Below, piece by piece: positions 1 to 64,000 of a DNA stretch of 64,000 nt. The notes beneath the pieces are model-generated. The model was given only the letters and a program-made list of their open reading frames with translations, had not been told where the DNA came from and made no database searches. Source of the stretch: Massariosphaeria phaeospora (Eukaryota > Ascomycota > Dothideomycetes > Pleosporales); contig JAADJZ010000017.1 of assembly GCA_011032825.1 (NCBI GenBank), positions 372,001-436,000 of the forward strand, read 5' to 3'. The translations under genes were made by a program, and so were the position numbers. Position 1 is the first letter of the stretch. Each line of letters begins with the position of its first letter.

Positions 1-1361
1 TTAATAGATAGAGCCTGCTTAAGCCCATCCATCTTATGCTTGAGTAGGTCATTTTGGACAGATAGGTGGTAGAGCGATTGACGAAGCTTCTGTGTATTCT
101 TACTGCTCTAATTACTTACTACAGAGCGTACAAGCCTATCCATCTTTTTCCAATCATGATCGCTAAGTAATGATAAGGAGTTTTCTCTTGATTCTTGAGC
201 TTTGGTGAATCTATTGAGAATAGAATTAGGATTAGGAAGTGATATGCCTGTTGCTCTAAAAGAGCTAAGAATTATTGGTTCCTTAAAGGAGGTCTCCTAC
301 GCCTTCTAGAATAGTAGGAAGAAGTCGCCTTTAGTGATAGAAAAGAGGCCTTGGCTTGTTTGAAGGTAGTTTGATAGTTCTACTGAGTAGGCAGTTGATA
401 GAGGCTTGAACATCGCTACATCGAGTGGCTGAAGCGTATGAGTCGAATGAGGAGGTAGGATAGCAAGAAGAATCTTGTTCTGGTCACAGTAGTCGATAAA
501 ATCCATAGTGATATAGGATCCGTGGCCATCTAGGATTAGAAGTCGATAGGATCGTCGGGTCTTCTGCCTTGTACAGCGATCAAACACCTGCTCAAGCTAG
601 GCAAGTCCAATATCGTTGTTCGTCCAGCCAGAGGGTGATGAGGTGATAAAGACTGGGTGTTCTCCTGCCTAGATATCGTCTACCTAGCTTGATTGAATGC
701 CCTTGTTGGCAGCTTCATAGATAAGGCTTGGAGGCAGAGCAGATCCATCAGCGCATATACATGCTAGGAGCGTGATCTATGCGCGATTACCATCCTGGAG
801 TGATGCTCTAACCTCCTTATTCTCCCACATTTGCCTGCTGAATATTCTTTTTGATCTGCCAACAATACCAATTAGGAAGCCTTTCTCATCCATATTGTAG
901 ATATGACGAGGATCTATCTGATATTGCTCGAGCTTGCTGTGTAGTAGATGAAAATAGAGGCGATATTTATCCTCTGAGTCAGCTTTGTGGCGATTGCTGT
1001 CCATCCCAGCTGTCCATTGTAAGATAAAGTGATCGCTCTGTCGGTTGATGAAGCTGGTAACCTAGCTCTCGCTAACTGGCTCCTTGGCTATTGTAGAGGC
1101 GAAATTCTGTATCATCTTTCTTGTAGGTGGCAAGTGTCTCTCTGTGAGTCCTTTAATATATCGTATAAGCTCCTGCTCTTGTTGTGGGCTGAGTTTCTGC
1201 TGTTCAAAGTTCTTCGCCTCTAGGGCGCGCGTTATCCCTCGATGCCTTCGGGTCAACGTAGATCGTACAACACCATGCTTAGCAGCAATCTTTCTATATG
1301 AGAAATCTTCGCCAGGTCCTAAGGATTCTATCTCTGCGAGTGCGTCGTCTATTGGAGCCAT
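1..1361 (-). pseudogene. Fot1/pogo-like transposase, interrupted by TAG stops and cut by window edge
   Basis: Starts at 1361 (MAPIDDALAEIES). A psq/CENP-B-type helix-turn-helix N-terminus follows (motif RKIAAKHGVVRSTLTRRH), then the DDE domain, with an NMDEKGF block near 890, LILDGHGSY near 540 and the HTLQPLDV block near 430. One frame can be followed from 1361 to the window edge, but it is closed by in-frame TAG codons at 1062, 777, near 690, 675, 600, 306 and further left. Most fall where the family has tryptophan. I saw no TAA or TGA stop in this frame. The catalytic Asp of LDGHG is kept. Not translatable as standard code; see the finding on TAG at Trp. Confidence 0.8.
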
Positions 1362-1450
1362 ATTGGTAGAATTATCGCGTGTTGAACTTCTGTTGTTTTT
1401 GATGAGGGTGGCGCATCACGCGAACCGGCGCATCACGCGCACGGACACGG
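1..1450 (-). mobile_element. Fot1/pogo-like DNA transposon, right part (left end beyond window)
   Basis: A Tc1/mariner-superfamily (pogo/Fot1 type) element read on the minus strand and cut by the window edge. Its only visible end is at 1401-1450, next to a TA dinucleotide at 1451-1452, the expected target site. Read inward, this end starts CCGTGTCCGTGCGCG and contains two copies of GTGATGCGCC. That is the same architecture as the terminal repeat of the complete element at 20842-22979, but the sequence has diverged. The end lies only about 140 bp upstream of the helicase start at 1593, so the element sits in that gene's promoter region. Confidence 0.8.
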
Positions 1451-1592
1451 TAGCGCCCTTGCTCCTTATCGATAAATATTTTTGATCGAACACCCTGAGA
1501 AACTGCAACACCGAACTAACACAGTCGATTCAACTGTATGAGAAACAGCAGGAGTAAAAGACGCATCATTGAAATTGACTAAAGGGGAATAA

Positions 1593-4266
1593 ATGACGAT
1601 AAATGCTGAACATGATCGAGTAATCAGTAAAAAACGAAAACGAGGCACAGAAAAAGGAAACGAGCTAGTCAAAGGCAGTGGAAAGTTGGTCAAATTCGAC
1701 GACGAGGATGACGCAGAAACAAAGTCTACCCATTCCAAACAGCAGATATCCGTACCGAAGCCGCTCCCAGTGCTAGAGCCGCAATCGAATGATAGACGCA
1801 AGAGCAAAAAGGAGAGAGCTAAGAAGGTCGAAAAGACGACTGAGAATTTTGAAAGTCCGCCATCGGATGTACATGAAATCGGAGGAAAAGCTACAACGTC
1901 TCTGTCTGGCCAAATTCACAGATCAAATGCTTCTCAACCCCAAACAAAACACTCTACGCATCTAGCTAAGCGGTCGAATGCTCATCAGCGCAATGAAACA
2001 CAAGTTCCACCTCACTTGTCGAAGAAACGAGATGCCCTTCTGTCGACACGGAAAGCTCTACCAATCTGGCCACACGCCGAGTATATCAGGGCTGCCTTAC
2101 GTAAAAATAACGTTCTTGTGCTGACGGGCGAGACGGGATCTGGAAAGTCGACTCAAGTCCCGCAATTCCTCATGTCGGAACCATGGTGCACCAAAACTAT
2201 CGCCATAACGCAGCCACGACGAGTAGCTGCAATATCGTTAGCCCGGCGTGTCGCAGATGAGATGGGCAGTTTACTAGGAAATCAAAGTCCATCAGCTAAA
2301 GTTGGCTATAGCGTGCGGTTCGATAATGCCGCTGGCCCAAATACGAAAGTGAAGTTCTTGACTGAGGGAATGTTACTACAAGAGATGCTTAGGGATCCGA
2401 ACATGTCGCAATACAGCGCCATAATAGTTGACGAAGTTCACGAAAGAAGCGTTAACGTAGACCTGCTTTTGGGGTTTCTTAGAAACTTAGTTGCGGAGAC
2501 TGACCAGGGGACGAAGCGGCGAAATCCGTTGAAAGTTGTGGTTATGAGTGCTACAGTAGACGTGGAGGGACTCGTCGCTTTCTTCGATGAAGGACTGGCG
2601 CCGCTGGAGGTAAAGACGAGCGACTCGAAGGATCAGCATAATTCATGTTCAAGCGATTCTGGCTCAGGCAACTCTTCGCAAAAAATACCGGATATACAGA
2701 GCGCAGTGGCGAAGGACAATGATCAGAACGCGCGCGGAACGAATCAGGAGCAGATTAGAACCCCTCGAATTTCCACTTGTCATGTTGAAGGTCGCCAATA
2801 TCTAGTAAAAACAGTCTACCTATCGGAGCCTACGCAGGACTGGGTCGAGGCAGCTTTGAAGCTTATTTTCCAGATACACTACAAGGAATCGCTGCCGGGC
2901 GACATCCTGGTCTTTCTTACCGGACAGGACACGATCGAAGGGCTTGAGAAACTGGTCAATGACTATGCCGAAGGGATGGACAAGGAGGTTCCAAAGGTAT
3001 GTCAAAACGAGCTTTTCACATCGTGATATTTACTTCTGCTGAATGATCACAGCTACTACCACTACCGCTTTTCGCCGCACTACCCCAACACGCGCAACAA
3101 CAGATCTTTCAGCCCACACCATATCGCACTCGCAAGGTCATTCTCGCTACCAACATAGCTGAGACATCAGTTACCGTTCCCGGGGTCCGATTCGTGATCG
3201 ACTGTGGCAAGTCCAAGATCAAGCAATTCCGCAACCGTCTTGGGCTAGAATCGCTGCTCGTCAAGCCTGTATCAAAGTCCGCAGCTATTCAGCGCAGGGG
3301 CCGAGCAGGTCGTGAAGCGCCCGGTCTGTGCTACAGACTATATACTGAAGAAGGCTACAAGGAACTAGAGGAAAGAACTATCCCGGAGATTCTGAGGTGC
3401 GACCTGAGTCAGGCGATCCTGACCATGAAGGCTCGTGGCGTGGACGATGTGCTCAACTTCCCGTTCCTCGACCGACCACCGCGAGAAGCACTAGAGAAGG
3501 CACTCCTTCAGCTTCTTCAGCTCAACGCGCTCACCGACGTAGGTGCCATTAGCGACACAGGCCTCAAGATCGCAAAACTTCCTCTTACGCCTACGCTGGG
3601 CCGCGTTTTAGTCGAGGCAGCAGAACGCGATTGTTTGCTCGACGTCATTGACATCATCTCTGCCCTCAGCGTAGAGAACATCTTCCTAAACCTGGTCACA
3701 GAGGAGCGCAAAGAAGCGGCCGAGGTAGCGAGACGCGAGCTTTATCGGCGCGAGGGCGACCATATGACGTTCTTAGTCACAGTGCAGATGTACACAGAAG
3801 AGCACTCCGATCGAAAATCGTGGTGCGAGAAACACTTCGTCTCCCACAGAGCTATGCAAAACGTCATGGTAAGCCCTTTTATCCTCGGAAATTCTCCAGC
3901 TCCACTGACGCCTGTTAGAATGTGCGAAAACAACTGCACCAACAATGCACGTCTCTCAAACTGCTTTCCCCACACGCCTCGACCACGAGCTCCTCCTCCG
4001 CACCTTCCGACAGTAAAACCCAAGCCATTCTCGCCAGTCTGCTGCGCGGCTTCATTTCCAACACCGCGCGCTTGATGCCGGATGGGAGCTACAAGACGTT
4101 GATGGGAAACCAGCTTGTGGCTATCCATCCTAGTTCTGTGCTGTTTGGGCGCAAGACGGAAGCTATTGTATTTAGCGAGTTTGTGTTTACTGGCAAGGCG
4201 TGGGCGAGGGGTGTGAGTGCGGTCCAGTTGGACTGGGTCAGCGAGGTTGTGGATGCGATCATGTAG
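1593..4266 (+). CDS. DHR2: DEAH-box RNA helicase, DHR2/DHX33-like
   Basis: Three exons: 1593-2996, 3053-3868 and 3919-4266, giving about 855 residues. The first 160 residues are basic and low complexity (KKRKRG and similar runs), as in nucleolar proteins. The helicase core follows: motif I GETGSGKST, Ia TQPRR, II DEVH (a DEAH variant), III SAT, then RecA domain 2 with TNIAETSVT and motif VI QRRGRAGRE, and the HA2/OB-fold C-terminus. Introns are GTATGT..CAG (2997-3052) and GTAAGC..TAG (3869-3918), both phase 0. Yeast Dhr2 works in the nucleolus on 18S rRNA processing. The match to Dhr2 rather than another DEAH protein rests on the overall layout and is likely, not certain. An insertion rich in Ser, Gln and Asp lies between motif III and domain 2 (about 2620-2760). 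Confidence 0.85.
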
Positions 4267-4535
4267 GAGAGCAAAACGTCTTTGGAGTGGAAGTAAGCGG
4301 TTGTGCCAAACAAAATAGAGTCAGAAGATACGGCATGCATCTGCGCCATCTGACATCCACCGGGACTGACTCCTATTATCATGAATGAGCAGTGCATACG
4401 AGCATACTAAATCATCACCACTGTCATCAAACTGTCCATTTCTGGATTTCACATCGTGGTATTCATTCGTTTCGGTTCCATATGTGGCATTCCTATCCAC
4501 CCGCCCAATCCTCGCACGCGAGCTCCACTTGTCCC

Positions 4536-5006
4536 TTATGCGGCAATTGTGACCTCGACCTCAACACCAGCCTCGATGTTGATGATGATCTGCTTGACGA
4601 CCTCGGTCGGGGCCTGTAGGTCGATCAGGCGCTTGTGGATGCGCATCTCGAACATGTCCCATGTCTTGGAACCCTCTCCGTTGGGCGCCTTTCGCGTGGT
4701 GATCTTCAGCTTCTTGGTCGGCAGGCGGACGGGGCCCTTGACGCGGAGGTCCTTGCTCTTGGCGCGCTCGAGGAGCTCGGAGCACACCTCTGTGGGGATG
4801 TGTCAGTTGCGAGGTTGGAGATTGGGAGTTACGAGGAGAAGAGGGACGCACTCTCGAGAGCCTTGACGTCGCGGCTGGTGAGGGTGATTCGGATCTTGTG
4901 GACCTTGGGGCCGTCGCCGAAGTCCTTCTCTGGCTTGTCTATGGTGCTGTTAGGTCCTCTGCTAGATATATTTCCCCTTCAACGTGCTCCACGTACTGTA
5001 GGACAT
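4536..5006 (-). CDS. RPS20: 40S ribosomal protein S20 (uS10)
   Basis: Three exons on the minus strand: 5006-4997 (only ten bases: ATG TCC TAC A), 4938-4852 and 4789-4536. Together they encode 116 residues starting MSYNKPEKDFG and ending VEVEVTIAA, close to the usual fungal length. The conserved uS10 block [19 protein letters not shown] and the [10 protein letters not shown] segment are present. Intron 1 (4996-4939) has donor GTACGT; intron 2 (4851-4790) has donor GTGCGT. The protein binds 18S rRNA in the head of the small subunit. A tiny first exon followed at once by an intron is common for fungal ribosomal protein genes. It converges with the helicase gene: the 3' ends are about 270 bp apart. 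Confidence 0.95.
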
Positions 5007-5362
5007 GTTTGCGGTCTAGGGTGGGCTGTTTTGAGGTGAGGAGGGATTCGATATCGAGTAAGTTCCAGTCACGACCCGGATCTCTGATCGCTGTAATGTG
5101 ATGACTGGGGCACGGCGGAATTGTCGTTGACGGCTGCGGTTGAGGCCGCGGGGATGAATTTCCATGTGTGCCGATGTGTGAGTCTTGGCGAGCTAGGCCG
5201 TTTTGGGAAGACTAGCGCATCAGCATCAAGCGCTTTCTGCACTGATGACTCGGACGAGAACAACTACCACCGAACACCTGGATTTCACTTGCTACGAACA
5301 CGCCACTGGAGGGTACTCATTGAAGCCCAGTACTCGGTCCTTTGCCGTCAGTCCTGTTCATC
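5007..5362. promoter_or_regulatory. divergent intergenic region between RPS20 and CUE3-like gene
   Basis: About 355 bp between two start codons facing away from each other, so it must hold both promoters. I could not identify a specific binding site. Confidence 0.4.
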
Positions 5363-7437
5363 ATGTCTCTACCTCCGTTTGCCCCGTTTCCTACAGCGGA
5401 GGTCCGCAAGGACATCCTCCCCCAGGAATGGGAACTCTATCTGCACTCCTGGACTTCGCTCACAGACCTCTATCTCCGTCTGAACGATGAGAGATTTACC
5501 GCGGTTCTGAACGAGGAAGACCATATATCCAAGTTCTTAGTCTCTTTCTTCCACGAGGTAGCCAATGACGACAGCATGCTACCTCAGGTGCTCTTATTAC
5601 GGAAGAAGTGCTTTCTCCTGATTCATAGGATATTTTCTGGTGATCAAACCCCTACCTCAGTTCTCAGTTGGCAAGCTTTGTCCGATACATGTCATGTCTT
5701 CCATAAGAGCGGGCAATTTCGTTCACTACTCCAGGGCCTCTGGATTCGGAAAAGCACAATCATCGAACAGTCGTTGCAATCGGCAAAGTCGTCTGTGATC
5801 AAACAACTAGAATCGAAGATGCCCCAAGGGGCTGAGAATTTGCTGAACAGACTCGCGCCTTTATTAAAGATCTCATCTGAAGCTAGTGTCTATATGCTCA
5901 CCGGATCGGATTTCCTGGATTCTTCATGCACCGCATATCCAAAGGTATCTTCAAAGTTTCAAACTAAACTAGTCACGATTACCTATCTGGGACTTGGGGC
6001 TTTGCTAGAAGGACCCAAGCCGAATTATTCCCTGCTATCAGATCATCTGTACAGTCTCAAGACCAGTGGCGAACAGGAACTAAAGGCCGATTCATCAAAG
6101 AAAACTCTGGTCGCGGATCTGGTAACTAATACACCTCTGTTGAACAAGATCAGAGACAGTGCAACAGCACCCGAGGCTTCGCGGGTGAAGAACACGGCCG
6201 CATCTTTGAGCGTGTTCAATCAATCGAATATTGCACGGCCTAAGAAATTGATCCGGCGAAAGGTGGACAAAGGCAAACAAAAAGCTCAAGTTGATGAGTA
6301 CGGCCATGGAGCGTTTGGGGATATTCATGTTCACCGTATGAGCATGATCAGCCAAATCCAGGACCTCTTCCCAAACCTTGGGCCTGGTTTTGTGGTGAAG
6401 CTATTAGACGAGTATAATGACGATACCGAGCAAGTCACTGCTCATCTTCTCGAGGATTCTCTACCGTCGTATCTGGCAAATGCGGATAGGAGTGAACAAC
6501 TGTACGCCCTGTGTTTTCTAAACCCCTAAATATCCACTTGTTCATACGATATTTCACCTGGATTTGGCATTGGTTGCGATTCCTGCTGACATGGTCTAGG
6601 CCACCTGCTACCTCAGCACCCAAATCACATCTTCCTCCTCGGTCTACACCTGCACACGAACGGCGCAGCGTCTTTGACAACGATGAGCTTGACAGACTCG
6701 CTGTTGATACCTCTCGTCTTCACATTGGCCGCAAGAAACAGCAACTCACTGCGGACAAGATTCTTTCCGATCGAAGGAATGCCCCTAACAAGTCTGCCAT
6801 CCTCTCTGCTCTTGCAGCCTTCGATTCAGACGATGATGAACGTGATGACACTTATGACGTGGAGGATGTCGGCGGTACCGTAGATGCAGCGGGTCCAGGA
6901 GCAGACGAAGCCGATCTCGGTGGCAAGAATGAAGAAGCATTGTTCCGCGCTTATTCGGCCGGTGCTGAGTTATTCGCGAGGGATGCGGAGACGAGAAGGG
7001 GAAAAGCAAGGACGGCACTGAAGAGTGAAACGGGTATGACGGACGAAGCAATCGAAGGTTGGGGTCTCATGCTCGGACGAGATACGAGGCGGATACGGCG
7101 TCTAGAGATGAAGTATTCTGCATTCTCAGGTCAGCAGAACGAACTGATTTCGACGGCCTACAGAGCTAGTCCAGCGGACTCAGATGCTGGAGGTGATGAA
7201 GCGAGCGGAGACGGCCACCGCGGTGGAAGAGACGGATTTCCAGGTAGAGGGCGCGGAAGAGGAAGAGGTCGAGGAGGGGATAGGGGTAGAGGCGGTGGGA
7301 ATGTTGCTGGTCCTGCCAACGATCAGTCGACGCAGCAGTCGCGAAACCGGAAAGAGTCAAACAAGGGCTCGCGAGCGAACCACAACCGTCGAGACCAGCG
7401 GGCGAAGAAGGTTGCTAGAGGAGGCTTCCCAGGATAA
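5363..7437 (+). CDS. CUE3: CUE-domain protein, CUE3/ASCC2-like (ribosome quality control trigger complex)
   Basis: Two exons, 5363-6501 and 6600-7437, joined across a 98-bp GTACGC..TAG intron in phase 2, giving 658 residues. I chose the ATG at 5363 (MSLPPFAPFPTAEVRK); the frame is open upstream but has no other ATG. The CUE domain lies at about residues 328-370 (ISQIQDLFPNLGPGFV..LLDEY), a ubiquitin-binding fold. The C-terminus is acidic in the middle and ends in RGG/GRGRG repeats typical of RNA-binding tails. The yeast Cue3 and human ASCC2 family helps split collided ribosomes together with the Slh1/ASCC3 helicase. Assignment rests on the CUE domain position, the long helical N-terminus and length. 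Confidence 0.85.
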
Positions 7438-9953
7438 CCGACTGCATACTATGCACGGAGAATTCACGTCGCGCTGACTGACGTGGAGGCTCCCCCTGGA
7501 TTCGCTTCAGCCTGGATATGACCAGCATTGTCAATGTTGCGCTAGAAGTGTGCTTTAGAGGCAAAATGACGATAGTGGATTCTCGAATCCAGATCTTCGA
7601 TATGACCCAGTGTGCATCATTCACAAGGTGAAGCGACACAGGGTAACATGTTGCGCTACGAACGCACTCTAGTTCTCGTATGCGAGCGTCAGGCCCTCGC
7701 ACGCGGACGTGTAGGGATATAGGCACAACAACAACGGATTACGCGCATGCATACGGAGTTGCTGGGTTGATGTTAGAATGCCAGAATGCTGAGATGTGAT
7801 ATTGAACTTCGGCTGCATCGGGGTTCAGCATGGAAACAGCACGGACGTGTTCAACATAGAGGCCGCCTGAATGGTTACTACGACCCCAGGGCATCAGCGC
7901 TCAGCTGAAATTGTGCTGACTACAGAGCACGCCGTACGCTCAGCACCTATCACTGGCCTCGTTCATTCCATCTCGCTCACCCACCTTCCATTCCATCTAC
8001 CCGCCAAACAACAAAACCATCTCGCCATCCTACTCACCGCCTCTCCATCACAAGACCCATCGCGGAGTTATTCCCGCTACAAACCCTTCCCAAAACACTC
8101 CAGTCCAATCCATGCAATCCAAGCCAGGCTCTACCCCTACCCAACCCAGTCCACTTCCGCAAAACCGCTCTACCCCATGCGCATGCAACCTCATTTCACC
8201 GCCAACGGCCCCATCTCCAGCCTCGCCTTCGGTATATCTGATCCCTCGCTCACCCCGGTCTCGCTCGCGTCCGCATGCGGGACCGCGATGCGCTAACCCG
8301 TATGTAGCAACAACTAGCGAAGCCTTTCTACGCCCACCGTTCCGATTGGTGGGAGGTAGCGAAAGAGCGACAGGGGTAGGCGAGGGCAGGAGCATTCTTA
8401 GCAGGCAAATCAAGATCAAAAGTTAACTGTGCTGTAGGCGTTGTACGGATACGGGAGCGGCCTTCCAAGTTGTTCTAGAAGGGTGGCCTTCGAGGAGTCT
8501 TCAGACTTCTGGAATGGTGTGCGCGGCAGGCGAGTATTATATCCGAGTTCCCAATCAACCAACCCGCCTCTGATATCATGCATATTACGGATACACATGG
8601 CATTCTATTTTTCAGTGCATGAGATGAATAACATTGCGTGACGCGTCCCCCGGGAGCGGAGATACACACGCCTTTCGTTACCGTGATGACGTTGCCGTAC
8701 ATATTCGCTTGCTATCCCACTCTGTTCGGCGTGGCGACCAACGGCACGGCGCAAGACATACTCGCTATCTGGTTGGCTGCGTATCATTTCTCTCGCGCCG
8801 CATAGCGTGCGAGAAGAGACGGCTTGTTGGTAGCTGTGGAGTGTGGAGTCTAGTGGATTTGGAATTGAAGGTCGAGTGTGAAGGTGGAGACAAGATGGAT
8901 CAGGTGCATCAAACATGTCCACGTTCGGCAGCTTGCTCGCGAGACACGAGGCAACGCAGTGCTCAACGTACGGTTACTATACGTATGTATGCAAGGACGC
9001 ATATAACACCTACATATATGTATGCCTTCGTCTCCGGAGTATCCCAATGCGATAGGGCGAGCCAGGTTGAGCGAGAGAGCAGGCATTATACGGGTCAACG
9101 GCGGTCTGACAGGGCTGCAAAGGGAGAGTGGATTTCGTACATCGTCATGAGTGAAATTCCGTCTACTGTATATTTGGTCCCAGTACTCCATATCTAGATG
9201 TGTGTTCAAACGCCCGAGCACGCTCGTCTTGAGCTGCTATAACCAATGTGCCGATCTACCAGACAAGCAGCGAACGGGGAGACCAAACCTGAAAATGACC
9301 AGGGCCGGACCAAGCTGGACCGAAACCAAAATCTATACCCTTATACCAACCAAAACCGTGAAATAGAAACCCAGCGTAACAAAGAAAAGTACGGCCTTGC
9401 AACCCAATTCATGCCCATTACGAAAATAGGCAAAATTGCTCAGCCAAAACCGACCGCGCGTACGAATGAAAGAATATAAGCGGACGCGGAACAGGCGAGA
9501 AAGGCAATATCTCGCTCACCCACGCCGTATGCACGTCCGCATCGTGGCGTGGACGAGCTAGGAAATATCCCCGCGCGCCACATGAACCGCTGCACCGGAG
9601 GAAATCGATCTGGGAAGCGAGCGAGGAACAAGGCAGTAAGCAATCCGTACTACTCTAGAAAACCCCCAAGTGCTTGGTAGGGTACATACGGAGTACGTAC
9701 GACGTTTGACAGGTGGAGTGGGACTCGCTTGGTGAAACATTTGACGATGCTGAGATGAGACGTGGTTCGGTTTTGCCAGCTCAGTGGAGATGAAAGTTGG
9801 TCGTGTGTAGGCTGCAGCACTCGGCTAAGTGCTTATGAGTTGTCGGACTGCGACGGCGAACCGTGGTGGTGGGACTGAGGTCACACCGAGTCGTTAAATG
9901 TTGCTGTTTTCGTGCTAGGGCATAGTGTCGTACAGGTACAGGCGAGATGCTTT
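7438..9953. other. gene-poor stretch, about 2.5 kb
   Basis: Several open frames of 60-190 codons occur on both strands (for example 7871-8296 and 8634-9197). None shows a recognisable domain, a consistent intron or codon pattern, or conserved-looking composition. I see no transposon ends or RNA genes here. Confidence 0.4.
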
Positions 9954-11052
9954 TCATATCTTGGCGAGTTCGTTAAGTGCGTAGGTCAGCGAGCGACGCG
10001 CTTCCATTTCGTCGATGTCGAGATGGGGTCTGTAATGGTGCGAGACGAGCTGCACTGTTGCCCGGTATGTTGCGTACCTAGAGGATGATTAGTTTCGCAT
10101 GGTAAAGTGAATATATGAGAGGTAGTACTCACATCAGCTGCCTAGCTTTCACAGCCGCCGAACGAGATGGGCACTCTCCGTAGCCTTCGAAGAACGCGTC
10201 ACTACCGTCCGCAACGCCTCCGCCCATGAGAGGATCACCCCAGATGACGTTCGAGAAGCCAACTAGACCTGTCACTTGCTTCGTCTGCTCGTCAATGAGC
10301 ACATTATGTGGATCGCAGGCGTGGAGGGCAACGAGGCGGGGCTCAGTGACTTCATCCAAAAGTTGGCTATGTTGTTGAACGTAGTACCGAATACTGTCGT
10401 AAGGCACCGTGACCACCATGTCTTCGGCATCGCGCAACACAGACTCTAAGAGGGAGAGAAATGCGTCTCGCCATGAAGAGCTCCCCTTTTTGGCAAATAC
10501 ACGGTGTGTCATGCCGAATTGGGTTGCTGAGAGCGCTGTCAACGACCGCATGTAAGTTCCTAGTGTTCGATCGATGTTTTTCCGTTCGCTAGCGGACAGA
10601 TGTGCGGAAAGCTCTGAAAGTCTTCTCCCCGGAATGTAGCTAGTAAGGAGAAATGGCGAGCGTAAGACTCCTCCCTGGCTGTCGTACTTGATCACCTGTG
10701 AAACAGGAATTTGAGTGTATTCGCGGAGAGTTTCGAGTGTGGTTCGTTCGGTTTCGATGCCGTTCTTTTCGTGACGAAGTAAGCGAGTGTTGTATGTTGG
10801 CGAGCATTTCAGCACCAAAGCGCTTCCGTCTGTGAGTCTCGCAAGGTAAACTTGATGTAGGCGACCGTAGAGACGCTCTACTTGCTGTACTGTGATTCGG
10901 GAAGACCGAAATACGCTGCGGATCACCCCCTGGATACTAGAGAAGTCGGGAGACCCGGTCGCGGTGTGGTTAGAACCTGTCGATGACGAAGATGACGAAG
11001 AGACTGCTGAGGAACGTCTCATCGACCGGCTACCGTGTCGTCCATGGCTCAT
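9954..11052 (-). CDS. aminoglycoside-phosphotransferase-like kinase-fold protein, probably catalytically altered
   Basis: Two exons: 11052-10133 and 10077-9954, with a 55-bp GTGAGT..TAG intron in phase 2; 347 residues from the ATG at 11052 (MSHGRHGSRSM). In-frame ATGs also exist at 11097 and 11181. A TATATA stretch near 11130 favours the shorter forms. The protein has the APH/choline-kinase layout: a Ser-rich start, an N-lobe with Lys in VLKCSPTYNT, a hinge LTSYIPGRRL, and a catalytic loop that reads HACDPHN instead of HGDLxxxN. The metal site block reads TGLVGFSNVIWGDP, where active members have an Asp before Phe. Such proteins are numerous in filamentous fungi and mostly of unknown substrate. 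The altered loop and missing Asp suggest weak or lost phosphotransfer. Confidence 0.75.
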
Positions 11053-11181
11053 GGTGACGACAGGATAAACGGCAACGTCTAGGGGAGGTAGGTGCATTAT
11101 GGACAAGGTGGGGAGTTCGAGAATATATAAGGCGGTAGTCAGTATACTGGGGGTTTGATGCTGTATCTCGGGGCGGGGCAT

Positions 11182-12245
11182 TTGAATATAAATGCCTCCA
11201 GATCTGATGTGAAGTTGCTTCAGGTGAACTATGTTTCAACAAAGCCACGAGATCGGAACGGAACTTGCGTCCTCAATGTCAGAGGCGTCTAGGAGACGGG
11301 AGGCAGATGGGAAATATCCGAACAAGACCGGAGTGTACAGTAGAGAGAATCGCAGGCAAGATATCGGCACAAGTGCCATTCCGGGCGAGTCTACCGACCG
11401 CCAGGGTTGCCATATGCAACACATCTACAGACTCCACTAGGGCATAATACACCCTGCACAACAGTGTACCTTGAAACCCGTGTGCGGCCGCCTAGACTGA
11501 CTGGTGGAAAAGGAAGTAAGTCACGCATGGATGGGGCTGTAGGCACGCGCCGCACCTACGGCAAGTCGACCATGAAGGGGACCACGGATCGCGAGAGGCG
11601 TCAAGGGCTGTTCAAGACGGCGTCGACTCTCGTTTAATGCGGCCCTTTGCGGTCAAGCGCAGCCAGCGTCGAGTTGGATAACGTAGACACTGATTGGCTG
11701 ACTGGCTTCGGAACAAAAGGTAAAGAGTGCGTTCGAGATGATTGTTGACAATGTTGATAGAAGACCAAGCATAGGGCGGATTGGTCTGGCTACGATAGAA
11801 GGGTGAAAGAGCGCGGTGATTAGCACATGGGAACGTGGGCCAGGGTAAGCGGTTGGCGCTAGTATCCGCCCCGAATTTACCTACGAAAGCTCCGTAATCC
11901 CACTGAGGCCTCCTCGTCACGTACCCATCCCGCTTCCCCTCGACGCGCGAAGCCATGTGCATCAGCCGGACCCGCCCCGGCGGAGACGACGTGTGGCGCG
12001 CCGCGCCCATGCTATATTATATAACATGTCAGCCGGTTCTCTGGTATCTGACAGTGTCGCACGGTCTCAGCTTTTTCCATGTACAACGTGTCCACACGTG
12101 GAGAGATCCGCTCGGCCGATTTCAGTCTAGGAGATCTCTGCGGAAAATGGCTTACTTGGAGATCGAACGGCTGGCCCAAGAACAGTCATCATCTGCCTGG
12201 AAGTGTCCACGAGTTTGACCTTCCCGCTGCAGACTAGAGTGAACA
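11182..12245. other. intergenic region upstream of APH-like gene and downstream of TAN1
   Basis: About 1.06 kb (from the first in-frame ATG of the APH-like gene). Only short open frames without recognisable features. A TATATTATATAA run lies at about 12010-12022. Confidence 0.35.
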
Positions 12246-13512
12246 TCAACTGCTCGCCGGGGCATCCTTCAGGTCGGGCTGAGTTGCACCGGGAAGCTCG
12301 GCGAGGTTGTAACGCTTCAGCTTGTCAAAATCGGCACCAACCACGCTCATACCAAGTATGTTCTGCTGATTATTAGCCCGTGTGGCAATATGGGTACACT
12401 TGGATGCATGTTAAGGCTTACGCAGCCTACCGTACCTTGTAAATCTCCACGAGAATGAGCAATTCATAACCTGAAAGGTCCACCGTATGACCTGGACCTA
12501 CTGCAGCTGCAACCTTTTTGATCAAATCATCTCTTGTTAACTCTGTATGGTTCCGAATCGATGTCCGTATGGCGAACTTTCCGATTCATAGACAAGTCAG
12601 CGATCAGCATGTATTCCAGCTCAACGCGGGGTATTTTCTGATAGCGCTTTGCATGGTATGAGTATAAGAGGAACTCACCTTCTTTCCTGCTTGCTCAATA
12701 CCATGGAAGTGGGGTGCAAGAACCTGTTGCGCCACGATTTCAAGCCCGCGCTCTGTTGCCTTGTCGATCGCTGAGATGGGCGTGAGCCTCTTCACGAAGC
12801 GACAGCGCTTACGCTCCACGCCATTCGCGGCGTCTTTACAGATTTGATGAACAAAGGACACCGGCTCAACAGGCTTGCGAGTTTTGAAAAATATCACTGG
12901 CTACATTAACATTCCTGCTTGATTGGAGACATCGGGTGGCCGAGCATACAACACTGTGTGTCCAGTCGGACGGATGTGAACAGGGGCTCTACGCCGGGTT
13001 TGCGAATCTCGCTGACTTCTTTCGCAATTTCGGCCTCGATATCGACTTCACCCTCGGTCTCTCGGTCTTCAGCTGTACCGTCCGGATGGTCCACCTCGTA
13101 TATCTTGGAGGCGTACTGTCGCCTATCAGTCGGAGATACATATCAGGCGGATGCTGCTGTGGTGCAACACGACATCTTTCTTACCTCCTGGAAGAGATCT
13201 CGCAAGTCGGACACGGATGGAGCCTCTTTCTTCATGGCGCATGTTGCCCAGATGCCCACATCCCCCGGATGGATAGCCCGGGCCTCTGCAACGTCCTTCC
13301 GCGTCGTAATCCATTTCTTTTTGTTCTAGAGACCCTTTTAGCACGCAGGTTTCTTGCGCCTGCAACGCGAGAAAGGAACATCCGAACCAAGGCCTAGCCT
13401 CCCGATACAAACTGGGCGCTGTGTAAAAGGCGTGACTCACCTTGGCCATCTTGTTTCTGTCTTCCTGTGGCCGGGCGGGGCTAGCCTTCCGCTTTCTGGA
13501 CCCTGGATCCAT
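12246..13512 (-). CDS. TAN1: THUMP-domain tRNA acetylation factor TAN1 (THUMPD1-like)
   Basis: Six exons on the minus strand: 13512-13441, 13325-13185, 13115-12950, 12896-12679, 12576-12436 and 12362-12246, giving 284 residues, near the yeast Tan1 length of 289. The N-terminus is basic (GSRKRKASPARP) and leads to IHPGDVGIWATC, typical of the family. The THUMP domain covers roughly residues 110-245, with CRFVKRLTPIS, KFAIRTSIRNH and the LLILVEIYKN signature; the C-terminus has DKLKRYNLAELPG. Tan1 is the tRNA-binding partner of the acetyltransferase Kre33/NAT10 for N4-acetylcytidine-12 in tRNA-Ser and tRNA-Leu. All junctions keep the frame; the exon 3/4 junction (donor 12949, acceptor 12897) is the least certain. 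Confidence 0.88.
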
Positions 13513-14451
13513 GCTCCAGTTGAGTGTTGAGTGAGAGGCGCTCGGAATGTGGAGAAGTCGAAGATGAAGTGCGTCGGAGAGATCTGGGAAAAGGTCGGGA
13601 AACGAGAGCGCTAGGCTACTCTCGGCTATTAGTGCGTTTTCTCACGACGCCTTGCTAACAACCACCACAGCCTCATGTCTCAGCCTCCCTCCGAACCTGG
13701 GGAGATCCAATCTCACATGGTGCAAGCCTCCTCCACCACGATAGGGTTGCACCACGCCGTCGGCCGCCAGGACGCGTTATCTGTTTCGAGGATCTCCGCC
13801 CGATCCTGCATTACACCCTGGAACCTAGATCCGCTCTTTTCGCACATATATTTGGCCTGCAGCAATGATGACGCGTAGGATGTTTAGCCACGAGTCCTTC
13901 GGGGAGTGAAGCTTGCCGGAGAGGTATTATGCCACTTATTGTTAGAGCATGAACACAGGCGCTATCGTCACAGTTTTACCCTCTACCGGGTCACTTTCAG
14001 CATACCACTTTGTAGTAGACCAATCAAATTGTCGATGGACAGTTTGGGAGTCATCCAGCGAGCCGCGTAAAGTAGTGTGGTATGTTCTATAAAGTGACTC
14101 GAGCTGATGGCCCTGCGATGCAGATGTTTAGAGGACTATATTGACAAGTGCTTGAACATGATCTCTGACCACATTCATTCGCAACATTCACATACCAAAT
14201 ACCGGATAATGTCCGTACTAGTCTTCACGATTACGCTAGCGTAGGTTTCTCTGTGGTTGACGCCCATGCCTCGCGCTTAGCTATTACATCAGGCATCCAC
14301 TTCGAGTGGCTCGACTAGTCTATAAACATGAAGATATGAGTGCCAAAGCATATTACCGTTTCATATTCTCCATGTACGTCACCAATAGCAATCACATTTA
14401 GGTGCGCGGATATGATCTTAATAAGTTCGAATTGAAATATAGACAAGCTTA
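13513..14451. other. intergenic region with possible small ORF
   Basis: About 940 bp. The TAN1 promoter must lie at its left end. Apart from the small frame at 13675-13878 I see nothing. Confidence 0.35.
13675..13878 (+). CDS. possible small hypothetical protein (67 codons)
   Basis: Open frame MSQPPSEPGEIQSHMVQ.., preceded by a pyrimidine/CA-rich leader ending ACCACAGCCTC before the ATG, which resembles a fungal 5' leader. It starts about 160 bp from the TAN1 start on the other strand, so the pair could share a promoter. There is no known domain, and it may be the first exon of something longer or not a gene at all. Confidence 0.2.
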   Translation: MSQPPSEPGEIQSHMVQASSTTIGLHHAVGRQDALSVSRISARSCITPWNLDPLFSHIYLACSNDDA

Positions 14452-15263
14452 CTAGGCCTTGATGACTTTCAACCTCGCATCAACATCAGACATATCCCAT
14501 TCGTATGGGTTAAGACCTTTCTTATCCCCGTTCGCGCACACGCTCTTATACCATTCACCCCTCTTGGTGAACATAACTTTCAGATCCTGCCATCCATCGA
14601 ATCCGCCAACATCTTCGGCAATGGGGTGACCTTGACCCGAATAACAAAACGCATGCATATCGTCCGGAATCCACATGGCTTTCCTCAAGGCAGCATCAGC
14701 CTTGCCCAACAATATCACGTTATGCTCCCAACTATCCCTCTGGTCGTATTCGTAGATGATATCGGCCTTGCCAGCGTATTGTTCAGACTCATAGATGTCG
14801 CGGAGGGTGTAATCGGCGGCAACTTTGTTCCGCTCGGGATTGCGCATCATTTTCGCAACCTCAGCATTCTCCATCAAGGTCAACATCGTCTTGCGTCTGA
14901 ACCCCTGTTGGAGCTAGGTCAGTTGGGAGCAGAATTACATGGATGTGAACCTACCCCAGGCTTTTCAGGTCGCTCGTTCAGATCGAAGCTCCATCCATGG
15001 CGTCTGGCCCAACCAAAGGCGATCATAAGCACCTGGGCGAGCTGTCGAAACGTGAAGTTCGCCGGCACGCATAGTGAACGCTCGACAGGAGGATCTTCGG
15101 TGTGCCTGACCTGGACGTAAAGAAGATAGGAGTCTACAGTGGATGCTGCACTGGATGGCGTGGCCTCCGCATTGTCGTTGTTACCGCTGCCGCTCTGTGC
15201 AACTGGCTTCTCGTTTGGCGCGAGCGCAGTGGACGATCTTTTGGGTTTGACGACTTTGGGCAT
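14452..15263 (-). CDS. plasmid pRiA4b ORF-3-like domain protein
   Basis: Two exons, 15263-14955 and 14904-14452, separated by a 50-bp GTAGGT..CAG intron in phase 0; 253 residues. After a low-complexity start (MPKVVKPKRSS) comes a segment like YLLYVQVRHTEDPPVERSL, then LCVPANFTFRQLAQVLMIAFGW, DQRDSWEHNVILLGKA and SGQGHPIAEDVGGFDGW. This order of motifs is the pRiA4b ORF-3 family (Pfam PF07929), named from an Agrobacterium plasmid gene and found in bacteria and many fungi. Its biochemical role is unknown. The intron shows it is settled in the fungal genome even if it originally came from bacteria. Ends with TAG at 14452. Confidence 0.8.
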
Positions 15264-15938
15264 TTTGATGGAATTGTTGCAGGTTCGTTTCGATGGAGGG
15301 GATGAAGGAGAGATGAGGACGTAAAGAGATCGAGAATCGAGAATTCATACTTAGTAAGAATCTACGATAGCTGGTACAAGTTGGGGAAACCTTCCAATGA
15401 TAGTGCTGCTATTTCTTTCGTTGTAGCTGTGAGACGCGACGCGACGGAGAGCACGTCGTCATAGATTATAGTATGCTCTAAATAAGTGCACGGAGACGAA
15501 GTAACCGACGTGCCATATAAAATGTCTCGCGCGCTCTCAATCGCATAAATCTCCTAATCCATGAGGCTGTACATAAGACAATTAGACGTCAAATCAAAGA
15601 GCATGTAATTCTACACACAGAAAATTACGTAAGGGGCTATCTTGTCTGCCCCTCCCAATTTCACACCCCACGCCACAAGCCTTTGCTTACTACCCCTCAT
15701 TGTTGATCTCCGGCTGGAAAGTCCAGCCGCAAATTCCTCGAACTAACGTTATGTAGACAATTTTGTCTTATCTCGTAACGAGCAAGGCAAACGTGGAAAG
15801 TGGCATAACTTCTTTTCTTTCCTCTTGAATGCCTTGTTCCTAAACTCGTTTTTGATTTCTTCTAGTCGGAATGTGAGTTCTTTGTTCATACTAAAGCAAG
15901 ACGACCCGATAATACTTCCGAACCAGTGTGCTACGATA
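15264..15938. promoter_or_regulatory. divergent intergenic region (pRiA4b-like / monooxygenase)
   Basis: 675 bp between divergent starts. No gene seen. AT-rich stretches near 15460-15620; no motif I can name. Confidence 0.35.
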
Positions 15939-17875
15939 ATGGAAGAAGCTGACTTGGTTGTTGTGGGCGCCGGTATGTTTCTTTCGGGTGTGCGCGTCAA
16001 ACCTCATCTTCCTTTTTCCCCCACTCAAGTCAGCCTTCGTCTCTTCGAGTCTCCTCTACCTATCTTTCATCGTGTTCTATAAGCAGGCTTACGCATTTTA
16101 AACATCTCTCATGAACTGCTTTAGGTCTCTATGGGATCACGGCAACTGTAATATACCACCGCATCCACCCAACAGCCCGTGTCCTACTCCTCGAGGCTGC
16201 GCCTTCTATCGGCGGGCCATGGGCATCACATCGTATCTTCCCGGGGCTGAAGACCAACAACCTCTGGGGAACATATGCGAACCCGGATTTCCCAATGGAC
16301 CAGACGAAATTCGGCGTCGAGAATGGCGAGCATGTGCCTGCCGAGAAGGTCACTGAGTATCTCCAAGCCATGGTTGAAGAAACCGGAATCTTGCAATGTA
16401 TGCGGCTAAATACGAAAGTGGAAGTGGTGGAGCAAGTGGCTGAAGGCTGGGCCTTACACTGCACTTCTACCGCCTCCAATACGGATGCCTGTTCATTCAC
16501 GATAAGCACTGCGAAACTCATTCTTTCCGTTGGTCTGAGCAACAAACCATCCATGCCTCGCTACCCAACATCCCCAGCCTTTACGCCACTGATAATCCAC
16601 TCCAAAGATTTTCCGTATCACTATTCATCCATCGTACAACCTAATACCCACACACTCATCATCGGCGCGGGAAAATCAGCTTGGGATTTTGCTTATACCT
16701 GCAGTACGCAACCGAACTCAACAGCAACAATGCTCATCCGACCCTCCGGTAACGGCCCTATCTGGATGTCGCCCCCATACGTCACGCCCTTCGGCCTCTG
16801 GCTTGAGAAGCTGGTCTTCACACGTTTCTTCGGTTTCATGTCACCCTGTCCATGGGCCGCTACGTCCGGACTCGAAGGTTGGATCAGAGGTTTCCTTCAT
16901 AGGACATGGTTTGGTCGTAAGCTCACAGGCGCCTTCTGGGGTATCCTCGGTGATGATGTAGTTCAACTGAATAAGTTGAATGAACATCCTGAAACGAAGA
17001 AGTTGCATCCATGGAGGGGTGCGTTCGAGGTGGGAAATGCTTTGAGTATTTTGAATTATCCGACCGATTGGTTCGACTTGGTAAGAGAGGGACGGATCAA
17101 GATTGTCGTAGATGAGGTGGATGAGTTTGGACAGGGCGACGAAGTGTTATTGAAAGAAGGCCAGAAACTAAGGGTAGATTCCGTGGTTTGTGCGACAGGT
17201 TGGGAGGTCGGCAGTTCGTTGAAGTTCAAGCCTGATGGGTTGTCGAGATCGCTCGGGCTGCCTACTAGAGCAGATACGTATGTCGATGATGATGCGCTAG
17301 TTAAGAAGGCAGAGACGGACATTTACGCCCAGTTTCCGTATCTGAAAGAGCGCGATACGAGTCGCATCTATCACCCGGACCCATCTCTACGGTATACGCA
17401 AGCCGAAGATATGCATCAACAACCGTACCGCCTCTACCGATTTCTCGTTCCCCCTTCTGATCTTGAGCGCCGCTCAATAGGCTTCGCCGGCGCATTGATG
17501 TCTCTTGGAAACGCATCTTGCGCGTACCTGCAATCCCTCTGGCTAACCGCATATTTGGATGGTACACTCGAAATGCCGCCCATCCCAACACCACAGCTCA
17601 AATACGAGACTTACCGAGATACACAGTACTGTGCTCTGAGAAACGCTATGGGCTACGGAAACAAATTTCCGGACCTGGTGTTTGATTCGCTGCCCTATTT
17701 TGATCAGTTGATGCAGGATCTTGGATTTGATGGGAAGAGGAAGGGTAGGGTGTTGGGCGTGACTAACTGGGGTGCTGAGGCGTTCAAGAGCTACGGCCCG
17801 GAAGATTACAAGGGGCTGGTAGATGCCTGGATGAAGAGGACGCAGGGAAACGGGAAGGCGAAGAAGAACATCTGA
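15939..17875 (+). CDS. FAD-dependent monooxygenase (flavin monooxygenase/Baeyer-Villiger type)
   Basis: Two exons, 15939-15972 and 16125-17875, joined by a 152-bp GTATGT..TAG intron in phase 1, giving 594 residues. The intron splits the FAD-binding motif: exon 1 supplies VVVGAG and exon 2 LYGI, together GxGxxG at residues 10-15. Further features are the GGPWAS-type segment after the Rossmann beta-strand, an NADPH-binding loop IIGAGKSAWD near residue 190, and the ATGWE motif (VCATGWEVG) late in the protein. It is longer than classic FMOs and resembles the fungal group of dimethylaniline/cyclohexanone-monooxygenase-like enzymes often linked to secondary metabolism. No biosynthetic neighbours are visible, so the substrate cannot be inferred. 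Confidence 0.85.
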
Positions 17876-18714
17876 ATTGTGGTTGTTCGCCAGGGCGTAA
17901 CGATAATTCGGTCTCCATCGAGATAGGTAAGAGGTTAGGTATGCGAAGCTGCTTCGATCAGACTGATTCCACACAGAAATAACTTCAAGCGGACATACCA
18001 AAGGTCAATATAAACTAACGGATTAATATGTCTGCGGTTGATGAAGATAATGTGATGCAATAATACTCCGGAATTAGTGAGAAGTTCGGTGTCGTTGATG
18101 TCTTGAGCATAGCATGCATTGCGAGAATGTAACAGTTCGAACACGGTATAAATCGACCGGTCGGTGGTGACGACTGGATGACTGTTTACTTAACAGGAGA
18201 CCACCATACCTGCTGATTATCGAAAACGCTGAGGAGAATGAAAAGAATGGCGAATACAGCAACGAACACAAAGAAACCGTGGGAGAAGGTCTGACAATGA
18301 GACAGTTCGGGATGACTGTAGTACTTTCAGCGAGAGTAAACCGGAGGTAATGAAAGAGAAGAAAGTAGAAATATCCCGACGGAAGAGGATGCACGGAGTT
18401 GACGAAGCTGTGAGGCTGCCGTAGATACGCTAGTTCATGGAGGGCCTCGTTGCTTGTTCTAGGTTGGACATTGCGTGCCCCTATCCACGGTGTCGCAAGT
18501 TCATCATTGATACCACCAGCGATGCTGACGTTCTAACTTCGAGATGTTGAAATACGCTAAATTCGATATGGACTAGCGCGCCAAACACCTTGGATCACCC
18601 GAAGATCACATGGTGATAAGGGACCAAGAAAGGTCCCACCAATCAGATAGCACGATAAGACAACTCGATGTATCCAAATATTTTCCTGCCGAACTGGATC
18701 CCTATATTGCAACA
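17876..18714. other. intergenic region, about 840 bp
   Basis: Lies downstream of the monooxygenase and upstream of RSA3. Only short open frames, none supported. Confidence 0.35.
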
Positions 18715-19363
18715 ATGGCACCGCCAAAAGTAACATACGGCGCAGAAAAGCCCAGGAGGACAAAGAAGAAGAAGCCTCGAACCCAAGGCACGTAGTCGCC
18801 AGGAAACGCAGATATCAACCCTGTGCTGACACACAACTCAAGTCTGGTCATCGGATAGCGAAAGCGAGGTTGAACAGCGAAAAGCCAAAAAAGCAGCTGC
18901 AGCAAGAGCAGAAGACGTAAGCTTAAACCTTTTGACATGTGAGCTCATGTACATGTGTACTGATCAAGGTCAGACTCAACACGATGTGACACCCGCGCAG
19001 GCCTCGCCCCCGCGCAAAAAGCCCAAGAAAAGCTCCAAGAAATCAAAGTCTTCCGAGCCTGCACCGCTCCCAGAAACTGATGGCGACATCTCCATGGCCG
19101 ATGACCAGCCAGCATCTTCCGCCTCTCCAGCACCGGTCCCAGCGCCAACAGGCCCGAAAGTGGAAACTCAACGCCCAGAAGAGGATTTCGGGTCTGTTTA
19201 CCTGCGCAAAATTACGGCCGAGCTTGCGGATGATCTCGACAAAGTAAGGGAGGCGCAGGATTTTCGCAACGATAGTTTGCCGCTCTTGATTCATGCGTTG
19301 AAGCAGGGGCACAGTATGTTCTCTATGGAGGAGAAAAAGCGGGTTACGGGGTCGGTTCATTGA
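18715..19363 (+). CDS. RSA3: ribosome assembly protein 3 (RSA3)
   Basis: Three exons: 18715-18787, 18843-18916 and 18974-19363; 178 residues. The start MAPPKVTYGAEKPRRTKKKK and a long Lys/Ser/Pro/Ala-rich linker lead to the conserved C-terminal block, where FGSVYLRKITAELADDLDKV and LPLLIHALKQG match the Rsa3 family. Yeast Rsa3 is a nucleolar factor for early 60S subunit assembly. The first intron appears to be of the GC-AG type (CAAG^GCACGT..CTCAAG): using it gives a continuous frame, whereas the GT two bases further on does not. The second acceptor is GGTCAG at 18971-18973. The 3' end converges with the SKI3 5'-half region. Confidence 0.8.
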
Positions 19364-19488
19364 TCTTGGAGATTGGGGACCCGTGGCGTTCAGTGGGATA
19401 TGGCAGGGCGAAATCAACACGACAGTCATTGTATTCTTGTAGCTGTGTAGATGTGAAATGGGTATACTGCCAACGGCTCAATGGATAT

Positions 19489-19740
19489 CTACCGAAGTGC
19501 AAGAAAGCAAGCCAATCGAGACTCGTAGTTCTCATGTGACGGTTGTCTTCCAAGGGCAATCCTCTGAACGCCAACACCAGGGTTTTGGCTGATGATAACG
19601 GTCAGGGTGTTCGGCGCCGCTCTAATAAGTCCAATGGCCTTGTCGAGAGGTCTGATGACAGCTAAGCCTTCTAGGATGTTTACTAGGCCTGGAACCCGTT
19701 GTCCCAATGGCGATATACTCGCACTCCAACAGCCAGCAAC
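19489..19740 (-). pseudogene. possible 3' exon of a neighbour gene that lost its 5' end
   Basis: From a possible acceptor (CCACAG ending at 19741) a single frame stays open for about 83 codons to a TAG at 19489, containing stretches such as PLDKAIGLIRAAPNTLTVII. It follows directly, on the same strand, the abrupt end of the SKI3 N-terminal half. I do not recognise it. It could be the remaining 3' exon of a gene whose start (MASQADSAHDLLDL at 23151) now fronts the SKI3 C-terminal half; see findings. It may equally be chance. Confidence 0.3.
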
Positions 19741-19771
19741 CTCTGTGGGTCATCCGAACGGGTGCCACTCA

Positions 19772-20686
19772 TCAGTAAGCCTCCACGTCTAGCCCAGACC
19801 TCCACTCCAACTCGATCTGCCAGGCGAGTAGGAACGGATGCTGGATGATGACCATGTCATGCGCCAACTTCATAACCTTGTCCCTCTTCTCCAGTTTTTT
19901 CCCAGCCGGAAGCACCAGCAAGTTATCATAGGCCCTCTGCAAGAGTTTCTCTTCGTAGATTCTCCGCAAATCGTCGTCCGTGGTCCAGTCGATGATATTC
20001 TGGTATACGTCCTCCAATTCGCTTGTGCTGTAAACTTCTTGCTTCACTTGGATGGTGGTGCCCTCAGTTGTAGCGCCGATCCGCGTTTTCCGCTCGGCTA
20101 TCTGCTTGCTGATTGTCTGGGCCTCCTCTGCTTCGTGTATCTCGGCGATTCGCGTGTAAATGGCATCTGGCTTGGGCAATCGCCCTTCGAGAAAGGAGTA
20201 AATTGGCGAAGTAGGGAGCTGGGTTGCGAGTGCGCGGACGTATTGTGACTTGGTGCCATGTTTGCGGCCGTGATCAACGAGCTTGTCTATCGCGGATTGT
20301 GATTTGTGGGCGTCGTCGCTGCATGATGAATTAGAAAGGAGAGAAGGTGGCTTGGGAATGCCAGCTCACGCTTCCGCGTATAGTTGCGCCAGCTTCAGTC
20401 CGACCTGGGTATTTTCATCGACCTTGGCTGGGCCTTGTTTCTCATAAAGACCCCGCAACCCGAGCCACGCCTGCGTGTCGTCCGGCTTGATCTTCGTCGC
20501 GCCATTGTACGCGTTTGCGGCGTCTTCGAATTTGCCCAGCCCGTCGTTCGCTCGGCCCAAGAATAGTTTGGAGAAGTAGTTCTGCGGGTCCTTTTCGAGC
20601 ACCGCGTTTGACTGCTCGATCGCTTCCTCCCACCTTTTTCCGTCAATCGCGGCTTTGACAGCCTTCAGGGCGGCTTTGGTAGCCAT
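19772..20686 (-). pseudogene. SKI3: SKI3 (superkiller 3) N-terminal half, separated from the rest
   Basis: Two exons, 20686-20370 and 20318-19772, with a 51-bp GTGAGC..CAG intron in phase 2; 287 residues ending in TGA. It starts MATKAALKAVKAAIDG and has two N-terminal TPR units (WEEAIEQSNAVLEKDPQNYF, then FEDAANAYNGATKIKPDD). It continues to HPFLLAWQIELEWRSGLDVEAY, matching the Ski3 region just before the next helical repeat. The frame then stops abruptly where Ski3 should run on for about 1,100 residues. The missing part lies on the opposite strand from 23193. Ski3 is the TPR scaffold of the cytoplasmic Ski2-Ski3-Ski8 complex, which feeds mRNA to the exosome. It has its own apparent promoter (20687-20840). 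The half may be transcribed but cannot alone be Ski3. Confidence 0.85.
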
Positions 20687-20840
20687 GTTGGTGAATATAG
20701 ATAGGCTGATGAAGAGTGTGCGCCGGCAACGCGCGGCAAATTATGTGCGCGCCATAAAATAACGTGTAGAGGAGCAGCAGGGGCGAGCGACAAAGTGGAA
20801 AAGGTGTGGATGATGAAAGGTTCCCCGCTAGCGCCAACCT
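20687..20840 (-). promoter_or_regulatory. promoter/5' leader of SKI3 N-terminal half
   Basis: Only 154 bp separate the start codon from the transposon end. The stretch contains TTATTTTAT at about 20755-20763 (minus-strand sense) and a CT-rich leader. The transposon has pushed any farther upstream elements 2.1 kb away. Confidence 0.4.
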
Positions 20841-20841
20841 A

Positions 20842-20890
20842 CAGTGCCCGTGCGCGCGATGAGCCAGTACAACCGATGAGCCACCCCAAC
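20842..20890 (+). repeat. left terminal inverted repeat of Fot1-like element
   Basis: 49 bp, identical to the reverse complement of 22931-22979; carries a tandem pair of the CGATGAGCCA motif. Confidence 0.95.
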
Positions 20891-20994
20891 TAAAATTAGC
20901 ACCCGCAAAAACGAGGCTGTAGAGCCACATATTAGTTCAACTATTATAAGATTTTCTAGTGTAGTACTATATAGAGGCTTGCGCATCTTTTGCA

Positions 20995-22880
20995 CTATTT
21001 GAATTTTTGTGGTACCTTGATTTGGCGGCCCCGCGTGGTGGTTTTGGGTGGAGGCTGCGGCAGCAGAGATGCAGCATCAACACCACTTGCAGCACCCACA
21101 ACACGACGCTTCTTTGTAGATTTTGCTACAGTGCTAGGTAAAGCTGCTCGCTTGCTTTTTTTTAGTGTATCGCGAGATTTTTGTAAGGTTGCAGCGTCGC
21201 GTTGCTGCTTTTTGAGCGCGCGCGCGGCAGCTAGCTCTGCAGCCTTCGCTTTCTGCTCCTCATTGCGCCGCTCCTTTGTAATTTGTCGCAGCGCTTTTGC
21301 TTCTTCTACTATCTTTGTTTTATATAGTGTAGCAGCAGCTTTAAGCTCTCTTGCCTGAGTTTTCTGGAGTTTTTGCTGCTCTTCTTCGCGCTGTTTGACT
21401 GTCTCGCGCACTCGAGCTTCTCGGATCTTGCGAGGACTCTATAGTACAGCGCTGCTATGGTACTCCTCGCGCTGCTGCAGGTTAAGGACTTTACTCTTCT
21501 TCTTATGCTTTCGTTTCGTAGTGAGTACCGCGCGGAGGCTATTGTTTTTGTAGTAGAGTAGCTCGTTTTGAACCTGTAGAGAGTGTAATGTACTAGCAAA
21601 GCGTTTAGCTTTACCTTTCGTCTTATCTGCAACTGCAGTGTCTAGAATTTTTCGTATATCATTCTAACTATCTTCATTACCAAGCTTCTGCAGTTCTGTA
21701 TCCTTATCTTGATCTAAAGTGGTAGTGTTGAAGCGTTTGAGTATAACCTCTGCATCTATCGGCTACACGCCCGTAGCTTCAAAACTCTTCTGTATAGTCT
21801 CTCTCCTCATTGTAGTGCCCCACGCTGACCAAAATATTGGAAAAAAGTCGCCTTTCTTGACGCCAACAAGCCCTTGCGATTGGTGTAGGTAGCAGTTGAG
21901 TTCTTGCGAGTAGTAGTTCGAAAGAGGAGAGAACAACACCACATCAAGCAGCTGTAAAGTGTGAGTTGAATAAGGAAAAAAAACAGCTAGTAGGATCTTA
22001 TTAGCGTCGCAAAAGTCTATAAACTCGCGCGTAAAGTAGCTGCCGTAGCTGTTAACGAGAAAGAAGCGCCATTGCCGGCGCGCTTTTTGCTTTGTGTAGC
22101 GCTCAAACAGCTGCTCAAGCTAGGCTAATCCGATATCGTTGTTCGTCCATCCTAAGGTTGAGTTCGCTATAAATACTTGGTGTTTTCCAGCTTCAACGTT
22201 GTCAACCTAGCTTGATTGCAAGCCAGCTTTTCCCTCGTAGATAAAAGCGGGCGGCAGCGCCTCACCATCAGCGCAAACACAAGCCAAAAGCGTGATCCAT
22301 TCTCTATTGCCATCTTGTATAGCCGCTGTACGCAATTTTGCCTGCCAAACTGCTTTAGAAAAGACGCGTTTTGAGCGTGTAGTAATGCCGACAAAGAAGC
22401 TTTTTCATCTATATTATAGGTATTGCGCGCCTCAACGCCGTACTCATGCATTTTCCTGTGCAGCAGTTGAAAGTATAGGTCGTATTTCTCATGTGAGTCA
22501 GCTTGGTGACGATTGCGATCAATCCTAGCGCTCTATTTAGTGGTAAGCTCGTCGGCGTGGCGATGCAGAAAGCGCGAAACCTACGCATGCGAAGCCTCGT
22601 GTTTCGCAACTGCGCTAGCAAAATTTCGTACTATCTCTCTTGTAGGTGGCAAGCTTCGCTCTGTGCATCTTTCTATGTACTGCACAAGCTCTGCCTCTTG
22701 TTGTAGGTTAAGTAATTGCTGTTCTTCTAATGCGGCTGCATGGGACTGCGTTCTGCCTTTGTGCCTTCGCGACAGTGTTGTGCGATCAACACTAAACTGT
22801 TTTGCAACTTCGCGATACGAGAAAGATGCGCCAGCTTCACCTGATTCGATTGCTTCAATCGCAGCCTCGATTGAGTTCAT
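20995..22880 (-). pseudogene. Fot1-like transposase with TAG codons at Trp positions and one frameshift
   Basis: Starts at 22880 (MNSIEAAIEAIESGEAG). The helix-turn-helix has FSYREVAKQFSVDRTTLSRR, and one frame runs to a Lys/Ala/Glu-rich coiled C-terminus ending KVPQKFK at 20995, about 630 codons. It is interrupted by about seven in-frame TAG codons (first at 22581), mostly where relatives have Trp (for example QSS-stop-VDN, GLA-stop-LEQ, TGV-stop-PIDAEV). There is one apparent single-base deletion in an A run (complement of 22401-22405) after NIDEK. The first catalytic block reads VNSYGSY instead of LDGHGSY, so the catalytic Asp is Asn. It is inactive as read by the standard code; see findings. 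Confidence 0.85.
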
Positions 22881-22930
22881 ATTGGTGGAGTTGTGACGCG
22901 TTAAGGTTGGGACGAAATACATGTTTTGAT

Positions 22931-22979
22931 GTTGGGGTGGCTCATCGGTTGTACTGGCTCATCGCGCGCACGGGCACTG
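22931..22979 (-). repeat. right terminal inverted repeat of Fot1-like element
   Basis: 49 bp, identical to the reverse complement of the left repeat. It lies about 170 bp upstream of the start codon of the SKI3 C-terminal half. Confidence 0.95.
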
Positions 22980-22981
22980 TA

Positions 22982-23150
22982 ATCTCAGCCCTACGAGAGG
23001 CCCGCACTCCCCCATGTTCCTGCTTGCCTACCTGCTACGTTTGCACTGCTTCACCACCATCCTGTCCTCCAACACACAACCCTCTCTTTGTTGTTCATTT
23101 CTGCAGCGCCACAACTCTTCTTTCCGGCGACGGTCCTTGCCTCGGCCACA
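22982..23150 (+). promoter_or_regulatory. short promoter/leader driving the SKI3 C-terminal part
   Basis: 169 bp between the transposon end and the ATG. It is pyrimidine- and CA-rich (CCACCATCCTGTCCTCCAAC), typical of a fungal 5' leader. It probably belonged to another gene before the rearrangement. Confidence 0.4.
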
Positions 23151-26100
23151 ATGGCGTCTCAGGCAGACAGCGCGCACGACTTGTTGGACCTCGATATCCA
23201 AACTCTACGCCAATTCCTTGAGCTCTTTCCGCAGCAAGGCCTATCAAAAGTCCTGACAGGGTACCTGAGTAGCGGGATATCCAGACATCCGCTCGCTGAG
23301 AATAGAGAAACACCAGATCTGAGTGAGGGCGGGGTAGCTCTGCATCAAAATGTCCCGCTTTCGCAAGAAGACTGTCTGATCTTGATGACCGAAGGGATAT
23401 TGGAAGCTAGAGACTCTCCACTCGCTCATTGCTTGCTTGGCGACTACTACTTATCATTGGAAGAATACGAGAGTGCTGTCGAGGCAACCCGAAAGGGCTT
23501 GAAGCTTGCTGTAGCCGAGGCGAAGAAGACGGACCTATCCTTTATCAGGTATGATTAGTTCAAAAATGTGAACGAACGAAACCCTAATGTCTGAAGAACA
23601 CGGGATGCGCTGAGTAGCACACTGGCCACTGCTTTAGTGTACTACCAAGCACCTAGGAACCATTCAGAGGCTAAAGAAATCTTCCGATCTATACTCAAAC
23701 GTAAACCCAAGTTCACCGCAGCACTAATAGGTATCGGAATCATTCTATCGGAAGAAGAGGAGTACTCCGAAGCCGTTCAGTTTCTTGAAGAGGCCCTGAA
23801 ACAGGATCCTGCCAATGGTAGGATCGGCGCCGAGGTAGCCTGGTGTCAGGCCTTAAGTGGCGACTACAAGACCGGATTGGCAAGGCTTCAGGACTACCTA
23901 GACTACCCCCAGTTGGATGCATCTAAGCCGCGTGGCAGAGAACTCCGAGCCCAGACCCTGTACCGTATTGGAGTTTGCATTTGGGAACTCGACTCATCCA
24001 GAGCCGCCCGGAAAAATCGCCAGGGCGCTTATGCAAAGTTTCTTGCTGCTATCAAAGCAAACCCGAATTATGCACCGGCGTATACGAAACTTGGCATATT
24101 CTATGAAGACTACAACAAAGACCGAAAACGAGCAAGACAATGTTTCCAGAAAGCATTCGAACTCTCTCCATCAGAGACCGTAGCTGCCGAGCGTCTCGCG
24201 CGGATATTCGCCAATCAGGGTGAGTGGGATATCGTGGAAGTGGTCTCGCAACGAGTAGTCGACTCTGGAAAGGTCCGTCCAGCTCCTGGGTCAAAGAAGA
24301 AAGGCGTAAGCTGGCCGTTTTCGGCACTAGGCGTAGTTCAGATGAACAAGCAAGAGTACCAAAAGAGCATTGTCTCGTTCCTGTCGGCACTACGTATCAG
24401 TCCAGGCGACTACCACGCGTATGTCGGCTTGGGCGAAAGCTACCACAATTCCGGACGCTACAACTCTGCCGCACGGGCTTTCAACTATGCGGAGAACCCT
24501 ACGGACGGAGCGGTCATGAAGAACGCTGATGGCGAACGCTGGTTTACAAAGTATATGCTAGCAAACGTGAACCGAGAACTCGGGGAATTCGACGAAGCTA
24601 TCGTAGGCTATGAGCAAGTCCTGAGCGATAGGCCTAATGAGTTTGGTGTTTCGCTTGCGCTACTACAGACGCTGGTAGAGAAAGGCTGGCGATGCATTGA
24701 GACCGGATTCTTTGGCGAGGCGTCCGATAGCGCCGTTCGAGCCATAGAAGTTGCAGCTACTATTGCGGAGTACAAGCCAGACGCTTTCAACCTGTGGAAG
24801 GCGGTTGGCGACGCATGCGCCTTGTTCAGCTGGGTGCAGGAAAAGCTGGCTAAGTTTCCCGCGAAGGCTGTCGAAGAACTCCTCCGATATGAATCCGGTA
24901 TCGAACTCGACTACAACACACACAACGATATAGACGGGGTGGGCGCGGATGACTTGGCTTTGATAAGCTCGGGCGATTCTGATAAAGCGCCTTCCACCCT
25001 GACTAGAGTGCTTAAAGCTTCAATACTAGCCCAGAAGCGGGCAATCGCCAGCTGTGCACACGATATACATGCCCAGGCTGTTTCCTGGTACAACCTAGGC
25101 TGGACCGAGTTCCGCGCGCACGTCTGTTTGGAACAAGAAGGACAAGAAGGAGGGAAATTGACCACATATCTCCGAGCGTCCATGAAGTGCTTCAAACGCG
25201 CCATCGAGTTGGAAGCAGGAAACTCCGAGTTCTGGAACTCACTTGGTGTTATCACGACAACATTGAACCCGAAAGTGGCTCAACATGCCCTTGTACGATC
25301 TCTTCATCTGAATGAGCGCAGCGTGCTAGCATGGACGAACCTAGGCACGCTTTACTTGCTACAAAATGATCAGGAGCTTGCACACATGGCTTTCTCTCGT
25401 GCTCAATCTACCGATCCCGACTACGCACTGGCTTGGATCGGGGAAGGTATCGTCGCGCTTCTTTTCGGCGATTCCAACGAAGCGTTATCGCATTTTACAC
25501 ACGCTTTTGAACTCTCGGACTCTTCGTCTCTACTCACCAAACGTCAGTACGCGGTTTCGACATTCGATTATCTGGTCTCGTCACCTTCGGCATCGAACAA
25601 CATCACCCATCTTATCCAGCCCCTTTTCGCCCTTCACCAGCTCGGCTTCCAAACCCCGTACGACATGCCTCACAAACATCTTGCAGCGCTCTTCCTCGAG
25701 CGAGTGGGAAACCATGACGCGGCTATCAGTGCCTTAAGCGCCATTTGCGAGACCACAGAACAAGAATACGAGACCTCCGAGTCGGACTCCGCTCTCGCAA
25801 AATACGCCCAGGCAAAAACAGACCTGGCCCGCAACCTCCTAGCGACAGGATCGTACGAATCCGCCGTCAACGAAGCTGAAACCGCTCTCGACCTCCTCTC
25901 CGACTTCGACAACACCGCCGGCCAAGCGACCCTATCTGCCGAAGCTCTTTCCAAAACCCGTCTCTCAGCGCGCCTCACCGCCGGCCTCGCCCACTATTTC
26001 GCCGGCGACCTCGAACCCAGCCTCCCCTACTTCCGCACCTCTCTCGAAGCCAGCGGGTCCAACCCCGACATCATCTGCCTGCTCGCCGAAGTGCTCTGGG

Positions 26101-26636
26101 CCAAAGGCGGCGCCAACGAGAAAGACATCGCGCGCGAGCAACTCCTCGCCGCGGTCGAGAAATGGGGCACCAAGCACGTCGGCGTCGTGACGCTGCTCGC
26201 CGCCATGGCCCTCCTCGACGACGACGCCGACACCATGGACGCCGTGAAGCCCGACCTCGCCGCCCTGCGCACCGACGCTTCGCTCTCGGCCGCCCAGCTC
26301 GCGCGCGTCGAGACGGTCATTGAGGCCATTGCGATGTGGCTGGGCGGCGAGGCAGAGGAGTTGGATGAGGCGCGGCGCGCGGTCGTGCTGGCGCCGTGGA
26401 AACATACGGGTTGGGCTGCGCTGGCGGGTGTTGCGGGCGGCGATGATGCGTTTGCCGCGACGATGGCGAGGGAGACGGCAGGCAGGAGTGTGCCGCCGGG
26501 CGGAGCGCTGGATGCGGTGGCGTTGGCGGGCGCGTTGGCGGGGACGGGCGAGGTGAGGGATGCGCAGAGGGGGGTTGTGCTTGCGCCGTGGTGTGGGGAG
26601 GCGTGGGCCGCGTTGGCGGAGTGTGTGGCCGGTTGA
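23151..26636 (+). CDS. SKI3: SKI3 (superkiller 3) C-terminal part, TPR protein, fused to a foreign 5' end
   Basis: Two exons, 23151-23548 and 23597-26636, with a 48-bp GTATGA..AAG intron in phase 2; 1,145 residues. From DIQTLRQFLELFPQQGLSKV (codon at 23193) onward it follows Ski3 to its C-terminus, with many TPR units (for example YAPAYTKLGIFYED and YHAYVGLGESYHNSGRY). It ends in the family's characteristic RGVVLAPWCGEAWAAL segment. The first 14 residues, MASQADSAHDLLDL, do not look like Ski3. They are preceded by a CT-rich leader and a CACAATGG start context, as if from another gene. With the 287-residue N-terminal half on the opposite strand the two parts total about the length of yeast Ski3 (1,432). 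The protein lacks the N-terminal TPR region. Confidence 0.85.
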
Positions 26637-27156
26637 GTTGGGTTGAGCAGTGAGGAGTAAGGAGTGATCAGTGGGTGGAAATGTCTGCGTAGGCTTGCCC
26701 ATGGTTGTCTGACGTCGCATTAGACGTGGTCTATCAACCCACAGTAGGCTGAAGTAATATGGTGTAAGAATAGATAGAGGGGGAACAAGGCAAGCAGCTG
26801 TACGGGGTCGGGTCATGTCTGTCTGTCTGTCTGTCTGTGTCTGGAGCGAATCCGAATCGCCAGCCTGCAGCAGCAGAAGGAACCATTAGCTAACGCCAAG
26901 TTCCATAAAATCACCATTCATCAACAGAACCACAAGCGACCCCTCTTTCCATCCTTGATGTCAAAACGTGCAAGACTAATTAGAAATCTGGAAATCTTTC
27001 CGTATCTAAAACCAAAATAAAAACGAAAACTAAAACTACATGCACTCCCAAGAGGTGTTACCACCCAGCCCCCCATCCCCTCCCTTTCCTACGATGAAAC
27101 TCCCATGTCCACATTCCCGTAAAACAATCGCCAAAACCAACCAACACCACCACCAT
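26637..27156. other. intergenic region between convergent genes, with TCTG repeat
   Basis: 520 bp between the 3' ends of SKI3 and the RSC subunit. A short (TCTG)n microsatellite lies at about 26817-26841. The poly-A-rich stretch near 27000-27040 may hold 3' end signals. Confidence 0.5.
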
Positions 27157-29949
27157 CTATATTTTCTCCTCTAGCAGCACCGTCATACCCGTAATCAGCG
27201 TCTTGCCCCCCTCAACCTGCTCCCGAATCCTTACCTCCCTCTCCCTATTCCTCTGCACCGCAACCTTCTGCACGGCACCCAACTCCTCAAGCCGCTTGCC
27301 GACACCATCACTCTCTGCCCCTAGCAGCACATCAAACTCCTTCTTCACCGCCTCTGCAAGCTGGTCCTCGAGCGCCTTCAGCGCCTTCACTTTCAGGCGC
27401 TCGACATCCCGCTCAAACTGCGCTTCCGCCTCCCCGCGCGCCTTCTTCGTCGCCTCCTCGCGCTCCGCCGCGCCCGCTTCATCGGCCTTGCGCTTCTGGG
27501 CGCGGAGCGCGTCGCGTTTCGCGCGGGCCGCGAGATAGCGGGCGGAGTGGCCGAGCGCGCGGCCGTGGCCGTCTTTGGTGGCGAGGCGCGCGGCGTTGAG
27601 GGGCGGGGCCGTGAAGAAGAGCACGCGGCCCTGGTCGTCGCGCTGGAATTGCGCTCGGATGGCCGGCGGGATGGACGCGTTGGCGTGGTCGCTCAGCGTG
27701 TAGACTTCGACGGGGCGGGGCGCTTGGTAGGCGACCGGGGCGGGGTGCAGGTGCGGTTGCGGGTAGGAGGGCGCGGGCCGGGGCGTGACGTATTGCTGCA
27801 TGGGGGCGGGGGGTTGGGGCGTGGAGAAGGGGAGGTGTGGCGTGATGGCTTGGTAGCTGCCTGGGGGTGGGGGAATCGCTGCATGAGAGACGTGCGGAGC
27901 GGGAGATTGGGAGTGAGAGTGATAGCGCGATGCGTGCGTTGGGGTGTAGGCAGCCTGTACGTGGTGAGGTTGGGGCGTGGGCAAGGGCATTGGCGAGGCG
28001 GGAGGGGCTTGCGCGATAGGATAATTCCTCTGCGAGTCGCCGCCGTAGCCGTTTGTCGGGGGTGGAGGCAGCGAAGGAGTAGCCATTACAGGCGCCGGTG
28101 GTGGTTGGGGTGGAGGAGACGGTGTTGGTTCGGGTGGTGGTGAGTCCTAAAGTAAGTGAGCGTGTGCCTCTCCGTATCAAAGTGAGACTTCAATCTTACC
28201 TTCGGGTCGCGAGGACGGCGGTGAACCGCGCCAATCTTGGGAGGAGCGTTTTCCGCACCCCATTCAGGCTTAGGAGTATCGTCGTCCTCTTTTTGTTCGT
28301 CCTTGAGCAGGTACGCGATCGGACTGGGATTCTTCTTGAGTTTCCGGGTCGCGTCGAACAGGTCCATCACGTAGTCCTTATCCCGAACTTCATCCGGCAA
28401 GCAGCTTGCCCACGTTTTGATCTTGTTGAGTTTGTGCTTCTCCTCATTGTATCGCGCTTCACAGACATAGATTTCCTTGTCTGCCGGAAAATCGCGAGGG
28501 CGGCCCTTGTTGTATCTGGTAACAAACATAACAAAACAGCGGTCCACTACCTCGTCGATACGATGATCACGATACTGACCGGTCTTAACAACTTCATTCT
28601 CCAGGAAATGACGATCCCACCGATGGACCGTCTGCTCTGGTCGGTAATACCAGCAGGCGTTCACCCATTTCCCGCCTTCGATGTCTTGCCAGGTGCGATA
28701 TATCTGCGCGACAATAGGCTTGGTCAGGTCATTCGCATTCTGGATGTGAACCCAATCGCCAACTTTCCAAAGCTCTCCGTTGTGCAAAATGCCATTAGGC
28801 ATGGGGATGCGGCCCTCTTCCATGGCGTATTCGTTGTCTGGCTTATCTTTCTCTTCTTTTGCCAGTCTTCGGCCCTCCTTTTGTAGGTGGACGGCATCTT
28901 TGTACACCTGGCTGTCGTCCTCGTTGTATTTCTTGGCATTTTCAAACATCAGTTCCACGTCCACCATGAACTGGTCGACGGAATTGTACTTCTTCCGCTT
29001 GAGCTTCCGCTTCAGAGTATCCATGGCCATAGGAGTCTTAATCTCGGCATGGTATTCTGGCATGACCGTCTTGTCGGGAATGCGCTCGAAGGCACTAATC
29101 ATGAGCTTGTTTAGCTGATTTCTAGGCTTCCTGATGCCTTTCATGATGGCTTTGATGCGGGCTTCCATGGGAGTATCGACACGTGGGGGCCGTCCGCGCC
29201 TCTTTCTGGCCTCTGGGTCTTCGTTCTTGGCATCCTCTTTCGATCTGCCGCCGCCGCCGCCTCCTTCGCGTTTGGTGATTGCTGCTGTGGAGCGTGGACC
29301 GCGTCTTCGCTTCCGCTTCCCATCCTCATCGCTACCTTCGTCCTCTTCCTCGTCCTCTTCGTCGTCATCTTCTTCCTCCTCCTCCTCTTCTTCTTCAGGT
29401 AGCAATGGGTCTTGTTCTGGGATCTCTCCTAGATATGGTAGGCTTGCGGCTTCCTCGGTGATGGTCTTGGCATCCACGAGTTTCTTGAGTTCTTGCTGGA
29501 GTGCCTTTTTGACTTCTAGCGCATCGACGTATGCCTGCGAGTCCTGTCTGTTGTAGACCTGCGCGTTGTGAGGCACCAGGGCGAAGTCGCGCACGAATTC
29601 GGCAAAGACCTTGTACTCTTTCTGCGCCACTTTAGTCTTGATCATGCTCAGGGCCATGGGTTCCTTGATGACGTCGTAGTAGTCGGGCAGCGACCGCTTG
29701 TTGACCTTGCGCTGGAAGAGTTTCGTGGGGTCGTAGCCACTATCATGCACTGTCAGCCATTGCGGATTGCATCGCGCATGCGGGGCGCAACACGTACTCG
29801 TCGGATCTGTAGGAATAAACGTTCTGCAGCACCGTTGCCATGGCCTTCCACTCGTCGTCGGTGACGGTGGACGATGCGCCATTGGTTGCAGGGTCGGCCG
29901 TCTCGGTGGTCGGCACAGGCGTGGAGCTCGGGGCGCGTCCGGAGGCCAT
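27157..29949 (-). CDS. RSC1: RSC chromatin-remodelling complex subunit, RSC1/RSC2-like (two bromodomains and BAH)
   Basis: Three exons: 29949-29798, 29739-28200 and 28146-27157; 893 residues from MASGRAPSSTPVPTTETADP. Bromodomain 1 (about residues 30-135) has LPDYYDVIKEPM and the PHNAQVYN loop. A run of Glu/Asp about 30 long and an RRGRPPR AT-hook-like patch follow. Bromodomain 2 (about 245-345) has MPEYHAEIKTPM and FENAKKYNEDDSQ. The BAH domain (about 370-500) includes LWKVGDWVHIQNAND and ACWYYRPEQTVHRWDRHF. The last exon encodes a Pro/Gln-rich tail and a charged coiled coil. Yeast Rsc1 and Rsc2 (928 and 889 residues) have the same order and bind acetylated nucleosomes in the nucleus. It is divergent from OTU1. 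Confidence 0.9.
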
Positions 29950-30537
29950 GCTGATGTACCGCGCGCTGTTGAACGAGTGTTATACAATGCGCTCCTCAGC
30001 ACGGCGGGTGTGGCTGATGCAGATGCGCGTGGGAAGGGGACAGGCGCACCGGTGAACGACGTGGTGTGCTGCTATGTACAGTCGCCGTGCTCGGGCGGCC
30101 CCTGCGCTCGGCGAAATAGTTCTGCCGGATCTGCGCAGGGATTGGGCATGGGTGGCGCTTTCCGGCCTCGGCTTCCGCGGTTCCGGAAGCTTCACCAATG
30201 CTATATTGTTAGATTCTTCCTACGACATTATATGTTCCCACAACACCATTGTCGCTGAACCAACACGCTTCACTCTTCGCGTAGAACGCCCTCGTATCTC
30301 TCTTTTCAAACATACTTCCACTCCACACTTCACACAGTCTTGGAAGTCGATACCATATCTAGTCTTCTCCCGCAGTTCCGACCACTCGTCGTATAAATAC
30401 GCAAGTGTGCTTCCGAGCATCATACCCACACTCAACACTGTATCCCATACTCTGAAGTCCCTACACGCTCCACTGGATCTGCGATATACCGGCGCCGCAC
30501 TTCTCTAGGTTCCGCTACTTTTCATCAACCGCGCAGC
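29950..30537. promoter_or_regulatory. divergent promoter region between RSC subunit and OTU1
   Basis: 588 bp between start codons facing apart. The half next to OTU1 is C/T- and A-rich, with GTATAAATA at about 30390 as a possible TATA box on the plus strand. Confidence 0.45.
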
Positions 30538-31518
30538 ATGCCGATTCGAATGCGCCTCCGCGCCCCGAGCGGCCAACACACCATCAGCCTCGATGACAAC
30601 GCCGCTGTCTCTGATCTCCTCTCCTCCATATCGACAGCCACGAACCTGCCGCTCTTCGAACTGAAATGGGGCTTCCCCCCGCAGCCGCTCGATCCCGCGC
30701 TCTACGGCCTCTCCACCCGCCTCAACGCCACCGACCTCAAGCTGAACGGCTCGCAACTCATAGTAATAGCGAAATCGACAGGCGACCCTAGCGAACAACA
30801 ACAGCAGTCACCCGAGCCCTCGAACTCTTCTGCCCCGCTGTCCCTGCAGCGGAAACAAATCCCCTCGCTCAAAGACACGCCGGAAACGCCGCTCCCGAGC
30901 CGCGGCGGCACCCTCGTCCTGCGCGTCATGCCCGACGACAACTCGTGCATGTTCCGGGCGCTGGGCAGCGCCGTGCTATCCTCCTCCCTCGACGCCATGA
31001 CGGAACTACGCTCGCTCGTCGCACAAGCTATCCAAGCCGACCCCTCCCGCTTCAACGCCGCCATCCTGCAGCGCCCGCCCGACGAATACTGCCAGTGGAT
31101 CTCGTATTCGGACTCCTGGGGCGGCGGCATCGAGCTCTCGATCCTGTCGCAGGAATTCGACATTGAGATCTGCAGCATCAACGTGCAGGACCTGCGCGTG
31201 GACCGCTTCAACGAGGGCCGCCCGCGCCGCTGCATCCTGGTGTACTCGGGCATTCACTACGATACGATTGCGTTTGTGCCCGACGGCACGTCGACGCTGG
31301 ACAACGACGCGGATGTCAAGCTGTTCGACGCGGGCGATGAGGTGGTGCTCGAGGCGGCGCGCCAGCTGTGCGCGCAGCTTAAGAAAAAACACTACTACAC
31401 CGACACGCAGAAGTTCGAGATCAAATGCAATACGTGCGGCTGGCTGGGGAACGGCGAGGTGGCCGCCGTGCAGCATGCGACCGAGACGAGCCACACCGAC
31501 TTTGGCGAGGCTACTTAG
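30538..31518 (+). CDS. OTU1: OTU1/YOD1 deubiquitinating enzyme
   Basis: Single exon, 326 residues, close to yeast Otu1 (301). The order is a ubiquitin-like UBX-type domain (residues 1-80, MPIRMRLRAPSGQHTISLDD..), a Ser/Gln linker, then the OTU cysteine protease with catalytic block MPDDNSCMFRAL (Cys137). The SWGGGIELSILSQ segment and a catalytic His240 in YSGIHYD follow. A C-terminal C2H2 zinc finger reads CNTCGW..HATETSH. The family works with Cdc48/p97, which the UBX-type domain binds, and trims ubiquitin chains in ER-associated and other degradation routes. All catalytic residues are in place. Confidence 0.95.
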   Translation: MPIRMRLRAPSGQHTISLDDNAAVSDLLSSISTATNLPLFELKWGFPPQPLDPALYGLSTRLNATDLKLNGSQLIVIAKSTGDPSEQQQQSPEPSNSSAPLSLQRKQIPSLKDTPETPLPSRGGTLVLRVMPDDNSCMFRALGSAVLSSSLDAMTELRSLVAQAIQADPSRFNAAILQRPPDEYCQWISYSDSWGGGIELSILSQEFDIEICSINVQDLRVDRFNEGRPRRCILVYSGIHYDTIAFVPDGTSTLDNDADVKLFDAGDEVVLEAARQLCAQLKKKHYYTDTQKFEIKCNTCGWLGNGEVAAVQHATETSHTDFGEAT

Positions 31519-32204
31519 GCTGTGGAATCGCTGCTGGCGGTGCTGGCGGTGCTGGAACGTTGAGGACACGAGACTAGTGCTGAGGATAGATAGATGGGTT
31601 CGGGGTTGAGTGGGGGAGCTCCCTCCAGAGGGAGGCTTGTGATATTGATATGATACCCAGTTCAGTTCAGTTCGGTACATAGCTTTGTCTTCGTGTAGCG
31701 CATGCATGACTGCATACCATACCCACATGCATATATATGATAGCATTCGCAGTCAGTTAGTCAGTCATCCCCTTGTATCACATAGCATCATAGCGTCAAG
31801 CACTTTGTACCCTTCACTTATTACTTTTCCTAGCCGCAACTTCCTTACTGTATACCCCCCTCGTCCACAAGCGTGCGTCGATAGAATCCAAGAATACACG
31901 ATACATACATACTACAATAGAACAGAGCATATCAGATTCCCCCCACCCCCCAACCCCACCCGGCCATGCCATCCGTGTCATATGCATTGCTTTGATTCTC
32001 GCCCCTTAAATGCTCCACAGCTAAATAACACAAGTTATCACGAAAAAAAACTAGTCGTACACATACATCCCTACACCTCTCTTTCCGACCAAACTAACAA
32101 ACCAAAATATCCAAATACTTGATTTCCCCACCCCTCCGCCCCTTTCGCACTGTATATACAACCCATCGCACAGCTCGGAAAAATGCCAAGCCAGCTACGC
32201 ACAC
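31519..32204. other. intergenic region between convergent OTU1 and VPS41
   Basis: About 690 bp, AT-rich and CA-rich with no gene seen. It should contain both 3' untranslated regions. Confidence 0.4.
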
Positions 32205-35200
32205 TTACTCCTCGCCCCCCTCCCCAACCGTCCTCTCCCTCTCCCTACAAACCACACACCCCATCCCCACCGCCCTCTTAATAACATGCGCATGCACCAC
32301 CTTCGCGCCCACACTCCTGCCCCACGCCGCCTCGCCTCCGCCTCCCTCTCCCGCCAGCCGCTGCTGCAGCGCCGCAGCGACGCTAGCGCTCGCGCTCGTC
32401 TTAGGCAGCAGGCACGCCAGGTGGAAGACGTGGCCGCAGGCGAAGCCGACGAGCGTATCGCGGCTGCGCGGCACGGGGCCGTCGAGCACGGCGTCTTCGG
32501 CGGGCGTGGGCAGCGCGAAGGCGCGGTGGCAGCCGGTGCAGTGGCCGGGGGGTGCTTCGCTGGAGGGTGGGGCTGGGGGTGGCGGGTCGGGGTTGAGGCC
32601 GGGGGGGAGGGTGGTGGTGGCGGGGCTGGTGATTGTGGCGGCGGTGGGTGCGTTGACGGCTTTTGGCTCGACGTCGACTTTTTCTTCGTCGTGGTGTATG
32701 ACTTCGAATTTGACGGCGCGCTTCTGGCCCGCACGGAGGGTGTCCATGCCGCCGGAGACTTCGCTGCGCAGAACCTTGGCTACGCCTTCGGAGATGGAAT
32801 GTTGGATTTCGTATTCGCGTACCATGCGGCCGATGCCGTCTCTCAGGCCTTCGATTTCAAGGCCTTCGGGAATTCGCCGCACGAGTTGGATGGGATCGAT
32901 TGCAGTTCCTACTTCTTCGAGCAGACCGCGGATGAAGTGAGGCTTGTCCATGGAATATTCGAGCAAGTCGTTCCATAACTCGGGGTCATCCTGCTCTTTG
33001 GCAAAGGAAATGGCGAAGCTGACGTCGGACAGTTTTTCAATGATTAGTAGGAGCGCTCGTTTCGTTTGCCCGGTTTTGGAGAGTATATGGCTGTACAAGT
33101 TTAGTACAATTGTGCAGACAGGAGGAGACTAAAGATCACTCACACTAACTCGGGAATATATTCCCTCTCTTCGCAGATTGCTGTCGCTTTTCCGAGGTCA
33201 TAGCTTTGAGACTCCCTCAGATACTTCTTTAGAAGAGGACGATCGTACTCCGCAAAGAGACTGACCATAAGATCAGCAAACTCTTCGGCCACGATCTTGC
33301 CATCAGCGGCAAGGCGGTCGGCAGCGACACGTTCTTTGGCAGTTGCGGCTTTGCGTTCGTGGGTCTCAGGCTTCCATAAAGATCTCAAGTAGAAGAAAAG
33401 GTATAGTTGGAACGAGGTTCCTTTTTCTTGTAGCTGAGTTACGACTTCAACTGCGGGAACAGTACCACGACAACCTTCATCGACGAGGACACCGATCGCT
33501 TCTTGGGAAGCTTCCTCAAGCTCGGATAGGGGAGCCGATTCTGTTTGCTCCTTCGACACCCGCAGCAAGATGAATCCCGGTATGTCGTCTCGAACAGCTT
33601 CCACGAGATGGAATTCGCGAATGAGTTCCATGGCGGCATCCGCATTCTGAAGGTGTATGTAACACCGCAGAGCCTCTCTTTGGCGACCACTAGCCAGATA
33701 AAGCTTAGCAAGTGCATCTTGGAGAATACGCCAATCCCTGCCTTGTACATTGCCTTCAACAGACTCCTCTGTTACGTCGCCGGTCGATAACTTGCTCTTG
33801 ATCGCTTCGATAACGCTGTTGGTATCGAAAAGCTCAAGATCCCAATCTTCAAGCAGGTGTTTAAATCGTATCCGATCATGGATGATATAGTGACCGAGCA
33901 CCACTTCATACACAAGTGACGGGAGAGGCGGTTGCAGCGGTTTTGTTGGCATATGTGGAGCAATCTCGTTGAAGTGGTTCGATTGTGCGAATTTCCAGAC
34001 CCAATGCTCCCATCTTGCAGAGGTACCAAGAACTCGGCCGGCAATCTTACCTGCCTGTTTCCAATCTCCGGAGTTCACGAGCTGCTGCACCCAGAGGTCT
34101 CCAATGCGTCTCTTTTCTTTTTCGACAGACGAGTTCTGGTTAGCGCGTGTTGCTGATATGGTGGTTTCAGATCTATCATCATCGGCGAAGAAGTCTTGCA
34201 AGCTTCCTTGCTTCTTCAAGGGCGTACCTATAGGGGACGCTTCTGACGTCGACTGGGCAGTAGATGCGATAATCTCGGGATGGTCGTCAAGAAGTTCCCA
34301 AGCGTCTTTGTAGTTCTCATGCTCGAATTCCCAATTGAAATGATCCGTCAGGTCTCTCTTAATGGCCAGAACGCAGTCATATGGGCTTTGGATGAACACT
34401 TTGAGTCCGGCGGTAGCAGCGTTGGGATGGATTTGTGAAAGTCGCTTGGCTGTCAAAGAAGACGACCCGTTTCCTGCGCCCGCAGAAGATACTGATGGTG
34501 CGTTCTTCAATTCGGCACTGCCTGGCATGCTCATGATGCTTGCACCTGAACTGAAGATTCGTGCAGCACTTATTCCGGCATCCCGAATACCACCCCCAAG
34601 CGCTTCGAGTGCACCTCTTTGGGCGGGCGTCATAGTACTGGGGTGTGGCACATACAAGGTACCAAGATGGTAATCGGCCGCAGACAGGCTTTCGAACCTA
34701 CTAACTGTTAATGAATCTACTTCGACTTCGTCGGAGGTTGCAGCGTCTATGAGCTTGAGCTCGGGAGAGAGCCCGTTTGTCCGCCGGTGGACTCCACGCT
34801 TTGGAGTCGTCTCGGTCGTAGCGATCGGATTGTTGTCGTCATCGCGAGTCCGATACGCTAGAACTAAAAGCAAGGAAGGGGTATAAAGCGATATGCCAGA
34901 AACAATGCAGTCATCAAACCGAAGGCTTTAGCGTATGTTAGCGATATAGGGGCAGTGGGCCTGTCCAACTTACAAATGGACGATTTCGGCGCTCCCGACC
35001 GATCTCTCACCGACGTCTTTGCCAACGCCAGCTCCGCCAAGGTTGACGTGGACTACCCAGGCCGCATCACCCCATCCAATCACTAATTTCTCGACCTTCA
35101 ACTTTTTCGGAAGTTTCGGAGGTTTCGGAGGCTTGTCTGACCTCTGGTGCGGCAGAGTTGAGTTGGCCTTTTCCGCGGTGTGGTGGCCATTCATGCTGAT

Positions 35201-36374
35201 AATCGCGTCGTCGTCGGATTCCAAGTATTTATCATCCACCCACTCGAGACGAGCTTTCCACACACCAGCCATATCCTCCCACACGCGGCGATTAGGCTTG
35301 TCGATAAACCCTATCCTCTTCCATGCGGACTCGGAATCGGCACTGTCCAACTTCACGTTGGTTCTCATGATGCGGATGCCGTGCTCGTTGACCCAGGCCA
35401 CATATTTTCCCGACAGTGACCATTTGATAGCGGTAATGCTGCCTTCTCCAGAGTGCAGGATTACGTCTCTGCCCGAGTGTCCACTCAGTCCAATTGCACC
35501 AAGCCATCCCTGCGCTGCCGCTGCTGCTTGGTTGGTATTCGCATTCGAACGGACTCCTGCCTGGCCGCCCGTGGTCAGAATGAGCTCTCCAGCCAAGCCG
35601 CCGGAGAGGTAGGACCGATCGGACTTGTACTCGGGCGACAGCGCGACGGCCTGGACTGGGCGGGCGAAATTTCGTAGCGTGACGTCTTTGGGGTCAGTCA
35701 ACGACGAGACGCAGACGTGGCCATCTATCGATGCGGATGCGATATAGATCTGATTCGAAGGTGTAGCTGGCACGGGGGGTTGGCGGGGCGTGCGGGGCGA
35801 CGACGCAGCGCCGCCTGATGTCGGCGCCTGCCTGGGGGGCGTCTCGGATCGCTCGAGGCTTCTCTGGGGTGAGCCGGCGGCGAGGATGGGTAGCGGAGGC
35901 AGCAACGGCGAGATGGATAGGGCAGTCACCGAGGCCGCGGGATGTGCGTTGTAGGTGCGTAGCGGTTGGAACGAGGGAAGCGTCACGACATGCTGCTGGA
36001 GTCAGTCCAGCTGGCGGGAAGCTCTAGCAAGCCACCAGCACTCACGATATTGCCATTATGGGTGCCGATGATCTGTCTCCAGTTTAGCAGACGCATTGCG
36101 ACGTGGGACAGCGCCTGGGCCGTACCATTTTGTCGCCGCCGACCATGAAGGTGCTCGTCGCGTCGCCATTGCGATACGCCGAGGCCAGACTCGTCGTCAG
36201 GCGCGTGTACTTGAGCTTCGGCTCCTCGTCTGCCTCATCCTCGTCGTCGTCGTCGTCGTCGTCGGCGTCTGAATCCTGCTCGGCGCTGTCTGCGGCCGGG
36301 TTCGCAGCGTGGTGCAGCGTGGACGCGTCGCGTGCGGGCGCCGTGGGCTCGACGTCGGGGGACTCCGCAGCCAT
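32205..36374 (-). CDS. VPS41: VPS41, HOPS tethering complex subunit
   Basis: Five exons: 36374-36126, 36072-36046 (27 bp), 35992-34974, 34925-33144 and 33090-32205; about 1,320 residues. The acidic N-terminus (a run of Asp/Glu coded by GTC repeats) leads into EPKLKYTRLTTSLASAY and IIGTHNGNI, the first blade of the WD/beta-propeller. Later come HFLRFDDCIVSGISLYTPSL, the CHCR part (WELLDDHPEI, YIHLQNADAAMELI, YIPELVHILSKTGQTKRALL) and a C-terminal RING-like zinc site (CTGC..CGHVFHLAC..CVVC). Vps41 brings late endosomes and autophagosomes to the vacuole through Ypt7/Rab7 binding and membrane sensing. All introns keep frame. It is longer than average for the family because of low-complexity linkers. 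Confidence 0.92.
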
Positions 36375-36623
36375 GCTGGATGCATCAGCTGCGGTCGGTG
36401 TAGAGGGCGCCGGCAGAGCTCCGGGGGTGAGGTGTGAAGCTCACGCTGGGCTGGTGGTGACGATGCTCTGGCGACGAACCGACGCCCAATGACATCGGCT
36501 GCCAAGCCAAATGGCCGCGGCAGTGTGCTTGAAATATCCGTCTAACAATCGTGCCACTTCGCTCGCTGTTCCCGCCATTCCCTTTGCCGCGACCACCATG
36601 CTCCGAGTTTCCCTCCGCTGGCG
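36375..36623. promoter_or_regulatory. short divergent promoter, VPS41 / RMND1-like
   Basis: 249 bp between start codons on opposite strands, so both promoters overlap. No clear TATA box. Confidence 0.5.
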
Positions 36624-38079
36624 ATGAATCTGTTCCGGCCCAATGCCTTGAAATCCCTGGGCAGGAGCTTTGCTCCTGCGACGCACGCATCGCTTCTCCG
36701 AACCTCCGCCAGAGCACGACCCTCGCCTTCGCTATGGCCGTGGCAAGCCATTTCGCCTCGGCCGTTGACTACCACCAAGAGTCCGCAAAAGAAGGTCGAC
36801 TTCACGCAGAAGCAAGAGCCGGGAAGTGAGAATGGCCCAAAGGACGAGTCTACGAAGCCATCGCCAAAACACGAGCGGAAGGGTCACCGGACAAACGCCT
36901 CCAAAACGTCGTCCCTGAGAAGAGTCGCCGTGGAAGCGCAGCGATCGCGAGAGCTGGTCAAAGGACGGGGGGCGAAGCGATTTGTGGATCCCGATGCCGA
37001 GACGAAGGTGGGTTCAAACATGCTGTGGACTGCGGGCGGGTGGCTAAAAGACGTATCAGACAGTCACCGCTTATTGCGCCGCTGAAACGTACAACATCGC
37101 GACTGCTGCTCGACTAGTCAAAGCCGAAGGATACGAGCTCGATCCATGCCAGACCGGCCTATACCCGCAAGTCATCCATGTCCAGACCTCGGAGAAGCCG
37201 TCCGAGGTCAAGGACTACCAGCAGGGCGACATCTTCATCTTCCCGTCTGGCACCATGGTGACTTGGAACGTCCGAGAGAGGGAGGCGCTCAATCTGGTGA
37301 ACCGTGTCCTGCCCAAATCCGCTGAAGGATCCCATCTAGACATGCTGGAGACGGAGGATCTCGATTATCTAGAAGACCTGGCACATGAAACTAGCCAGAT
37401 CGTCGGCGACACCATCATTCTCGGTACCAAGGCCGAGTCTGAGAGCTCGGAATCCCACAAGGATAGCAAGCTCGGTGAAGGGGAACAACGTCACGAAGTG
37501 GACACTGTCCTTGCCAAAATCGCCTTCTCTTCAGGCCTAGCTCGATCGACAAAGCTAGCTGTTCTAGAAAGCCTTCTCAGCGCATACCAGCATTCCACCC
37601 GACAAATCCCCACCATGCTAGCCAACGGAGAAAACATGCCCCTCGGCAGAAAAAACCTCCCGTTCACCCGGTCCTTCATCCTCCGCAAAACGGGAGAGCT
37701 GCTCAGCATCCGGGCCCAACTCAATCTCTACTCCGAACTCACAGACTCATTGCCCGACATCTTCTGGGACAGCCGGCATGAGCTGGGTCTAGGCGAGTAC
37801 TACGAGCAAGTCGGCCGCGCGCTCGACGTCGGAGTCCGCATCCGGGTCCTGAACGAGAAGATCGGATTCGCGCAGGAGATTGCGAGCGTGCTCCGCGAAT
37901 CGCTCAGCGAGAAGCACGGTCTGCGCCTGGAGTGGGCCATCATCGCGCTGATTGCTGTCGAGGTCGTGCTGGAGTTCTATCGCCACTGGAAGGAGACGCA
38001 AGAGCGAGACGACCCGGATGGTGCGGAGGCGCTACTACGCCGGTTTTTCCGGGAAGTTGCTAAAAGAGGAGACAGTTAG
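36624..38079 (+). CDS. mitochondrial inner-membrane protein, RMND1/Mrx10-like (DUF155)
   Basis: Two exons, 36624-37007 and 37060-38079, with a GTGGGT..CAG intron in phase 0; 467 residues. The first 50 residues lack acidic residues and are rich in Arg, Ser and Ala (MNLFRPNALKSLGRSFAPAT), a typical mitochondrial presequence. The DUF155 domain starts at TVTAYCAAETYN and contains GDIFIFPSGTMVTWN, LARSTKLAVLESLL and IFWDSRHELGLGEYYEQV. A transmembrane helix close to the C-terminus reads LEWAIIALIAVEVVLEF. Human RMND1 and yeast Mrx10 (YDR282C) are mitochondrial proteins tied to organelle translation. An alternative acceptor four bases downstream would break the frame, so the one used here is preferred. 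Confidence 0.87.
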
Positions 38080-38917
38080 GTTTTGTGCGTTTTGATACCC
38101 CACTCAATAGATTATCGTCTTTATTATCGTGCTATTTACCCCTCCTATGCAGCGCAATGCTGGCGTGATTGACCCGGCTTGCTGTACAGCGGTACTACCA
38201 AGAGAAATGTTGCACTCTCCGATACATAGTTTGAGGGTGGGAGGAAGTGGGAGGGACCGTCAGCAGAAAGAGAGTCCGTACACTTGCGTAGACCTCATCG
38301 ACATAACGCTCGTCAAGAGTAGCAGTGGTAGCACGATAGCCGCGGATGCAAAAAAAAACTAGCACATCAAAGAGGCGTGTCTCGCAACGTCCTATTCCAC
38401 TTACACACGTCAGCCCTGTTGACCGTTCAATGTCTCTAATCATCAGCAAGTAAAACACACACCAACCAAGACTACAACCTCGCTGAAACATATAGAAACT
38501 CAGCGCCTACTACACCCACATCCACACCCACAGCATTCATATCCAGTTATCTCATTGCGTTCACAGCATTCTACTCCGTCTTTATCTCATAATGCTTTGC
38601 CATGTATTGTCTCTGGTCCAGCACGAACAAGCATACTCCCTCAGTGTCTGTCTGTCTGTCTGTCTGTCTTAGACACAGGTGTCAGTGTCAGCCACTTCCA
38701 GTGAGTGCTTGATCCACTTCGCTTCGCTTCACACCTGAGCACAGTAGGTAGGTAGGTATAAAACATGTACTGTCATGCAGAGTAGACGATCAATCCATCG
38801 CTTATCCAGAAACACACAACTCAACTCAACTCAACCTAACTGGACCATCACCAAGCTAACCCAACCCAACCACGCCAACATGCCCACCAACCCCCCTCCC
38901 CCGCCAAACGCTCATAG
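38080..38917. other. intergenic region with TGTC microsatellite
   Basis: About 840 bp. A (TGTC)n run at about 38645-38669 and repeats of CTCAACTCAAC near 38818-38835. The missing first exon of the next gene may lie here. Confidence 0.4.
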
Positions 38918-39592
38918 ACTCGTACCGCCCCACCTACAGAGCCAACGACTCCTACCGCCCTGACAGACACGACTACCACACCACCACCACCACCACCGTC
39001 GCGAACGACTACACGCACGACTACACGGCGCTCAAGCAGCAAATCCTCAGTACGCACGCTCTCCTCTCCTTTCCCTTCTCCTTCCTTCCCCCTTTCTCCC
39101 TTCCTCACACTAACACCCACCCACCCAGCCAACACCCGCGCCCTCTCCCTCTCCCCTGCCGCTCACCCGCACTACGACATCCTGACCTACCGCCTTCCGC
39201 ACCTAAACACCCACCACCACTACGCCGCCCTCATCGCCTACACCTCCTCCTCTTCCTCCTTCTCTACCTCTGACAACGGGCCATGGACGCTGTTGAGAAC
39301 CGAGGGGAGTCGGACGCGTAGCGACGCGCTGGAGGGGTTGGCGGAGTGGGTGGAGGATCGGGTGGGGATGATTGTGGGTATGTATTGACTGCTTGTTTCT
39401 GGTTTGCACGGGACTCGGTAAGTTGTTCTTGTTGTAGAGTGTAGGCTAATAGTTTGGGATATAGGGTGTATGGACGAGGGGGATGTGGGGCGGGTGAAGA
39501 GGGGGGCGGAGGACGACAATTACGGGGAGAGCGAGGAGAGCGAGGAGAGCGAGGAGAGCGAGTTGGAGGAGGGGGAGGTTAGGGAGTACTGA
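38918..39592 (+). CDS. small-gene family member P1 (uncharacterised)
   Basis: Three exons supported by frame and splice sites: from a probable acceptor CATAG to 39049, 39129-39377 and 39465-39592. The start codon is not resolved: the ATG at 38880 is out of frame, and a short upstream exon is likely. Visible protein: a Tyr/Asp/Thr-rich stretch, then the family core YTALKQQILTNTRALSL, HYDILTYRLP, YAALIAYT, LLRTEGSRTRSDALEGL, and a Glu/Ser tail with ESE repeats. The intron at 39050-39128 is phase 1 just after QQIL, the same place as in the related genes P2, P3, P4 and P6. Function unknown; no signal peptide or membrane segment seen. Confidence 0.55.
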
Positions 39593-39973
39593 ACTGAGGG
39601 TGGGGGGTAGAGCGGAGTTTGGGTGGAGGAACAGATCAGAACTTCACCTTCGTGTGATGTGAGGGTTTAGCATCTGTTCCTCATGGACTGTACATGTAGA
39701 CATGTACCAACCTGCCCTGCAAGCACACAGTTACGAAACACATCACACATTGAACTTATGAGTTTCCTCTGTCCCCACGCATCAGTCCTACCTTATTTAT
39801 GCACGCATGCCTGCAATTAGCTACGAGTAACCTCTTATAAAAGACACACAAGAAATTCTCGAATATCCTCATCACACCTACCTCCTTCCCCACTTCTACT
39901 ATATGCCAAAACCCCCGCACTACCTACATCCTCGCCCGCTCAAATCGAAAGTCCCTCACTCACTCACTCTCCC

Positions 39974-40899
39974 CTAAAACCCCTCCCTCCTCTCAACCAA
40001 GCGCCGGAAACTCGCACTGCTCCTAAGATTCACATGTTTATCGCCTTCAAGAACAGCGGGGCTGTGAGTTAGCTGTCTTCCAGGGGAGACGTCGTGCACA
40101 CCCAGGTGGCTACCTTGCGTTGATGTCCTACTGTGGTCGATGGAGCTGGGACTGTTGTTGAAGTTACGGGTATAGCTGGCGCGGTTGCAGTTTGTGGGTC
40201 CGTTCTGGACGTTGGAGTGTGTGGAGTTGGCGGGGGGGTTGCTGATGGCTGGCTGGCTGGAGGGAAGGTGGGAGTGTGGGGAGGTACGGGGAGGTAGGAC
40301 GTCGAGGCCATGCGAGCTGTCCTGCGGATCCGGCAATGCTTCGTTGGACTCGGACTCAGGTCCAGTATGTGAGAGTCTCCCAATCGCTTGGTGCCGTTGT
40401 CCACCATAACCGCGCCTCGCACCACCATCTACCTCGTCTGCACATCCCACGCCTCGCACCTCCCTATCAGTCGAGCTAGGACTTTCCGCGCTCCTGCCAG
40501 ATCTTACAAGAGTCTGTGGACCGCAAGCGCTGACTCTGAATCCCGTGCGAACCGGCCAGCTGCCCAGCAGCGTATTAACATGTCTCTGCAGCTGGAACTG
40601 CAAGTCGAGCATCGCGCCGATTGGGGACGTCGCCCGCGCGCTGCGGCACAAGATCACACCCTCGGCTGGTGTGGAGCGGGTCAGCACCACGACTGCGACT
40701 TTGAAGATGTCGGCGTCTGAGCGGAAGGTGATGAGCTTGAGAAAGCCTGAGGGCCCGGGGTGGACGATGCGGGCGTGCGCTATGTGTGATATTTAGCGTT
40801 TAACAGTTTCGAGAAGGAAGTGACGGGATGGGACTTACAGAGGATTGTCTCCTCGAGGTGCATGTAATGGTTTATCTGCCCAGTTGCTGGTACCGCCAT
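39974..40899 (-). CDS. small-gene family member P2 (uncharacterised)
   Basis: Two exons: 40899-40839 and 40779-39974, with a 59-bp GTAAGT..TAG intron in phase 1; about 288 residues. The core is YMHLEETILSHARIVH, then LKLITFRSDADIFKVAVVVL, VILCRSARATSP and a helical LQFQLQRHVNTLLG. The second half is Ser/Pro/Asn-rich and probably disordered. A small intron near 40110-40070 could alter the tail. The core, intron position and phase match the neighbouring genes P3 and P4. Function unknown. Confidence 0.6.
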
Positions 40900-41254
40900 G
40901 TTAGTTATCTTATGTAGCTTGAGGTGTTGGAGTCGGTTATATAGAGAGATTGATAGACAGAAACGAGATGTGTGCGGTTTTCTTGTACTTGCTTTAGAGG
41001 CTTGATCGAATTGATTGTGCTGGTTCGGGTTTGTACCAAGAAACTAATCCGGCTTGTGATATGTACCAACTTTGTTTAGCTTTTGGAGCAAGCAATCTAT
41101 ACAGAGAGATTGATATGGGTTGGCTTGACTCGCGGGTTAGGCTGGCAATCACAGATAACGACCCTTCTTTCAGTGAATTCATATCCCTTCGCAAACTTGT
41201 TCAAACCTTAGGTCCAACGCGTTGGAAGAACAACCGAACCGATATTAATATCAG
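40900..41254. other. intergenic region P2/P3
   Basis: 355 bp. Contains a near-repeat, AGAGAGATTGATA, at about 40943 and again at 41103. Nothing else seen. Confidence 0.35.
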
Positions 41255-42095
41255 TTATGGAAGCCCGCGTCTCTGGCTAGGTTTCCGATGATCTTTGGTA
41301 GGGCTCATAAGTCTGGGCTCAACCTGAATGGGTTTCCGATATGGCTCATATCCGTCCCTATAGATGGGAGACAGAGGCTTTCGATAAGGCCTGTACGCAA
41401 GCGGTGAGACAGCGGGGAGGCTTTCGACAAGGTCTCCGTGATGGTGTCCTGTCGCCTTCGGCTGCTCGCGAAAGATGGCCGGGATGACCACAGGAGTGGA
41501 GCGCGTGCGTTGGATGGCGGGCGGTGTTGGTTGCTCTTTCCACGCAAGGCGGGATTCAAGCGTATTTAGGGGTGGTGAAGGAGTACGAGGAAGTGATGAT
41601 CCCGGAAAGTAACTACTGGCGGGGAAGTGTTGCCCAACGTTGGTCTGGCTGTTCTTTGCTGTCGGAGTTCGATCGCAGTCTGGTATCTCGCTAGGATAGC
41701 CCACCTTACCACCAACGACACTGGAATGTAAATATAGCCCAATATCTTGTTCCATGCCTTCCAGTAGATCTCGCAATGCATCGACACGGCGGTTTTTCAT
41801 CCCAGTTTTGCGAAGGAGGATCCCTTCCGTAGAGCCGCTCGGACCTGAATATGCTGCAAGAGTGGCCTGAACACGATCGCCGCTCCCAAACGAAGTCTCA
41901 CGGGAGGTTATGACAGTATAACCATGGTGTAGCACACGGGGTGAGGCTCCATGCAGAATGGGCGCATTAGCTACCGTGACATATTAGATTGGACGGTCGG
42001 TCGTAATGAACGATGATTATCTTACCCAAGATTCTAGCCCGAAGATGGTTGTACTCTAGTGCGTCTTCTCGATGGTAGGAACCGTTGTGGGTCAT
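41255..42095 (-). CDS. small-gene family member P3 (uncharacterised)
   Basis: Two exons: 42095-42026 (70 bp) and 41970-41255, with a 55-bp GTAAGA..TAG intron in phase 1; 261 residues from MTHNGSYHREDALE. The core is YNHLRARILANAPILHG, then HHGYTVITSRETSF, RVQATLAAYSG, ILLRKTG and RVDALRDLLEGMEQDIG. The tail is Pro/Arg/Tyr-rich with two copies of a YxPYRKP motif (RPYRKPLSPIYRDGYEPYRKP). Exon 1 has exactly the same length as that of P4, supporting common ancestry. Function unknown. Confidence 0.65.
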
Positions 42096-42658
42096 ATTGG
42101 TCTTCGGACACTGCGTGTAGTTTGCTAGCAGTACGTGCTGAAAATGAATGGTTATAGTGACGTGATTTGAGCTGTCGCGTCATGGAAGGTCCGAGCATTA
42201 ACTGTTTGAATCGTGTATCATTTCACTCTTTCACCTTACAAGTAATTATTGAGTGGCGAGCGGACTATATGGCCCATGATAGGTTCGGCATGGGCAATCC
42301 ATGTAGGGCGTTGACCCGCAAACCGAATCAGACGACGGTGAAAGGGACCGCGGCGCAACTTTTGATATACATGGAAGTAAGGTAAGCATATCTCCCGCGA
42401 ACGGGCTATGTTGGAAGACGTGAGGTTTCGGTTCCAAAATTGTGTTGCAGTAAATCAGTCGAACCAGCAATAGCGTCCAATCAGATTGGTATTCTTCACT
42501 ACGCAGATTCAGGCGTTCTCCAGACGATGAAAAAGAGTACAAAATGACGTTGGGAGATGCGAGGGGAAACCGAAGTGTGAATTTGCTTTTGACATTCTTC
42601 GACCCTAAGCCTGTTCAGGAATAGCTTCATTGCACCTGCCACCTCCATCGCACCCATC
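42096..42658. other. intergenic region P3/P4
   Basis: 563 bp, no supported gene or remnant of a further family copy recognised. Confidence 0.35.
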
Positions 42659-43031
42659 TCAAGTCCACAACTGCTCCTCCAACTTCTTCAATAGATCTTC
42701 CATCGCAGCATTTTGCGTTGGCTTCGAGGCACTCCGGCTCAGCACCTTGCTCGCTATGTCAACCTTGCCTGAAGCCTCCTTGACATTCTCGTCGTAGCCA
42801 ACCAAGCTGACACGAAACTCGCCGCGGCTCCCAGCCTTCCTGCTGGTTGCGACGTCATAGGAGCGGGGACGACCACTTATCGAGCCACCGTGCAGCAGCT
42901 TTGCATTTGCTGCGCCTGTCAGTTTATATGTGCTCGACGTCAGTGGGCGATGGTGACGCACATAGAACCATGGTCTTGAGATGGAAGTAGGTCTCGAGCG
43001 AGTCGGGTGTGATTTTGGAAGCGGTAGCCAT
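42659..43031 (-). CDS. small-gene family member P4, compact form (uncharacterised)
   Basis: Two exons: 43031-42962 (70 bp) and 42915-42659, with a 46-bp GTGCGT..CAG intron in phase 1; 108 residues from MATASKITPDSLET. This is the shortest member and consists almost only of the core: YFHLKTMVLCAANAKLLHG, SYDVATSRKAGS, FRVSLVGYD, a Ser-rich linker and a final helix MEDLLKKLEEQLWT. It therefore defines the likely domain borders of the family. Function unknown. Confidence 0.65.
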
Positions 43032-43427
43032 TGCGGGATGGATAATTCGAGAAATTATGTGAGCACCATATGGCAGGAGGAGAGAAGAGGATATGAAGAG
43101 GTAAAGATTAAGGATGAATAGTGAATGCTTGCTTATATAGGACCCATCGGGATTATGTACCCCCAACCTGTTTTCTGGCGCACGGAACCACTTACGCAAT
43201 CCGTTTTTCAGGCTCCGCCTATATGCACCAATGTGGCGCTCAAACGCAACTGCAGAAGAATCATCACGCGGCTTGCGCATTTCACCGTTCTTGTTTGTGC
43301 TTGGGGTAGAACTCCTTCTCAACGCCTGACCCGCAAGCGCCATCTTGAAAGATCCGAAACGCTCCTGAAATAAATTTGAATCTCCTGTCGCGACCGAAAA
43401 CTCTCAAGTTCCCTCACGGTGGTATCG
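43032..43427. other. intergenic region P4/P5
   Basis: About 400 bp, with no gene I can support. Confidence 0.35.
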
Positions 43428-44172
43428 CTAGTTGTCCCTGCGACGACTGAAATAGCTATCGCTATCAGCCCGCGGACCCCTCGGAACTCCATCGTAGCGA
43501 ACTTCAGGAGCACGGCTTTGCAGCGGCACGGTGTCATCGCAAGGACGGTCATCATGTTTGCGGGGAGTCTTGTAATCGTAGAGCTCGAAGATGCCATCAT
43601 CACTGATAGCTCCCTGCTGGTGATAGAAGATGTCGCCAATGTTGACCTTGCCTATCGCGAATCAGCAGCTGCTTAACCATGGCAGGATCTCTAGAGTACT
43701 TACGGAATAGGGCGCCGCAATCTTTCTGCAGACCGTCGACGAGGATTCGCGTAGCTTGGACGGGGTCGTCGTGGATCTCGCCGCGCAGAGCCTTGCTGGC
43801 GCCTTCGTAGCTGCAGGTGAGGAACGCGCCGTACTTTTCATCCGGCACGCTGTAGCTGACGACGAAGTCTACGCCAAATCGTCAGTAAAGAGGAAGCCGT
43901 AAACTGGAAAGAAGGTGGTGCATACCGTAGAACTTCTTGAACTCGCTGCCGTACAGAACCTTAGCGTGGCTGAGGCCTACCATCTTGAGATCCGAGTACA
44001 TCCTAACCTGCTCGGATTAGCAAAACCGACAACGGCACAGCGAGCGGGCTATACGAACTCTCACTGGGTCGTCCAGCCAGGTGCTCGGCTCGGCGGCCGT
44101 AGTTGCGGTGGCGCTGCCGCTGTCCATGGCTGCTTGGTTCATGAGCGCGGTGGTAGTGTTGGCGAATTCCAT
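43428..44172 (-). CDS. small-gene family member P5 (uncharacterised, different intron pattern)
   Basis: Four exons: 44172-44065, 44007-43926, 43868-43704 and 43651-43428; 192 residues from MEFANTTTALMNQ. The core is YSDLKMVGLSHAKVLYG, then FYDFVVSYSVPDEKYGAFLTCSYEG and a helix with ATRILVDGLQKDCGAL. A C-terminal extension follows (KVNIGDIFYHQQGAISDDG.., ending SRRRDN). All four exons join in frame with GTGAGA, GTATGC and GTAAGT donors. Unlike the other members there is no intron inside the core's first helix, while three introns lie elsewhere. Function unknown. Confidence 0.6.
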
Positions 44173-45132
44173 ACTGACTGGACGATCGGGAGGAAGTGTG
44201 CTCTGCTGTGGATAGTTTATAGTTTTACTTCAGGTCGTTGGTGGCTTGAGTTGGAGTGTAAGAAAGACGGTGAGGTACTGTAGAAGACGCAGCTATATAC
44301 CCAGGGCTTACCGTCGCAGTGAGAAACCAGTAAAGGCAACGGTGAGTAAAAGACCAGAAGACGCCGGAGCGGTGAGGCCACAGCCTGATACCGGATCCGC
44401 TGACTGGCTCGTCTGCGACCTTTACTTCGAGAGTAGAGCGAAGGGGTTGCCATGGTGTCTAGATACAGTGTCTTGAAGTGAGCTGCGCTGCTACTTCACT
44501 CCAGCAGGTACTGTATTTTGCGAAAAGCTCATCATAGTGAAGAGTTAGCATACGAGCCTTCAGTTGTAGAAACGCGTTAGCTATGGCCATGGTCCGCACA
44601 GCTACATGTAGTCTCCTCACAGCACTGAGCAGAGCGAGTACGGACTAACATATACCAGCTACCCAACCAGCCTGTCTCTAAACACAATCACCGTTTACGC
44701 AAGAGCTCAATAGCGCACACTACCCAAACTAGCAAGCGAAGACAGGGCAGTTCGGTTCGGTTCGGTTCGTTTCGTATAACATCCATCACCCTCTAGAAGA
44801 CCAGACAAGGCCAAGAAAACGTCACGTCTGTTAAATAGAGTGCTGAAGACTTTAGCAGAAGACATGCGGGATAAGAGAAAAGATACTTTTATAACCTGTC
44901 TTACTCGGCGCGGCACCTCGGATGGAATTAAACACATTCGAGGGAACTACGGACTTGATGACGAGAGGGCACATGTGCTAGGTCAAATAACAGCAACACT
45001 TGCGGCTAAGAGGTATTTTGGCTTCGAGCAAACCTAAACCTACAACTCACTTCTTTCAAGCCCCCTATCAACCTACTCAATCACCCTCTACCTAACCTAC
45101 CGTCTTCCACCGCCCCTTCTTCTCCTTCTCCT
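44173..45132. other. intergenic region with TTCGG repeats
   Basis: About 960 bp. A pentamer run (TTCGG)n lies at about 44750-44770. An open frame at 44840-45037 has no recognisable feature. Confidence 0.35.
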
Positions 45133-46956
45133 TCATCTTCCCCCCGTCCTTTCCTTCCCACTCTCCTCCCGCCCCTTTTCCTCCCCCTCCACCAACCCCC
45201 ACACCTTCCCCCTCTCTACAACGCAAAACCCCCCCACCCTCTCATACCGCTCCACAAACACCCCCACAAACCCCCCATCCCTCTTCCTCCTCCCCGCCAC
45301 CTCCTCCACAACCGGTTGAAACAGCCTGCCAACCTCTACCTCTACCTCTACCTTTACCTCTGCCCCCCCACCACCACCAACCCGGCCCATCCAAAACTTC
45401 CTCGTATCATCCGCCACATCCAGCATCGCTAACAAGCTCCCCACTGACTGCGCTGGCGACTCTTCTAGATCGTGCGCCATGATGCGGAAACTCGCGACTT
45501 TTTCGCGGAGCAGCGCGTAGGTGTGCGATGTGGCGAAGCGGAGGAGCTGTATGGTGAGAGCCGTGTAGGCGGGGAGTTCGCCGGCGGCGAATGTACTGCG
45601 GGGGCCTTGGAGGATGAGGGAGGAGATGGTTGGGAGGGGTGGTGGCGGCGCGGGCGAAGACGCGGGGGATGCGCGGGTTGAGGAGGGGGAAAGGGGGCTT
45701 AGGGATTGGGCGGTGTTTGTTCGCTCTTCGTAGACTTGCTCGACATCATCACCATCGTGCCCCTCGAAACAAACACCTAACCTGCCCCCCCGCTCTTCAA
45801 ACTCCCACATATCCCGCACCAGCCCCGCAATCCCTCTCTCGCCCCCATCCTCCCAGATCTCATCCACCGCTCTCCACAGCGCGCGTCTGCCCCGTGTGTC
45901 CCCGTCTCTGAGCCCCAGGCCTAAGCGCCGCACGTGCTCATCGTCGTCTTTGATGCCGTCGAGCCAGCGCTTGACTTCTTTTTGCTGGGAGAGGTGGCGC
46001 GCTTGCTTGGTTGCGGGTTTGTCTTTGGGGTTGTCTTTGGAGTTGGAGGGGAGCGGTTGGGTGGACTGGAGATGATGGTGGGCATGACCTTGGTGGCTTG
46101 TTGGCTGCTGTTGGTGGGTTGTGGTTGTGTTGGTGGTAGTAAGGAGAGAGCGCCACAGCGCGCGTTTCTCGCGGCGCATAGTGCGCAGGGCGCGCCAAGT
46201 GAAGAACTGCGAGAGGGGGGTGTAGCGCAGGAGCGTGGTAGTGTGGTGGGTGAGAGTGATGAGTTCGCGTTCGAAAGCCGTTAGGAGGAGTAGCACCTTC
46301 GCGACTAGTTCCATGGACCAGCCATCTGTCTCGTGACCTCCTGAGTCCTCTTGGCCTTTCAACCACCCTAACTGTGCAGATGCCATGTCTAGCTTCACAA
46401 CAAGCCCGCACGTCTTTCCGCACACCACAGTCCACATATCCCCGAATGTGAACCGTGCCAACACACTCACTATGCTCTTCACCTCAGCCTCCAAGTCCGC
46501 CCTCGCGCTTGCCGTCTCTCCTTGATTTCCCACATGCACCCCAAACCTCTGCAGCACACATCCCGCACTCCAAACTCTCCCGCCCTTTCCCAGCGCTTCC
46601 CCCTCTTCCTCTGTCAACCACCCATCCCCCACCCGCCAGCTCCCCACCACTCCTCTCCCCTTTTCTTTTTCACCCGCCAGCCTCAATATCCAACTATCCT
46701 TAGCCTGTACCTCGCGCCAGCGCTTTTCCTCACTTAGCTCCCAAGCGCTCTGTCCCTTCGGCGTGCTGTCAAGTTGCCGCGCGGGGATCCAGAGCTCGAC
46801 GGGTAGTTCCGCGGCATGGCCCAAGGCCTTCTGGATGAGGGGGAGGGGTTTCGTGTGCCCCTCGGCGTCCGTGTAGATTTCGGGGCCAATCTTTGTGCTG
46901 CCCAAGAAAATGAAGGGAATTTGGAGGGAGAGCCGGACATTCGAGGAAGTAGCCAT
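45133..46956 (-). CDS. uncharacterised fungal protein, about 607 residues
   Basis: Single long frame; I chose the ATG at 46956 (MATSSNVRLSLQIPFIFLGS, context CTCATGG), although the frame extends to an ATG at 47004. The N-terminal 120 residues look globular (LPLIQKALGHAAELPVELWIP). A helical middle follows (LLLLTAFERELITLTHHTTTLLRY), then His/Thr/Gln-rich linkers and a Gly/Val/Lys-rich C-terminus with EVKVEVEVEV. No known domain, signal peptide or clear membrane helix is recognised. Coding is supported by length and by the contrast between globular and low-complexity parts. The lower strand is C-rich, which also produces long antisense frames. Confidence 0.6.
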   Translation of the reverse strand: MATSSNVRLSLQIPFIFLGSTKIGPEIYTDAEGHTKPLPLIQKALGHAAELPVELWIPARQLDSTPKGQSAWELSEEKRWREVQAKDSWILRLAGEKEKGRGVVGSWRVGDGWLTEEEGEALGKGGRVWSAGCVLQRFGVHVGNQGETASARADLEAEVKSIVSVLARFTFGDMWTVVCGKTCGLVVKLDMASAQLGWLKGQEDSGGHETDGWSMELVAKVLLLLTAFERELITLTHHTTTLLRYTPLSQFFTWRALRTMRREKRALWRSLLTTTNTTTTHQQQPTSHQGHAHHHLQSTQPLPSNSKDNPKDKPATKQARHLSQQKEVKRWLDGIKDDDEHVRRLGLGLRDGDTRGRRALWRAVDEIWEDGGERGIAGLVRDMWEFEERGGRLGVCFEGHDGDDVEQVYEERTNTAQSLSPLSPSSTRASPASSPAPPPPLPTISSLILQGPRSTFAAGELPAYTALTIQLLRFATSHTYALLREKVASFRIMAHDLEESPAQSVGSLLAMLDVADDTRKFWMGRVGGGGGAEVKVEVEVEVGRLFQPVVEEVAGRRKRDGGFVGVFVERYERVGGFCVVERGKVWGLVEGEEKGREESGKERTGGR

Positions 46957-47406
46957 GAGCGAATATGGATATTTTGAGATCGTGACAGTGGTCTTCTGGA
47001 CCAAACATCGTAGGCTGATTAGCTGGTTGATCTGCTGTTATTAGAGAATCGTGGTTAGAGATGTGACTGCGAAAAGGTAAGACGTCGAGAGACAAAGAAT
47101 GGCAAAGCGGAGCAAGCAAGCAGCGCTACATACCACCCACCCGTACCACAGGAACAAAGACACGAAAGAGCTTGTTGATCGTTACTCTAAGACTAGGATT
47201 TCAGACTCTCGTTCTCCATGCACGCGCTCCTCGTCTAATGAAAACCCCGCAACATGTCTGTCTATACTGATTGCATGCAGGCGATTGGCCAAGGAAACAT
47301 CTGATTAACAGAAAACTCCCCACGTCCACACCCACCATATTTTTGCTCGGCGTACGTCCAGAGGGCGCAGCTATTGGTACCCACTCATGCACAGGTCTTA
47401 ACGCGT
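46957..47406. other. intergenic region between unknown gene and SEC14
   Basis: 450 bp, no gene seen; upstream of the unknown gene and downstream of SEC14. Confidence 0.35.
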
Positions 47407-48645
47407 CTAAGACAATGTCTGAGGCTGCGGGGCACCAACAGGCGCAGCGTCGGCCGGAGCCGTGTGTGTAGCACCGCCCTCGGTCGGTCCAGGCAGCTTC
47501 GAGTTGTCAATTGCATCGGCGTCTTTGTTAGCCCACTTGGGTGGCTTCACCAGCGCCGGGTCGTCCCAGGGTCCTGCGTCGCTCAATTGGCATCCGCCTT
47601 CACACGTACACTTTCCACCAAACTGCGTGGGGAGGTTCTCCGCGGGCACCTGCGCCAACAGTTCCTTCTCATATCCGCTGCCCAGCACGTGTATCTTGCT
47701 GACAGTGACGGGGTCGAGGAAGCGCTTGACCATGCTGAAGACGCCGGCGAAGCCCCACGGCGCGTTGATGATGTACATCTTGCCGAGACGCTCGGGGTAG
47801 TAGTTTTGCGAGATGGCGCTGACGGCCTGCAGGTAGCCGTACACGGACGTGGCCTTGCTGATGCCGACGCCCTTGAGGTCCAGCACGGAGCACGACGTCT
47901 CGAGGAGGTAGCCCGATTTGCGAGAGCAGGCAGGCAGGCGGGGGTCGGCCATCTTCTCGTATTCGCACACGAGGTTCTGGATCATGCGTTCTTGCGAGGT
48001 GAACTTGCTGATGGCGGGGAGGTCGACTTTGCCCAGCTGTTCGATGTACAGCGGCCGGCCATCCTGCGGGTGCTGTGAGCATGGAGACCCACGGACGCCG
48101 TGTTGTGGGTGCCCGCGATACGGGTAAGAAGACAGGCAACGCAGAGGGGAGGCCATACCTTGTCGGTCTTGTGGTAGTACTGCGGGTAGAACTGGAAGAC
48201 TTGCTCCCGCTCCGTGTATTTGAAGGTGCGGACGAGCTCTTCGACGCCGGCGCCCGCATACTGAGACCGCCACTTTTCGCAGTCGATGAACCTGCCGCAC
48301 CGTCAATTGCACTGCTGTAGCCCCGGCTATCGTTGCGGACTCACATCTGCTTGGCCAGCTCGACGTTGAACTTGCGTGCGCGGAGGAATCGCAGCTGTAC
48401 GACCTATTAGCTGCCTGATTCGTCAGACGGCCAGGGCGCCGGTGGACGCGTACCAGAGTCAGAGTGTCCAGGTTCTTGGTGTGCCCGGCCGCCTCGAGCA
48501 GGCTCCGCAGCTGGAACAGCTGGGCCTCCTGCTCTGCCGTTGTGTGGCCAGGATGCCCGTTCTGAGGCGTCGGGGCGATGGTGGGGAAGTCATAGTCGTC
48601 ATATTTGGGGTCGAGCGGGAGCTCTCTTGTGCCGGCAGAGGCCAT
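47407..48645 (-). CDS. SEC14: SEC14 phosphatidylinositol/phosphatidylcholine transfer protein
   Basis: Four exons: 48645-48454, 48394-48345, 48291-48159 and 48063-47407; 343 residues from [17 protein letters not shown]. The CRAL-TRIO N domain contains [18 protein letters not shown] and [10 protein letters not shown]. The lipid-binding CRAL-TRIO domain has [35 protein letters not shown] and [23 protein letters not shown], followed by a cysteine pair CTCEGGC near the end, as in fungal Sec14. The protein exchanges lipids at the Golgi and supports vesicle formation. The last intron has two possible acceptors nine bases apart (CACAG or CCGCAG); the second gives the family-like KDGRPLY. Confidence 0.92.
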
Positions 48646-49790
48646 GGTGTGAGCCGTTGTAATCGAGTGTTGGGGAAGAATACCGTCGTGGGCTGAGGGG
48701 CAGGGAATCAAAAGGTGCAATGTCGATGTTGAGGATGATGTAGTGTTGATAATAGCCTAGCCGCACGCACTTTCCGCATGGCGCCAAGCGAGGGCCGGCT
48801 GATCAACCCACCGTCCTGCCTGCCGTGAGACTGTCTCATCTGGGCAGCGAGTGGCATTTCATGTGACAGCCATGACCCAGGATGACCTCAGGTCCCGAGT
48901 AGATGCTGTTAGAAGGTGCACACGCTCCCTCCCGACATTTTGACTGGACAGTCCATGCGTGGTCGTTAATCTCCGATATCTTACCGCACGTCAGCCACAG
49001 CGTTGGAAGCCCTCATACCATCTTATATACCTGTATATCTTATGTTGGGGCTGGTCCACTCTCGCAAACTTCTCCCGCCGCAGCACATTCCGTAAGATTC
49101 AATCGAGCGCAGTATGCAGACGAAAGCCGTAGTCAACCCAACCGCGCAAGACGGAGCAAGAGGGGACATGGCCGTTTTAGAGGGCTACCTAACTCATACA
49201 TGGCAAGAAAAGAAGCCAGACACATAAGGATCAGAAAAGAAAAAAGGCACGAAAACCCCCGCCTTGGGCCCAACACAAGAGCCGCCAAACACCCACCACT
49301 GCGCACCCAAGCTCTTGCAAGGAAGCCCCCTGCCGTCACGATTCCAAACGATCCGGATAGAGAAAGAGAGTAGACGTCTATCCGTCGAAGTAATGGCGAC
49401 TGACGCGGACAACGGTGCGCGGCAAGCAAACAAACATGACGTGAGATTCCTCGAGTGTACTAACCCACTGCCCCGGTGCCAATCCCGTCCATAGCTGCGT
49501 TGCCCGAGAAAAGCTCCACGCAACTTCTAACCACCGGCATCCGCCAACTGGACTCAATCGACAACCAGATATCCCCATCATTTGACCCCATTGAAACCGC
49601 CGAAAATGAGTTAATGACTAGGAAGCAACCGAACACCGGGAAATGACGCCTGAATCCGAGCAAAAAGAACTCCCGTACGCGCGCCTATTGACAAGTTTCC
49701 AAGAAATCTTTGCGCGGGGGAGCGATTGGAACGTGAACACCAGGAGACTGTCTAGTCTTAAACCTGGGCGTCGACGTTGCCGTTTTTGCA
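48646..49790. other. intergenic region upstream of SEC14 and downstream of CCR4
   Basis: About 1.15 kb. The SEC14 promoter must lie at the left. Open frames (48903-49373, 49378-49581) lack any supporting feature. Confidence 0.35.
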
Positions 49791-52168
49791 TCAGTTCCGA
49801 CGATCTCGATCTCGACCTGGACCAAAGTCAGGTTCCACCACCTTCCTCTCCTTCCGGCCCTTGACTATGTACTGCGCGTATAGAGCGACATGGTCACTTG
49901 GGAAATGGTAGTTCGGGAAGCCTGGCACGCGCTTCAGGTACTCCTTGTTGATATCACCAAGTAGACCGACCACTTGGAGCGTATTTGTCGAGTACCAGAT
50001 ATAGTCCAGAACACCCACGAAGCCAGGCGTGTAATTCGTAAAGGCCATTTCGCCGATCGCTGAATAACTGGACTTGAGACTGAAAGGATGCGATATGCCA
50101 TCTCGCGTGAAATTGCCGTACTTTCGACTGCCAAGATCCGAGTGTGAATTGGATACACTTCCCTGTACGATGAGGTCGTATACACCCGAGTCAGGGAGTG
50201 AGTTGAAGTCGCCACATAACACCAGCGGAATTTGCGACCCTTCTGCGTACTCCAAGGATGGTCCTGGCTCCTGGGTAACGTCTGGAGTTTCTTTTCCGTC
50301 TTCGCCGTCGCCATTGGTATAGCGGTACATCCCCTTCTCGGTGCAAGCAGGGAATTTAGCCCATTTATTGGCAAGTCTGGTAATGCCTTCCATCAATATA
50401 GCAACTTGAACGAGCTTCACGTCCCTGTAGGCTGGGTTCCAGAAGACGTGCACATTTCCCACGATGAGCCTCGAGCCTGTCATACGATTCTCCAGGAAGG
50501 CAACGACTGCAATATCGTCTCGCGGCATGACACGATTGAAGATATCATGCTCACCTTTCATATCCGGCCGGTTGATGGCAGTGTTTGCGAAATCGATGAG
50601 TTGTTTGTCTAGCAGAATGTACCTATACTTGTGAGCTTGGATCATGGAGTAGATAGTTGATTAACTTACTTGCTGTTCTTGTAGAAGATGGCGCAGCCAT
50701 CTACCAATCTGGCTTCTCGCTCTGCCATGGTTTTTGCCCTTGTCTTTGGCCAGAAAAAGCCCTTGTAATCATCGTGCGCCAACGAGGCTCGGAAGTAATC
50801 GTTGAAACTCTCTTGGTCGATTTCTTGCAGGCAGACGATGTCAGCGTTACGCTCTCGGAGTTCCGCAAGAATAGTGTCTCGGCGATGATCCCAAGCTAAA
50901 GCTCCGCTGGGAGTGTAGCCGTATTGTGATTGGGTGCAATATTTGTCACACAGAATATTGTAGCTCAGGGCACTGACGGTTTCTTGCGCAGAATCTGTTA
51001 CATCATCCAAAACAATCCAGTCTCGCTCAGTAGGTGGGGGAGGACCTTGAAAGGAAGTTAGCAAACGTGATTTCTGCAATATTGTTCGGGAGTGCGCACC
51101 TGGAGCATTCTCTCGGAAATGCTTGATGAGTTCCGTTGTGCCGTGTTCAACAGTGATCGACTTTAGATCCTCCGGAATTGGATTGCCTTCAATACCGAGC
51201 ATCTCCAACTGGTATAGCGAGCCCAGGTCATACGGCAGAACGTCAAGATGATTGTCAAAGAGAAGAAGCTGCTTCAGATTCACTAGCATGCCGATCTCCG
51301 GAGGCAGATACCGGAGCTCGTTGAGGGAGATATCGAGATGTGTGAGACTCCTCAAGCACCCAATCTCAGCAGGGAGAGACGTGAGCTTATTGCAGTTGAG
51401 ATAGAGCTTCGTTAAGAAGGTGTACTGGAACAGCGCCGACGTCACCACTTTGAGATTTTGTCCACCAAAATCCAGGACTGTCCATGGATTATTAGCTTGC
51501 GCCACCTCGGTTGTCAGCGCGACCGGCCTATTCCTCTCCTCTTTGTCAGCCTCTTTCTGATTGCCATTTGTTGTCCCCGCAACTACGTTCTTGTTGACGC
51601 TGGGATGGTTCCTGGCATGGGAGTGCGACTGGGTCATTTCGCGTGCCCGCTGTGCCAGCTGCAACTGCTCAGCCCAGTGTTCGTTCGGCGGTTTGCTCAG
51701 GCCACTATTTACGCTTCCTGGGGTGCCGTTCTGCAAGTGGGTAGTGGCAAAGTGAGGTTGTACGTTGGAGATTCCGCCGGAAGACGCCGTGTGTTGGTGG
51801 TTGTACTGGCCGGTATGAGTAGCTCCAGTATGTTCCTGGTGTTGTTGATGCGCATGACTATGATGTTGGTGGTTCTGGTTGTGCTGGAAAGGCTTGCCCA
51901 AATTCATTTGCATCGCATATCGTTGATGGTTCGCCCCACCATTCATCATGACGTTATGTCCTTGATGGCCGTGGCCCTGGTTGAACATGCCGAACTGCTG
52001 GGGGGACTGCGGCCCGGGTGATCGCGAGGGTGAGGGAGTGTCGGGGTTGAAAAGTATGCGGCCGCTATTGGTGGGCGACCGCACTCGGGTTGGGAGGTTG
52101 CGCGTGTGGGCGTGTTGAGGGTAGAAGGTTTGACCGGGTCCCCGTTGGTAGGCCGAGTAATCGGCCAT
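49791..52168 (-). CDS. CCR4: CCR4, poly(A) deadenylase of the CCR4-NOT complex
   Basis: Exons 52168-51100, 51045-50670 and 50622-49791; about 758 residues. The 54-bp segment 51099-51046 has GT..AG borders and removes residues not expected in the family, but it is a multiple of three, so retention would also keep the frame. The N-terminus is Gln/His-rich and disordered (HQHHSHAHQQHQEH). Leucine-rich repeats follow (LTKLYLNCNKLTSLPAEIG, LTHLDISLNELRYLPPEIG), which bind NOT1/CAF1. The EEP nuclease domain starts at YNILCDKYC and has IVCLQEIDQESF (metal-binding Glu), LCGDFNSLPDSGVY and PSDHVALYAQY. It removes poly(A) tails in the cytoplasm. Confidence 0.93.
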
Positions 52169-53595
52169 CTACAGGTATCGCGACAAAGATAGAAGCACTG
52201 GGTCCCCGAGGCAACGGTGGTTGAGGGAGAGCGCCCGGGGGTGGAACGTTCGGAGTGTATATCAGGCCGGAGGAAGGGTTCGGATACGTGATTTTCGCCG
52301 CTTTAACATGCCCAAGTGTATGATACACCTTCATATGCGTACGCTGGCTAGACCCGGTTGCTGGACGGCATGTATTGAGACGCCGGTTCGGTTTGCGAGT
52401 TGTCGAGACGCACGAGGGGGCGAAGGCGAGCGAGCGGAGGAGGCGGCGGCGGCGGCGGCGCAGGAGGCGGACCGTGTGTGAGAGAGCAAGTACAGTTGAG
52501 TAGGTATTCTCTGGCGGTTATTGATGTACTGGCGCCTGCTGTTGTCGCGTTAGTACCGGTGGTGGGGAAGAGGCTGGGTTGATGCTGGGGAGACGACAGC
52601 GGAGAGCCGGACAACCAGCGCGCACGTACGCAGTGAAGACCACAAGAGACTGGAGCCTATTGGAAGCAACTTCAATGGTGCGCGTCCGATTGGAGGCCGT
52701 CTCTCTACCACGCGAAGAAGAATAGTAGCGGTGGTCCAAAAGCTATGAGCAAGCTGCTTCCTCAGGCCAACCCGTCCACTAGCTCCTTGGCATGGATAAA
52801 TGGTTTTACCGGCCGACCACGTGACCATGCATCAGCCCTGGAGCCGGATTAGTAGATACTTTGCCCAGCTAGGATGACAACCCCTCATTGCAGGGATGGA
52901 ATAATGGCTGGATCTTTCAGCTATCCGCAAGTGGGTGCTGCAGTTCTTTGTCTCACCTTGTTGACCTTCCCACACAAGAAGAGCGACACTGTCTCGACCG
53001 CCAGGCTATAGATCACGACAGAAGACAGTCTCGCTATGCTATCACGCCATCTTCTATTCTACTGTTACGCCATCTCGCGCCATCAATATTCAGCTTCCGC
53101 GTGCAACTTGAGCTCCAGGTCCAGCTTGGACAGCTATATGTGACATCGCCCTCCCCGGACCCCTCCTGTCAGCTCGCCAGCTTGCACTCTGACCAGATCC
53201 CGCGCGGCCCTCTCCGCGGGTGCAGACGCCACATCTGGCCGGAGCCCAACCTGCCCAGCTTGTTATTGAAAATCCGGGGAGGATGCGCGGCCGCAGGACG
53301 TGATTGGAGACCTGCGCCGAAACCATCTCAGTTGACTGGGAGAGACTGCTGCTCTGCGCAACTGAGGGGCGGCGCGCTGAGCAAGCCTCATACAGCCGGA
53401 CTTCGTACAGACTGTCGTGCCCTCCTCAATACTTCTTCCGTCTGAGCGGTCGACGTCCATTACTCTCGTCCCGCAGCATCAAGTCGTTTATTTTCGCTTT
53501 CCGATGCCCCGGCCTACACGTGCTTATCGGACGTCTTAGGCAAGGCCAATATCGAGCCTCACGCTAAAATAACTGTGGGGCAAGGGTGTTTGGAA
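52169..53595. other. intergenic region between CCR4 and methyltransferase gene
   Basis: About 1.4 kb containing both promoters, since the genes diverge. A GGC/GGA-rich run lies at about 52436-52468. Open frames such as 52888-53445 have no recognisable content. Confidence 0.35.
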
Positions 53596-55018
53596 ATGGC
53601 CGAATGGTTGATGGTGTGCACCTCCTGAGTCCTGATGACATCCCGATTACTGAAGCATGCCCTCCTAACCTGAACCTTAGTACCGCTACTCTGGCGGAAA
53701 TGCCAACGGCACCCCGACACGCCCCAAGACAGCAGAGGCGAAGCAGTTCGACCTAACGACGACGGACGCGCTGGGAAGGCCAATATCAGGAACGTCGAGC
53801 TCGGCATCGGCGGCCCCCACCCCCGGCAACTCGATGGACGCAGCGCGGGCCTCCGTTTCGAGCACCTCGACCCAGAGCACCAAAGATGATGTTACCGTCT
53901 TGACCAATCCTTTCGTTCTACGTCATGGCCGACGATACCTCCGCGATCTTACCTATCCATTACCCTGCGATCTACCGGAGCTCCAGCGGCAGAACCTGCA
54001 GACCCTTCTCTCGACCAGTGTATTTGGACGAGCCCTAGGCTCCACTCCGACCACCCAGAAGCCACCGACTAAAGTACTAGAGATTGCGTGTGGCAGTGGA
54101 TACTGGTCGTCGTTGTGTCACGATTATCTGAGCGGAAAGGGTCACCGGAATGTATCGTTCACGGGGTTGGACATCGTGCCTCTGGCGGGAGATCTGCGGA
54201 AACAGGGGATCGATTGGAGATTCGTGCAGCATGACCTGCGCAAGGTTCCACTACCCTTCGACGACGACGAGTTCGATATAGTGGTGATGAAAGACCTCAG
54301 TATGGTGGTCCCAATCGGAACGCAGTCCCAGCGAGTACTGGATGAAGCGACGCGGATACTACGGTCAGGAGGAACCCTCGAAATATGGGAGACAGACCAT
54401 ATCATACGATCCATACTGCCGCATCCACCGCCCCCGCCAGGAAAGAACCCGCACGAGTACGCTTGTGCGATCTCGACAGGCACCTTTCTTATATCCCCAG
54501 GAACACCATTCACCGACGTCCACAACAAGTATCTGCAGGATTCAAACACGTGGGTGCAAGAGGCCTTGGACAGACGGAAGCTGTCACCAACACCGTGCGC
54601 TCGTATCTCGCTCATGCTACTCCAAGAGACCGAGACACTGTGTGATGTAGAAAATCGGAGGGTGGCGATTCCATTAGGAGAGCTGCGGTGGGAACGCGAA
54701 GCTGCAGCGGAGAAGAAGCCCTCGAGGCGGCGTGGGAGTGAGGCGGCGAAGGGTAAAAAGGGGAGTGTTGGTTTGGAGGCCTCTACGTTGGAGGCCTCTA
54801 CGCTCACGGAAGAGCAGGCGGCTCTGAGGTACACCGCGCTGCTAGTCGTCATTCAGCTGATTGAGAGCCTTGAGCCACTCCTGAAGGAGGTCAGCGGAAA
54901 GAATCAGGAGGAGTGGCAGCGATGGTGGGGTTGGATGATGACAGACTTGCTTGAGCAGAAGGGTGCATCAAGCGGCGAATGTCTAGAGGTGGGCGTGTGG
55001 TGGTGTCGTAAAGTGTGA
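53596..55018 (+). CDS. class I SAM-dependent methyltransferase-like protein
   Basis: The main exon 53681-55018 begins after a clear acceptor (CTTAG) in frame. A first exon 53596-53613 (MAEWLM) with donor GTGTGC joins it in phase 0, giving 451 residues. If that exon is wrong, translation could start at the ATG at 53834. Motif I reads VLEIACGSGYW at about residues 138-148; then come FTGLDIVPLAGDLR, FVQHDLRKVPLPFDDDEFDIVVMKDL (motif II) and ILRSGGTLEIWETD (motif III). A basic insert (KKPSRRRGSEAAKGKKG) and a small repeat LEASTLEASTL precede a helical C-terminus. Fungal proteins of this kind have no firm substrate. No cofactor-binding residue looks missing. Confidence 0.75.
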
Positions 55019-55114
55019 AGCTTTACTACGTACCGTTTTGTTTAGGATACCCCGCGGGTGACGGTCGACGTTTTAATCATGACCTTGGGCTAGAACACGG
55101 GCCTCACGATTTCT

Positions 55115-55582
55115 TTAGATCTTCTCATACCGCTGGCGTAGGGTACGATACCGTTTGAGGTAGTACCTAATGAGACAACGATCAGAACCAGATACCACAT
55201 ATCGCAATCAAGTGCCAACACGTACAAAGCTTCGATCTCTAGAAGACTTCCGTCAGCAACTCTGGGTAACGCAGGTAACCCTTTCACTACGTACCCTTTT
55301 TGACAAATTCGGCTCTTGTGATTCCCTTCCTGATCTGATCTTCATCGGTCAAATGTCGTTGACTAGCAAACGCTTTACGGAGTCGGGTTCTGTAGTAGTC
55401 GTAGCCTTGGGGATAGTCCCGCCCCAAGAACAGAAGATCTATAAAGGAATCAATACAGTGTGTTCTCCTGCGATGGCGATGTGTGAAGCAGTATTCTTGG
55501 CAATCAACGGATGAAGAAGTCTGGCCATACCTTTGTAGATGCGAACGACTTGATGTCGCAGCGTAGGACTGGCAGAACTCAT
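55115..55582 (-). CDS. LYR-motif mitochondrial protein, ETFRF1/LYRM5-like
   Basis: Four exons: 55582-55531, 55438-55295, 55238-55226 (13 bp) and 55166-55115; 86 residues. The protein reads [18 protein letters not shown].., [59 protein letters not shown]. The N-terminal helix carries the LYR-type motif as IYK, and the FLGRDYP part is characteristic of the LYRM5/ETFRF1 branch, which regulates electron-transfer flavoprotein in mitochondria. All three introns keep the frame (phases 1, 1 and 2), including a 13-bp microexon. No single exon is long enough to be found by simple frame scanning. Confidence 0.85.
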
Positions 55583-55868
55583 ATCTGCAAAATAGTGATT
55601 AGTTGAGATTGAATAAGGATTGGCGTAGACTATGTAGGAACGTATCGCAAGAAGTTGGGATTGCAAACGTCCTGACCGCGGGGAAGCCAATGGGAGCTTG
55701 GGCCGGTTGACGTCAACGTCGAACGTGGGAGGAAGTCGCGAACCACGGCCGGATTCCGCCCTTACCGTGTCTGCAACAGGATCCACGACAACGAAGCACG
55801 CGTCAACGGCCACCTCACCCGTGGGCAGCTCTTCACGACCTTTTCCACATTGACGTTACCTCCACACG
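55583..55868. promoter_or_regulatory. divergent promoter between LYR protein and hotdog protein genes
   Basis: 286 bp between start codons on opposite strands. Both products are probably mitochondrial, so shared control is plausible. Confidence 0.45.
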
Positions 55869-57131
55869 ATGCGATTAACAACATCGCGCTATGGGCTTTC
55901 CACGCCTGTTCCTACCCACTGTCGACGAGCAGCCCAACGCCTTGCACGGTACCAGTCAACCGCAACGAGCACCAGCGACGAGCCGACCACCCCCTCGCTA
56001 AGCCCGCGATGGCTCTCGGACATCAAGACGCGCGTTGGGAAATGCATAAACTTCGGCTTGGATACCCCACAGACAATGAAGGCCGGCTCGATCCTGCAAG
56101 AGATAGCTGTGGACTGGAGAGAGCTGGTAGCAGGCAGCGAAGGCTTTCTCACAGGGAATGGTCGTAGAGGCCTCTATCGGCAGGAAGTGGTCTGGGGAGA
56201 AATGGTACTGTAGCTTTTTGTCCCGGCCAATACTGCTATGCAATGGCTAATGCAGGCATTTTGCGCGGCGCACAGGACAGCATGGTGAGATACATATATG
56301 GCAAGATTGTGCTACACCAGTGCTAAACAGATTCAAGGGTATTCATTGATCTCAATCTCTTTGTTGGGGTCAGACTGTTGACTGTGTTACAGGTCACGTA
56401 AACAATGTCATCTATAACAGATACGCAGAGTCGGCTCGAGTGAATTGGGCGCTCAATTTTGCCAATACTATTGATCCCGCACACAAATCCGAATGGACTG
56501 GGTTGGTGACACCCTCGGGCATCGGCATGATTCTTCGTAGCATCCGAACCGACTACAAGTTTGTGAGTAGCCCCTCCGAGCTGCATGTTGAGACTCAAGC
56601 GGATGTCCCGCACTATGTCTGTGCTGGCCCGGTCTACTGAATACGATAGGTCTCGATAGAGGCCTTCGATCCTAGGAGCCTCCTGCCAGAATCGCGCAAC
56701 TATCCCGCGGCATTCGACAATGTGTGATAACGAGAAGTAATTATGTGGTCAGCTTGAGCTGCTAACTCACCATCATGTAGCCAATGAAGTGGCCAGACCG
56801 TGTAACGGTACTGCACAAGCTCAGGAATAAGCCGACTTCGGATACGGACCACTTTATTCTCGACGTGATGATACTGTCAGAGGTGCATCGCCGCCCTGCA
56901 GCGCGATGCGTCGAGGATATCGTGATCTACGACTACAAGGGAGCGCGAAAAATGCCACTTCAACCTTTCATGGTGGACAAGTTCAAAGAGACGTTTGAGC
57001 TCCAAGAGCAAGCTAAAGAGACGTACGGGAAGAGAGTGACTGAGTTGACTGAAAGAGTGCGGGAATTGGAGCAGGACAGCTGGGACCGCCCAGATGCAAA
57101 GGAAGACTTTGGCAGCGCGGAGAATCCATGA
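55869..57131 (+). CDS. mitochondrial hotdog-fold thioesterase-like protein
   Basis: Exons 55869-56204, 56276-56284 (9 bp, Asp-Ser-Met), 56374-56562 and 56781-57131; about 294 residues. The N-terminus MRLTTSRYGLSTPVPTHCRR is a mitochondrial-type presequence. The hotdog region runs from LYRQEVVWGEM over GHVNNVIYNRYAESARVNW (4HBT-type signature) to ILRSIRTDYKF and WPDRVTVLHKL. A Glu-rich helical C-terminus follows. The junction before GHVNN is unusual: the best acceptor (56391-56392) would put the frame off by one base after the 9-bp exon. The acceptor at 56372-56373 keeps frame but adds six residues. Function in fungi is not defined; thioesterase activity is inferred from the fold. Confidence 0.7.
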
Positions 57132-59933
57132 AGCATCTGTTACACGCATGTCCGCAAATCCAGTGCAGTAGTGAGCGAATGCGGCGGCAAACGGAACCGT
57201 CGACTTACCCATCTAGATGATCTGCATGCCCGTTGAGCGCGTGACCGTCGTTGCCTTTCCTAATCCGCACATCCAGCTCGAAGGCGATCTTCTATTGGCC
57301 CAGATGGTCAACCCTTCTGATAGAGGGGCAGAAACAGTCATAGAGGGGTGGAAATGTTTTCCAAGAACCTCCAAACGACCTGGAAATCTTCCGAGACAGA
57401 TACCCAACAGCCGAACGATCAGCCTGGGGCCAGGTTGCGGATATTGAAATAAATTGCGGTGTTCACGCACGTCGAGCTTACGGGCAGTGAGCGGCGGGGG
57501 CTGCATCAGATAGAGACTGAAGAAGGACTATCAAGTGGAACCGGCGTCGCGGGGTCCTAGTCGTACCAGTCGTACCAGATTTCCCTTTGCAGACGTTGCA
57601 GACTCTGCCGCGGCAGGTGGACGAGCGATGCTGCCATGACGCGATATGGCACGTCTCGATTCGCTGCCAGAGGCATCTAACTCAGGGACATCCCGGTGCA
57701 AACAGATGAATAACCGGGGCTAAATAGGAAAATCGCGTGACGATTGGCCCCCGCCGGACGGTGTGTTCCGCTGCATGGTGTTGTGTATCGCGATGGAACG
57801 AGAAAGATAGGATAGTGAGGGGCACGGTGATAAACATCCGAGGTGTGCCACCACCACCACCCTGGCAAACTCCATTGTCGATGCGTGCACCTAATAACTA
57901 CCTACCCACCTTTGCACTGTAAATTCTATTTCACATTACCTAGTATGCTGGATACAATAGGATATGCTTTGGGAACTAAATGCAACAAGTTTACTTACTG
58001 CTAGAATCGTCTATACTGTCAATCCATACGTAGCTAGCGTGCAGCCGCACAGTGAATAGAGCAAGCCTGTATGTACATTTAAACACGTAACAAAAGATCT
58101 ACCGTTACCAAACGCTGTCTGCGCGTGCAAAAAAAATCGATATTTGTGGTAACGTCATCGACGCCAGGCGAAACAACATATGTGCAGGATTCTAGCGTTG
58201 CAGCGTTTGACATCGATATTTTTGCGGACTATTTACAATCTATCATTTTATGGTTTTTTGGGTTTTAGCTACACAAACATGAGATCAAAGCCCCTCGTAT
58301 CTCAGAACACAAATCACGTATTTATAATCTATATATACCCCAACAATCCGCAAATCCTCCACATACACCCATGTACGCGGAGAAAACGGCGGCCGCTGCC
58401 ATCTAGGCCGCGTACTGGTAGGGTTTCACCCGGCGGATTAGTAGTTATGTGGGTGACCACTAGCGAAGACGGTTCCGATGTGTATGTTTTTTTTTTATGT
58501 TTTTTTGGTTTGTTGGAGGGGGGATTGAGAGGGAGGGAAGAGGGAGGTAGGTGGATGAATGGGATTTTTTTTACTACGGTGGTGGGTGGCTGGGTGGGTG
58601 GGTGAGCTTGAAAATTCGTGATCTTGATAACAACCAAGCCGGACTGACTGGGCTGGTGATTTGCGATTTCGGCGGGGTTGGATATATACGTTAGGAAGAG
58701 ACAGTTATAGGTGTTATGAGGGTATGATGGATGCTGTTGTCTTTATAGAAGGCTTTTTGTATTTGGATAGCTCTCTTGTCTATGGACTTATAGAAGCTGG
58801 CAGGCTAGGCTAGTCAGACGACGCCTGGATGTAAATCACGTATACGTCCTGCACAGAGTATCCGTGCTCGACTGATTGTGTGAAAAAGTGGTTATGTGTT
58901 CCTGAACATCCACAGGTTTTATCTCCTAGCAGAAACAGTAGGGCTTGTCTAGACAGACCAACGTCATGTACTCCGCTCCGCTTATTCTTCCAGAACAACA
59001 CTATAGTATGAGATCTCATTCAGGGTAGAGTTGGCCATGACATGGCCCTAGAGATACAGACAGTAACACTTCAAACTTCTTCCCCTTTACTAATATACGC
59101 ATGATACTGGATGGACATTTGCTCAAAGCAAATGCTGCTTCACACAAGAACCTGGAGGTGAGATCACTCGTATGAGCGTGTGCTAGTCGTCGCAGCGTCA
59201 ATTGTGTTTGACCTTCTTCAAAGAACCAAATCCTCTATCTAGCCAACAGTGTCTATGCGAACTCTGCCTCACACTCTTATCCTCTTACTACTTCCGGCGC
59301 ATCTCAGACGGCACTACCAAGGGCTTGCCACTAAGAGCAAGTCCTGTTTCTGGCGCGAATGATCGACCACATATACTCGTATATGGGAGTGCTGCGAGGC
59401 CTCTGGCAGGAGCCGGGGCGCAGGGCACAGGGGTGCTCCAGCAGGTCGTGTGTGCGGAGCTGCAGTGTGTGTTTGCTGTGCTGGTGGGGAGGGGGTTGTA
59501 CAGCAGTCGTGCCACCTGCACTCTCTGGGGGACTCCGGCAGGCTTCCAAACAGCTCGCGCCGGCACCATCGGACGGCTTGCTCGCGGTGCATGGAGTTTG
59601 GCTTTTGACAGTGCGCGATATTGGATATTGGCGGTGCGACAGCTTGTCAAGCGGTGCGGTGGGGGCTGCGGTTCCGTGGTCCAAAGGCGCTGCCACACGC
59701 GCAGCCCGGGTGTGTCGCCTGTCGGGGCTTGGCAGCAACGCTTGCACCTTGGAAAAGCGCAGCCTGCAGTGTGCACCACGACTCTCTCTACACTCCTTCG
59801 TCGCCCTCACACGACACCCCCCCACCCCTCATTCCCCAGCGAGCAGCGGCTCCCGTTCTTCCAGTCTGGCTCGTCCTGTGCAGCAGTCGAGTCGACTTGG
59901 GGAGACCGCAGCTGTTCACCGCCCCCCTCTGGC
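57132..59933. other. gene-poor stretch, about 2.8 kb
   Basis: Upstream of AcrB. Contains poly-T runs (58486-58508 and near 58565), an open frame at 58180-58605 of low-complexity composition, and a GC-rich segment 59400-59930 that is open in the AcrB frame. I see no RNA gene or transposon end. Confidence 0.4.
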
Positions 59934-62900
59934 ATGGTGCAACGGAGCAGCAAGAGGAACGCGGTTCACCAGCACGACAAGAGGCATGAGAATGGTAATC
60001 GGCTGTGCGCCCCTCCCGCAGCGCTCCCGTTAATTCGAGCAGGTCTCGCGGCCCCCGGCAAGCGCATCACCAAGCAGAAGAGCATCCCGCAGCTCAACGG
60101 CCACGCGACGGGCAGGACGCAGCCGCCGACGCCGCCGTTTGCCGGCGATGTAGCGGAGCATGCGACGCAGCCGGCGAGCGCTTCGGATCCAGCCAACGCC
60201 CTCTATACCAATGCCGCCGGCGCTGCCTCGTCGACCGCGGCCGGCGAGCGCGCGCGCGCAGCTTCCGATCTCTCGCTCGACGGCCTCGAGGCCTGCCGCC
60301 AGTACGACCACGGTGGCAGCGGCCCCCTCGAGTCTGCGCCGCTCCGCCGCCTCGAGGCCAATGGTCACAGGGCGCCGTCCGTCTTCCCGGTCAACATGCT
60401 CACCGTGGCCACCACCATTCTCTCGTCCTGTCCTCTGCGGGATGTGCTCGCTATCCTCATTATCCTCCTCCAACTGCCCCCTACCTTCCTCACCCTTATC
60501 CAGTTCCTCTTCGCAACCCTCACATTCGTCCCTCCCCAGGCCGGAACCCCTCTTTCGGCCTTGTCCGCATTCCCTTCTTTTACCGACATATTCCAGGGTT
60601 CCGGCGGGACTCCTTCTCTCTTCACCATTGTCTTTGCAGACGTTATGATATTGCTCGTTTGGCTCGTGCTATGGGTTCCTGTACAGAACTTCCTCCTGGA
60701 CCTCGCCCAGGCCGTCATCGCCATAGCCCTTGGCGGTGCTGCTGCCGGCAGGAAGGGCACGACCAACAGCATCATCATTTGTTTCACCATTATTGCTTCG
60801 AATCACGTCTTTAGATTCAGGCCTCTCCGGCAACACATAGTTCAATTCTTGTGGACCGGGCTCGCCCGGGGAGGCCTAGAATTCTTGACGAGTCCGCCTA
60901 GTATTCCTTCATATTCAGAAAGCTTCTCGACCCCCCATGGTTGGCCAAGGAGCCTATTGGGTATTCACATTTTAGCCCAAGGTGTCGTTCGTATTATCCG
61001 GCGTTCTCTTTCTCGACGGGAGGCTGCCCAAAGCCTGCCTACTGGCAAAAAGACAGATCCTGAGGCCGCCAATCACATGTCCCGCCCTAACTCGACCAGC
61101 TTCGATGCGAGTGTGGATGTGCCCAATTCAACGAGCGGCGACGGCCGGCCACCTGGACCATCGCCTGCGGTACATTCACAGAAAGAGAAGGTAGTTAGTA
61201 GCAGTAGGAAGAAGAGGAAACAGGCTACACATGTGCGGAGTCAGCAGCCTTTTTGGGCCGCACTTGCTAGTACAAAAGTCACAGTTTTGAAAGAGATGGA
61301 GAGCAGCCGGGCAGCGAACGACGCTGGCGAGGCTAACGCAAAAGATGCAAGTCACATTGGAAATGCTATTTGGAGAACAGAAGACGACCGAGTTTGGATC
61401 TCAAACGTCAGTCATTGCGACATTTCATTCCGGGCCAGTATGTTCCGTGGGGTTGAAGAGGAGAATGCAGCGGAGGACGAGGAGAATTGCAGCGTGGGTT
61501 CTGGCATTGACAAGTCGAAGCCTTTCTATATCCGTGTGAACGGGGCTGATTGGAGTTCAACTCGGATCCGACAGAACCCATTGCTCGGCTACGGGGAAAC
61601 TGAGGAAACAGGTGCTTGGATAGGAGAAATATTTGGTCTGACCGCTTTGTCAAATTACCATTGCGAGTTCGTCAGGACCACGGATGACCAAATCTTCTAT
61701 TCAGCCAGCCTTATTACCTCAACGAGTCCCATTGCCGAACAAGGTAAGCAGAATAGCTCATTGCATCGACTCCTAAACACTGATCTGATGTTCAGCCTCT
61801 GTGACTTCTCCTGCTGCGCACAAAACCTTACGACCTTCGTCGCCCACGACAACTCTAAAGAACTCAATCGCTGCCGCGGATCAACAACTCCAGGAACAAC
61901 GCAACCGCATAAAACGGAACCGCAAGGACCACAAGGCTGCAATTACAGCCATCAAAAAAGAGGTGGATACACTCAGCAATCGCCTCGCTAATGCCGGTGG
62001 CAGTGACGAGCGCCAACGGCAGAGAGTCCTTCAATTTACCCAGAGTATCCGTCAGGCCGAGGATGCTGCCGGTGAACTTGCCCTCCAAGGCCTCGCTCTT
62101 GGGGAGATACCACGCAAAGACACGGAAGAAGCTGCTGCCAAGAAACAGGTGTGGCGCCAGGAACGAGACAAGAAAAATGCTGTCTGCACTGACTTTGACA
62201 ATGTCAAAGGCGAGACGGAGCGCCAAATCAGCAGCGTCGAGGCGGACATTAGTTCTGCCGTTCAGAAAAAGGAGCGCCTGCAGCAGCGACAGACAAGACT
62301 TCATGAGCAACATGATCGACTCGTCACTGCTAACAAGGAGGGGTTCTCGGCTAAGCAACGGAGGGACCAGGAACGTGTCGCCTTAACGCAGGATCGAATC
62401 AACGTTGAGAATCAGTATCGCAGCAATATCAACAGCTACGAGCGCCGCAGTACTGAGAACAACCTTGCGACGGGTCAGATTGTGCAGACAATTCAGCATT
62501 ACGAGACACTCCTTCTTCAACAGGCTCAGCAGACGACTTCTGTCCCCAACACTCCCGAAGGTCCACTTCCCGGTACCAACAGCATGTCCCCGCACGCAAG
62601 TGCCTTTACCAGCTTCACGTTCCCGTCGCTTAACTCTCAGGTCAACAGCACTCCAGGATCCCTTCGTGGTGGCCGAGGCAGATCATCGTCAATGCTCTCA
62701 AACGTCTCCGGTTTTACCGATGGCTTCGATGATCAAGCCTCTCCAACTCTCACGGCACTAGGCAAGCCATTCCACACGTCAAGCTACCTCAATGGCAGGA
62801 ATGGAAGCCACGGAAGTGGTAGTCTCAGTTCAGGAACATCCAGCCAGAGCTCGAGTCAGCGCGATCCAATGAGTCCACCCCCTAACGTGAAGCCACTGTT

Positions 62901-62958
62901 GTCAAGGAGTCCCACGAGCGGAAGTACAGGTGTGGCGAGTCCAATGAACGGTCGTTAA
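59934..62958 (+). CDS. AcrB-like ubiquitination-network protein (membrane segments plus coiled coil)
   Basis: Three exons: 59934-59994, 60043-61743 and 61796-62958; 974 residues from MVQRSSKRNAVHQHDKRHENG. The first intron (48 bp) is a multiple of three without a stop, so retained transcripts would also be coding. Domains: a basic start with GKRITKQKSIPQLNGHATG, an Ala-rich linker, and hydrophobic segments at about residues 135-180, 210-250 and 258-275 (for example LRDVLAILIILLQLPPTFL). An Ig-like or globular part follows (FYIRVNGADWSSTRIRQNPL, TGAWIGEIFGL). Exon 3 encodes a long coiled coil (RNRIKRNRKDHKAAITAIKK..) and a Ser/Gly/Pro tail. The layout matches Aspergillus AcrB, linked genetically to acriflavine resistance and the CreB/CreC deubiquitination pathway. 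Molecular role unknown. Confidence 0.82.
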
Positions 62959-63410
62959 AGATCTGGGTTCTCTAAATAGTTGTTTCCAATGTGACATTTC
63001 CATTCTTTTGGTGGATACACGACGATTCCCTGGTTGCTTCTTCGTTCTTGACATGCTAACCTTGATTTCGACCTTGGATATTACGATAGGTCCACTTTGT
63101 GAGCTTGGTCCATACGGTCCATGGCACGTGTTAGAATGACGATGCCGCATGACAGTACGGTGGCGTTGACGGTCAGTGAATCAGTTGTGAACGACTCTTT
63201 CTTTGAACAGCAGCTTTGTTGTACCCTTCTATGCACTCCAGCATTTACTACGTTTCTCATACGCGGCGTCGGCGCCTCATTCACAGGAATCGCGACTATC
63301 TACCTTGGCAACTATTTTCTGTTTCTATATACGCGATGTGTTTTTTTTTTACGCAGATGATCTTTTCTAGCTACTAGTTACTGCTTACTACTACTACTGA
63401 TTAGTTGGCT
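62959..63410. other. intergenic region between AcrB-like gene and P6
   Basis: About 450 bp; pyrimidine-rich leader-like sequence before the ATG at 63411. No gene seen. Confidence 0.35.
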
Positions 63411-64000
63411 ATGGCTGGTGTTGTTGCTGCTGCTGCTGCTCCCACAGCGACGCAGGAGGCAGTAGAGCAGCTGAGATTGTTTGAGGGGTTGAAGGCGCAG
63501 ATTGTTAGTATGTTGCATGTTTTTTTTTCTCTCTCTCTACCGCATTTTTTACACACATGCACACTTCCCCGTCAGTCTCTCACACGCATTCCTCCAACTC
63601 CACCTCTGACGAACTCCCGCCCAGGCATCGCCACCGCCCTCTACGGCACCGCTCACTCGCCCTCGCCCACCCCCGCCTTCGATGTCATCACCTACTACAC
63701 GTACACCCCTCAACCGCAACCGCAACCGCAACCTCAACCGCTATCTACATCCACCACACTCCCATCCGCACTCACACCATCTGCACCCGCACTTCCAACC
63801 CCCATCATCTCACCTACCCCTCACCCCGCCTCCATATCCGCAGCCCTAATAACCTACCCGCGCCACACGCCCCCCTCCTTCACCGCCTTCTGCATCCTCG
63901 CCCGCAGCGAGCCACCCGCCTCTTCCTCCCCGTTATCCTCTTCCCCCATCCCCGCTACGCGCGCCCTGCTCTCCGACCTGCGCGTCGCGCTAGGCGCCGT
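63411..64000 (+). CDS. small-gene family member P6 (uncharacterised), cut by window edge
   Basis: Exon 1 is 63411-63507 (MAGVVAAAAAPTATQEA..). A 117-bp GTATGT..CAG phase-1 intron follows, then exon 2 from 63625, open to the window end; at least 157 residues. The core is LFEGLKAQIVSIATALYG, then AFDVITYYTYTP, a (QP)n repeat coded by CAACCG units, and a Pro/Ser/Thr-rich insert. ISAALITYPRHTPPSFTAFCILARSE and IPATRALLSDLRVAL come last. The intron falls in the same codon position and phase as in P1-P4, 20 kb away. The insert makes this the longest spacing between the two halves of the core. Function unknown. Confidence 0.6.
   Translation, partial: MAGVVAAAAAPTATQEAVEQLRLFEGLKAQIVSMLHVFFSLSLPHFLHTCTLPRQSLTRIPPTPPLTNSRPGIATALYGTAHSPSPTPAFDVITYYTYTPQPQPQPQPQPLSTSTTLPSALTPSAPALPTPIISPTPHPASISAALITYPRHTPPSFTAFCILARSEPPASSSPLSSSPIPATRALLSDLRVALGA

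What the first reader, a model, noticed from the sequence alone, without database searches (positions are those of the whole stretch)
19772..26636. SKI3 split into two oppositely oriented halves by an apparent 3.4-kb inversion
Seen: the N-terminal 287 residues of a Ski3-like TPR protein are on the minus strand (20686 to 19772), ending abruptly at ..GLDVEAY-stop. The remaining 1,100 or so residues start at DIQTLRQF (codon 23193) on the plus strand. Together they equal a full-length Ski3 with no gap or overlap. Inference: inverting 19,775-23,192 would place GAG GCT TAC directly before GAT ATC CAA in frame and recreate one plus-strand gene. The Ski complex scaffold would thus be broken in this strain, or made as two separate polypeptides from two promoters.
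Basis: partly seen in the sequence, partly recalled or inferred. Interest (0 to 1): 0.88.

Follow-up and report, generated by a model that had tools for sequence, protein, structure and literature searches.

The report
Ancient two-gene Ski3 in Pleosporales fungi
A large scaffold protein of the cell's RNA-destruction machinery, made from one gene in many other fungi, is encoded in this fungus and its relatives by two separate, well-conserved genes, and a jumping gene has since landed between them here.

Summary
The proteins match Massariosphaeria phaeospora (Pleosporales). This is not a strain-specific breakage: 39 named taxa have both parts listed as separate proteins, no Pleosporales name appears among the 120 listed fused proteins, and both trees need one change between split and fused. 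The nearest fused relatives (about 1,400 aa) are Botryosphaeriales. In distance-matched comparisons the N part diverges at most slightly faster than in fused fungi, and no intact second copy was found. The cut lies in a loop that I count as between TPR 7 and 8 of the N-terminal arm, which is flexible in human SKI3. The C part keeps the TPR 8 hairpin; I infer that the N part docks there in trans. The 3.4-kb 'inversion interval' holds a 2,142-bp decayed pogo/Fot1-like transposon in the divergent promoter, so it is not one event. An ancient in-place inversion remains the most economical origin; orientation in relatives could not be read. The paper searches made listed no report of the split.

The parts
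19772..20318 (-). SKI3-N gene, exon 2, with stop codon
   Evidence: spliced translation; 100% to P0121; PF18833 TPR_22 at residues 141-228
20370..20686 (-). SKI3-N gene, exon 1, ATG at 20686
   Evidence: TPR families within residues 7-85
20687..20839 (.). SKI3-N side of the divergent intergenic region, now cut by the transposon (324 bp between the two ATGs without it)
20840..22981 (-). 2,142-bp decayed pogo/Fot1-like DNA transposon (transposase on minus strand), TA at both ends
   Evidence: 51-bp perfect inverted repeats; repeated in the genome, nearest full-length copies 96%; HTH_Tnp_Tc5 over cut-off; TA flanks, 19-38 stops in each minus-strand frame
20840..20890 (+). left terminal inverted repeat
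22931..22981 (-). right terminal inverted repeat
22982..23150 (.). SKI3-C side of the divergent intergenic region / 5' leader
23151..23548 (+). SKI3-C gene, exon 1: own ATG, conserved new N-terminus MAS..SAHDLLDL, then the TPR 8 hairpin (my count)
23597..26636 (+). SKI3-C gene, exon 2, to stop
   Evidence: single strong match in the genome

Best explanation
SKI3 underwent one ancient gene fission in the ancestor of Pleosporomycetidae (Pleosporales; Gloniales and Mytilinidiales by their N parts). The cut fell in a loop of the N-terminal arm that I count as lying between TPR 7 and TPR 8. The products are an N-arm protein, mostly 287 aa, and a C-arm protein of about 1,140 aa that starts with a new short N-terminus and keeps the TPR 8 hairpin. 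Inferred: the N-arm protein docks on that hairpin in trans, so the Ski complex gains a separate N-arm subunit while the C arm holds Ski2 and Ski8 as usual. Inferred: the origin was an in-place inversion of promoter plus N-terminal coding part, which would give a head-to-head pair sharing one promoter. Shown here: a 2.1-kb transposon lies in that promoter in this genome; that it came after the split is inferred from the age of the split.
For: 118 of 120 listed N hits end at the same motif; of 77 complete C starts 72 begin MAS and 75 hold SAHD; 0 of 120 listed fused hits hold AHDL in residues 271-300. No Pleosporales name among the 120 listed fused hits. One change on the N tree (42 split, 30 fused rows, support 83) and on the C tree (39 and 30 rows, support 100). 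N/C distance ratio close to that of fused fungi at matched distance; cut edges as conserved as in fused groups of like diversity. N part folds alone, mean pLDDT 90.6; best match is Ski3 2-298. In a fused relative the cut falls in the loop between helices 270-278 and 290-299. In human SKI3 the TPR 1-8 arm is flexible, and TPRs 9-40 with SKI2N and SKI8 form the gatekeeping module (PMC8860381, passages).
Against: No binding or expression data, and no orientation data from relatives; docking in trans is inferred. The N part may evolve somewhat faster after the split: median N/C ratios 1.094 v 1.057 and 1.045 v 0.999 in matched bins, 1.155 v 1.093 in a bin with one fused pair, and 1.083 v 0.957 over all pairs unmatched. 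For Glonium, Lophium and Lepidopterella only the N part was seen. TPR numbers are my count of AlphaFold helices (fused model pTM 0.50), matched to the human paper by count alone. N-tree support for the split clade (83) is moderate. Zopfia is listed as Dothideomycetes incertae sedis.
Confidence: 0.78

Rival explanations
1. One reading: a recent 3.4-kb inversion broke SKI3 in this strain, leaving the Ski scaffold non-functional or patched.
For: Opposite strands and near-perfect tiling.
Against: Same two proteins with the same ends across Pleosporales, single change on both trees, constraint kept; interval holds a transposon.
Confidence: 0.02
2. Assembly or annotation artefact.
For: A repeated element between the parts could confuse an assembler.
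Against: Same ends of both proteins in many separately deposited proteomes; own start and stop codons here.
Confidence: 0.01
3. After fission the N-arm protein left the Ski complex and took an independent role (or the arm is dispensable and merely lingers).
For: The arm is flexible and unmodelled in human SKI; slight excess of N divergence.
Against: N part nearly as constrained as in fused fungi; TPR 8 hairpin of the C part, part of the same arm by my count, is not relaxed (0.771 v 0.724 and 0.660); the genes stay linked.
Confidence: 0.15
4. The two-gene state arose by duplication of SKI3 and complementary loss, or by fission without inversion and later local rearrangement, not by one inversion.
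For: Orientation and synteny in relatives were not readable; Dothideomycete gene order and orientation are shuffled within chromosomes (PMC3219968, abstract and passages).
Against: No left-over second copy found here; parts are adjacent and head-to-head, as one small inversion would leave them.
Confidence: 0.3

Closest known systems
Ski3 / TTC37 (SKI3), scaffold of the Ski2-Ski3-Ski8 complex
   Same: Both parts together cover most of yeast Ski3; N part folds like yeast Ski3 2-298; TPR families; single copy.
   Different: Two polypeptides from two divergent genes instead of one; new N-terminus on the C part and short new tail on the N part.
Gene fission of conserved proteins, e.g. mitochondrial cox2 split into complementary genes (PMC5374615, search listing only) and an inventory of 1,680 fusion and fission events in 12 fungi (PMC2557144, abstract)
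   Same: One ancestral gene became two complementary genes.
   Different: Here a nuclear-encoded RNA-decay scaffold, cut inside a repeat solenoid, shared by a fungal clade of about subclass rank, with the genes head to head in the one genome read.
pogo/Fot1-type transposons of Tc1/mariner (the element between the genes; family features recalled)
   Same: Inverted ends, TA duplication, Tc5/psq-type DNA-binding domain, about 2 kb.
   Different: Decayed copy; no DDE domain recognised in the pieces tested.

Membership tests
Ski3/TTC37 | sequence homology along the Ski3 length | tested here: met
   N part to yeast 5-296, E 2.8e-23; C part mainly to yeast 403-1327, E 1.9e-98
Ski3/TTC37 | TPR solenoid fold of the N-terminal arm | tested here: met
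Ski3/TTC37 | single polypeptide of about 1,400 aa | tested here: not met
   287 aa + 1145 aa on opposite strands
Ski3/TTC37 | only copy in the genome | tested here: met
   C-part exon 2; second match weak, E 7e-4, 25% identity; N-part exon 2: one match
Ski3/TTC37 | binds Ski2 and Ski8 | not testable with these tools
   a SKI2-type gene is present (PF17911, one match); binding not testable; SKI8 not searched
pogo/Fot1 transposon | terminal inverted repeats and TA target duplication | tested here: met
   51 bp, 100%; of 12 loci looked at, both ends were found by exact match in 6 (L003 = this copy, L004, L005, L008, L010, L011) and all 6 have TA on both sides
pogo/Fot1 transposon | Psq/Tc5-type DNA-binding domain | tested here: met
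   HTH_Tnp_Tc5 24.8 bits over cut-off 22.2; HTH_psq 19.2, below its 20.4
pogo/Fot1 transposon | DDE catalytic domain | tested here: inconclusive
   three ORF pieces searched apart, no DDE match; copy has many stops

The most novel reading that the evidence does not exclude
In a whole fungal subclass the SKI3 N-terminal arm is a separable subunit: Ski complexes with and without the arm coexist, and its supply from a divergent promoter tunes exosome delivery or ribosome engagement. The promoter-splitting transposon in this species is then a natural experiment on uncoupling the two subunits.
Probability: 0.2. Interest if true: 0.8.

Novelty: new variant of a known kind. Interest (0 to 1): 0.6.

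Why it matters
SKI3 is the scaffold of a conserved RNA-decay complex, and deficiency of human SKI3 (TTC37) causes trichohepatoenteric syndrome (PMC8860381, passages). The role of its flexible N-terminal arm is hard to test in fused proteins. A clade in which evolution has cut most of the arm off as its own gene offers a ready-made test: remove or titrate the arm alone. If the split is confirmed across Pleosporomycetidae it is also a rare shared character for placing lineages, and a warning that an annotated 'Ski3' of about 1,140 aa there lacks the arm.

Tried and rejected
Rejected: strain-specific inversion, misassembly (see rivals).

Rejected own lead: one search suggested that the new C-terminal end of the N part is unusually conserved after the split (98th percentile of N windows, against 50th in fused fungi). 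With fused groups of similar diversity (33 Eurotiomycete rows; 26 rows taken as Capnodiales-like, 17 of them without an organism name and placed by me) the effect vanished: last 25 residues 0.855 in split, 0.858 and 0.854 in fused; the last-40 window ranks 399 and 879 of 1,339, the first C window 599 and 569. Only 'not relaxed' is kept.

Led nowhere: scans of viral contigs (49 pattern matches, none confirmed) and genome contigs (none confirmed) for N-part loci, hoping for a stray fungal contig that would show orientation. Upstream extensions of P0034 and P0070 were read by eye for antisense N-part sequence: none recognised. Papers: searches (superkiller + Dothideomycetes: 0 papers; the others list 10-20 of 21-1,122 papers) showed no title or abstract start that reports a split Ski3; papers not listed were not seen, and most subscription papers are not held. 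Two papers on the yeast Ski complex that I recalled are not held.

Not tested: orientation and spacing of the pair in relatives, synteny in fused relatives, expression, SKI8.
Full report
WHAT IS THERE. The minus strand from 20686 to 19772 encodes a 287-aa protein in two exons; the plus strand from 23151 to 26636 encodes a 1145-aa protein in two exons. Both proteins are public models of Massariosphaeria phaeospora at 100% identity (P0001; P0121), so the window comes from that species (Pleosporales, Pleosporomycetidae) or a very near one. Residues 4-283 of the N part align to yeast Ski3 5-296 (E 2.8e-23). The C part aligns from yeast 403 on (E 1.9e-98), with a 0.3-bit stretch at 296-336 that continues directly from the N part. 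No other intact copy was found: C-part exon 2 has one strong and one weak match in the 42-Mb genome, and N-part exon 2 has one match.

WHAT LIES BETWEEN. Positions 20840-22981 are a transposon of 2,142 bp: 51-bp perfect inverted ends and TA at both ends. The genome search gave 83 matching rows, the nearest full-length copies 96% identical (rows include part matches and end repeats, and only 40 of 294 candidates were scored, so this is no copy count). Of 12 loci looked at, this one included, both ends were found by exact match in 6, all with TA on both sides. One ORF piece carries HTH_Tnp_Tc5 over its cut-off and HTH_psq just below its own. The three minus-strand frames hold 38, 28 and 19 stops. 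Without the element the two ATGs are 324 bp apart. The '3.4-kb inversion interval' is thus a small divergent promoter with one N-terminal coding part and an insertion.

THE SPLIT IS SHARED. Search with the C part allowed candidates up to about 2,000 aa, yet the 120 listed hits (of 1,595) run from 995 to 1243 aa. Of these, 77 begin with Met and hold the first hairpin within 60 residues under my pattern; 72 of 77 begin MAS and 75 of 77 hold SAHD in the first 20 residues. The other 43: P0079 fits by eye but misses the pattern, P0034 and P0070 are extended upstream, and 40 (none with an ncbi source) start inside the protein. Search with the N part listed 120 hits (of 158; candidates of about 160-500 aa only); 118 of 120 hold a WR-type motif within 25 residues of the C-terminus; some are N-truncated metagenome models. 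I paired by name 39 taxa in which both parts were listed, so that both exist there is by choice; some others with both parts listed were left unpaired (Boeremia exigua, Bipolaris maydis, Paraconiothyrium brasiliense, Paraphaeosphaeria minitans, Alternaria burnsii), and many names appear in one capped list only. In the 39 the N parts are 281-301 aa (31 of 39 exactly 287) and the C parts 1138-1148 aa. Locus tags are consecutive in the five pairs whose tags look serial: Plenodomus lingam (IAQ61_010083/84), P. biglobosus (J1614_002212/13), Alternaria incomplexa (J4E90_000539/38), A. rosae (J4E91_001475/76), A. dauci (ACET3X_001052/53). Tags of the DRAFT type, such as this species' own 498859 and 596662, do not adjoin; I recall that such numbers are not serial. 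N parts were also seen in Glonium stellatum (Gloniales), Lophium mytilinum (Mytilinidiales) and Lepidopterella palustris (Mytilinidiales), all Pleosporomycetidae; their C parts were not among the listed hits.

FUSED RELATIVES. A query in which the N part alone was scored, but candidate length set by both parts together, found 292 proteins, 120 listed, 118 of them 1,300 aa or longer. The best are Phyllosticta and Macrophomina (Botryosphaeriales), then other Dothideomycetes and Aspergillus. On a tree of the N region (42 split and 30 fused rows that I chose) the split needs one change, support 83; on a tree of the C region (39 and 30 rows) one change, support 100 (SH-aLRT, quick method). Next to the split clade in the N tree stand Botryosphaeriales and Eremomyces. 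One origin is the simplest reading. Zopfia, split, is filed as Dothideomycetes incertae sedis but falls inside the split clade.

BOTH PARTS ARE KEPT. The median ratio of N-region to C-region distance (minus log identity) is 1.094 in split and 1.057 in fused pairs at C distance 0.25-0.35 (371 and 26 pairs), 1.045 against 0.999 at 0.35-0.45 (205 and 33 pairs), and 1.155 against 1.093 at 0.15-0.25 (145 pairs and 1 pair). Unmatched, over all 741 split and 435 fused pairs, it is 1.083 against 0.957. The pairs are not independent; a small acceleration of the N part is possible, wholesale relaxation is not seen. The cut edges are as conserved as in fused groups of like diversity; an earlier sign of extra conservation was an effect of a broader comparison set and is withdrawn.

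HOW IT MOST LIKELY WORKS. Inferred: the N-arm protein docks by its last repeat on the TPR 8 hairpin that the C-arm protein retained, restoring the arm in trans. The hairpin would have little reason to stay conserved (0.771 over 30 positions, against 0.724 and 0.660 in fused groups) if nothing docked there; that is an argument, not a proof. The C arm, which in human SKI makes the contacts to SKI2 and SKI8 described in the passages read, stays in one polypeptide, so the core complex should form. A SKI2-type gene is present (PF17911). Origin, inferred: a small inversion of promoter plus N-terminal coding part; Dothideomycetes are known for shuffled gene order and orientation within chromosomes, for which frequent inversions are the proposed cause (PMC3219968, abstract and passages). 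Orientation in relatives was not readable, so duplication with complementary loss remains open.

NOVELTY. Gene fission is a known kind of event (PMC2557144, abstract; PMC5374615, search listing). A clade-wide two-gene Ski3 was not found in the listings of the paper searches made, which cover open-licence papers only. Some databases label both parts 'Superkiller protein 3' (Kalmusia: P0003, and P0129), so the pieces are known, but no statement of the split was found.

Noticed in passing
window 20840-22981; L003-L014: Pogo/Fot1-like transposon family whose 51-bp ends contain a near-repeat (17-bp units at 22931 and 22948, 82%); full-length rows range from 96% to about 76% identity, some side by side (C50:976479-978594 and 978592-980733). 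TpA/ApT is 1.30 against 0.76 for the window, but (CpA+TpG)/(ApC+GpT) is 1.20 against 1.16, so RIP is at most hinted.
   Followed up: partly
window 18932-19363: RSA3-like ribosome-assembly gene (PF14615) on the plus strand, convergent with SKI3-N; a useful synteny marker for the left flank.
   Followed up: partly
window 28086-30002: Bromodomain + BAH protein (RSC1/2-like by recalled domain make-up) on the minus strand right of SKI3-C; synteny marker for the right flank.
   Followed up: partly
window 23151-23192 and relatives in P0001-P0120: The new N-terminus of the C part (MAS..SAHDLLDL) is nearly invariant among the listed C parts (SAHD in 75 of 77 complete starts) although fused Ski3 lacks it; a possible docking or capping motif with no explanation yet.
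   Followed up: partly
window 19772-19795 and N parts in P0121-P0240: The tail after the WR-type motif is 2-4 residues in Glonium, Lophium, Lepidopterella, Zopfia, Delitschia and Lindgomyces and 8 in 92 of the 118 hits measured, often ending VEAY: the new C-terminus seems to have grown after the split.
   Followed up: partly
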